A stretch of 39,770 nt of DNA from the NCBI GenBank assembly GCA_002786495.1, contig PCSZ01000076.1, positions 28,047 to 67,816 of the forward strand, written 5' to 3'. Positions within the stretch are counted from its first letter, which is position 1, and each line of letters starts with the position of its first letter. Below are positions 1-39,770 of this stretch, piece after piece. Origin of the DNA: Candidatus Uhrbacteria bacterium CG22_combo_CG10-13_8_21_14_all_47_17 (lineage in GTDB: Bacteria > Patescibacteriota > Patescibacteriia > 2-12-FULL-60-25). The notes below the pieces were generated by a model, which was not told the DNA's origin, did no database searches, and was given only the letters and a program-made list of their open reading frames with translations. Both the position numbers and the translations under genes were made by a program.

Positions 1-287
1 TGGACGTCATGCTCGGCCAAATTTGGAAACTGGTAAAAGAACAGAAAGGCACGCTTATTGTTACCGCGGATCATGGAAATGCCGAGGAATTAAAAACGTC
101 CTACGGCGGGAAAGACACCGAACATAATCCAAACCCAGTCCCCTTTCTTATAGCCGGCGCAGGCACAAGAGGGAAAAAAGCTGTAAACGGAAGTTTGATT
201 GATATTGCTCCAACGATTCTCAATCTTTTTGAAATTCCGCCGCCAAAAATCATGACAGGAAAAAATCTTCTTAAAAAACGAACTTAA
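1..287 (+). CDS. gpmI: 2,3-bisphosphoglycerate-independent phosphoglycerate mutase, C-terminal part (truncated by window start)
   Basis: TADHGNAEE...TEHNPNPVPFLIAG and IDIAPTILNL motifs typical of the iPGM C-terminus. Confidence 0.9.
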   Translation, partial: DVMLGQIWKLVKEQKGTLIVTADHGNAEELKTSYGGKDTEHNPNPVPFLIAGAGTRGKKAVNGSLIDIAPTILNLFEIPPPKIMTGKNLLKKRT

Positions 288-505
288 AAAGTCGGATTCT
301 CCAGATAGTCATCGTACAGCTGCCAGAACTCATCTTCCACATTTTGAAAATCATACGGACCGTCGGGAGTCCCGGCGAGACAGGCTTCACACGTAGAGAA
401 TGTTTCTCCTTCAAAAAATTCCGTCACAAAACCACAGGGAACACAAATATACATTCCCGTTTTTAAGATCGGATCTCCAATCTTAAAAAGCCGAGTTTTT
501 GTCAT
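284..505 (-). CDS. small zinc-ribbon-like hypothetical protein
   Basis: 73 aa ORF with paired CxxC motifs (CVPC...CEAC); overlaps the gpmI stop by 4 nt. Confidence 0.6.
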   Translation of the reverse strand: MTKTRLFKIGDPILKTGMYICVPCGFVTEFFEGETFSTCEACLAGTPDGPYDFQNVEDEFWQLYDDYLENPTF

Positions 506-1170
506 TAAGCCAAATGATGAAGCGCGATCGCAAGCGCGTTCGCTACATTGAGCGAATCAAGCAGCGCCGCATGCCCAATATGAACCGAGGGAGCATCCAC
601 TGACAATTGAATTCCACTTCCTTCCGATCCGGCAATGAGAACCAAAGGCTTTTCCATATCAGCCTGTCCAAGCAGTTTGCTTCCCTCCCGTTTCTCCAAG
701 CGATACACCGGACGATTTAATTTTGAAATAAAGGCTTCCGCATCTTCGCGCGCGACTTTCATCCAAGGCACAAGAAAAATTGCCCCCGCCGATGAACGAA
801 TGACTTTTGGACTCGTTACGTCCGCGGCTTCAACGAGAACCAAGCTTGCCTTGAATCCAAGACATAAACGCAAAATCGTTCCAACATTTCCTGGATCTTG
901 CACACCATCCAAAACAACGATGACTTCCTTCGCTTGAAGATCTTTTTCAGACCATTCGGGAGTATGTACAACTGCCGCTTCCAATTGCGGAGTCACCGTG
1001 GTCACAAGACTGGGAAAAGCGAAGGTATCTTCCTCCGTAAATCGAAAATCGACGAGTTCCCCCGCCATATCAATCACCTTCTTCCCCTCCACCAAACAAA
1101 GCCCGTTCGTTTCACGGCCTTTCTTCGATTGTAAGGACTTTATGAGTTTTTCTTGGGCTCTTGTTAACAT
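505..1170 (-). CDS. TrmH/SpoU family RNA 2'-O-methyltransferase
   Basis: VVLDGVQDPGNVGTILR, IAGSEGSGI and SLNVANALAIALH SPOUT motifs. Confidence 0.9.
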   Translation of the reverse strand: MLTRAQEKLIKSLQSKKGRETNGLCLVEGKKVIDMAGELVDFRFTEEDTFAFPSLVTTVTPQLEAAVVHTPEWSEKDLQAKEVIVVLDGVQDPGNVGTILRLCLGFKASLVLVEAADVTSPKVIRSSAGAIFLVPWMKVAREDAEAFISKLNRPVYRLEKREGSKLLGQADMEKPLVLIAGSEGSGIQLSVDAPSVHIGHAALLDSLNVANALAIALHHLA

Positions 1171-1255
1171 GAAAACAGTCTAGCAGAGAAAGGCTAAATA
1201 CCATAATAGACGGCAAAATCTACCCAAATCAGCTATTGCTCATGATTAAAAATTA

Positions 1256-1927
1256 TTAAGTTTTAACTGTATAGCGACACTTCGGATAGTTAGAGCAACC
1301 TAAGAATTTACCAAATTTGCCAGACCGCTCCACTAAATTACCTCCGCATTTAGGACATTTTGAAGGTGCCGCATTACTAACAGATCGCCGCTTCTTAGTA
1401 TCCTTTTCAGCCATTCGTATATAACGAACTAATTCAAATCCATCAATTAATTCGATAGGCTTATCTTCAGCAAATTTTTCTGCCTCCAACGTGAATTTAT
1501 TCGTCGTTATAAAATAGCCCTTTCCATTTGCCACACGATCAGCGAGAGCACCATAAAAATCTCGGACAGCACCAACGGGCACCTTTGAAGTAATAAACTT
1601 TTTACACTGAATGTAATTCTTTTTCCCATCCTTTTCTGCAATGACATCAATACCGCCATCATGGGACCTGCCGACTGCCATAGCAGTATATCCTAGCCGT
1701 GAAAACAAAGTAGCTACATAGCTTTCAAACTCTGCTGGTTTCATACCGCGCAACCACTGTAAAAGATCTCTGTCAGATCGCCATTCTTCTCCCGCAGCAA
1801 AACGCCTACGCTTACGCCAAATTTCGAATGAAATGGACAAGGCACCCCCGAGAATAGCGACTCCCAAAATAGACCCAAATAGAAGAAGGACAGTAGGCCC
1901 CGCTATTTTTACAATATCAAGTTCCAT
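1256..1927 (-). CDS. Mrr-like restriction endonuclease with N-terminal TM segment and C-terminal topoisomerase-type C4 zinc finger
   Basis: FESYVATLFSRLGY...HDGGIDVIAEKDGKKNYIQCKK (PD-(D/E)xK, Mrr_cat type); CPKCGGNLVERSGKFGKFLGCSNYPKC zinc finger; hydrophobic N-terminus. Confidence 0.85.
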   Translation of the reverse strand: MELDIVKIAGPTVLLLFGSILGVAILGGALSISFEIWRKRRRFAAGEEWRSDRDLLQWLRGMKPAEFESYVATLFSRLGYTAMAVGRSHDGGIDVIAEKDGKKNYIQCKKFITSKVPVGAVRDFYGALADRVANGKGYFITTNKFTLEAEKFAEDKPIELIDGFELVRYIRMAEKDTKKRRSVSNAAPSKCPKCGGNLVERSGKFGKFLGCSNYPKCRYTVKT

Positions 1928-2082
1928 AATAATACAAGGCTATTAAAAACTTAGAGATGCAGTCAGTTTAGAAAAAAAATGATGAATACTCTACAGATCA
2001 CAAAACCAGCTGCTTTAGAACGGATAGTTTTTTATAGCTATATGTAAGAGGAAACAATCGCAGAGTATGCGCGTCGTTACAT

Positions 2083-2499
2083 CTATTTAAAATACGTAAT
2101 GACATAGAACAACAGTCCGGACAGAACCACTAAAAGCCAAAGTACGATGAAGGTGCCGGTAAGTGCTCGATGCGCGCGAAAATAATTAATGCCTTTTCGA
2201 TAGTGCCTCCAAGCAACAATCATAAAAACAAAAAGCCCCACGAACATAACCAGAGACAAAATCCCATGGAAAGCCGCCAAGCCTATTTCAAATGCCGTGT
2301 CATCCGCTATGGATCCATGCGTTGCCGAGCGGAAAACCATGTAGCTGATATTGAACAGCGTTTCATAAAGCAATGTAATCCCAACAAGAAGGCTGGGAAA
2401 TCGATTTCGCGCGTAACCGGAATAAAACGCGTAGAGAACAGCCAAAGTAACAAGAATCTCCGTGAAGAGCGTAAACGTACTGAAAAGAGGTGCATTCAT
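2083..2499 (-). CDS. hypothetical membrane protein (about 4 TM segments)
   Basis: hydrophobic 138 aa ORF; antisense ORFs are not protein-like. Confidence 0.5.
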   Translation of the reverse strand: MNAPLFSTFTLFTEILVTLAVLYAFYSGYARNRFPSLLVGITLLYETLFNISYMVFRSATHGSIADDTAFEIGLAAFHGILSLVMFVGLFVFMIVAWRHYRKGINYFRAHRALTGTFIVLWLLVVLSGLLFYVITYFK

Positions 2500-2601
2500 A
2501 GGAACTTTCTAGTTTTAAAACAGAAGATACAAGCTTAGCACAAAGAGAAAGATGGCGCTCAAAATGAAATAAAAACACGTCTTATCAGCTCGAAGACAGA
2601 A

Positions 2602-4264
2602 CTACATTTTGGTATCTAGATGTTTGAGCGCGTAATCCAATGATGCGTGGACTTTCTTTCCCGGATTGAAGATATTTTCAGGATCAAAAATATTTTTTGT
2701 TTGCTCAAACAGCGCGTAAATCTTTTCACCGTACATTTTTTTCCAAAAAGGGACTACGGATCAGTCCGTCATTATGCTCGCCGGTGATAGATCCGTGATA
2801 AGACAGAACGAGATCATAGACTTTCTCGGAAAGATCTTTAATGATTTTTTTTCGTACCCGGTTTGGACAAGTCCATGAGTGGAATGATGTGAAAATTTCC
2901 ATCGCCAACATGGCCCGCCACCGTAAATAATAAATGTGTTGAATCAAGAATCTTGTACAACTTTGGCAAAAACGATGGGAGATGTTCCGGCCGAACGACA
3001 AAATCATCGATAAACGGTGCTGTTCGCATGCCGTGCATGTGATGCCTGAGCAAACTAAAACTTTCGCGCCTGATGACCCAGTATTTTTCGCCTTCCTTTT
3101 GCGATTTCATGACTTTCGTTTTGACATGAAACGCCTTTAAACTCTTCTCTGCTTCTTTGGCCGCTTGTTCCGCTTCCTCCGGCGTATCACCGGTAAACTG
3201 CGCGAGAAGAACGAGTTTCGGAACTCCACCGGTTAAAATCATCCAAAACTCCGGAAGAAATTCAAAGGCTATTTTTATCAATCCCATTTTCAATCGTTTG
3301 GCGATATCAGGCAAAAAGCGAAGCGCGACCTTAAAAGTATGGTCATCATAAGACTCAAAACTTTCAGGATGAAATTTCAAAACATGATTGGCAACCTTTG
3401 CCACATCCGGAATCTTACGCAACATGATAACCAGCAAGCGTGAGTGCGGTTTTGGCTTAACCAATCCGAGCGTTGCTTCCGTAATCACGCCAAGCGTTCC
3501 CTACGAACCAACAATAAGCTTCGTCAAATCAAAGACACCTGTTTTCCGATCATACACATTCCAAAGATAATACCCGGCGGAATTTTTAGAAACATCTGGC
3601 TTTGCCGCCATTATTTCTTCATAATGTCCGTCAATCAAATCACATCTTTCGATAAATATCCCCTTCGGCATCCTGCTGCGCCATTTTCAGCTTCAATTCG
3701 GCTGGAGGAAGCGGCGCGAATGTACATTCACTTCCATCATGAATAACCATTTTAATCTGCCGAACATAGCGTTCCGTTTTTCCATAGACCAAGGTTTTTT
3801 CCCCCGCCCGAGTTGTTCGCAACCATACCGCCAACCGTACAAATCTCGCGCGAGGCCGGATAGCACGGTAACAAAAGTCCATGTGCAAGCGTATCTTTTT
3901 CAAAATACCGATAGTAAACACCGGGTTCGCTCACAGCAAAATCCTTTCCCACCTTTTTCAAATGATGAAAGTACTTAATCATGGATAAAACGACGGATGC
4001 CGTCAACGGACCTCCGGACATATCGGTTCACGCGCTGCGCGCCGTTATGGAGATATCCAAACCGTCTTTTTTCTGTTGCGTAACAAAGTTAACGAGCGCG
4101 CGAATATCCTTCACGTCTTTCGGAAAAAGAACCATTTCCGGACAGACCTGAAAGAAACTCGCGTCACGGCTATAGGTTGTGAGCGTCGCTTTATCATCGG
4201 CGATATCCCCTTTGAAAAAAGCCTTAATTTTCCCTTCCAATGCCTTGTAAACGGATGATGTCAT
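2602..4264 (-). pseudogene. FAD-linked oxidase / GlcD-like dehydrogenase, multiply interrupted
   Basis: Fragments in several frames assemble into one protein: MTSSVYKALEG...SITARSA-*-TDMSGGPL...VANNSGGGK / TLVYGKTERYV...DIYRK / CDLIDGHYEE...LIVGS-*-GTLGVITEATLG...MDLSKPGTKK / IIKDLSEKVYDLVLSYHGSITGEHNDG...FLEK / MYGEKIYALFEQTKNIFDPENIFNPGKKV. Two in-frame stops (4028-4030, 3501-3503) and four frameshifts. Confidence 0.88.
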
Positions 4265-4337
4265 GGCACTATGATAGATGGTACGCCTACAGAGTTCAAA
4301 TACGATTGGGAGCGTTTGAATCAACGAGACTCATGCT

Positions 4338-4811
4338 CTAATTTAGAGCCCAGAGTGCATAGTTTAAGTACATCGCGAAGCTCACCCAAGCGATATATGG
4401 AACGAGAAGCCAAGCGGCTGTTTTGGATATTTTATAAAAGAAAATGATTGCAGCAAGAATGGCGAGCCAAAGAACAATAATCTCTATGAGCGCACCACCA
4501 ATATTGTGCTGAGAGAAAAAGATTATGGACCACAAAGTATTGAGTATAAGCTGCGCAAAGAAAAACCGATAAGCCATGTTCTTTTTTATCGTTGTCTGGT
4601 TCTTCCAGATCAAGAACAAAGCAACGCCCATCATAGCGAACAGAGTCGTCCAAACGGGTGCGAATACCCATGCCGGAGGATTAAGAGCCGGCTTTACTAG
4701 CGTCGAATACCAACCGGCGATGGATGGCGCTGTAAACAGCGAACCGATAATGCCCGCAAGTTCGGATACAACGATGGCGATGATGAGTTTAAACGTATTA
4801 TTTATTTTCAT
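4338..4811 (-). CDS. tspO: TspO/MBR family tryptophan-rich sensory protein
   Basis: WYSTLVKPALNPPAWVFAPVWTTLFAMMGVALFLIW and LNTLWSIIFF motifs; start at MKINNTF. Confidence 0.88.
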   Translation of the reverse strand: MKINNTFKLIIAIVVSELAGIIGSLFTAPSIAGWYSTLVKPALNPPAWVFAPVWTTLFAMMGVALFLIWKNQTTIKKNMAYRFFFAQLILNTLWSIIFFSQHNIGGALIEIIVLWLAILAAIIFFYKISKTAAWLLVPYIAWVSFAMYLNYALWALN

Positions 4812-4871
4812 AATTGAATTACTCGCTAGTTTACTTTTCTTTACGTGAAACAACAAACCATAAAAAATTCG

Positions 4872-4913
4872 CTACTCAACCGTTACCGACTTGGCAAGAT
4901 TTCTTGGTTTGTC
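4872..4913 (-). pseudogene. glmS: orphan 3' terminal fragment of glmS (13 codons plus stop)
   Basis: Reverse-complement reading gives D-K-P-R-N-L-A-K-S-V-T-V-E-stop, identical to the canonical GlmS C-terminus; upstream sequence is the 3' end of a histidine kinase rather than glmS. Confidence 0.82.
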
Positions 4914-4924
4914 AATATAGAAGA

Positions 4925-6358
4925 TTATTTTATAGGAAGCTCAACACGAAAGGCGCTCCCCTTTCCCTTCTTACTCTCAACAGTAAGTTTTCCCCCATGT
5001 TTTTCGACAATGCTTTTCGCGATTGCAAGTCCAAGCCCCGTGCCTACTTCGCCCTTAACTTCAAACCTTGCAAAAGGCTGAAATAGTTTTTTCATATCGG
5101 TCGCCGCGATGCCCTTACCACTATCCTTTACTTCGATGCGCACAAGCTTTTTTTCCTTGTTATAGTCTGTACTAACATCGACTTTTCCTTTTTCGGTATA
5201 TTTTATCGCATTTGATATCAAGTTTCTCACTACCTCTTGCATTCGTTGCTGATCGCAGTTTACCTTGGGGAGTTGTGTAATGAATTTAACTTTCAATTCA
5301 AGATCTTTTGCTGCCGCTTCTGATGCGAATTCTTTCACGACCCCGCTTACTAACTTCTTAATATCAGTCGGCGTTTTATCGATTGTGAATTCATCTGAAG
5401 TAAACAGAGACAAATCAAGCAACTCGCTGACCATGTGTACAAGCCTCTCGGTGGAAACAGCCATCATTTCAAGCAGTTCTTTATCTTGTTTTGATTTTCG
5501 GCCTCCGCTCAGCAATTCAATATCATATTTAAGGCTTGTAAGCGGTGAGCGAAGCTCATGAACCATCATCGCAATAAAACGCTTTCTCTCTTCCATTCGA
5601 CGCCTTACTTCCCTTTCCAGATCTTCATTTCGAATTTCCAATGCTTCCTGTATCTGTCGTGCCTCGCGGGAATAAATAGTCACGCCGATCATACCAAATA
5701 AGAGGGATAGTAAAAGAGTAAAGACACTTGAGGTAATGAGGCGATCTCTAAGTAGAGCATTTTGTAACAAGAAACGCGACGCCGGAAAATCCACACCGAC
5801 TATGCCTATTACTGTCCCTTTTTCATCATATATTGGCGCATAGCCCGAAATCCAACTCCCCCAAAAATCCGATGTGATTTTTTTATCCGCCGTGGGCCCG
5901 TTTACGCTCTTCGGAAGTTCCTGACAACAAGAAACATCATACGTCTCTCCAATAGCCGCGCTTGCTTCGCTTGGATCTATGACCCCGTTCCCATTTGTAT
6001 CTTCCTCCTGGCTGGCATCAACAACAAATTCCCATGTCCCATCCGCCCGCGGTCGCACCGTGTAGACATACGTAAGATCAGGTGTAGATTCCGCTATAAG
6101 ATTCAGGTCATTAAAGATGCGCTTATAGATCTCAGAATTTTTTTGCGCCGGATCTTTTAAGGTTTCCATTCCAGAAAAATCAACACGACCTGCAATAGTT
6201 TTGGCTGAAGTACTTACTTCATCTCGAACTTCAGTAAAAATATGGTCTGAAAATCGTATATAAAATGTATATGCAAAAACAAATGTAACAATGATTACAA
6301 GAAAGACATATGTGAGAACAAATTTGAGGACAATGTGCAGTCTCCACGTTTTGGCCAT
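4925..6358 (-). CDS. membrane-bound sensor histidine kinase
   Basis: two TM segments flanking an extracytoplasmic domain; HELRSPL H-box, N-box NLISNAIKYTEKG, G-boxes DSGKGI and GTGLGLAIAK. Confidence 0.93.
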   Translation of the reverse strand: MAKTWRLHIVLKFVLTYVFLVIIVTFVFAYTFYIRFSDHIFTEVRDEVSTSAKTIAGRVDFSGMETLKDPAQKNSEIYKRIFNDLNLIAESTPDLTYVYTVRPRADGTWEFVVDASQEEDTNGNGVIDPSEASAAIGETYDVSCCQELPKSVNGPTADKKITSDFWGSWISGYAPIYDEKGTVIGIVGVDFPASRFLLQNALLRDRLITSSVFTLLLSLLFGMIGVTIYSREARQIQEALEIRNEDLEREVRRRMEERKRFIAMMVHELRSPLTSLKYDIELLSGGRKSKQDKELLEMMAVSTERLVHMVSELLDLSLFTSDEFTIDKTPTDIKKLVSGVVKEFASEAAAKDLELKVKFITQLPKVNCDQQRMQEVVRNLISNAIKYTEKGKVDVSTDYNKEKKLVRIEVKDSGKGIAATDMKKLFQPFARFEVKGEVGTGLGLAIAKSIVEKHGGKLTVESKKGKGSAFRVELPIK

Positions 6359-6477
6359 AAGTATTACAGGATAGACTGTAGCATGTTTTTGGATTTATTT
6401 TAAATATTTTTACTGGACAGCCTCTTACTCCTTTTGCTGAAAGCAGAATATTTTTTTATCAGTATGGCGCTCAAAAC

Positions 6478-6508
6478 AAGAACGACCAGCCTTACAGCTG
6501 ATCGTTCT
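6478..6508 (-). terminator. putative intrinsic terminator downstream of tRNA-Asn
   Basis: GAACGATCAGC...GCTGGTCGTTC 11-bp stem (one G-U) followed by TTGTTTT on the minus strand. Confidence 0.6.
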
Positions 6509-6511
6509 ACA

Positions 6512-6586
6512 TGGCTCCGGGGGTGGGGCTCGAACCCACGACCAATTGGTTAACAGCCAACTGCTCTACCACTGAGCTACCCCGGA
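6512..6586 (-). tRNA. tRNA-Asn (GTT), CCA encoded
   Basis: 7-bp acceptor TCCGGGG/CCCCGGA, anticodon loop CTGTTAA, T-loop GGTTCGAGCC, 3' GCCA. Confidence 0.95.
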
Positions 6587-6690
6587 ACGACGTATTCCTC
6601 AAGGAAATCCCCTCGGAATGCTCGCTCAGACTACCCGTTTTTTTAAAAATTGACAAGCCAGTGTCAAGTATCCGCTTTGAGACTTATTTC

Positions 6691-8544
6691 CTATGCTTTT
6701 AACCGATCTACCAGCGCACGCACTTCTGCGTGAATACTGGGATAGCCGCGCTCAAGACGCGCTTGTTCAATAAGGATTAGCTCTCCAATCAAGTCGATTG
6801 TTAGGCGTGTATGAACAGGGCTCGGTTGATTATCGATTTCCGTTTGACTCACAAGACCAAGTTCTATCATTTCTTCGATTTCCTCTTCCTCATCTTCTTT
6901 TGCCCGCTTCGGCAAAGCAAAGGAAACCAAGAATCCCAACATGGTAAAGCCGGCGCCAAAAGCCATAGCAGCGCGGTTTGCTTCAACCGTGGACTCGGCT
7001 GCAATATGCGCGATTTCTTCTCGTATCACGACGGGAATTTCATTACCCTGTTGTTTTTCATTTCCAAATTCAACTTCAGAAACATTGTCGGAAAATTGCT
7101 GTGTAAGCACTGGCTTCATCGCTTCCGGAAGAATTTGGCTATTTGTCACGCCGGTAGCGAGACTTGTGGAAAGCACGGAGATCAAAATACTTCCGATAAT
7201 CGCTGAACCAAAAGACGCACCGACTTGGCGCATCGTGCTATTAATACCAGAAGCCTCACCGGCATCTTTGCTAGAGACGGCCGAGAGCGTCATATTGCTG
7301 ATTTGCGACATAACGAGTCCCATACCAATACCGAAGAGCGCGAGGCCAGGAGCGAGCTGCCAAGGACCGCTATCAACCGTAAGCATTTGACGAAGAACGA
7401 GATACGCCGAAGCAGTTACAAGAAGTCCAAGCTGAACAAGGTGTTTTGGTTCGACTTTGCGTCCGAGCATGGCGCTGAGCGGAGAAACAACCAAAAGCAA
7501 AAGCGACATCGGCAAAAGACTCAAGCCGGTATGAAAGGCATCAAGATGGCGAACCGACTGCAAGAATACCGGCACGGAGAAAATAAGACCGGTTTGTCCG
7601 AGCGCCATAACGGACATGGTGAGAATACCGGAAGTGAAGGCGCGGTTTTGAAAGATCTTGAGCGAAATCAGCGGCGTTCTTCCCCTGCCCTCATGATAGA
7701 GTTCCCAACCGATAAACAGCGTCAGAATGAGAAGCCCGAGAACCATCGAAAAAGGAACGACGGAAAGATTCCAAGGCATAGGAAGCGAGAACGTACCAAT
7801 TTCAAAAATCTTTTTCGCCGTCCACCAGCCATAACTTGAAGCTTCAATGACGCTAAAAACAAGCGTAAGCAATCCAAAGGAGGAAAGCAAAACACCAAGC
7901 CAGTCCAAATCCGGACGTTCTTCTGATCGCTTGGATGCGGGAATAATCAATGATCCTATTAGCAAAGCGGAAATGACAATTAAGTTCAGACGAAATCCCC
8001 AACGCCAATCAAATGTCGTTGTAAGATATCCGCCAATAATCGGACCGAGTGCTGCGGCCGCGCCGGCAATGCCTCCCCACACACCAAAGGCAATGGCGCG
8101 ATCGCGGCCGACATAATTTTCAATAAGAAGCGAAGACGTTGCAGGCATCATCAAAGCCGCACCAACACCCTCGACCAAAGATTCGCCGATAATCAACATA
8201 CCAACCGAATGACTCATGGATGCCAAAAAGGAACCGACAGCAAATAAGAAAGCTCCCAGCATGAACATTTTCTTTCGTCCAAAAATATCACCGAAGCGTC
8301 CGCCGGTAACCGTAAGTGCCGCCAATGTCAGCGAGTATGCGCTAATCACCCACTGAATATTCTGAACTGAAGTTTGAAGATCGCGTACAATCGCCGCCAA
8401 AGACACATTCAAGATAGTCGTGTCCAAAATAACGATGGCAAGCGCAAGGCTCAAGACAAGAAGCACGCCCCATTTTCGCAAAGCGGAAACAGGTTCTTCT
8501 TCAACGGTTTCTATAAAATTTTCTACTTGCAAGAAGTTCACCAT
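6691..8544 (-). CDS. DHA2-family (EmrB/QacA-like) MFS drug transporter with C-terminal extension
   Basis: 14-TM-like hydrophobic profile; LDTTILNVSLAAI and GGRFGDIFGRKKMFMLG MFS motifs. Confidence 0.92.
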   Translation of the reverse strand: MVNFLQVENFIETVEEEPVSALRKWGVLLVLSLALAIVILDTTILNVSLAAIVRDLQTSVQNIQWVISAYSLTLAALTVTGGRFGDIFGRKKMFMLGAFLFAVGSFLASMSHSVGMLIIGESLVEGVGAALMMPATSSLLIENYVGRDRAIAFGVWGGIAGAAAALGPIIGGYLTTTFDWRWGFRLNLIVISALLIGSLIIPASKRSEERPDLDWLGVLLSSFGLLTLVFSVIEASSYGWWTAKKIFEIGTFSLPMPWNLSVVPFSMVLGLLILTLFIGWELYHEGRGRTPLISLKIFQNRAFTSGILTMSVMALGQTGLIFSVPVFLQSVRHLDAFHTGLSLLPMSLLLLVVSPLSAMLGRKVEPKHLVQLGLLVTASAYLVLRQMLTVDSGPWQLAPGLALFGIGMGLVMSQISNMTLSAVSSKDAGEASGINSTMRQVGASFGSAIIGSILISVLSTSLATGVTNSQILPEAMKPVLTQQFSDNVSEVEFGNEKQQGNEIPVVIREEIAHIAAESTVEANRAAMAFGAGFTMLGFLVSFALPKRAKEDEEEEIEEMIELGLVSQTEIDNQPSPVHTRLTIDLIGELILIEQARLERGYPSIHAEVRALVDRLKA

Positions 8545-8546
8545 AA

Positions 8547-8981
8547 TTAGGAGTTCTGAAGTTGATTTTTCAATTCGCGCAGGATGGAAAGTAATTGCTT
8601 TTTATCCTTTGATCCAAGTCCGTCAATCACACTCTCAAAGGTGCGCGCCTTTCGGTTTCGCAATTTGCGAAAACTCGTACACCCATGTGGCGTCAGCCGA
8701 AGATACACCATGCGCCGATCGTCTCCTTGCATCTCGCGCAAAATCCATCCGGAAGAAACCAAGCGACGTACAAGCGCAGTCACGGACGCTTTTGCAATAC
8801 CGATTTCTTCGCTCAGCTCGCCCATGCTGACCCGTTTATAATCATAGACAATGCCGATCGCGTGAAACTGAAGCAAGGTAATATCATTCAAATCGCAATG
8901 AATAGCGGCGTGAGAACGACGCATTCCGCGATGAATATCGCCAATCAATTTCATGATTTCCTTATTGGATGATTGAGGCAT
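8547..8981 (-). CDS. MarR-family transcriptional regulator
   Basis: winged-helix core MGELSEEIGIAKASVTALVRRLVSSGWILREMQGDDRRMVYLRLTPHG; start taken at MPQSSNK; 2 nt upstream of the MFS pump gene. Confidence 0.88.
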   Translation of the reverse strand: MPQSSNKEIMKLIGDIHRGMRRSHAAIHCDLNDITLLQFHAIGIVYDYKRVSMGELSEEIGIAKASVTALVRRLVSSGWILREMQGDDRRMVYLRLTPHGCTSFRKLRNRKARTFESVIDGLGSKDKKQLLSILRELKNQLQNS

Positions 8982-8982
8982 A

Positions 8983-9019
8983 ATAGTTAAACACATGAAC
9001 AGTTTAAGGAGCTAACTAT
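8983..9019. promoter_or_regulatory. overlapping inverted repeats upstream of marR-MFS operon (candidate MarR operator)
   Basis: TTAAAC-n9-GTTTAA (8987-8992/9002-9007) and ATAGTTA-n23-TAACTAT (8983-8989/9013-9019). Confidence 0.45.
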
Positions 9020-9073
9020 ATAGAAGAATTGGACGTTTCTGTCAAGAAAAAGGCATTTTCACCCATAACAAAA

Positions 9074-9100
9074 ACTCCCACCGATCGGTGGGAGTTTTTT
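9074..9100. terminator. bidirectional-type intrinsic terminator downstream of rpoD
   Basis: perfect 22-bp palindrome ACTCCCACCGATCGGTGGGAGT flanked by A-run and T-run. Confidence 0.85.
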
Positions 9101-9106
9101 ATTCTT

Positions 9107-10408
9107 TTAGTAATCCGCGAGCTTCTTAATCATTGGATGCTGCTGAATTTTCTCCAGCGACTTCGCCTCGATTTGACGAATACGCTCACGTGTAACATCA
9201 AATTCTTTTCCAACTTCTTCAAGTGTATGCGATACACCGTCTACAAGTCCAAAACGCATTTCAAGAATCTTTTGTTCACGCGGATTCAAATCCTTGATCA
9301 CATCACGGACATAATCGCTCAAAAGTTCGAGCGCCGCCGCACGATCCGGTGTGACATTCTTGATATCTTCGATGAAATCTTCCAGCGTTGAATCATCGTC
9401 GTCATCACCAACGGAGACTTCAAGCGAAACCGTGTCTTGAGAAATCTTGATAATATGACGCACCTTATCTACCGACTGGCCCATTTCTGCGGCGATTTCT
9501 TCCGGAAGCGGTTCGCGACCGAGCTCCTGAATAAGCGAACGCTGGATTTGTTGAAACTTGTTAATCGTTTCAACCATATGAACCGGAATACGAATGGTAC
9601 GGCTTTGATCCGCAAGCGCACGCGTGATAGCTTGGCGAATCCACCACGTTGCATACGTGGAGAATTTGAATCCCTTTCGATATTCGAATTTCTTCACCGC
9701 GCGAAATAATCCAATATTCCCCTCTTGAATCAAATCAAGAAGTGACAAGGATTTTCCCGTAAACTTTTTCGCGATGGAAACCACCAAACGCAAGTTCGCG
9801 GTAATAAGCGCTTTCTCAGCTTCTTTGTCATTCTTTTCTTTTCGTTTTGCGAGCGCGACTTCTTCGTCCGCTGTTAAGAGAGGAATTTTTCCAATCTCGC
9901 GCAAATACATTTGAATAGAGTCCGCCGTTAAATCAAACGGATCGGCTTTTCCACGACGTTCATCCGTACTGTGCAAATCCTGCAAAATTTGGCGGCGTTC
10001 TTTTTGACGTCCCAAAATTCCCTCTTTTTGTTCGATGATGGCAATACCGGCGGCTTCCATGCGGTCTAAAAAGGCCTCATAGACGTCGATATAATCTTCC
10101 ACCTCCGGAAAGGCATATAAAACTTCGTTCTCAGTTAAAAAACTTCGATTTCTGGCTTTCTCATACAGCCGATCGATTTGTTCCACGGTTGGAGGCGGCG
10201 TCTTTTTATACGGCGTCTTTTTTTCCGTGCTCTTTTTTACCACTTGCTTCGGTGCCACGGTTTTTTTATTACGCGTTGTTGTTTTTTTCGTAGTGGAAGC
10301 CACAGGCTTTTTTGTTGTCCGCGTAGCCTTCTTTGTTGTCGAAGTCGTCTTTTTGGCAACAGTCTTCTTCTTCACGGTCGGTTTTTTCTTCGTAGCTTTT
10401 TTTGGCAT
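9107..10408 (-). CDS. rpoD: RNA polymerase sigma-70 factor RpoD with Lys/Thr-rich N-terminal extension
   Basis: [54 protein letters not shown]; region 4 [24 protein letters not shown]. Confidence 0.96.
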
Positions 10409-10446
10409 AGGTGGGCCGCGGTCCGGGTCATGCTCCCAGGACGCAG

Positions 10447-12288
10447 TCAGGTTAAGTCTTCAAAACGTTTAAGAAGCTTGCGGATTTTTTCCTCGTCTCC
10501 GAGGCGCTCCGCTTCTCGCATCTCTTCTTCAATGGACGTACGCAAGCGTTTTGAGTGGCGCGATTTAAGCTGCTCAATTCCTTGCTTTTGTTCAGATTTG
10601 ATTTCTCCAACAGTCATCCCCGCGAATTCACGCTCCGCAATGAACGCGATCGCATCAAAGATCTTCGCCTCCTCCGGTTGGAGATGAACCGGGGGGCGGA
10701 TAGTATGCCCTGCACCGAGGGCTTGATTTGAGAATTCACCCGAATTGTATGCTTTTTTCAAAGTTTCGTAAAGCATTTCCAAATCCTTTGATCGAAAGTC
10801 GCCGCTTTCAAGCCCAAACTCCTCAAAGCTTGGCAAAAAGAGCCCATCCCGAGCAATAATGGAGGCGAGGACCCGGCGCTCCATACGCATATCCGTACTG
10901 AGCTTCGCTTGAAAGGCATTTGCCTCATTCTTCTCTGGAGAACCAGTATCTGGAGAGCCAACCTTCGGTTGCCTATTCACTTTTCGAGCAGCTCCGGGCT
11001 TTTTTGAGGAAACAACGCGATCAAGTGCCTCGCGGATCGCGTGCTCGCCCGTATTTAAATCCGCCGCAAGTTTTTTCACCCAGTGATCGCGTTCAATCGG
11101 ATCCGCGATTCTTAGCACTTCTTCCAGAACATCTTTTGCAATTAATTTCTTATCTTCCGGCTTGCGTGCATTGCGATCACGAAAAGCATTTTTATAAATC
11201 CAATCCATGATGCTCTCCGCGTTCTCAATCGCTTTTTTCCAAATTTCCGGATCTTTGCGAATAACATCATCAGGATCTTTTCCAAGCTCGGGCGGAAGAG
11301 AAATAATTTTAATATTAAAATCCTGTCCACGCGCCAAATCCAAACCGCGCAGCGTCGCCGCTTTCCCCGCATTATCTTGATCAAAAGCGATGGCTAAATT
11401 TTTCGTAAAGCGTTTTAACAATGTAAGCTGCTCTGCTGTAAGCGCTGTTCCGCTTGAAGCGACAACCGGCAAAACTTCAAATTGATGCGATGCAATCACA
11501 TCCATATTTCCCTCAACAATCACAGCGAGATCCGTGCTTCGAATGGCGCCCTTCGCTTTATCAAGCCCATATAAGACAGCGGACTTTCGATAGGCCTGCG
11601 TTTCCGGCGTGTTTACGTATTTTGCTTCCTTGTTTTGATCGTTCAAAATTCTTCCGGTAAATCCAACGATATTGCCATGCACGTCTGCGATCGGAAACAT
11701 GAGGCGATCCCGGAAACGATCGTAGACGCCCGTTCCTTGTTCGCGCTTCCCCACGAGTCCGGCCTGCAACATTTCTTCAGAAGTAATGTTCTTCTTAAGC
11801 AAAGCATTTGCTAATGAATCCCAACTATTGGGAGCATAACCGAGTCCAAACAAATCCGCGGTTAAATCATCCACGCCGCGTTTCTTGAGATACACGCGTG
11901 CCTGTTCCGCTTGCGGAAGCGAAGCGAGCGCGGAACGAAAATAGCGCATCGCCAAATCATTCACTTCATACACGCGTTTTTTATACGAAGCTTTTTGCCC
12001 GTCAAATTTTGGCAAAGTCACGCCAACTTTTTGCGCAAGAAATTCCAATGCTTCCCGAAATTCCATACCCTCCAGCTTTTCAACGAAGGTAAAAACATCC
12101 CCGCCTTCATCACAGCCAAAGCAATGCCAAGTCTGTCGCGTGCGCGAAACATAGAAAGATGGTGTCTTTTCCTGATGAAAAGGACAGAGAGTCTTAAAAG
12201 CGCCGCTCCCGGCCGGTTTGAGCGGTAAATACTCACCAATGAGCTCGGCAATATCGAGCCGAGATTTTATCTCCTCCGGGGCGTCCAT
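10447..12288 (-). CDS. dnaG: DNA primase
   Basis: zinc-binding [45 protein letters not shown]...[11 protein letters not shown]; start at [13 protein letters not shown]. Confidence 0.95.
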
Positions 12289-12399
12289 GCCCGTATCTAA
12301 GCGCAAATGCACGGCTTTGTCATGTCCGCTCTACGTATACGGCGCAGAGGTTTTCGGGGGAATTCGATAAAGCAATAAAAAAACGTCACAAAATAAAAC

Positions 12400-12429
12400 G
12401 CCCCCGTTTCTATTACTAGAAACGGGGGC
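12400..12429 (-). terminator. intrinsic terminator
   Basis: GCCCCCGTTTC-n8-GAAACGGGGGC followed on the minus strand by GTTTTATTTT. Confidence 0.85.
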
Positions 12430-12453
12430 AGAACTATTGTGCCTCTGCGACCG

Positions 12454-13035
12454 TCAGAGCTCGAGCTCCACGAGATCCTGTCCACCGGGATGGCGAAGGT
12501 TGAACCAAGCGTAACCGGTTTTCTCGGTCATGTCGCCTCGGAAGCGCGCATTTGGCAAAGGACCAGGCCGCAAGTCTTTGACGAGACAAGCGAAATCCGC
12601 GTGCCCCAGATTGTCGCGGCAAATCTTGAGCGTCATGGAAACGAGCGAAGTCTGCGGCGCAAGCACCGATTCGTTCACAACGAACAGGGCTGACCACCTG
12701 GCCTCCGTCTCCATCTGGCGCAAATCCTCGATGGAGAGCAGGTCAACGGGAAGAATCGAGGTCCAGCCAACGGGCTCGATGAATGGTACCGTGAATGCCT
12801 CCGTAAAACCCTGATCGAGATCAGCCTCCCGTTCCTCGATGATATCCTGGACGATTTCCATGAGAGGATCCGTGAACCTCCGATCATAGATCATGTCGAT
12901 GAAATTTGACCAACGATTGAAGTTTCCGGCTGCTGCAATGTCAACACCGCGAAAGCATCTTTTCTCCAGTGCCTCACGACACCAACTTGGCAGTACGAGC
13001 TTCGCCGTTAAGGCTCCGAGCTGAAACGTACGCAT
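12454..13035 (-). CDS. hypothetical protein
   Basis: long ORF, start taken at MRTFQLGALTAK; strand supported by downstream minus-strand terminator. Confidence 0.6.
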   Translation of the reverse strand: MRTFQLGALTAKLVLPSWCREALEKRCFRGVDIAAAGNFNRWSNFIDMIYDRRFTDPLMEIVQDIIEEREADLDQGFTEAFTVPFIEPVGWTSILPVDLLSIEDLRQMETEARWSALFVVNESVLAPQTSLVSMTLKICRDNLGHADFACLVKDLRPGPLPNARFRGDMTEKTGYAWFNLRHPGGQDLVELEL

Positions 13036-13160
13036 GTCTTCTTTTCCTAACAAATACGAACGTTTCAACTCAACACTGTATTGCCGCCTTTGTCAACCGC
13101 CATGTCCATATTGACTTTTTTTCCAATACGATCAAACTATACCAAGCAAAGGAGTTCATA

Positions 13161-13499
13161 ATGGACGATTTTTTCGGAACCGTCTACCTACTATTGCACC
13201 TTCCTATCTTGTACAGCGCATTCATAGCCACTCACTGGGATGAATACGTGGAAGTCCGAGATGCGTATGTGAAAAAAGAAGAACAACGCCCCAAACATGA
13301 GATTTTGCTCAAGTGGGCCGTTATGACGCTCTTCCTGATCGCCTTCGATCTCCTGCTCGTCATACCATCGATCAAGGAGACACTCAGTCTGGACATGGCC
13401 TTAGCGGTAGCCCTACTTCTGCTCAAGTTCATCATCCTTTTTACTCATCTCAGGGCTGATCCTGAGCCTGAGTCTGAACCATTTCAAGACCAGCTTTGA
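13161..13499 (+). CDS. small hypothetical membrane protein
   Basis: RBS AAAGGAG upstream of ATG; hydrophobic segments; terminator immediately downstream. Confidence 0.7.
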   Translation: MDDFFGTVYLLLHLPILYSAFIATHWDEYVEVRDAYVKKEEQRPKHEILLKWAVMTLFLIAFDLLLVIPSIKETLSLDMALAVALLLLKFIILFTHLRADPEPESEPFQDQL

Positions 13500-13510
13500 A
13501 AAACGCCTTT

Positions 13511-13538
13511 CCCCCGACTCACCATCGGGGGCATTTTT
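13511..13538 (+). terminator. intrinsic terminator
   Basis: CCCCCGA-n7-TCGGGGG followed by CATTTTTT. Confidence 0.85.
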
Positions 13539-13565
13539 TAACCAACAGAATACTTGCTAATACCA

Positions 13566-13595
13566 TTGACAAAAAAACCCAGCCCTTGCTATAAA
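13566..13595 (+). promoter_or_regulatory. sigma-70-type promoter of sRNA candidate A
   Basis: TTGACA - 18 nt - TATAAA. Confidence 0.7.
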
Positions 13596-13601
13596 GAAGA
13601 C

Positions 13602-13757
13602 GGCACAGCGCAGGGTTCGTCCTCGCGGAGACCCTTCACCCCCGAGTCTCCGTATCGGACCTCCTCCCTCCTTTCGCTGTGTCATCCTGCCCCTTCGGCA
13701 GCCAGCCGAGTCCAACGCCTATTGGATTTAACTCGCTGTCGGAGGGGCTCTTTTTTT
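13602..13757 (+). ncRNA. candidate tandem small RNA A (5' end estimated from promoter)
   Basis: Own promoter; GGCACAGCG/CGCTGTGTC closing helix, CGGAGAC/GTCTCCG hairpin with CACCCCC-containing loop; conserved 3' hairpin 13690-13747 followed by CTCTTTTTTT. Confidence 0.6.
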
Positions 13758-13789
13758 ACAGAAAAAAATAAAGCATTAAAATTTCCATC

Positions 13790-13816
13790 TTGACAAAAAC
13801 CGTAGATTTTTATACA
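13790..13816 (+). promoter_or_regulatory. sigma-70-type promoter of sRNA candidate B
   Basis: TTGACA - 15 nt - TATACA (spacer short). Confidence 0.5.
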
Positions 13817-13822
13817 AAAAGG

Positions 13823-14027
13823 TTGGCCATCAAAGAGGAAAGAGGAATAGGTACGACGAAGAACCACCCCCTCAGTTCTTTTGTCCGCCTGTCCTTTCGA
13901 CCTCGATCGTGTAGAAAGCTTCGTGTAGAAAGCATCGTGGAGCATTCAACGATCGGCCCCTACCCCTTCGGCAAACCGCCGAGTCCGGCGCCTTCTGGAT
14001 TCGATGGACTGCCGGAGGGGTTCTTTA
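13823..14027 (+). ncRNA. candidate tandem small RNA B (5' end estimated)
   Basis: GACGAAGAAC/GTTCTTTTGTC hairpin with loop CACCCCCTCA; CGATCGT/ACGATCG helix; conserved 3' hairpin 13963-14020 followed by TTCTTT. Confidence 0.55.
13907..13948 (+). repeat. three tandem 14-nt repeats inside sRNA candidate B
   Basis: TCGTGTAGAAAGCT / TCGTGTAGAAAGCA / TCGTGGAGCATTCA (third copy degenerate). Confidence 0.8.
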
Positions 14028-14056
14028 AATCCAAATACGTCAGTGAGGATTCCCCC

Positions 14057-14085
14057 TTGACAAAACCCGAAGTTCTCGCTAGAAA
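14057..14085 (+). promoter_or_regulatory. sigma-70-type promoter of sRNA candidate C
   Basis: TTGACA - 17 nt - TAGAAA. Confidence 0.6.
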
Positions 14086-14091
14086 TAGGGC

Positions 14092-14306
14092 AAGACAGAA
14101 GAAGTTCCCGCGATAGAGACGGTTATCAAGCCCCCATCGCCCGACACTTCGTCCCCCCCCCTGAACCAAGGAGGAGCTGGCTTTACAGCGGAGGCGTTTT
14201 CATCCTTTTCACGCCAAAGCAGTTTAGCGCGCTCCTCGCCTACCCCTTCGGCAGCTTGCCGGATCCAACGACTGTTGGGTTCGAGCGCTGTCGAAGGGGT
14301 TCTTTA
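14092..14306 (+). ncRNA. candidate tandem small RNA C (5' end estimated)
   Basis: GAGGAGC/GCTCCTC closing helix with nested GCTTT/AAAGC and GGCGT/ACGCC; C-rich tract; conserved 3' hairpin 14243-14299 followed by TTCTTT. Confidence 0.55.
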
Positions 14307-14324
14307 AATCCAATAATTTTTTGA

Positions 14325-16463
14325 TTACTTTGTTCTTCCATGTCGTAATTTTCTTTCGACCTTCTTCCCCTCTTTCTCCGGCAAGGTGGATTTCCTTGAA
14401 CGTTTTCGCATTTCTTTTCCCAACTGCAAAACTTCATCGCGCAAAATTGCCGCCAGTTCGAACTCAAGATTTTTTGCGGCTTCTTTCATTTCTTTTTCTT
14501 TGCGCTTCCTCACAGTCTCTAAGCTATGTGTCTCCGCTTGCAATTCAAGTTTCAAAATTTCTTTTACATCTTTTTCTTTCACTTCAAGCCCGAGCATCGC
14601 ACGCAAATCATCTTGTGCCTTCAAAATCGTCTTCGGCGTAATATGGTGTTTTTTATTATAGGCCACCTGCTTTGTTCGACGACGATCGGTTTCCGCAATA
14701 GCGCGTTTCATGGAACCTGTCATATTGTCCGCATATAAAATAACTTGTCCGCGCACATTACGCGCTGCACGTCCGATGGTTTGGATGAGAGCCGTTTCCG
14801 AACGAAGAAAACCTTCTTTATCAGCGTCCATAATCGAAACAAGCGAAACCTCCGGAAGATCGAGACCTTCACGAAGCAAGTTCACGCCAACAATCACGTC
14901 ATATGTTCCTTTGCGAAACTCGGAAAGGATCTCAAGACGTTCAACCGTATCAATGCCGGAATGCAAATATTGAACTTTAAATTTCCGCTCTTTCATGAAA
15001 TCCGTGAGATCTTCCGCCATCTTTTTTGTGAGCGTTGTCACAAGAACGCGTTCTTTACGTTTAATCACGGGGGCGATGCGATGCGTAAGCAAATCTTCAA
15101 CTTGGCCGGGATAGCCTTTCCAGTCTGAATAGGTTTTTTCCTCCGTGTCCGACATGGTTTTCACCGGCGGCTTTTTTCCAACAGAAACCGGCAAGACGAC
15201 AACTTCGGGATCAACGAGACCGGTCGGACGAATAATCTGCTCTACAATATGTGCGGAATGCTCGAATTCATATTTCGACGGCGTCGCGGAAACAAACACA
15301 GCCTGACCAACGCGCTCGGTAAACTCGTTAAAAGTGAGCGGACGATTATCCGCAGCTGAGGGCAGTCTGAATCCATGTTCAACCAAGGAAGCTTTTCGCG
15401 CCTGATCTCCATGATACATACCACCGATTTGCGGAATAGTGACATGCGATTCATCAATAACCGTGAGAAAATCATCCGGAAAATAGGAAAGGAGCGTATC
15501 CGGCGGTTCCCCGCGATTTCTTCCGGACAGCGGCTGCGAATAGTTTTCAATTCCATTACAAAAACCAACCGCCTCAATCATTTCAATATCATACTTCGTT
15601 CTTCGTTCCAGGCGTTCCGCTTCCAAGAGTTTTCCTTCTTTCTCAAATTTCGCGAGCTGTCCTTTCAATTCCTCGCGGATCAACTTCACGGCGCGCTTCC
15701 GATTTTTTTCGTTTGTCACAAAGTGTTTCGCGGGGAAAATCCACAAATCTTTTTGTTCACGAAGAACTTTTCTTGTAATTGGATCAAGCCGTTCAATACG
15801 CGTAATGGCGCCACGCGGCGCTTCAATGCGATAAATAAACTCTTCATTCACCGGCATGATCTCGAGCACCTCGCCAAGCGCGCGAAATGTTCCACGCAAT
15901 AAATCCGCATTCGTTCGCGTGAAATGCAAATCAATAAGCCGCTGAAGCGTATCCGCTCGTTTCATGTCTTCACCTATTTCTATATGCAAAACCATGCGCT
16001 GATATTCTTCCGGTGCTCCAAGACCATAAATACAAGAAACGGACGCGCAAATAATGACATCTTTCCGCGTAAGTAAAGCCTGCGTTGCGCTGTGCCGTAA
16101 ACGATCAATCTCTTGATTGATCATCGCTTCCTTTTCTATATACGTATCCGTTCGCGCGATATAAGCCTCCGGTTGATAGTAGTCATAATACGAAACAAAA
16201 TATTCCACCGCATTGTCCGGAAAGAAATGTCGGAATTCATTACAGAGCTGTGCGGCGAGCGTTTTGTTATGCGCAATAACCAATGTCGGCTTTTGCACAT
16301 TCTGAATCACATTCGCGATTGTGAATGTTTTTCCTGTACCCGTCGCACCCAAAAGCGTCTGAAAACGATCCTTTTCTTCCAATCCCTCCGTCAATTGCAA
16401 AATCGCCTCCGGCTGATCACCGGAGGGTTGATATTTTGATTTTAAACTGAATTTATTGGACAT
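14325..16463 (-). CDS. uvrB: excinuclease ABC subunit B
   Basis: LLGATGTGKTFTIANVI, SYYDYYQPEAYI, ATPSKYE, VGVNLLREGLDLPEVSLV, QTIGRAARN; C-terminal UVR motif; start at MSNKFSLKS. Confidence 0.97.
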   Translation of the reverse strand: MSNKFSLKSKYQPSGDQPEAILQLTEGLEEKDRFQTLLGATGTGKTFTIANVIQNVQKPTLVIAHNKTLAAQLCNEFRHFFPDNAVEYFVSYYDYYQPEAYIARTDTYIEKEAMINQEIDRLRHSATQALLTRKDVIICASVSCIYGLGAPEEYQRMVLHIEIGEDMKRADTLQRLIDLHFTRTNADLLRGTFRALGEVLEIMPVNEEFIYRIEAPRGAITRIERLDPITRKVLREQKDLWIFPAKHFVTNEKNRKRAVKLIREELKGQLAKFEKEGKLLEAERLERRTKYDIEMIEAVGFCNGIENYSQPLSGRNRGEPPDTLLSYFPDDFLTVIDESHVTIPQIGGMYHGDQARKASLVEHGFRLPSAADNRPLTFNEFTERVGQAVFVSATPSKYEFEHSAHIVEQIIRPTGLVDPEVVVLPVSVGKKPPVKTMSDTEEKTYSDWKGYPGQVEDLLTHRIAPVIKRKERVLVTTLTKKMAEDLTDFMKERKFKVQYLHSGIDTVERLEILSEFRKGTYDVIVGVNLLREGLDLPEVSLVSIMDADKEGFLRSETALIQTIGRAARNVRGQVILYADNMTGSMKRAIAETDRRRTKQVAYNKKHHITPKTILKAQDDLRAMLGLEVKEKDVKEILKLELQAETHSLETVRKRKEKEMKEAAKNLEFELAAILRDEVLQLGKEMRKRSRKSTLPEKEGKKVERKLRHGRTK

Positions 16464-16592
16464 TTTAGCAAAATGAAAATCGGAGCCATCGAAGCGTATC
16501 ACGTTTTTTTCCCCAGTACGACCCTAAGTACTGAGCAAACAAAAATGCACTATAGGCTTGTTTTTTCCTCCATTTTCAGTATACTCCGCCAC

Positions 16593-17546
16593 ATGATTGA
16601 TTGGAAAACGGTTGCAAAACCGATTGTCGCTTTGGCTCCCATGGCCGACATGAGCGATCTTCCATTCTGCCTCGTCTGCAAAGAAGAGGGCACGCCTTTT
16701 TTGTTCCGCGAAATGGTGAGTTCGGAAGCCGTTGTACGATTCAATCCAAAGACGCTCAAGATAGCGAGCTTTGATGAACGCGAACGTCCTCTTGTTCAGC
16801 AAATATTCGGCGCGAATCCAGATGTGATGGCGGAAGCGGCAAGAATTATTTACGAAAAATACAAACCGGATGCCATTGATATCAATATGGGCTGCCCGGT
16901 ATACAACCTAGTTTCAAATTTTAATGGTGCCGCTTTAATGAAAGAACCGGAGAAAGCGGCTGCCATTGTGCGTGCAATAAAAAAAGCGGTTCCCTGCCCC
17001 ATTTCTGTAAAGACGCGAACGGGCTGGAAGCAGGACACGGATTGTCTTGAGTTTGTAAAAGTTATCGCCGACGCCGGTGCGGATTTAATTTCCATGCATG
17101 GAAGAACGCGTGAGCAGGGATATTCAGGCTCATCAAATTGGGAACGCATCGGCGAAGCTCGTCGGAATGTTCCACAAATCCCCTTCTTGGCGAACGGCGA
17201 TATTACAACACCGGAACTTGCAAAAGACGCTCTGGAAGTCACAGGAGCAGACGGCGTCTTAATGGCTCGCGGTATGCTGGGAAACCCTTGGCTTGCAAAG
17301 CAAGTTTTGCATTACTTGGAAACGGGAGCAAAACTTCCGGATCCTGATATAAAAGAACGTGTTCGTATTGTAAAAAAACACGCTGCGCTTCAAGTCGAAC
17401 ATTATGGCGAACGCGGCCTGATTAAACTTCGTAAACATCTCCCTTGGTATTTTAAACATATGACAGGCTGGAAAGATCTTCGTTCGAAACTCGTTCGCGT
17501 AAACACGCTTGCGGAAGTAAATGAGATATTGGATTCCATTTCATAA
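16593..17546 (+). CDS. tRNA-dihydrouridine synthase
   Basis: LAPMADMSDLPF, DINMGCPV, VKTRTGW, MHGRTREQGYSG, NGDI and ARGMLGNPWL motifs; start at MIDWKTV. Confidence 0.92.
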   Translation: MIDWKTVAKPIVALAPMADMSDLPFCLVCKEEGTPFLFREMVSSEAVVRFNPKTLKIASFDERERPLVQQIFGANPDVMAEAARIIYEKYKPDAIDINMGCPVYNLVSNFNGAALMKEPEKAAAIVRAIKKAVPCPISVKTRTGWKQDTDCLEFVKVIADAGADLISMHGRTREQGYSGSSNWERIGEARRNVPQIPFLANGDITTPELAKDALEVTGADGVLMARGMLGNPWLAKQVLHYLETGAKLPDPDIKERVRIVKKHAALQVEHYGERGLIKLRKHLPWYFKHMTGWKDLRSKLVRVNTLAEVNEILDSIS

Positions 17547-17572
17547 AAAAAGAAGGCCCTACTCTCAAAGGA

Positions 17573-17601
17573 TTGACAAATAAAGCGTCTTATAGTATTT
17601 T
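17573..17601 (+). promoter_or_regulatory. sigma-70-type promoter
   Basis: TTGACA - 17 nt - TATTTT upstream of GTG-start ORF. Confidence 0.5.
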
Positions 17602-17635
17602 TCGTACCGGTTCATTTACAGAAAAGAGGTTCGTT

Positions 17636-18115
17636 GTGCGTACGTTGTTTAAGTTCATGTCCGCTGTCGCAGTCGCGGCCGCTCAAGGGGTTGTCGATGA
17701 GGCCAAGCTGGTCTTCAGCAACATCCCGAATCAAGTCAAGGAGGATATTCGCGAGATCGAAAGCGACATCGAGCTGATCAAGCGTATGCGCGACAGTTCG
17801 AACCCGAGAACGCTCCGATTGTCGGCGCTCGGCCGCATCAAGAATCCAACCATCCTGCTTCGCTGTTCGCTCGGTGAGTATGACGTAGATTTTGCCCTCG
17901 TTGCCGTACTGCAAATCGAGGACCAAGCTGCGCTTGCCATCATCCAACGATACAGCCCATTCATTTCCGTACGCGAGCGTGCGGAACAACGCTCCGCACG
18001 ATTCCGCTCCGTAAAACCCACTTCGATGCCCACGATGACGCGCGGAAGAAGGGCACTGTCCAACAGCGGACGCGCACGCCTGTTCCCGCTGCGAAGCCAC
18101 CGGACCAATAACTGA
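17636..18115 (+). CDS. hypothetical protein, GTG start
   Basis: plus-strand promoter, AAGAGG RBS 5-7 nt before GTG, and downstream plus-strand terminator choose this frame over two overlapping antisense ORFs. Confidence 0.6.
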   Translation: MRTLFKFMSAVAVAAAQGVVDEAKLVFSNIPNQVKEDIREIESDIELIKRMRDSSNPRTLRLSALGRIKNPTILLRCSLGEYDVDFALVAVLQIEDQAALAIIQRYSPFISVRERAEQRSARFRSVKPTSMPTMTRGRRALSNSGRARLFPLRSHRTNN

Positions 18116-18160
18116 GACCTTTTAACCTCATAGACCTTAAAACGCGCACTTCTTTAGAAA

Positions 18161-18186
18161 AGACCCTCTCTCCAGGGTCTTTTTTC
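18161..18186 (+). terminator. intrinsic terminator
   Basis: AGACCCT-n6-AGGGTCT followed by TTTTT. Confidence 0.85.
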
Positions 18187-18207
18187 ATAGCAAAACTTTA
18201 AGCCGTT

Positions 18208-19470
18208 TTAGGCACTCGGCAAGAATTGACGGGGATTTGTTGGAATACCATTTTGTCTCACTTCAAAGTGCAAGTGAGCACCCGTTGAAAGCCCCGCCCC
18301 TTGATCTCCCGGAACACCGCCCGAGTATCCAATCACATCGCCTCGCTCGACATAGGTATCCGGTTTCACATTAAACTTTGATAAGTGTGCATAGACGGTG
18401 GCTACTCCGCCCGAGTGTACGATCATAATATAATTCCCGTATTGTGTTCCTGTTCGCGTAAACGCAATATACCCTCCGGCAGCCGCATGAACGGGCGTTC
18501 CCCTTGGTACAGCTATATCAATTCCAGGATGCTCAAAGAGTTTACGAAAAGGATAATCTGGATCATGGAATTCCGTCGTAATACGGCTATGCGGAACCGG
18601 CCAGTTAAGAAGGACATCGCCGCGAGCTAAAGCGCTATCGATAGTATCAAGCTTCGCTTTCAACTTTTCTTCAAGACTTGCGGCCGCATTCGCTTCTTCT
18701 TGCTGCTGCTGGCGTAATTCATACAAAATACGCTGAAACTCGCTTTCCTGCTGCGAGGTCTCCGCTAACAAAGAAGTTTTTGCGGAACGTTCTCCTTCAA
18801 GCTGCATCTGTACCTTTTCAAGGTCAGCTCGCTGCGTTTCAAGCTGCGTTCGATAGGTTTCAAGCTCCGCCTTCTTTTGGTTTAACTCTGAACTCAAGGT
18901 CTTTAAATCCGTCACCGCATCCGTAACATCCGTTTCGATAAAGTTTAGTTGCTCAACACGCGCAAAAAACTCGGAGAGCGAAGGATTCGAAAGAAACGCT
19001 TCAAAGAGGCTTACGCCTTGCGCATCCTGCAACTCGCCTAGAATGGAGCCAAGCGTTTCTTTCTTTCTGGAAAATTGCTGCTCCGCCAGGGAAATCTGTG
19101 CTTCAACTCTTTGCTGTTCAAGCAGGGCTAAATCAATTTGAGCTTTTGTTCGCTCAACGGCAAGCTGTCGCTCTTGAATGCGGTTATCAAGAAGACCCAC
19201 TTCATTTTGTAAAGTCGCTTGCGCATTCGCCTGCTCTTGAATTCTGTCTTTGTATTTGCCGATAACAGCATCGAGCTCTTTCAAGGTTTGCTGTTTTGCC
19301 TTGACTTGCGCGCTAATATCATCAACCTGCTGTTTCGCCTGTCCAACAGCCGCATCGCTCACAGAGCTTGCAGCTCCCGTGTCCGCAAAGACAGCTTGAG
19401 AAGGCCCCCAAACAGCGAGGCCGATCAGAAGCGCAATAAAAAGCGTTCGTGAATACTTCATTACGTTCAT
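18208..19470 (-). CDS. EnvC-like murein hydrolase activator / M23 peptidase with N-terminal coiled coil
   Basis: signal-like N-terminus, long coiled coil, M23 motifs HPGIDIAVPRGTPVHAAAGG and GAHLHFEVRQNG. Confidence 0.9.
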   Translation of the reverse strand: MNVMKYSRTLFIALLIGLAVWGPSQAVFADTGAASSVSDAAVGQAKQQVDDISAQVKAKQQTLKELDAVIGKYKDRIQEQANAQATLQNEVGLLDNRIQERQLAVERTKAQIDLALLEQQRVEAQISLAEQQFSRKKETLGSILGELQDAQGVSLFEAFLSNPSLSEFFARVEQLNFIETDVTDAVTDLKTLSSELNQKKAELETYRTQLETQRADLEKVQMQLEGERSAKTSLLAETSQQESEFQRILYELRQQQQEEANAAASLEEKLKAKLDTIDSALARGDVLLNWPVPHSRITTEFHDPDYPFRKLFEHPGIDIAVPRGTPVHAAAGGYIAFTRTGTQYGNYIMIVHSGGVATVYAHLSKFNVKPDTYVERGDVIGYSGGVPGDQGAGLSTGAHLHFEVRQNGIPTNPRQFLPSA

Positions 19471-20945
19471 TATGCCAGCTTTGCTAGTGCTTCGTCGATA
19501 CGCCGTAAAGATTCCTCCTTTTGCAGCACAAAAAGCAGTTCAAATGGGCTTGGAGAGCGCTCTTTTCCTGACAAGGCAACGCGAAGAGGCCAAAGCATAT
19601 CCCCGTTTCCCCAGCCTTTATCTCGGATATACGTTAGCACGGCCGCCTCAAGTGTTCCCACTGATTGAAATTGTTCTTGATCAAAACTGTCGACCAGCGC
19701 GCGCGCGCCGATTAAACGCTCCCGCGCTTCTTCCACGGAAGATTTTTTCCAAGGAAGAATGACGGCTAAATATTCCGGAAGCGCTCCGGTAACTTCTTCT
19801 ACAAATGCCGGCAGCTCGGAAAAAGTTTTAATTCGATCTTGAAAAATAAGTACCGCGCGCGATTTCATATCTGCATCCGCCGGAAGGTCCGCAACAAAAA
19901 GCTCTGCAGTTTCTTTAAACGCTTCCGCCGGCATCTTTTGCAAATATTCTCCATTCAACCAATCAAGTTTTTCGGTGTTGAAAACGGCACCGGCTTTATT
20001 TACCTTTTCAATTTGAAAAACTCCCGCCAATTCTTCTTTGCTAAAGATTTCGCGATCTGCCGTCGGATTCCAGCCAAGTAATGCTACGAAGTTTACAAGC
20101 GCTTCAGGCACATATCCTTTTTTCAGATAATCTTCTACTGCAACGTCGCCCTGGCGTTTTGAGAGTTTGGATCGGTCTGCATTCAAAAGCAGCGGAAGAT
20201 GCGCAAACTCCGGCACGTCCCAGCCCATCGTTTCATAAATGAAAATATGTTTCGGAAGACTTGAGAGCCATTCTTCTCCGCGAATGACATGAGAAATTTC
20301 CATATCATGATCATCACAAGTTGCCGCGAGATGATAGGTAGGAAATCCATCTGACTTGATGATGACCTGATCATCAATTTGCGCCCAAGGAATCTCAACT
20401 TTTCCTCGAATTAAATCTTGCATGGCGATTTTCCCCTCGCGCGGCACTTTTAGACGAATGACGTGCTTTTCTCCGGCAACCGCTCTGCTTTCCGCTTCAG
20501 CCTTGGAACAGTCGCGGCAATGTCCGTCATACATGGTTGGTTTTCCAAGTCCGCGATTAAGATCCGCAAGTTCATCAAGTCGTTCTGTTGTACAAAAGCA
20601 ATAATATGCTGCACCCTTTTCAATCAGCTCATAAGCATATGCAAGGTGTTTCTCTCGACGTTCTGATTGAAGATAGGGGCCGAAGGATCCGTTATCCACA
20701 AGCTTCCCACCTTCAATTGAAACACCTTCGTCGGGCTTAATATCCAGCTTGATAAGAGCTTCATACATGTTCTCAATCGATCCCTCGACGTAGCGCGATC
20801 GATCCGTGTCTTCTACGCGCAAAATAAAAGTTCCAGCGTGCTTGCGAGCAAAGAGCCAGTTATAAAGCGCTGTCCGTAAGCTACCAATATGAAGAAACCC
20901 AGTCGGACTGGGCGCAAATCGTACGCGAACCTTTTTTGATGTCAT
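19470..20945 (-). CDS. gltX: glutamyl-tRNA synthetase
   Basis: FAPSPTGFLHIGSLRTALYNWLFARK and DRSKLSKRQGDVAV. Confidence 0.96.
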   Translation of the reverse strand: MTSKKVRVRFAPSPTGFLHIGSLRTALYNWLFARKHAGTFILRVEDTDRSRYVEGSIENMYEALIKLDIKPDEGVSIEGGKLVDNGSFGPYLQSERREKHLAYAYELIEKGAAYYCFCTTERLDELADLNRGLGKPTMYDGHCRDCSKAEAESRAVAGEKHVIRLKVPREGKIAMQDLIRGKVEIPWAQIDDQVIIKSDGFPTYHLAATCDDHDMEISHVIRGEEWLSSLPKHIFIYETMGWDVPEFAHLPLLLNADRSKLSKRQGDVAVEDYLKKGYVPEALVNFVALLGWNPTADREIFSKEELAGVFQIEKVNKAGAVFNTEKLDWLNGEYLQKMPAEAFKETAELFVADLPADADMKSRAVLIFQDRIKTFSELPAFVEEVTGALPEYLAVILPWKKSSVEEARERLIGARALVDSFDQEQFQSVGTLEAAVLTYIRDKGWGNGDMLWPLRVALSGKERSPSPFELLFVLQKEESLRRIDEALAKLA

Positions 20946-20958
20946 AGTCAGGGGAAGC

Positions 20959-21714
20959 TTAGCGCCATTTCAAAATTTTGTCATGAAAAAAGCGGAGCGG
21001 AAACACAATCGCCGCATTCCAAATACGCCGCCAGCGACGGGGTTCTTGTATGAGTCTCCAAAGCCACTCGAGACCGAATGAACGCATCCATAGCGGAGCG
21101 CGCTGAATGCGTCCCGCCCAAAACGTAAAGGTTCCACCGATGCCGACGATTGCTTTCAATTCAGGGAAGTCTTGTCGATGATTTGCAATCCAGAATTCTT
21201 GCCGCGGCGCTCCAAGCGCAACGAGCAGAATGTCCGGACCGAATTGCATCATGCGCATACGCGCTTCTTCCGTAGCCGCATCTTCTTCTCCTTCGAGAGA
21301 TACGCGCCCTCCTTCTTCCACATGGAGTTGTAATCCCTCATAGCTTTTTTGAATCTCTTTTGCGGCTTCCAAAGCTTCACCCTGTGCACCGCCGAAGAAC
21401 CCGACGCGAAGGCCCTGTTGCCAAGCGTATTGCAAAAGATGCTCCGCAAGTTCCACACCCGTTAATCTTGAAACGGGTCGCCGTAACATTTTTAATGCAA
21501 GCAGTAATCCAAAACCATCAACCGTTCGGGTGTCGGCTTGTCGAATAATTTCTTTGTAGCGCGCATTGCGGCGCGCTTCCAATAATATTTCCGGATTGGC
21601 GGTAATGATCCAAAGACCACGCTTCGTATGCGAAACTTGATCGAGAATCGTCTGTACATTCTCGCCTTCAATCGGCACATTAAATATGCTTGCCGAAACA
21701 ACTCGCTCAGCCAT
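20959..21714 (-). CDS. WecG/TagA/CpsF family glycosyltransferase
   Basis: TANPEILLEARRN, VDGFGLLLALKMLRRPVSRLTGVEL, LLVALGAPRQEFWIANH, GVGGTFTFWAG-type motifs. Confidence 0.92.
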   Translation of the reverse strand: MAERVVSASIFNVPIEGENVQTILDQVSHTKRGLWIITANPEILLEARRNARYKEIIRQADTRTVDGFGLLLALKMLRRPVSRLTGVELAEHLLQYAWQQGLRVGFFGGAQGEALEAAKEIQKSYEGLQLHVEEGGRVSLEGEEDAATEEARMRMMQFGPDILLVALGAPRQEFWIANHRQDFPELKAIVGIGGTFTFWAGRIQRAPLWMRSFGLEWLWRLIQEPRRWRRIWNAAIVFPLRFFHDKILKWR

Positions 21715-21770
21715 ACGAAGCCGAAAATCCGTCGCTCGTTTGGATTTTCGCCTTCATGCGAATGATGAGT

Positions 21771-23087
21771 CTACCGTATTGTTTTGAGAATTTTCTGAAA
21801 TTGCTCTCCTCGATCGAATTCGTTCTTAAATAGGCCGAAGCTCGCGCAGCCGGGAGAGAGCAAAATAACATCGTCTTTTTTTGCCCGGGCGAATAATGTC
21901 CGTACAGCCTCGCGCAACGAATCCACGTCTTGGAAAGAAACCTTCTTGGCAGAAAAAACCTTCACGATTTTAGCATGAGCCGTACCAGGAAGTACAACCA
22001 CGTCAACCCGTGCTCTTTTCAGCACGCCCGCAACCTCCGTAAAATCTAGCTCTTTATCCGCTCCGCCGAAAATAAGATGAATCTTCCCCTGCTTCGCGAA
22101 GGCCTTTATAGCTGCAATTGTTGCATCCGGCGTTGTTGCCGTTGTGTCATTTATAAACTTCACACCGCGCACGGTTGCAACCAGCTCTTGTCGGTTTGCT
22201 ATTCCCGTAAATTGTCTCAGAGCTTTTTTTATCGCTGTCTGAGACACGTTCAATTGAAGCGCAACCGCTACGGCTGCTTCCGCGTTTTTCTCATTATGCG
22301 CACCTAGAATTTTCAAGGAAACACTCTTCACGATTTTGTGTTCAAGACTTCTGGACGTGCCCCAACGATAGACATTTCCAGCCGTGCTCTCCGCATATGC
22401 ATCGAAGCTTTTATCGGAAGGAAGAAGAGCAATGTCTTCCGGTTTCTGATGGCGAAAAATTTGTGCCTTCGCTTCCGCGTACTCAGCCATGTCTTCATAG
22501 GTATTAAGATGGTCGCGCATCAGATTCGTCCAAAGAGCTATCGAAGGAGAAATACCAGCTTCGCCCGTACTTTCAAGCTGCCAACTTGAAAGTTCAAGTA
22601 CAACGATATCCCCTTCTTTCACCTGCGAGAGAAATGTAAGCGGCGAAACTAAAATATTTCCTCCAAGCCAAACACGCCGATACTTGCCTGAAGCCGTCAA
22701 AATATCCGCGAGGAGCGTTGAAGTCGTGCTCTTCCCGCGTGTTCCTGTAATACCAATAACAGGAACCGGGCATTGCTCAAGAAAAAGCGTAATGTCCGAT
22801 GCCAAAGGAATGCCGCGCTTCCGCGCTTCCATGAGCTCACGCGTGTTCTTACGTATTCCCGGATTTCGAACAATGAGATCCGCTTTACGCACATCTTCAA
22901 GACGATGACGTCCAAGAACGAAATGGACGTTTTTATATTTTTTTAACTGCTTCACATTTCCAGCAAGTTCTTTCTCGGTACTCAAATCCGTAACGGTTAC
23001 CTCGTCGCCGCGTTTTGCAAAATAAAGCGCCGCGGAAATGCCACTTCCTCTTGGATATTTCCCCAAACCGAGAATAAGAACCTTCAT
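21771..23087 (-). CDS. murD: UDP-N-acetylmuramoylalanine--D-glutamate ligase
   Basis: GITGTRGKSTTSTLLADIL, LELSSWQLE, NLMRDHLN, HLIFGGADKELDF. Confidence 0.94.
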   Translation of the reverse strand: MKVLILGLGKYPRGSGISAALYFAKRGDEVTVTDLSTEKELAGNVKQLKKYKNVHFVLGRHRLEDVRKADLIVRNPGIRKNTRELMEARKRGIPLASDITLFLEQCPVPVIGITGTRGKSTTSTLLADILTASGKYRRVWLGGNILVSPLTFLSQVKEGDIVVLELSSWQLESTGEAGISPSIALWTNLMRDHLNTYEDMAEYAEAKAQIFRHQKPEDIALLPSDKSFDAYAESTAGNVYRWGTSRSLEHKIVKSVSLKILGAHNEKNAEAAVAVALQLNVSQTAIKKALRQFTGIANRQELVATVRGVKFINDTTATTPDATIAAIKAFAKQGKIHLIFGGADKELDFTEVAGVLKRARVDVVVLPGTAHAKIVKVFSAKKVSFQDVDSLREAVRTLFARAKKDDVILLSPGCASFGLFKNEFDRGEQFQKILKTIR

Positions 23088-23088
23088 A

Positions 23089-23658
23089 CTAACGTCGTAA
23101 AGACAGTTCGTAACGCATCTCTTCCAGCTTTTTAAGATTTTTACGCGCCTGATCTATTTTTGTTCGCAACGAACCCGTGGCATCAATTTGCAATAAAACG
23201 GAGACAGCTTCTTCCACGTCGGCATGAATATAAAGCACGCCGTCCTGTTCGCCTTCCGCGGCAATCAGCGTCGCTAAGCGCACAAGCTCTCCCGTAAAAT
23301 CGGAAAGCGCTCCCAAATAAATATCCGGATCCGTAATCTGTTCTACGCGCTTAATCTTTCCCTGCTCCACGTATTGCTGAAATAAAACCGCTTCCGCGAA
23401 TTCTTCCTGCGCGGCTCGCCAGAATCCTTCTTGCGCAAGACGCGGAAGTTTTTTCACTAAAGTATTTCCCCGCTTCAAAGCACTTGCGGCTTTTTGAAGC
23501 TGGCGCACCGCAGCCGGCGCATCCGTGCGATGCATCGCAAAAATGGCGCGCTTGCTGTCGCTGAGAGCTTCCGAGGCAAGCGCAGACAAGGCGCGACGGC
23601 CATTGTCAACGGCGGCTGCTTCCGAAAGAAGTTTTTTGATATACGTTTTATCAATCAT
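23089..23658 (-). CDS. translin family protein
   Basis: all-helical; EGFWRAAQEEFAEAVLFQQYVEQGKI...DPDIYLGALSDFTGELVRLATL...LRTKIDQARKNLKKLEEMRYELSLR matches translin organisation. Confidence 0.82.
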   Translation of the reverse strand: MIDKTYIKKLLSEAAAVDNGRRALSALASEALSDSKRAIFAMHRTDAPAAVRQLQKAASALKRGNTLVKKLPRLAQEGFWRAAQEEFAEAVLFQQYVEQGKIKRVEQITDPDIYLGALSDFTGELVRLATLIAAEGEQDGVLYIHADVEEAVSVLLQIDATGSLRTKIDQARKNLKKLEEMRYELSLRR

Positions 23659-24782
23659 AGGCGTTCCTGTAGAAGATTTTTATAAAGCGTCTCTAAACGA
23701 GACGTCACCGAACTCCAAGAATAATCTTTTCTCACCACTTCACGCGCGCGGCGTCCGCGTTCGCTCACCATGGTAGGATCCGACAGAACTAAATCGATCG
23801 TTCTCGCCAGTTGATGAATATCATCAACCGGATACGCGATCCCGCTATGATCGACAAGCTCAAGATTTTCTCGGATATCCGACATAATCACCAGCTTTCC
23901 GGCTGCCATAGCCTCGATGATTGTAACTGATAAACCTTCCGCGCGCGAAGAATGTACAAAAGCATAGCAATGCGCAAAGAGCTGGTGAAGAGCGCGTCCG
24001 GACTGATACCCAACCAGCTTCACGCGCGCATCTTTTTTCGCTAATGCATGTAGCTCTTTTCCATACGCAGACGCATGATAGTCTCGGCCGACAATAACCA
24101 GCGGAAAATCGCTTTCCACTTTTTTATACGCCTTGATCGCGATCTCAAATGCCTTATTTGGAACAAGCCGGCCAACTCCAAGAAGATACTTTCCAGGCTG
24201 TAAACCGAATGTCTGCAATTCCTCCGTTCCTTGCGGACCAAGCAGCTCGGCTCCATTTGGAATATACGCGACTTCTTTTTTCCATTGCTTGCAAATTTCA
24301 ACTTGGAGAACGTGGGAGACTACAATTGTTTTATGTGGAATATGGACCGCCGCCCATGCTCCGAACTTAAGAAATAGTTTTGCAAACCAACCCCATTTCG
24401 CATCTTGCCAGTCTCGGCTGTGAAACGTGCATACCACGCGCGCTCTCGGTTTAAAGAGACGAGGAATCCAAGCCAGCGTCGACGGACCCACGCCGTGATA
24501 GTGAATAATATCCGCCGGCTGAAATAAAACATGAAGCGTCGCAAGAAAGGTATGCGAAATCGTATCAAGATTTTTTGTTGGAATGCTTGGAAGATGAATC
24601 AAATGAACACCTTGAAACTCTGCCCGATGTTCATCCTTTGCCCGCGAGCGCACATACACAAAAACGTCATTCCCATCTTTTGCGAGGCGCGTGGAGATCT
24701 CTTCTACGTGACGCTCAACACCGCCCGCACCGGCAACGGTGGCGGACGGCAGTCCTTTTGTCCCGATCATGTAAATACGCAT
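23655..24782 (-). CDS. glycosyltransferase family 4 (GT-B)
   Basis: N-terminal GxGGVERHVEEIS; YLLGVGRLVPNKAFEIAIKAYK; HSSRAEGLSVTIIEAMAAGKLVIMSD. Confidence 0.93.
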   Translation of the reverse strand: MRIYMIGTKGLPSATVAGAGGVERHVEEISTRLAKDGNDVFVYVRSRAKDEHRAEFQGVHLIHLPSIPTKNLDTISHTFLATLHVLFQPADIIHYHGVGPSTLAWIPRLFKPRARVVCTFHSRDWQDAKWGWFAKLFLKFGAWAAVHIPHKTIVVSHVLQVEICKQWKKEVAYIPNGAELLGPQGTEELQTFGLQPGKYLLGVGRLVPNKAFEIAIKAYKKVESDFPLVIVGRDYHASAYGKELHALAKKDARVKLVGYQSGRALHQLFAHCYAFVHSSRAEGLSVTIIEAMAAGKLVIMSDIRENLELVDHSGIAYPVDDIHQLARTIDLVLSDPTMVSERGRRAREVVRKDYSWSSVTSRLETLYKNLLQERL

Positions 24783-24835
24783 CGTTACCGGAATAGTAGC
24801 ATAAAATGCATAAAGAGAGCTGTGCCAAAGAAAAA

Positions 24836-24862
24836 AACCTCGAAATAATATCGAGGTTTTTT
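24836..24862. terminator. bidirectional-type terminator between tRNA-Lys and glycosyltransferase
   Basis: AACCTCGA-n7-TCGAGGTT flanked by A-run and T-run. Confidence 0.8.
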
Positions 24863-24864
24863 CA

Positions 24865-24940
24865 TGGTGGGACCGGTGGGGCTCGGACCCACGACCGTCG
24901 GCTTAAAAGGCCGCTGCTCTACCAGCTGAGCTACGGTCCC
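24865..24940 (-). tRNA. tRNA-Lys (TTT), CCA encoded
   Basis: acceptor GGGACCG/CGGTCCC, anticodon loop CTTTTAA, T-loop GGTCCGAGCC, 3' ACCA. Confidence 0.95.
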
Positions 24941-24989
24941 AAGTTTGTGTCGAGATACTAGCGAATCTAGCCGAGAAAATCAAGAGGCG

Positions 24990-25764
24990 TCACGCCTTTC
25001 TTCGAATAATAACCTCCGTAGCCGTTTCAAGGATATTTTTCTCTTTTGTGTTCGCCAAGGCAAGCATAGCGAGACATACGAACAGGCCAATAAGCGCCGG
25101 AAAAACAAGACGAAACTCAACAGCCAGTAAAGAAAAAAACGTGGCGGATATAAGTAGACTCTTCACATACTCATCTGCAGATTTTCCAAGATCAAACCAA
25201 TCATGGCCAAGCGCGAAAAAGAGCATTCCAGATGAGAAGAGTCCGACCAGTGCCCAGCCGAAATAATTGAATAATGGCACACCCGCCGATGCGGAACCAA
25301 ACGACCACAAACCCATTCGTACCGCAACCGGGTCCACAAGCAAATCAAAGAGAACAACGAATGCCGCCGCGCCAAAAAAGCGCACAAGAGGAGAACGAAA
25401 TACATGAGCCGCCACGGAAGAGGCCGCAATCAAAACCGGCGCCCAAATAAAAGGAAAGCTCCAGGGAACGCCTCGATATAATTTTGCACCGAAGGCATCG
25501 CCGAGCAATATTTTTCCAAAAGGAAATCCCGTACTTACAGCAACCGCGTATATTCCATACATAACAAAGAGAAGAAGCGCCGCTGTTACCATACCGCGCG
25601 TACTCCTATTATTATTTATAAACGCAGACGAGGTTGGCAAAGCGGATAGAAAAAAACCGATCGCAATTACTTCGGAAGGAATGGTGTAAAAAAACGAAAC
25701 AAAAAGAAGCGCGAGAAGGCTCCCCGCAACAATAAACCAAAGAGAATCAAAAGAAGGAAAACGC
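24990..25764 (-). CDS. CruF-like carotenoid biosynthesis family membrane protein
   Basis: TGFPFGKILLGDAFGAKLYRGVPWSFPFIWAPV...FDLLVDPVAVRMGLWSF...GVPLFNYFGWALVG resembles the carotenoid biosynthesis (CruF/DUF422) family; start taken at MRFPSFDS. Confidence 0.72.
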
Positions 25765-25808
25765 ATGACATTGTCTATTCTACACATCCGTCCGTAATGA
25801 CCAAAGCC

Positions 25809-26873
25809 CTATGCCTTTCGCGCGCGGATAAGTTCCACGAGTTCAGAGAGCGGTTGAGCTTGTTTTTTTGAAAAAGGCGCTCGCGACAAAACGCGCTCGC
25901 AAATGTCTAACTCCGCAGCTATGCGTGTTTTGCCGTATGCAATGGCCCCCGTCTCTTCAAAGAGCCGTCGCGCGCGTTCACAATCTTTCTTCGTTAGAGA
26001 AGAGCCCATGAGGCTTTGCAATAATTTTTTCTCCGCCGCCGTTCCATGTTCAAAAACATATTGCGTAAACACCGTATGTTGATGCTCAGCCAAATCCGTC
26101 ATGACATTTTTTTGTATCGCTGTCGCGGATGACATTACATCAAACAAATCATCCTGTATTTGAAAGGCAACGCCAAGCGGCTCACCAAAGGCTTTTGTAA
26201 AAGATTCAACCGTTTTTCCTCCGCCGGCAAACGCGGCTCCAATCATAAGAGGGCGCACAAAACTATAACCGGCTGTTTTCATGCGCATTTTTTGATAAAT
26301 AAGTTCGGTATTTGCGCGCCGTCTCGTTGTTAAATCTACATCAATCATTTGGCCAAGAATAACTTCCTCTATCATGGCGTGATAAACGCGGCGGACGGTT
26401 CCGGAAATTGCTTTTTCCTCTTTTGCTAACCCCTGTTCCAAAGATTCAAAAGACCAAGAGAGAAGCAAGTCACCCGCAAGAATCGCCTGTGACTCCGCAA
26501 TACGATCAAATTCTCCTCTTCGTTTTAGTGTATGGAGCCGCCGCGCCGCAAACCGATGCGTCGTTTCTTTCCCATGGCGTTTATTTCCACGATCGATAAT
26601 ATCATCGTGAATAAGAGCGAAGGCATGGAATAGCTCGAGCGCCGTAAAAAGACGAAGCGCCGCTGCCTCTTTTTTTCCGTGAAAAACCTTGTAGCCAAGA
26701 AAAGCTAAGTAAGGACGCAAGCGTTTTCCTCCGGAAAGCGTGATGGTTTCCGGGTGATGAATGAGGCTACGTATAAATGTATCCGATACTTGACCGGACG
26801 CTCGTTGAACAAAAGCATCCATCTGCGCCCGCAAAAACGGATCAAATCGCTTTTTAAACGAGACAATATCCAT
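25809..26873 (-). CDS. polyprenyl (geranylgeranyl-type) diphosphate synthase
   Basis: GGKRLRPYLAFLG, first Asp-rich LIHDDIIDRGNKRHG, second FQIQDDLFD. Confidence 0.94.
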   Translation of the reverse strand: MDIVSFKKRFDPFLRAQMDAFVQRASGQVSDTFIRSLIHHPETITLSGGKRLRPYLAFLGYKVFHGKKEAAALRLFTALELFHAFALIHDDIIDRGNKRHGKETTHRFAARRLHTLKRRGEFDRIAESQAILAGDLLLSWSFESLEQGLAKEEKAISGTVRRVYHAMIEEVILGQMIDVDLTTRRRANTELIYQKMRMKTAGYSFVRPLMIGAAFAGGGKTVESFTKAFGEPLGVAFQIQDDLFDVMSSATAIQKNVMTDLAEHQHTVFTQYVFEHGTAAEKKLLQSLMGSSLTKKDCERARRLFEETGAIAYGKTRIAAELDICERVLSRAPFSKKQAQPLSELVELIRARKA

Positions 26874-26885
26874 GAGATAAGTCTA

Positions 26886-27953
26886 TCACACAAGTTTGAG
26901 AAGCTGCCGAGCGAGCTGTGTCCCATCGTCCGTTGGGAATATTGCGTGAAAACGCTCTCCCATTTTTGTCCGTGCCTCTTCATCCACAAGAAGATCTTGT
27001 ATCGTTTTAAGAAGGAGGTCGGAAAAATCCACATCCGACTGGTCGAGTAATATACACGCGCGCGTCTCCGCAAGCGTCTTTGCATTCACTTCTTGATGAC
27101 TGCGCGGAATCGGAATAAGAATCGTTGGCTTTTTTAAAGCGGAAAGTTCTGAAATAGCTCCCATACCCGCTCGAGATAAAACAATATCGGCCGCCCCGTA
27201 GGCTTGCAGCATATCGGCAGCATCCAGAAGATCTCGCTGAACATAGCCTTCCATGCGCGCATCATTCCCCTTCCCTTTTCCTGTCACATGAATAATTTGC
27301 GTTGTTTTGAGCAGGCTTTCCAAATGCTTCCACATAGCTTCATTTAAAGCTTGCGCACCCGTTCCGCCTCCCACGAGCAATATAATCGGCTTTTTCGGAT
27401 GAAGAGCGAACGCCTTTGCCGCATCTTCCCGTGTTGAAATTTCTTTTGCAGAAAAACGCGTCGGTGTTGCGATGGCGAGTGTTTTTACATCTGCGCCAAA
27501 AGGCGGAGTCTGATAAGGAAATGAAGTGGTGACCAACGTGCAGATTTTGGCGACCATTTTATTTGAAAGTCCCGGAACTTTATCAAGTTGATGAATAGCA
27601 CAAGGAATATGCCTGCTAAATCCAGCGCGCATAACGGGGACAGCTGTAAACCCTCCGGCGGAAACAATTAAATCCGGCTGATCTTCCCGAAGAAATTTTT
27701 CTGCTTGCATTCGCGCGCGCGCATAATCAAAAGGGAAGCGAAATAAACGAAAACTGAAATAACGTGGAATCTTCGCCACCGAAATAGCACGAAACGGAAT
27801 TCCTGCCTCTTTAACCACAAACTGCTCGGGGCCGTTTGGCGTGCCATACCAAATGAATTCAGCTTGTGGCGCCGTTTTTTGAATCGCTTTCGCCGTCGCC
27901 AAAAGCGGCGTAACCGGCCCGAGCGTTCCTCCCCCAGTAAAAACTATTTTCAT
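26886..27953 (-). CDS. murG: UDP-N-acetylglucosamine--N-acetylmuramyl-(pentapeptide) pyrophosphoryl-undecaprenol N-acetylglucosamine transferase
   Basis: FTGGGTLGPVTPLLA, LLVGGGTGAQALNEA, VLSRAGMGAISELSALKKPTILIPIP. Confidence 0.94.
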   Translation of the reverse strand: MKIVFTGGGTLGPVTPLLATAKAIQKTAPQAEFIWYGTPNGPEQFVVKEAGIPFRAISVAKIPRYFSFRLFRFPFDYARARMQAEKFLREDQPDLIVSAGGFTAVPVMRAGFSRHIPCAIHQLDKVPGLSNKMVAKICTLVTTSFPYQTPPFGADVKTLAIATPTRFSAKEISTREDAAKAFALHPKKPIILLVGGGTGAQALNEAMWKHLESLLKTTQIIHVTGKGKGNDARMEGYVQRDLLDAADMLQAYGAADIVLSRAGMGAISELSALKKPTILIPIPRSHQEVNAKTLAETRACILLDQSDVDFSDLLLKTIQDLLVDEEARTKMGERFHAIFPTDDGTQLARQLLKLV

Positions 27954-29077
27954 ACATGTATGCGTTTTTTCGCATGGCGAGGAATTCCCGCAACAAGCCC
28001 CATAGCTCCAAGCAACACAACCATAGATGTTCCTCCATGAGAAATGAAAGGCAAGGTAACACCCGTCATCGGCATAAGCCCAGTCATAGACATTACATTG
28101 ATTAAAAGCTGAATGCCAACCCAGGAACCAACCCCCACCGCCAATAAGGCGCCAAAGGCATCATCCGCTTCTTTTGCGATCTTAAAACAACGAAAGACAA
28201 GAAAGGCATACGCCGCTAACAACAAAAGAACAACCACAAAACCCATTTCCTCGGCGATAATGGCAAAAATCGAGTCGGCCTCGACTTCAGGTAAGTAGAG
28301 AAACTTTTGCCGCGAGTTTCCATAACCAAGGCCGAAAAATCCTCCGGAGCCAATAGCCAAAATAGCCTGGTTAATATGATACCCGATTCCCTTCGGATCC
28401 AGTTCCGGATGCAAGAATGTCATGAAACGCGCTGCACGATACGGAGAAATTTTAATAAGAAGCGCCACCAACCCCACTCCTGAAAGCGAAAGCGTCGCAA
28501 ACCACAAAAGTGGCGCCCCGCTCGCGAGATACATCATCACCGAAGTACCGGCGAGGACGACCATGGTTCCGGTGTCCGGCTGAAGAACAAGAAACAAAAC
28601 AACAGCACCAAGAAGGCCGGCAAAAGGAAGCGCACCTTCTTTTAAGGAGTGGGCTTTTTCTTTTCGCTCGGCAAGCCACGCGGCTAAATAAATGAGAAAC
28701 GTGAGTTTTACAAATTCAGATGGCTGAAAGCGTATCGGACCGAGCGCCGCCCAACTCCGCGATCCGCCAACGGTAAAACCGATACCTGGAATATATACGA
28801 GAAGCAGAAGAGCAAATGTTGCAATAAGAAGAAGCCCCGCAAGCGATTTCCATCTCTTATATTCAATGACGGCAAAAAAGGCGAAAAGAACCAACCCGGG
28901 CAAAACACCAAGAAGGATTTGTCGTTTCACGAAATAAAGGCTGTCTCCTGTGCGCTGAAACGCAATTGGCCCCGTCGCGGACATGAGCGCAATAAGCCCA
29001 AAGACAACAAGACCGGCCGTCATCATTAAGATGAAGGGATCCAGTCTTGTAAGACGTTCTTTGAGCTTAAGTGGCAT
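27950..29077 (-). CDS. ftsW: FtsW/SEDS lipid II polymerase/flippase family protein
   Basis: multi-TM SEDS protein; GSRSWAALGPIRFQPSEFVKL, PDTGTMVVL, FIAE-like IIAEEMGF, GVTLPFISHGGTSM; ATGA overlap with murG. Confidence 0.94.
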   Translation of the reverse strand: MPLKLKERLTRLDPFILMMTAGLVVFGLIALMSATGPIAFQRTGDSLYFVKRQILLGVLPGLVLFAFFAVIEYKRWKSLAGLLLIATFALLLLVYIPGIGFTVGGSRSWAALGPIRFQPSEFVKLTFLIYLAAWLAERKEKAHSLKEGALPFAGLLGAVVLFLVLQPDTGTMVVLAGTSVMMYLASGAPLLWFATLSLSGVGLVALLIKISPYRAARFMTFLHPELDPKGIGYHINQAILAIGSGGFFGLGYGNSRQKFLYLPEVEADSIFAIIAEEMGFVVVLLLLAAYAFLVFRCFKIAKEADDAFGALLAVGVGSWVGIQLLINVMSMTGLMPMTGVTLPFISHGGTSMVVLLGAMGLVAGIPRHAKKRIHV

Positions 29078-29079
29078 GG

Positions 29080-30129
29080 TTACACGGCATCAATGAGCGC
29101 AAGCACAACACCCACGCCCGCCAAAACGAAACTCATGAGCCAAAAGCGCATAACGATACGCGGCTCACTCCAACCAATAGCTTCCAGGTGATGATGCAAT
29201 GGCGCGCTCTTCAAAAGTTTTTTCCCATTTCGGAGTTTCTTGCTTGTTACTTGAAAGATGACGGACAAGCTCTCAATGACAAAAGGAAGGCCGATAAGGA
29301 TTAAAAGGAGCGGCTGATTCGTCATCAGCGCCACGACCCCTAAAACCGTGCCAAGGGACATGGCGCCCGTATCTCCCATAAAAATATCCGCCGGATTCAC
29401 ATTGAACCAGAGGAAGCCAATAAGCGCTCCGACAATAGCTGCGCACAAGACAGCCAAATCAAATCTCCCTTGCGACCAAGCAATAATCGCATACGCGATG
29501 AAAGCGGAAAGGAGCGTTCCTCCGGCAAGACCATCAAGTCCATCCGTAACATTCACCGAATGTGATATTGCGATAATAACGAGAATGAAAAAGAGGACAT
29601 ACCAAAATCCAATTTCATAGGTACCAACAAAAGGAATATGCAACTGATCCCACTGAAGTTTTGTGTAAAACCACCAAGCCCCGACGACGGCAATAAGACC
29701 GTAAGAAAGAAGACGATGCCTTTCACGAAGACCACCGCCCTTAGGGCCAACGCGCCGAATATTCAAATAGTCATCAAGCAAACCGATGAGCGCAGCTCCA
29801 ATCATCAGACCAATCGGGAGCCAAGTCTGTCCGCGCGAGAGAAAGGAAGCGCGACACCAAGGTTCTCCAAAAAGTCCGCAAAGACTCGCAAGCCCAAGAA
29901 CAACCACAAGAACCGTTCCCCAAATCACAATGCCTCCCATAGTCGGCGTTCCGGCTTTTTTTCCGTGCATGGCTGCCATCACAGGCGCAACGCTCGCATC
30001 GCGAATTGTTTTCCCCATTTTAAATTTCCGGAGAATCCGGATGAGCACCGGCGTAAAGAGCGCTGACAAAAAAAATGTTAACGCGGCAATAACAAGAGGC
30101 CATGCGATCATAAAGGGGTCGTATATCAT
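29080..30129 (-). CDS. mraY: phospho-N-acetylmuramoyl-pentapeptide-transferase
   Basis: HGKKAGTPTMGGIVIW, LLDDYLNIRR, NVTDGLDGLAGG, FMGDTGAMSLG, APLHHHLEAIGW; start at MIYDPFM. Confidence 0.96.
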   Translation of the reverse strand: MIYDPFMIAWPLVIAALTFFLSALFTPVLIRILRKFKMGKTIRDASVAPVMAAMHGKKAGTPTMGGIVIWGTVLVVVLGLASLCGLFGEPWCRASFLSRGQTWLPIGLMIGAALIGLLDDYLNIRRVGPKGGGLRERHRLLSYGLIAVVGAWWFYTKLQWDQLHIPFVGTYEIGFWYVLFFILVIIAISHSVNVTDGLDGLAGGTLLSAFIAYAIIAWSQGRFDLAVLCAAIVGALIGFLWFNVNPADIFMGDTGAMSLGTVLGVVALMTNQPLLLILIGLPFVIESLSVIFQVTSKKLRNGKKLLKSAPLHHHLEAIGWSEPRIVMRFWLMSFVLAGVGVVLALIDAV

Positions 30130-30503
30130 ACATTTATGTAAGTAAGAAAGAACAAAGCAACAGACCAAGGAAATGCCCACGCAACCGCTAGCACAAGCAG
30201 GCTCCAGGCAAAAAACGCATCCGCTTGATAAATACCGAATGCCAGCACAACATCCAACAATGTGAGACCAAACCAAACCAACGGAGGAAGGAAGACCCAT
30301 GACCAGCTCTTCACCTCATCAATGCCGAGATACACATTGTAATGAAGGATGAAGGTTCCATGCTCGCGCGCCGCCGGAAACACATGCCATAAAAAAAATC
30401 CGCTCATCACGAGCGCAGATGCAACGGCTAAAATAGACGCCCATCGAAAGACTTGATTGCTCCAAGCGAGCTTTGCTGAAAACAGCCATCCGTTTGCCGT
30501 CAT
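30126..30503 (-). CDS. hypothetical membrane protein
   Basis: multi-TM ORF translationally overlapping mraY. Confidence 0.6.
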   Translation of the reverse strand: MTANGWLFSAKLAWSNQVFRWASILAVASALVMSGFFLWHVFPAAREHGTFILHYNVYLGIDEVKSWSWVFLPPLVWFGLTLLDVVLAFGIYQADAFFAWSLLVLAVAWAFPWSVALFFLTYINV

Positions 30504-30554
30504 GCGAATATAGTACGACTCCGAAATGACCTCGTCAAAAAAGAGAAAAAGCGC

Positions 30555-30806
30555 TCAATCAACCTGAATAACTTCTTTCACGCTGGGAACCATTTCAAAC
30601 AAAGCTTCTTCTATTCCCGCCTTAAAAGTCATTTCAGACATCGGGCATCCAACACAGGCTCCCTGCAGGCGTAAGGACACCTTTCCGGTATCTGCTTCGC
30701 AATCCACAAGTTCGACATTTCCACCATGCATCGCGAGCCCTTCACGGACGACTTGGAGCACGCGCTCAATTTCTTCAATGAATTTTTCCTTTGTTTGTTG
30801 CTCCAT
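30555..30806 (-). CDS. NifU C-terminal-domain-like Fe-S protein
   Basis: GGNVELVDCEADTGKVSLRLQGACVGCPMSEMTFKAGIEEAL with CxxC; start at MEQQTKE. Confidence 0.9.
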   Translation of the reverse strand: MEQQTKEKFIEEIERVLQVVREGLAMHGGNVELVDCEADTGKVSLRLQGACVGCPMSEMTFKAGIEEALFEMVPSVKEVIQVD

Positions 30807-30836
30807 ATAGCCAAAAACTACCCTGGATGAGCCCAC

Positions 30837-30865
30837 TTGACAAGCGCGAGAAAAACGCCTATTCT
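30837..30865 (+). promoter_or_regulatory. promoter of rpmA
   Basis: TTGACA - 17 nt - TATTCT upstream of rpmA. Confidence 0.6.
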
Positions 30866-30898
30866 ATTGCCATTCTTCGTTATTAACTCTTCGACCCT

Positions 30899-31186
30899 AT
30901 GGCACACAAAAAAGCAGGCGGATCTACATCCAATGGCCGCGATTCTCAAGGTCAACGCCTTGGTGTGAAAAAATACGGCGGCGAATACGCCAAGTCCGGT
31001 AATATTCTTGTCCGTCAGCGCGGAACGGCAATCAACGCCGGTAAGAATGTTATGCGCGGAAAAGACGACACGCTTTTCGCAACCACAACCGGAATCGTGC
31101 GCTTCATGGATCGTCGCATGCGTTCCTTCACCGGAAAGTTCAAGATGAAAAAGTTCGTGAATATCGAACCTATCGAAACCAAATAA
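30899..31186 (+). CDS. rpmA: 50S ribosomal protein L27
   Basis: [43 protein letters not shown]. Confidence 0.98.
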
Positions 31187-31190
31187 AAAA

Positions 31191-31217
31191 AACTCCGCCT
31201 CATGGCGGAGTTTTTTT
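31191..31217. terminator. bidirectional-type terminator between rpmA and cdd
   Basis: AACTCCGCC-TCAT-GGCGGAGTT with flanking A-run and T-run. Confidence 0.88.
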
Positions 31218-31242
31218 ATACACGTTCCTGCGAGCTGTACCT

Positions 31243-31755
31243 TTATTTTAAAGAGATGCCTAGATCCGCCGGACCAAATGCAAAAGGCAGGAGTTGTTTT
31301 ATGCCTACGAATCTTCTGATGCGGTTACGGCTCGCTAAAATGAGCACGATTGGATCATTAGATAAGTCCTCCGCTTCTTTTATATCTTGACGACATTGTC
31401 CGCAGGGAGTGATTGGTTCCTCTATCGTTTCCGGAATTTGTTTTACATCTAGTGAAGCCGGACCGCCTACGACCGCCAGTTTCGCAATATTGTCTTTTTG
31501 ACCGGTGGCTCCCATTGAATCAAGCACAACTCTCTCTGCGCAACTCACTTTGAAATTAGCATTTTCCTGATTACTGCCTTGAAAAACTTTTCCATCTTTC
31601 GTTTGCACCGCGGCCCCGACGTTGAAGTTTGAATAGGGTGCATAAGAATTTCGGCGAGCCGCCCACGCGGACTCTAAAAGATTGCGTTCATCTTCCGAAA
31701 GTTCATTCGGTGATTCATATTCTTCATATTCAATTGTGAGTGTGTGTGGAGGCAT
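31243..31755 (-). CDS. cdd: cytidine deaminase
   Basis: SYAPYSNFNVGAAV, CAERVVLDSM, TPCGQCRQ. Confidence 0.88.
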   Translation of the reverse strand: MPPHTLTIEYEEYESPNELSEDERNLLESAWAARRNSYAPYSNFNVGAAVQTKDGKVFQGSNQENANFKVSCAERVVLDSMGATGQKDNIAKLAVVGGPASLDVKQIPETIEEPITPCGQCRQDIKEAEDLSNDPIVLILASRNRIRRFVGIKQLLPFAFGPADLGISLK

Positions 31756-31891
31756 AGATGATGATGTGAAAAGGAAGTTAGATCAGTTATCGCCCAGACA
31801 GCCTCCCTTATAAAAAAATAGAGCGAAAACTAAAAATAGACTACCCCGTTAAATTTGTTGTGAAGCGATTTACTCGCGACCCCACTTCTCG

Positions 31892-33526
31892 CTAAGACTT
31901 CGAAGCCGCTTTAATTAAACCAAGGAAAAGCGGATGCGGTCGAAATGGGCGTGAAAGAAATTCCGGATGCGCTTGCGTTCCGATAAAATACGGATGTTCC
32001 TTCAACTCAACCATTTCCGCCAAACTCCCATCGGGAGAAAGTCCGCTATGCAATAATCCGTCAGCCTCCAGCCGCGCACGATAATCCGGATTACATTCAA
32101 AACGATGGCGATGCCGTTCCATAACCTGATCCGTTCCATACAAAGCGCGCACACGACTCCCCTTCGCGAGCAAGCAAGGATATTCGCCAAGACGCATTGT
32201 CCCGCCATAGCTCTTATCCTGCATGCGCTCCACCTGTTCATTCATAAGATGAATAACCGGCTCCTTTGTTTTCGAATTTATTTCTGTTGAATTCGCATCT
32301 TCGAGGCCGAGAACATGACGTGCGAATTCGACGACGGCGAGCTGCGCTCCATAGCAGATCCCAAGGAACGGAATGCCTTTTTCTCGCGCGTATTGAATCG
32401 CTAACATTTTTCCTTCTACGCCCCGTTTTCCGAAACCACCCGGAACAATCACGCCATCAACGCCCTTAAGAAGCTTCGCTAATTGTTTTGGCGTTTTTTC
32501 AATTTGACGCGCGCTCACCCATACGATTTCCGGCTTGCGATTGAGCTTCCACGCCGCGTGCTTCACCGCCTCTACAACGGAGAGATACGCATCTGAGAGA
32601 GAGAAGTCTCCGCTCTCCGCATATTTTCCAATAATCGCAATGCGCACCGGCTCTCCGCCATCTTGAGCTTTTTTGGAAAGCGCCTGCCATGCGCTCATTT
32701 TCGGCTCATGCTTCGCTTTCAAGCGAAGTTTCTTCATCACAAGCTCACCGATCCCCTCTTTTTCAAAAGCTTCCGGCGCCGCGTATACCGTCAACAAATC
32801 CGGGGCGCTAATAATATCTTCCTGTCGCACATTGCAATGCGTAGCCAGTTTTTGCTTTCTTGGAAGATCAAGCGGCTGCGAACCGCGGCAAATAATGAAA
32901 TCCGGCTGTAATCCGGTGGAATTGAGCGTACGAACCGCGTACTGTGTCGGCTTGGTCTTCATTTCTCCAAGCGCACCCGGGATAGGAAGATAGCTCACGA
33001 GTCCGACGAGCACGTCATCCGGCGTATCAAGCCGCATCATACGCGCTGCTTCAAGAAACAAAACATTTTGATATTCGCCGACCGTTCCGCCGATTTCAAT
33101 AAGCGTCACATCCGCGTCGTGGAATTTTGCTGCGTCTTTGATGCGCTGAATAACTTCCTGAGGAACATGTGGAACGACTTCCACCGTTTTTCCGCCATAG
33201 CCAAGCGCGCGTTCGCGCTCAATCACGGAAAGGTACACGCGCCCCGTTGTCATGTAATTTATTTTGACGATGTCTTCGTCCAAGAAACGCTCGTAGTTTC
33301 CAATATCTTGATCCGTTTCATCTCCGTCTTTTGTCACGAAGACTTCTCCATGTTCCACCGGATTCATCGTTCCGGCATCAACATTGATATACGGATCAAT
33401 TTTTACGGCGGTTACTTTGAGTCCGCGAGATTTCAAAATCGCGCCCAAAGATGCGGACGCGATTCCCTTGCCGACTCCCGACATAACTCCACCGGCAATA
33501 AAGATATATGTTCGACGATGATTCAT
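31892..33526 (-). CDS. pyrG: CTP synthase
   Basis: YIFIAGGVMSGVGKGIASASLG...KIDPYINVDAGTMNPVEHGEVFV; GATase PGGFGKRG...FLGICYGAQLAVVEFAR. Confidence 0.97.
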   Translation of the reverse strand: MNHRRTYIFIAGGVMSGVGKGIASASLGAILKSRGLKVTAVKIDPYINVDAGTMNPVEHGEVFVTKDGDETDQDIGNYERFLDEDIVKINYMTTGRVYLSVIERERALGYGGKTVEVVPHVPQEVIQRIKDAAKFHDADVTLIEIGGTVGEYQNVLFLEAARMMRLDTPDDVLVGLVSYLPIPGALGEMKTKPTQYAVRTLNSTGLQPDFIICRGSQPLDLPRKQKLATHCNVRQEDIISAPDLLTVYAAPEAFEKEGIGELVMKKLRLKAKHEPKMSAWQALSKKAQDGGEPVRIAIIGKYAESGDFSLSDAYLSVVEAVKHAAWKLNRKPEIVWVSARQIEKTPKQLAKLLKGVDGVIVPGGFGKRGVEGKMLAIQYAREKGIPFLGICYGAQLAVVEFARHVLGLEDANSTEINSKTKEPVIHLMNEQVERMQDKSYGGTMRLGEYPCLLAKGSRVRALYGTDQVMERHRHRFECNPDYRARLEADGLLHSGLSPDGSLAEMVELKEHPYFIGTQAHPEFLSRPFRPHPLFLGLIKAASKS

Positions 33527-33591
33527 AACGCGAGCATCATACCGCATTTAAAATCGTCTCGCAAAAAACCAATCTTTCCTTATTTTTGATG

Positions 33592-34290
33592 CTATTTTCC
33601 AAAGCGTCTCTGGCGCGTTTTAAAAACCTCAAAGGCTTTGTCCAACTCCTTTTCATCAAAAGCCGGCCAATACACATCCGTGAAATACAATTCACTATAA
33701 ACGGTTTGCCAAGTCAGAAATCCGGAAAGCCGGCGTTCTCCCGATGTTCGAATAACAAGATCAGGATCCGGCATGTCCGGCCAATACAAATGTTTTGCAA
33801 TGGCGCTTTCGTCTACAGACTCCGCCGAAACGCCTGCCACCATAAGAGACTTTACCGCATCAACGAGTTCGAATCGCCCGCCGTAATTCAAACAAATTCC
33901 AAATGTCATGCGATCAAAATCTTTAGTCGCTTCTTCCGCGTCGTCAATCAACTTCTGAATCTTTTTTGAGAAGCCTTCTTTTCTTCCTAAGACGCGCAGA
34001 CGCACTTTTCGTTCAATGAAATAATTTAATTCTTTTCCGAGCGCCTGCTCAAGAATCGCCATGAGAAAATTCACCTCCGTTTCGCTCCGCTTCCAGTTTT
34101 CCGTTGAGAACGCAAAAACGCTCAGTGACAAGACGCCTCGTTCAAGACACCAGTCGCCGATGCGCTTCATGTTTTCATAACCCTCACGATGACCTTCAAC
34201 AGACGAGAGCCCCTGCTCATGCGCCCATCGGCGGTTACCGTCCATAATCATGGCCACGTGACGGACCACCGCTTCTGACTGATCGGACAT
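33592..34290 (-). CDS. uppS: isoprenyl (undecaprenyl) diphosphate synthase, cis-prenyltransferase
   Basis: HVAMIMDGNRRWAHEQG, SVFAFSTENWKR, LNYGGRFEL, PDPDLVIRTSGERRLSGFLTWQTVYSELYF. Confidence 0.95.
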   Translation of the reverse strand: MSDQSEAVVRHVAMIMDGNRRWAHEQGLSSVEGHREGYENMKRIGDWCLERGVLSLSVFAFSTENWKRSETEVNFLMAILEQALGKELNYFIERKVRLRVLGRKEGFSKKIQKLIDDAEEATKDFDRMTFGICLNYGGRFELVDAVKSLMVAGVSAESVDESAIAKHLYWPDMPDPDLVIRTSGERRLSGFLTWQTVYSELYFTDVYWPAFDEKELDKAFEVFKTRQRRFGK

Positions 34291-34386
34291 AATGTTGTAA
34301 GGATAGGGATTTTTTTCTCTTCGGTCAATGCGCATAAAGAGCTGGATCCATGGACAAAAGCAATAAAACTGCGTATTCTGACGCCC

Positions 34387-35217
34387 ATGCAACGTATCGA
34401 TGGAAAACGACTCGCGCAGACCATTCGCGAAGAAGTCAAAAAAGAGGTGCAAACGCTTAAAAAAGCGCCTGTTTTGAATGTCTTGCTCGTAGGAGAAGAC
34501 CCGGCCTCAAAGCTCTATGTCCATTTAAAGAAAAAGGCGGGGGAAGAAGCCGGTATCACGGTGAACATCCACCACCTGCCGGCGGAAACGCCCGATGAAC
34601 AGCTTTTCGATTTGGTTGAAGCTTGGAATCAAGATCCGAGTGTTGACGGTATTCTTATTCAAGTCCCCCTTCCGGATGGGCATAATCAAGATGAACTTAC
34701 AAAATCCATCTCTCCGGAAAAAGACGCGGATGGTTTTCACCCATCACATTTTGAAGCACTGAAGCAGGGAAAGATCACAATCATTCCGCCGGTGCATGAA
34801 GGAATTCTTCGCCTGATTAATGAAACGCCGCTTAAGCTCGCCGGCGCGCAAGGCATTATTCTTTCCAAGTCAGAAACATTTGCCGCACCGCTTCAACGTC
34901 TCCTTGGAACCGCTGGGATGAGCATAGAAGTTATGCCCCCAGATGAAATCGACGAAGAGCAGCTCAAGGAAGCCGATCTCGTTGTGAGTGCTGTAGGAAA
35001 ACTCAATTTCCTTAAACCGGACATGGTCCGCGATGATGCGGTTATTATTGATATCGGAACGAACAAAACAAGAGAAGGAAAAACCCAAGGCGATGCAAAT
35101 CTAAAAACATTTGAAAACACGGACGTCTGGATTACACCTGTCCCGGGTGGCGCCGGTCCTATGACTATTGCCCTGCTTTTAAAAAATGTCTTGAAGATCG
35201 CAAAGTCGAGAGCCTAA
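34387..35217 (+). CDS. folD: bifunctional methylenetetrahydrofolate dehydrogenase/cyclohydrolase
   Basis: VGEDPASKLYVHLKKKAGEEAGI, VDGILIQVPLPDGHN, PEKDADGFHP, TPVPGGAGPMTIALLL. Confidence 0.92.
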   Translation: MQRIDGKRLAQTIREEVKKEVQTLKKAPVLNVLLVGEDPASKLYVHLKKKAGEEAGITVNIHHLPAETPDEQLFDLVEAWNQDPSVDGILIQVPLPDGHNQDELTKSISPEKDADGFHPSHFEALKQGKITIIPPVHEGILRLINETPLKLAGAQGIILSKSETFAAPLQRLLGTAGMSIEVMPPDEIDEEQLKEADLVVSAVGKLNFLKPDMVRDDAVIIDIGTNKTREGKTQGDANLKTFENTDVWITPVPGGAGPMTIALLLKNVLKIAKSRA

Positions 35218-35218
35218 G

Positions 35219-35647
35219 CTACATTTCCATTCCTGAAGGGTTCGCACGGCGTGCGCGACTGGTACGTGTCTGCCAAGCGGCCGTGTAAACGGCGAGAATA
35301 TAAATCAGAATAATCACAAAGCTCTGCCACGTGAAGTTTTGAAGCGCACCGATAAAAGAACCTCCCGTAATCACGGCCCACAAGCTAAGTTCAAATACAA
35401 TTTCAACAACAACAAATAGCCCCGTCACGATCCCCGCTTCGGTCCAGGTAGGCGAGGTTCGTTTTGCAAATACCCATTTCGCAAACAAGAAGGTGATTAA
35501 AGCATGGAAGATATAGGAAAGCGTGATAACGCTCGCTTCTTGTGGAAATGGGCTTGCGTCGAAATAGCGAAGCGAGGTCAGCAAAGTGGTGAGAACGAAA
35601 AATCGCACGAGCGTAATATAGAAAACGCGGAAAATAAATTTGATCAT
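35219..35647 (-). CDS. hypothetical membrane protein
   Basis: hydrophobic ORF overlapping the upstream permease gene by 4 nt. Confidence 0.6.
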   Translation of the reverse strand: MIKFIFRVFYITLVRFFVLTTLLTSLRYFDASPFPQEASVITLSYIFHALITFLFAKWVFAKRTSPTWTEAGIVTGLFVVVEIVFELSLWAVITGGSFIGALQNFTWQSFVIILIYILAVYTAAWQTRTSRARRANPSGMEM

Positions 35648-36786
35648 AAGCTTTCTCGGCTAAACAATTTTTGAAAAATACCGAATAGATATACTGATAT
35701 CACGAAAACCGTCATGGTTGAAACGAGGATGCGAGGAAGTCGCCGACGCAACTTATGAAATTCTTTCAAAGCAAGCAAAGAAACCATGATGCAGTTCACA
35801 CCGATAAATACCGCCCCCACAAAACCGATGGTAGAAAGAAAATCACGCGCGATTAAAATAAAAAGGGCAAGCGGCGTCAGCAAAGCAATCGCGGTAGATT
35901 CATGCGCGTTTAACTTATAGTCATCACGAAGAGCCGCCTCCAAATCTTTCGCCGTCGCAATATAGGAAGTTGCAACCGCCAAGAATCCCAATAACGGAAT
36001 AAGCCAAGACCACATATTCGGCAAAACAGAAATAAGTTCCGCGCTGGTTCGAATTGGATACCCGCGTGCCGCGAGATACATCATCACACCAAATCCCCAA
36101 GAAAAGAGCGCCGCTATCCCCGTGCCAATCGTCACAGCACCATAGGATAAACTCCGTTTCCGTTCGGTGAGTTCAACAACTTCTGAAATAATGGAAAGTC
36201 CGCTTAAAGAAAAAAGAAAAACACCAAAAGGAAGAAGCCAGCCCGTTGGCGAGCCAATCTGAATAAGCGATACATCTACAAATGGACTCACAACGACTAC
36301 CGCAAGTACTAATCCCAACAAAAGAAGTCCTGTCGCGTAGAATTCAACCGCTGCAACAAAACGCAGTCCAAACAAAACAGTTAACGCCCCAAAAAGCCAA
36401 AACGTAAGCTGCCAAATAGAAGTTGGAATTGTAAGGCCAGCATGTCTCGCAAGAATGGCAAAAAACTCGCCACCTAAAATAATATAAGCTACGTTTGAAC
36501 CGATGATCTGAAGCGGATAGCTCAGAGTGGCTATGCGGAAGCCAAACGTTCCAAGTCCGTCACGCACATAGCCGGGAAGACGAAGATTTTTCTTGCTCGC
36601 AAGAATAACTTCGACATACAACAGATGCGTAACAATAACGAAGGCAGACAAGAAAAAAAACAAAAAAGTCCCCGGCCAAAATCCAACACGTGAAAAAGTT
36701 GCAGGTAAAGCAATAATGCCGGCCCCGATAATGGTTCCGGTCATGGTAAGAATCGCTTTTCCGAAAGAACGACTTTTCGATGCCAT
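35644..36786 (-). CDS. amino acid permease-like (AAAP/HAAAP superfamily) transporter
   Basis: GKAILTMTGTIIGAGIIALPATFSRVGFWPG and multi-TM profile; start at MASKSRSF. Confidence 0.82.
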   Translation of the reverse strand: MASKSRSFGKAILTMTGTIIGAGIIALPATFSRVGFWPGTFLFFFLSAFVIVTHLLYVEVILASKKNLRLPGYVRDGLGTFGFRIATLSYPLQIIGSNVAYIILGGEFFAILARHAGLTIPTSIWQLTFWLFGALTVLFGLRFVAAVEFYATGLLLLGLVLAVVVVSPFVDVSLIQIGSPTGWLLPFGVFLFSLSGLSIISEVVELTERKRSLSYGAVTIGTGIAALFSWGFGVMMYLAARGYPIRTSAELISVLPNMWSWLIPLLGFLAVATSYIATAKDLEAALRDDYKLNAHESTAIALLTPLALFILIARDFLSTIGFVGAVFIGVNCIMVSLLALKEFHKLRRRLPRILVSTMTVFVISVYLFGIFQKLFSRESL

Positions 36787-36951
36787 GTTCGAATTATAGC
36801 AGACTTTTCTATATCTCTTGCGTCGTAAAACAAAATAACAGTGGAAAACAGGCTTCCATGTCCCCGCGCTCTTCTTTTCCACACCCTATCGCCAGTTACC
36901 AAACCGATTATGTCCTTGTCCTCTTCGCGCGTCCTGCTAAGATGCGAGCAT

Positions 36952-38415
36952 ATGGCAAATATGGAACGTCTGACCCCCCAAAATATTGAAGCGGAGCAAT
37001 CTTTCCTCGGTTCGCTCCTCCTCGATAAAGATGCCATGGTTCGCGTCGCCGATGCGCTCCACCCGGATGATTTTTATATCGACAATCATCGCCGCATTTT
37101 TGAAGCCATGATTGATCTGTATCGGCGCAATGAACCGATCGACCTTCTCTCTCTTGGAAACAGGCTTCAAGAAAAAAACGAGCTTGAGACCATCGGCGGA
37201 CGTGCGGAACTTATCGCGCTTTCAAACGCCGTGCCGACGGCAAGCCATATCGTTCATTATGGAAACATCATCCAGAAGAAAGCGACACTCCGCCGCCTCT
37301 TACAAGCCGCCGGTGAAATCACCGCGCTTGGATATGATGAAGCGGAGGACGTGGAAAAAATCATGGATGAAGCGGAGAGCAAACTTTTCAATGTTTCCCA
37401 ACGCTTTCTCAAAAGAAGTTTCACGGCCATTAGCGACGTGCTTACAACCGCCTTTGAGCGCATCGACGAATTGCATCGTGAAAAAGGCAAGCTCCGCGGT
37501 ATCGCTACCGGCTACACAGAGTTGGATAATATACTCGGCGGCCTTCAAAAAAGCGACCTTATCGTACTTGCAGCACGTCCTTCCTGCGGAAAAACCGCTC
37601 TCGCACTTGATATTGCACGTCACGCCGCCATAAGAGGCAAAATTTCCGTTGGACTCTTTTCGCTTGAAATGAGTAAAGAACAACTCGTAGACCGTATGAT
37701 TTGTTCGGAAGCGAATGTGAATCTCTGGCACATGCGCACCGGTCAGCTTCAAGACGGAGGTCCGAATGACGAATTTCCCCGCATTGGTCATGCACTTGGT
37801 GTTCTTTCGGAAGCGCAGATTTATATTGATGACTCCGCAAATGCGAATATCATGGAAATTCGGACAAAAGCGCGACGTCTTCAAATGGAACATGGTCTTG
37901 GCCTTCTTGTTATCGACTACTTGCAACTCATGGAAAGTCGAAACAGTTCCGAAAACCGTGTTCAAGAAGTCGCGGAAATTACCCGTGGTCTTAAATCTAT
38001 CGCGCGCGAATTAAACATCCCGGTTCTCGCCCTTTCACAGCTCTCACGTTCCGTGGAGCTACAGAAGCCAGCTATTCCACGACTCGCCCACCTTCGAGAA
38101 TCCGGATCTATTGAACAAGACGCAGATGTCGTGATGTTTATCTATAGAAAAGCCGCCGACAAAAACTACCGCCCAGAGGATCTATCTCCTGAAGAACAGC
38201 ATGTAGCGGAAATTCACATTTCAAAACATCGTAATGGTCCCGTGGGCGTCGTGAAGCTTTTCTTTGATGCCCCGCGTGCCTCGTTCCGCAATCTCCAAAA
38301 AGCCACTCCAGGCGCGCCTCTGCCACCGCCGGGCATTAAAGCTCCAGAGGCGCCAATGCCTACACCCTCAGGATTTCCAAGCCCTGCGGGTCAAGGCTCA
38401 TCCGCACCGTTCTAA
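36952..38415 (+). CDS. dnaB: replicative DNA helicase
   Basis: PQNIEAEQSFLGSLLLD; Walker A LAARPSCGKTALALDIA; FSLEMSKEQLVDRM; VIDYLQLM; LSQLSRSVE; RESGSIEQDADVVMFIYR. Confidence 0.96.
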   Translation: MANMERLTPQNIEAEQSFLGSLLLDKDAMVRVADALHPDDFYIDNHRRIFEAMIDLYRRNEPIDLLSLGNRLQEKNELETIGGRAELIALSNAVPTASHIVHYGNIIQKKATLRRLLQAAGEITALGYDEAEDVEKIMDEAESKLFNVSQRFLKRSFTAISDVLTTAFERIDELHREKGKLRGIATGYTELDNILGGLQKSDLIVLAARPSCGKTALALDIARHAAIRGKISVGLFSLEMSKEQLVDRMICSEANVNLWHMRTGQLQDGGPNDEFPRIGHALGVLSEAQIYIDDSANANIMEIRTKARRLQMEHGLGLLVIDYLQLMESRNSSENRVQEVAEITRGLKSIARELNIPVLALSQLSRSVELQKPAIPRLAHLRESGSIEQDADVVMFIYRKAADKNYRPEDLSPEEQHVAEIHISKHRNGPVGVVKLFFDAPRASFRNLQKATPGAPLPPPGIKAPEAPMPTPSGFPSPAGQGSSAPF

Positions 38416-38457
38416 ACATGACAATCCTTCATTATTTTGCTAAAATCATACAAAGAT

Positions 38458-38778
38458 ATGACTTCAATGTTTAACAAGCTCAAACAATTCAAAGACCTCA
38501 AAACCCGGGCGAAAGATATTCAAAGTACACTCGCACAAGAATCCGCAGAAGGAACAGGCGGCTGGGGAAAGGTGAAGGTAAAAATTGATGGAAATCAGCA
38601 AGTGCTTTCCGTGACCATAGATCCGGAAGCTCTCAACGACAAAACGAAACTCGAACAATGGATTCGCGAAGCAATGAATGATGGCGTGAAAAAAATTCAG
38701 CAAATCATGGCGAGGAAGCTCAAAGATGTGGGCGGTCTTGATCTTGCCTCTGAGTTTAGTGACATTATGAAGAAGTAA
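38458..38778 (+). CDS. YbaB/EbfC family nucleoid-associated protein
   Basis: size, position directly before recR, VKVKIDGNQQVLSVTIDPEAL. Confidence 0.85.
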   Translation: MTSMFNKLKQFKDLKTRAKDIQSTLAQESAEGTGGWGKVKVKIDGNQQVLSVTIDPEALNDKTKLEQWIREAMNDGVKKIQQIMARKLKDVGGLDLASEFSDIMKK

Positions 38779-38785
38779 ATTATTC

Positions 38786-39391
38786 ATGCCTCAGCTCCCC
38801 GATTCAATACGAAATGCCGCGGCCGCATTCGATACCTTGCCGGGCGTTGGGCCTCGGGCGGCTTTGCGTTATGCATACTGGCTCGTCACACAACCGAAAG
38901 AAGCGATCGGAAGATTTGCCCGCAGCGTTCAGGGTTTAGCTGAAGGCTTGACCATTTGCACGGAATGCGGACAATGGTCCGACCGTTCCGTATGCGCTAT
39001 CTGCACAAACACGGAACGAAATACTTCCGTTCTCTGCGTCGTTGCGACAAGCCCCGATGTACAAAGCATCGAAGACACCGGCGCATTCAAGGGACGCTAT
39101 CACGTACTCGGCGGAACCCTGGACCCGATTGAAGGACGAACACCGGACACACTTTCCATTCAAAAACTTCTCAAAAGAATTCAAGCCTCTTCGGATCGGG
39201 TAACCGAAGTCATCCTTGCGTTGAACACGGATGTTCCGGGAGACGTTACTGCTTTGTACCTAAAACAGCAGCTCGAACCTCTTCAATTAAAAGTTACGCG
39301 CCTTGCTCGCGGCCTGCCAACGGGCGCAGCACTCGAATACGCAGATTCCATGACACTTGCAGACGCAGTAAAGAATCGGCGGGAATCATAA
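38786..39391 (+). CDS. recR: recombination protein RecR
   Basis: LPGVGPRAALRYAYWL, C4 motif CTECGQWSDRSVCAIC, YHVLGGTLDPIEG, RLARGLPTGAALEYADSMTLADA. Confidence 0.95.
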   Translation: MPQLPDSIRNAAAAFDTLPGVGPRAALRYAYWLVTQPKEAIGRFARSVQGLAEGLTICTECGQWSDRSVCAICTNTERNTSVLCVVATSPDVQSIEDTGAFKGRYHVLGGTLDPIEGRTPDTLSIQKLLKRIQASSDRVTEVILALNTDVPGDVTALYLKQQLEPLQLKVTRLARGLPTGAALEYADSMTLADAVKNRRES

Positions 39392-39403
39392 AAAATAAGG
39401 TTC

Positions 39404-39434
39404 AAAAAAAGAAGCCCTTTCGGGCTTCTTTTTT
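39404..39434. terminator. bidirectional-type terminator between recR and rplU
   Basis: GAAGCCCTTTCGGGCTTC flanked by A-run and T-run. Confidence 0.9.
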
Positions 39435-39435
39435 A

Positions 39436-39738
39436 TTAGAAAATTTTCGCAATTTTGATTGTCGTGAAAGGCTGACGGTGACCGAAACGTTTTGTGTAAC
39501 GGCTCTTTGCCTTAAAGTGAACAACTTCAACCTTTTTTGCTCGGCCTTCGTCGAGAACTTCCACCTGAACCTTTTTTGCAAGCAACGGCATTCCAATGTC
39601 GAGCTTGTCGCCATCAGCCGTTAAAAGCAATTCCACCTCGACTGTATCGCCTTTTACGGCATCGAGTTTTTCCACTTTTAACACATCGCCTTCTTGGACG
39701 AGATACTGTTTTCCTCCGGTCTTTATTACTGCAAACAT
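39436..39738 (-). CDS. rplU: 50S ribosomal protein L21
   Basis: MFAVIKTGGKQYLVQEGDVLKVEKL...VHFKAKSRYTKRFGHRQPFTTIKI. Confidence 0.97.
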   Translation of the reverse strand: MFAVIKTGGKQYLVQEGDVLKVEKLDAVKGDTVEVELLLTADGDKLDIGMPLLAKKVQVEVLDEGRAKKVEVVHFKAKSRYTKRFGHRQPFTTIKIAKIF

Positions 39739-39770
39739 AGGGGTTTTTGAATGCGAGTAGTTTACAAAAA

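What the first reader, a model, noticed from the sequence alone, without database searches (positions are those of the whole stretch)
4872..4919. Orphan glmS 3'-end fragment, a possible att-site scar
On the minus strand, directly after the histidine kinase, the DNA encodes (F-Y-I)-D-K-P-R-N-L-A-K-S-V-T-V-E-stop. The last 13 residues match the canonical, highly conserved end of GlmS. No other glmS sequence is present here. The glmS 3' end is the recognition site of TnsD for Tn7 insertion, and 3'-end duplication is also the usual footprint of site-specific integration. The fragment may mark the edge of an integrated or rearranged segment; adjacent DNA (tspO, decayed oxidase, Mrr-like nuclease) looks accessory.
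Basis: partly seen in the sequence, partly recalled or inferred. Interest (0 to 1): 0.75.

Follow-up and report, generated by a model that had tools for sequence, protein, structure and literature searches.

The report
Leftover 3' end of a lost glmS
A small bacterium of the Patescibacteria group, with no glmS gene in its available genome (a common gene for making a cell-wall sugar), still carries the gene's last 14 codons intact beside a sensor kinase, most likely the stump of a recently lost gene and not shown to be an integration scar.

Summary
Minus strand 4919-4872 reads Y-I-D-K-P-R-N-L-A-K-S-V-T-V-E-stop. It is the only match to the tail pattern in the 0.89 Mb genome (chance expectation about 1e-11). 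No glmS is found elsewhere in this MAG, which is 95% complete, while the same search finds glmS in all 14 control genomes.

Same-family genomes explain it best. G001 has no glmS, yet keeps an equally perfect tail exactly between uvrC and mraZ. Relatives G004 and G017 hold intact glmS at that place, so G001's tail is a deletion stump. G013 has a 43-codon decayed stump. Recurrent glmS loss leaving a 3' stump therefore occurs in this family.

The window's stump is elsewhere: rpoD, tRNA-Asn, histidine kinase, tail, tspO. G013 and G092 have rpoD, tRNA-Asn, tspO without kinase or tail, so kinase plus tail is an extra segment at a variable site. That partly supports the 'edge of an accessory segment' idea. 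The att-site or Tn7 reading lacks a second tail, flanking repeats, a nearby recombinase or an intact glmS.

Two distant relatives (G289, G347) carry extra tails directly downstream of intact glmS; these are unexplained. Verdict: a real but modest gene relic.

The parts
4872..4919 (-). orphan glmS 3' end (YIDKPRNLAKSVTVE*), at least 14 codons (from I) plus stop; untranslated relic as far as can be seen
   Evidence: unique in the genome
4925..6358 (-). complete membrane histidine kinase; its stop is about 5-11 nt upstream of the relic; nearest relatives found only about 40% identical
4338..4808 (-). tspO (TspO/MBR), start codon 63 nt downstream of the relic stop
6512..6586 (-). tRNA-Asn(GTT), the conserved neighbour of rpoD; the downstream interval is variable among relatives
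2838..4324 (-). FAD-linked oxidase broken into at least two or three frames (pseudogene)

Best explanation
The 48 bp are the stump of a lost glmS. A full glmS (glutamine--fructose-6-phosphate aminotransferase) once lay on the minus strand between the kinase and tspO in the variable interval downstream of rpoD and tRNA-Asn. A recent deletion removed everything from just after the kinase stop codon to the last 14 or so codons, and the tail has not had time to decay. Shown: the tail's identity, the absence of any other glmS in the MAG, and an analogous in-place stump in G001. Inferred: that an intact glmS once stood at this exact place, and the deletion itself. No function is needed; glucosamine-6-phosphate or a derivative would have to be salvaged, as in the many class members without glmS.
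For: No glmS in G000 while 14 of 14 controls ring. Loss is common: 177 of 381 class genomes have a glmS over the family cut-off and 199 have any match at E <= 1e-20. G001 (same family, no glmS) keeps GIDPDKPRNLAKSVTVE* between uvrC and mraZ, where G017 has uvrC-glmS-mraZ and G004 has glmS-mraZ. G013 (no glmS) keeps a decayed 43-codon stump. The position of glmS is not fixed in the family: G004/G017, G009, G025, G030 and G035 differ, so a copy beside tspO is plausible. The region is decaying (broken oxidase). The tail's nearest nucleotide relative among the loci held is the same-family glmS of G009 (6 differences in 39 coding nt, all synonymous).
Against: No genome examined has glmS beside tspO or this kinase. 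G013 and G092 have tRNA-Asn followed by tspO with no glmS between, so glmS would first have to have been inserted there. The deletion end falls almost exactly after the kinase stop codon, which is tidy.
Confidence: 0.6

Rival explanations
1. Integration scar: an element that uses the glmS 3' end as its attachment site brought in the kinase-tail segment, and the tail is its attR; the matching intact glmS (attL) was lost or lies in the missing part of the assembly.
For: Kinase plus tail is an extra segment relative to rpoD-tRNA-Asn-tspO in G013 and G092. The interval is a hot spot in relatives: a serine recombinase in G028, DNA methylases in G035. Stand-alone glmS tails directly downstream of intact glmS exist in G289 (two extra) and G347 (one extra). 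The MAG is about 95% complete.
Against: No recombinase beside it, no flanking repeats of 13 bp or more, no second tail in the genome, no intact glmS. The closest parallel (G001) is an in-place stump. Of 80 viral loci with the tail, all but two continue upstream as GlmS; L114 is cut by the end of the locus and L123 keeps about 30 GlmS codons.
Confidence: 0.2
2. Horizontal capture of a fragment: a segment from a donor with glmS-tspO (or a piece of glmS alone) was joined next to the kinase by illegitimate recombination, so a full glmS never stood here.
For: The nearest tspO relatives (about 70%) are in other families with varied neighbours, so tspO may have moved.
Against: No glmS-tspO neighbourhood seen among 29 tspO loci. 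rpoD-tRNA-Asn-tspO is shared with G013 and G092, which argues tspO is native here.
Confidence: 0.13
3. Assembly artefact (chimeric contig).
For: Draft metagenome assembly in 81 contigs.
Against: The site is far from the ends of a 67.8 kb contig; GC changes smoothly across it; independent genomes show the same kind of stump.
Confidence: 0.05

Closest known systems
Gene-loss relic (truncated pseudogene) of glmS
   Same: Only the 3' end is left, no intact copy in the genome, same-family genomes show the same kind of relic at a place where relatives hold intact glmS (G001)
   Different: At this particular place no relative with the intact gene was found
attTn7 (TnsD recognition site in the last 36 bp of glmS; PMC2918618)
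   Same: The retained codons contain the whole region homologous to the TnsD site
   Different: No Tn7-like element, no TniQ hit in the genomes searched (controls silent), and Tn7 inserts downstream of the site without duplicating it
Site-specific integration scars at gene 3' ends (attL/attR)
   Same: A gene 3' end standing alone at the side of an accessory-looking segment
   Different: No second copy, no flanking repeat, no integrase seen beside it

Membership tests
glmS deletion relic | unmistakable homology to a part of glmS, not the whole | tested here: met
glmS deletion relic | no functional copy in the genome | tested here: met
   (MAG 95% complete, so not absolute)
glmS deletion relic | relatives hold the intact gene at the same place | tested here: inconclusive
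   met for G001; no relative of G000 with glmS at the tRNA-Asn/tspO place
integration (att) scar | second copy of the core sequence bounding the segment | tested here: not met
integration (att) scar | integrase or transposase gene in the segment | tested here: not met
   the tyrosine integrase noted is on another contig
integration (att) scar | empty site in relatives | tested here: met
   G013 and G092: rpoD-tRNA-Asn-tspO without kinase or tail; distant, so ambiguous
Tn7 attTn7 site | TnsD/TniQ and TnsABC in the genome or relatives | tested here: inconclusive
   no TniQ in 58 genomes but no control genome rang; TnsABC not searched

The most novel reading that the evidence does not exclude
In Patescibacteria the last 13-15 codons of glmS behave as a movable or retained unit: an attachment core for an undescribed small element. 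Tails beginning at about the same codon would then be left singly in genomes without glmS (G000, G001) and in tandem behind glmS (G289 two extra, separated by about 61-bp spacers with a hairpin; G347 one extra that differs from the resident tail at 9 of 39 nt, 8 of them third positions, so not a fresh duplicate).
Probability: 0.08. Interest if true: 0.6.

Novelty: already known. Interest (0 to 1): 0.25.

Why it matters
As a gene stump it documents repeated loss of GlmS in one family of Patescibacteria whose members still carry peptidoglycan genes (the window itself holds MraY, MurD, MurG and FtsW-like ORFs), which bears on dependence on outside amino-sugars. The tandem tails in G289 and G347 are the part that could lead to something new, a glmS-targeting element in this group.

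Tried and rejected
Tn7 origin: TniQ search negative but uninformative because the controls were silent. Viral origin: 80 IMG/VR loci with the tail pattern are intact glmS, apart from L114 (cut by the locus end) and L123 (about 30 GlmS codons). tRNA-Asn integration: no downstream copy of the tRNA 3' end. Kinase as carrier of the tail: no close relatives in 85,000 genomes or among relatives. glmS next to tspO or rpoD in relatives: none. Phylum-wide tandem-tail search: only false positives, G000 itself (loose upstream word) and G564, in 380 genomes. RNA element: no Rfam hit apart from tRNAs, and the tail region folds no better than shuffles. A third-codon-position test on the G000 tail was discarded as evidence because a perfect peptide match makes every difference synonymous by construction.

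Full report
OBSERVATION. The minus strand at 4919-4872 encodes YIDKPRNLAKSVTVE-stop. The degenerate DNA pattern for DKPRNLAKSVTVE* occurs once in the host genome; chance expectation is about 1.5e-11. The frame is not that of the upstream histidine kinase (4925-6358, complete, HATPase_c to residue 476 of 477), whose stop codon lies some 5-11 nt before the tail. The tspO start codon is 63 nt downstream of the tail's stop.

HOST. The window is part of a 67.8 kb contig of a 0.89 Mb MAG (95% complete, 81 contigs). I take it to be a Patescibacterium from its genome size, gene content and relatives; no name is given. TIGR01135 finds no glmS in it, only weak GATase and SIS-domain paralogues, while all 14 control genomes score over the cut-off.

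RELATIVES WITHOUT glmS. Absence is common: of 381 class genomes, 177 have a glmS over the cut-off and 199 have any match at E <= 1e-20. The PRNLAKSVTVE* pattern (up to one mismatch) is in 159. Comparing the two lists by hand, only G000 and G001 carry the tail with no glmS behind it (G385 keeps a glmS end truncated by a contig edge). G001 is in the same family. Its tail, GIDPDKPRNLAKSVTVE*, stands between uvrC and mraZ and is followed by a terminator-like hairpin. Relatives G017 (uvrC-glmS-mraZ) and G004 (glmS-mraZ) have the intact gene there, with the same GIDPDKPRN ending. So G001's tail is a stump left in place by deletion. G013, also in the family and without glmS, has a 43-codon stump that has begun to decay, ending DRPRHLAKTITVR*.

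WHERE THE WINDOW'S TAIL LIES. G000 keeps uvrC and mraZ together on contig C63 with neither glmS nor tail between them, so its tail is not at that place. The order in the window, reading down the minus strand, is dnaG, rpoD, marR, MFS transporter, tRNA-Asn, kinase, tail, tspO, broken FAD-linked oxidase. rpoD followed by tRNA-Asn is common in the family, and what follows varies: DNA methylases in G035, a serine recombinase in G028. In G013 (same family) and G092 (another family) tspO lies downstream of the rpoD-linked tRNA-Asn, with no kinase and no tail; in G013 it follows directly, in G092 after a methyltransferase-like ORF.

WHAT IT MOST LIKELY IS. The simplest account joining these facts is that glmS stood between kinase and tspO in an ancestor (its position differs among at least five contexts within the family) and was recently deleted down to the last 14 or so codons. 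The tail is unmutated at the peptide level; its nearest counterpart among the loci held is the glmS end of G009 (6 differences in 39 coding nt, all synonymous). Because a perfect peptide match makes all differences synonymous by construction, this says only that loss was recent. The weak point is that no genome with glmS at this exact place was found.

THE INTEGRATION READING. The retained codons contain the region homologous to the TnsD site, the last 36 bp of E. coli glmS (PMC2918618). But Tn7 inserts downstream of that site and does not copy it. There is no second tail, no repeat of 13 bp or more bracketing the segment, no copy of the tRNA-Asn 3' end downstream, and no recombinase seen beside the segment. 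TniQ was not found in 58 genomes, but no control genome rang either, so that test is not informative. Of 80 viral loci with the tail pattern, all but two continue upstream as GlmS; L114 is cut by the end of the locus and L123 keeps only about 30 GlmS codons before stops interrupt the frame. I leave the integration reading at 0.2.

SIDE FINDING. Two distant class members have extra tails directly behind an intact glmS. In G289 two extra tails are separated by 61-bp spacers that carry a hairpin (arms GAACC / GGTTC). In G347 one extra tail lies 29 bp downstream behind another hairpin, and differs from the resident tail at 9 of 39 nt, 8 of them third codon positions. The spacers were not found elsewhere in the parts of these genomes that were read. 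These may be scars of elements using the glmS end, or tandem duplications; the G347 divergence speaks against a fresh duplication there, although the search pattern itself favours synonymous differences. This is the only part with novelty potential.

VERDICT. A real, precisely placed relic; ordinary gene loss is the best explanation (0.6), an att scar is possible (0.2), interest is modest.

Noticed in passing
L094 (G289:C88) 6199-6441, minus strand: Two extra glmS tails in tandem behind an intact glmS, about 104 bp apart, each preceded by a nearly identical 61-bp spacer with a hairpin.
   Followed up: partly
L095 (G347:C6) 7102-7208, minus strand: One extra glmS tail 29 bp behind an intact glmS after a GC-rich hairpin; it differs from the resident tail at 9 of 39 nt, 8 of them third positions.
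   Followed up: partly
L095 (G347:C6) 1717-2892, minus strand: A GlmS-like protein with the SIS (isomerase) half only, no glutaminase domain, ending EIDKPRNLSKYVN, about 4 kb from the full glmS.
   Followed up: no
L216 (G000:C63) 7442-8272, minus strand: A tyrosine recombinase (Phage_integrase plus SAM-like domain) gene directly upstream of uvrC in the window's own genome.
   Followed up: no
L216 (G000:C63) 3405-5720, minus strand: Three consecutive ORFs with similar starts, probably paralogues, fill the uvrC-mraZ interval where some relatives hold glmS.
   Followed up: no
window 2838-4324: FAD-linked oxidase (FAD_binding_4 plus FAD-oxidase_C) broken into at least two or three frames, a pseudogene beside the glmS stump.
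   Followed up: partly
L258 (G028:C25) 1387-6338, minus strand: Large serine recombinase and a primase-like ORF downstream of the rpoD/tRNA-Asn pair, a probable provirus at the same hot spot.
   Followed up: no

Follow-up and report, generated by a model that had tools for sequence, protein, structure and literature searches.

Three consecutive units on the plus strand, lying between the gene for a 112-aa protein and uvrB at positions 13566–14306 of the 39,770-nt stretch of DNA analyzed here (hereafter the window), are well supported by their sequence as non-coding RNA genes, each with its own promoter and all with a common 3′ hairpin. Strong promoters, a paralogous hairpin, stable folds, and an absence of coding potential are all present, and the array very probably encodes three non-coding RNAs resembling a broad, known type of regulatory RNA. 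It uses a quarter of the best promoters of its genome and would be a concrete entry point to small RNAs (sRNAs) in an organism with no detected Hfq and few Shine–Dalgarno (SD) sequences; our literature search on Patescibacteria retrieved no work on base-pairing sRNAs.

Promoters, predicted transcripts, and coding potential of the array

Near-consensus sigma-70 sites (TTGACA, 17–18 bp spacer, TAnAAA) occur four times in the 39.8-kb window versus 0.16 times expected from shuffled sequences. Three of these precede the consecutive units exactly where the original prediction had placed TTGACA-type promoters (13566, 13790, and 14057), and the fourth is located upstream of a tRNA-Asn gene. The entire 891-kb genome contains 12 promoters of such strength, i.e., 3 of the 12 fall within the array. 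As another of the 12 lies ahead of a tRNA pair, this strong promoter type serves stable RNAs as well in this organism. The promoter regions of the three units are partly alike. A genome scan for promoter-plus-terminator transcripts without genes retrieved units 2 and 3 plus a single further RNA and nothing else; its filter missed unit 1.

From promoters and 3′ hairpins we infer transcription and RNA ends, which yield predicted RNAs of about 156, 203, and 215 nt for units 1, 2, and 3, respectively (Table 1). These have a GC content of 61, 55, and 58% versus 46% for the genome, and their folds are far more stable than those of shuffled sequences (z = −8.5, −5.5, and −5.2). Hairpins with T-rich tails are found on the plus strand only. 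As originally claimed, the array holds no convincing ORF: two ORFs of 108 and 87 aa run across it, yet neither has a Pfam match and both cross promoters and hairpins, while no unit contains an SD-preceded mini-ORF of at least 8 codons.

On the dnaG side, the array is flanked by two orphan proteins (12454–13068, minus strand; 13161–13499, plus strand), neither with a Pfam match above the cut-off. For the second of these, the 112-aa protein, no clear homologue was found in the 40 other genomes of the bacterial family. Synteny downstream of uvrB was not conserved in the relatives inspected; in one of them (G038), the last 700 bases downstream of uvrB (L042) hold a different repeat array, GGAGCGAGAGGAC...AGTCCTCTCGC, without an obvious ORF.

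Table 1 Coordinates of the array, its flanking features, and leader hairpins behind the same promoter type (window positions unless a locus is named)
Feature	Position	Strand	Remarks
Upstream gene, 112-aa predicted membrane protein, orphan	13161..13499	+	Context, outside the array
Intrinsic terminator of the 112-aa gene	13511..13538	+	7-bp stem, then CATTTTTTAA; separates the gene from unit 1
Unit 1 promoter	13566..13595	+	TTGACA-N18-TATAAA
Unit 1 unique 5′ domain	13602..13685	+	One closed irregular hairpin; start inferred from promoter
Unit 1 conserved 3′ hairpin and T-tract	13689..13757	+	Hairpin 13689-13748
Unit 2 promoter	13790..13818	+	TTGACA-N17-TACAAA
Unit 2 unique 5′ domain	13825..13958	+	Apical loop on a long stem
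Unit 2 conserved 3′ hairpin and weak tail	13962..14027	+	Hairpin 13962-14021; tail TTCTTTA
Unit 3 promoter	14057..14085	+	TTGACA-N17-TAGAAA
Unit 3 unique 5′ domain	14092..14238	+	
Unit 3 conserved 3′ hairpin and weak tail	14242..14306	+	Hairpin 14242-14300; tail TTCTTTA
uvrB	14325..16502	-	Convergent with the array; Pfam UvrB domains; ends 18 bp past unit 3
Promoter-driven 5′-leader hairpin	L195:744-870		
Promoter-driven 5′-leader hairpin	L195:1369-1480		
Promoter-driven 5′-leader hairpin	L196:995-1140		
Promoter-driven 5′-leader hairpin	L154:440-220	-	

A shared 3′ hairpin behind three 5′ domains

The 72-nt 3′ hairpins share 87% mean column identity across the three units, and their pairwise local alignment scores of 57–64, versus a shuffled maximum of 22–24, bear out a 3′ hairpin common to all three units; judging from these alignments, the hairpins are clearly paralogous. 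Each consists of a 12–14 bp helix P1, an internal loop, a 9-bp helix P2, and a 6-nt loop CGNCTN, with the 5′ strand of P1 (CCCCTTCGGCA) and the loop pattern kept beyond pairing needs. In the consensus structure of the three hairpins (RNAalifold), 11 of 25 pairs are invariant, 8 show one-sided changes, 3 have both partners exchanged, and 3 are broken in one unit. Pairing is retained in 95.9% of the alignment cells, a percentage equaled by 6 of 500 shuffles, and is destroyed when the pairing partners are slid along the alignment. The substitutions had been proposed as covariation reflecting selection on RNA structure: pairing is indeed mostly kept, but there are only three double changes among three sequences, and 19 of 500 shuffles reach the same covariation score. 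Covariation among the three paralogues is thus only suggestive, i.e., it supports a conserved hairpin but no strong covariation claim, and a larger alignment is not possible since no homologues were found in relatives.

The T-tract likewise predicted for every 3′ element holds for unit 1, whose tail is a true T-tract (TCTTTTTTT), but not for units 2 and 3, whose tail, TTCTTTAAAT, is a weak one for an intrinsic terminator. Elsewhere in the genome, an array-type hairpin followed by TTCTTT appears to act as a terminator.

The 5′ domains are pairwise no more alike than shuffled sequences (p = 0.27, 0.53, and 0.96). They are structured when folded alone (z = −5.8 for unit 1, −4.2 for unit 2, and −2.4 for unit 3, the weakest), so that of the variable structured 5′ part initially described, the structure stands while the sequences are unrelated rather than variants; given these p values, they are better called three unrelated domains combined with a promoter and a 3′ scaffold that the units have in common. 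In unit 1, an apical CACCCCC (13637–13643) is accompanied by a CU-rich strand, CCTCCTCCCTCCTTTC (13660–13675), resembling the 3′ tail of the 16S rRNA, whose 3′ end in this genome is GGATCACCTCCTTTCTA: the unit contains CCTCCTTTC, identical to the 16S tail, and CCTCCTCCCTCCTTTC includes the last 16S bases. Unit 2 displays an apical loop, CACCCCCTCA, with CACCCCC at 13865–13871, and unit 3 has CCCCC at 14131–14135 and an unpaired run of nine C at 14153–14161. An unpaired CCCCC is found in the predicted folds of all three 5′ domains, but also in 5–38% of shuffles of these C-rich sequences.

Distribution of the hairpin and other RNAs behind strong promoters

Rfam 15 covariance models at gathering thresholds identified only two tRNAs in the window and none of its families on the array, where a permissive threshold added only chance microRNA and lncRNA matches (17–20 bits versus cut-offs of 55–68). 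The array thus matches no Rfam family even permissively, in line with the original prediction of an unrecognized one, and a tRNA-like or tmRNA identity of the units was supported by neither ARAGORN nor Rfam.

Covariance model R1, built from the three copies of the array hairpin and scoring 89–93 bits on them, detected nothing above 34 bits in the 40 other genomes of the family (the entire sample of the order), 381 genomes sampled from the class, and 380 sampled from the phylum. The weak matches inspected resembled ordinary terminators or chance, and in its own genome the hairpin was found only at the array. A DNA search of relatives with the entire 751-bp array retrieved only short chance matches; the exact P1 pattern yielded 21 unrelated matches across 85,000 GTDB genomes, mostly in actinobacteria; and the hairpin was found neither in viral contigs (P1 pattern) nor in phages and plasmids (distant BLAST). 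As a positive control, model R2, likewise built from three sequences, detects its RNA in 37 of 41 family genomes. The original prediction had staked the case for a family on homologues in relatives, and here it failed, with R1 at 34 bits or below everywhere outside the array. The array is therefore absent or unrecognizable in relatives, within a genome sample that represents its genus by this species only. By these searches the element seems confined to this species, and the array as a widespread novel RNA family is not supported.

The RNA used as control is itself a candidate new family. Another of the strong promoters of the genome, at C17:3277–3305, drives a predicted RNA of ~120 nt (C17:3028–3147; L106, minus strand) that folds into one long hairpin, bulged by 10 nt on its 5′ side, and is present as one copy in each of the 37 genomes detected with R2. 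Across the 37 aligned sequences, double changes are seen at 26 of 45 pairs, compared with 12.7 in shuffles, and no measure was equaled by any of 500 shuffles; the alignment is model-fitted, so that these counts lean towards structure, and they collapse when partners are slid. The hairpin also has two nearly invariant internal motifs, CCACGACAAGCATGG and TTTCTTGG. The RNA has no match at or above a family cut-off in Rfam, and by its alignment qualifies as a candidate RNA family absent from that database, for which a 6S-like role would be a guess. The genome-wide control thereby exposed a covarying RNA family outside Rfam in nearly every genome of this bacterial family.

Other predicted transcripts were noted in this genome and its relatives. 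In the array's own genome, a typA/bipA-like gene is preceded by a short transcript unit running from promoter to terminator (L123:259–420, contig C34), which includes an SD-preceded 8-codon ORF (MRKNKPIY) ahead of its terminator, and is possibly a leader or dual-function small RNA. Across the family, the strong promoter type often precedes very stable 5′-leader hairpins directly before the SD and start codon of predicted protein genes (Table 1); the loop of the leader at L154 contains AACCTCCTCC. In the relative G022 (contig C46, L192:1240–660, minus strand), two more tandem promoter-driven structured RNAs lack obvious ORFs, and the terminator-type hairpin loop of the second, TTTCCTCCTTTCC, contains the CCTCCTTTC of the 16S rRNA 3′ tail. 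This pair has the same design as the array and an unrelated sequence. Kinship between the array and the structured RNAs found behind this promoter type in relatives (L191–L193) was rejected: searched against the array's own genome, these matched only the unrelated C17 RNA significantly.

Candidate functions and comparison with known systems

An array of sRNA genes is the best reading of what is transcribed. In its full form, we give about an even chance to a tandem array of three Hfq-independent sRNA genes, in which a constant 3′ module for termination and stability is joined to individual C-rich 5′ domains that pair with mRNA. Specifically, each unit would be transcribed from its own strong housekeeping-type promoter; the constant 3′ hairpin would end transcription, protect the 3′ end, and perhaps bind a common protein; and the structured 5′ domain would expose C-rich loops that pair, without Hfq, with G-rich, SD-like sites at mRNA starts, giving every RNA its own target set via its individual 5′ domain. 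A more ambitious version, which strikes us as rather improbable, would see a lineage-specific modular sRNA system whose constant promoter and 3′ hairpin scaffold carries unrelated 5′ recognition domains, i.e., an expandable set of Hfq-independent riboregulators in a reduced-genome, probably patescibacterial organism with few SDs.

The proposed base-pairing function draws on the C-rich unpaired stretches and the match to the 16S tail, which by analogy suggest SD-directed pairing as in LhrC, RsaE, or cuckoo RNAs (PMC4132741, PMC10746234). Hfq was not found by a model search of the 95%-complete genome, the same model having matches in 5 of the 14 genomes used as controls. When each unit was co-folded with every start region of the called genes, the energies equaled those of antisense controls for all three units, and gene interiors were better pairing partners of the C-rich segments than start regions were. 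The scarcity of SDs in this genome leaves limited room for an anti-SD mechanism, and a global mechanism of this kind was rejected given the lack of enrichment at start regions over controls. Two isolated sites are candidate target leads by complementarity, and both are testable. Apart from the array itself, the genome holds a single full complement of the unit 2 loop ACCCCCTCAG, which lies some 10–25 nt ahead of where an HtrA-like protease gene starts. For unit 1, a perfect complement of 16 nt is found before a guanylate-kinase-like gene, and the SD of this gene (GAAAGGAG) matches the CU tract of the unit (CTCCTTTC) as well, with both sites in the right antiparallel order. As a target of unit 1, this gene is not favored energetically, ranking only 113th once hairpin opening is counted, and the site may overlap the promoter of the gene.

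The absence of enrichment would also be in keeping with stable RNAs whose action depends on a protein that binds the shared hairpin, as decoys or sponges akin to the CsrB/RsmX-type multicopy RNAs, with 5′ domains that matter little. That the hairpin alone is conserved between units whose 5′ domains are unrelated, and that the CCCCTTCGGCA strand and CGNCTN loop exceed pairing needs, would fit as well. We nevertheless consider this unlikely: no known protein-binding motif was recognized in the hairpin, its identity is equally explained by recent duplication or gene conversion, and the 5′ domains, each being folded, are probably not filler.

Quite improbable, in our view, is that the hairpins are serial terminators insulating convergent genes and the RNAs functionless by-products. 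The array does lie directly before the convergent uvrB, the similar hairpin with TTCTTT apparently terminates transcription elsewhere in the genome, and the element is not conserved in relatives; however, three near-consensus promoters and 84–147 nt of structured 5′ sequence are both superfluous for a terminator, the 112-aa gene already has a terminator of its own, and 3 of the 12 best promoters of the genome are hard to call noise. A DNA-level element with incidental RNA structure, i.e., cassettes split by a conserved palindrome or a small repetitive element, is very unlikely: like integron attC cassette arrays, the locus formally repeats a unique segment followed by a conserved imperfect palindrome three times, but visual inspection revealed no attC-type GTTRRRY/RYYYAAC ends, no integrase was noticed among the window ORFs, the would-be cassettes carry individual promoters and no ORFs, and the hairpin occurs at one place in the genome and in none of the viral contigs, phages, or plasmids searched. 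Least credible of all are units encoding very short peptides or leaders, for which the 8-codon ORF of the promoter–terminator unit upstream of the typA/bipA-like gene sets a precedent that no array unit follows, the long ORFs crossing promoters and hairpins and matching no family.

For the array of sRNA genes, established tandem paralogous arrays offer the closest comparison, and as in these, adjacent copies each have their own promoter and terminator, albeit with weak terminator tails in units 2 and 3. Streptococcal csRNAs are a set of small RNAs, each with its own promoter and terminator, for which anti-SD pairing has been proposed and which are united by CiaR-controlled promoters. The array promoters, in contrast, are plain TTGACA/TAnAAA sites of the sigma-70 consensus, and the array has no Rfam match. 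In Listeria monocytogenes, LhrC1-5 are multicopy sRNA genes, with lhrC1-4 in one locus and a terminator hairpin at the end, whose C/U-rich UCCC motifs in unpaired regions bind SD sequences (PMC4132741). In the array, UCCC is found in the CU tract of unit 1 and before the C9 run of unit 3, with an unpaired CACCCCC in unit 2 instead. The likeness to LhrC1-5 and csRNAs initially drawn thus extends to the layout but not to the 5′ domains, which are unrelated here, while LhrC copies are almost identical over 111–114 nt, i.e., their entire length (PMC4132741), against RNAs of 156–215 nt in the array with only the 3′ hairpin in common. LhrC also binds Hfq, whereas none was detected here.

The cuckoo, alpha-r14, and CcsR RNAs of alphaproteobacteria comprise several structured RNAs with an anti-SD motif, CCUCCUCCC (PMC10746234, PMC10253847). 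This motif occurs exactly once in the array, in unit 1 (13660–13668), where it is partly paired in the predicted fold, and is absent from units 2 and 3. Both CcsR and the array are RNA clusters adjoining a small-protein gene, yet CcsR RNAs arise by processing of a single transcript that also includes a DUF1127 gene. The array units, in contrast, have their own promoters, and their neighbor, the 112-aa protein, has its own terminator and no Pfam match, DUF1127 included, above the cut-off. No member of the LhrC or cuckoo family, the array is of the tandem-sRNA kind and differs from its known representatives by a common 3′ module combined with unrelated 5′ domains.
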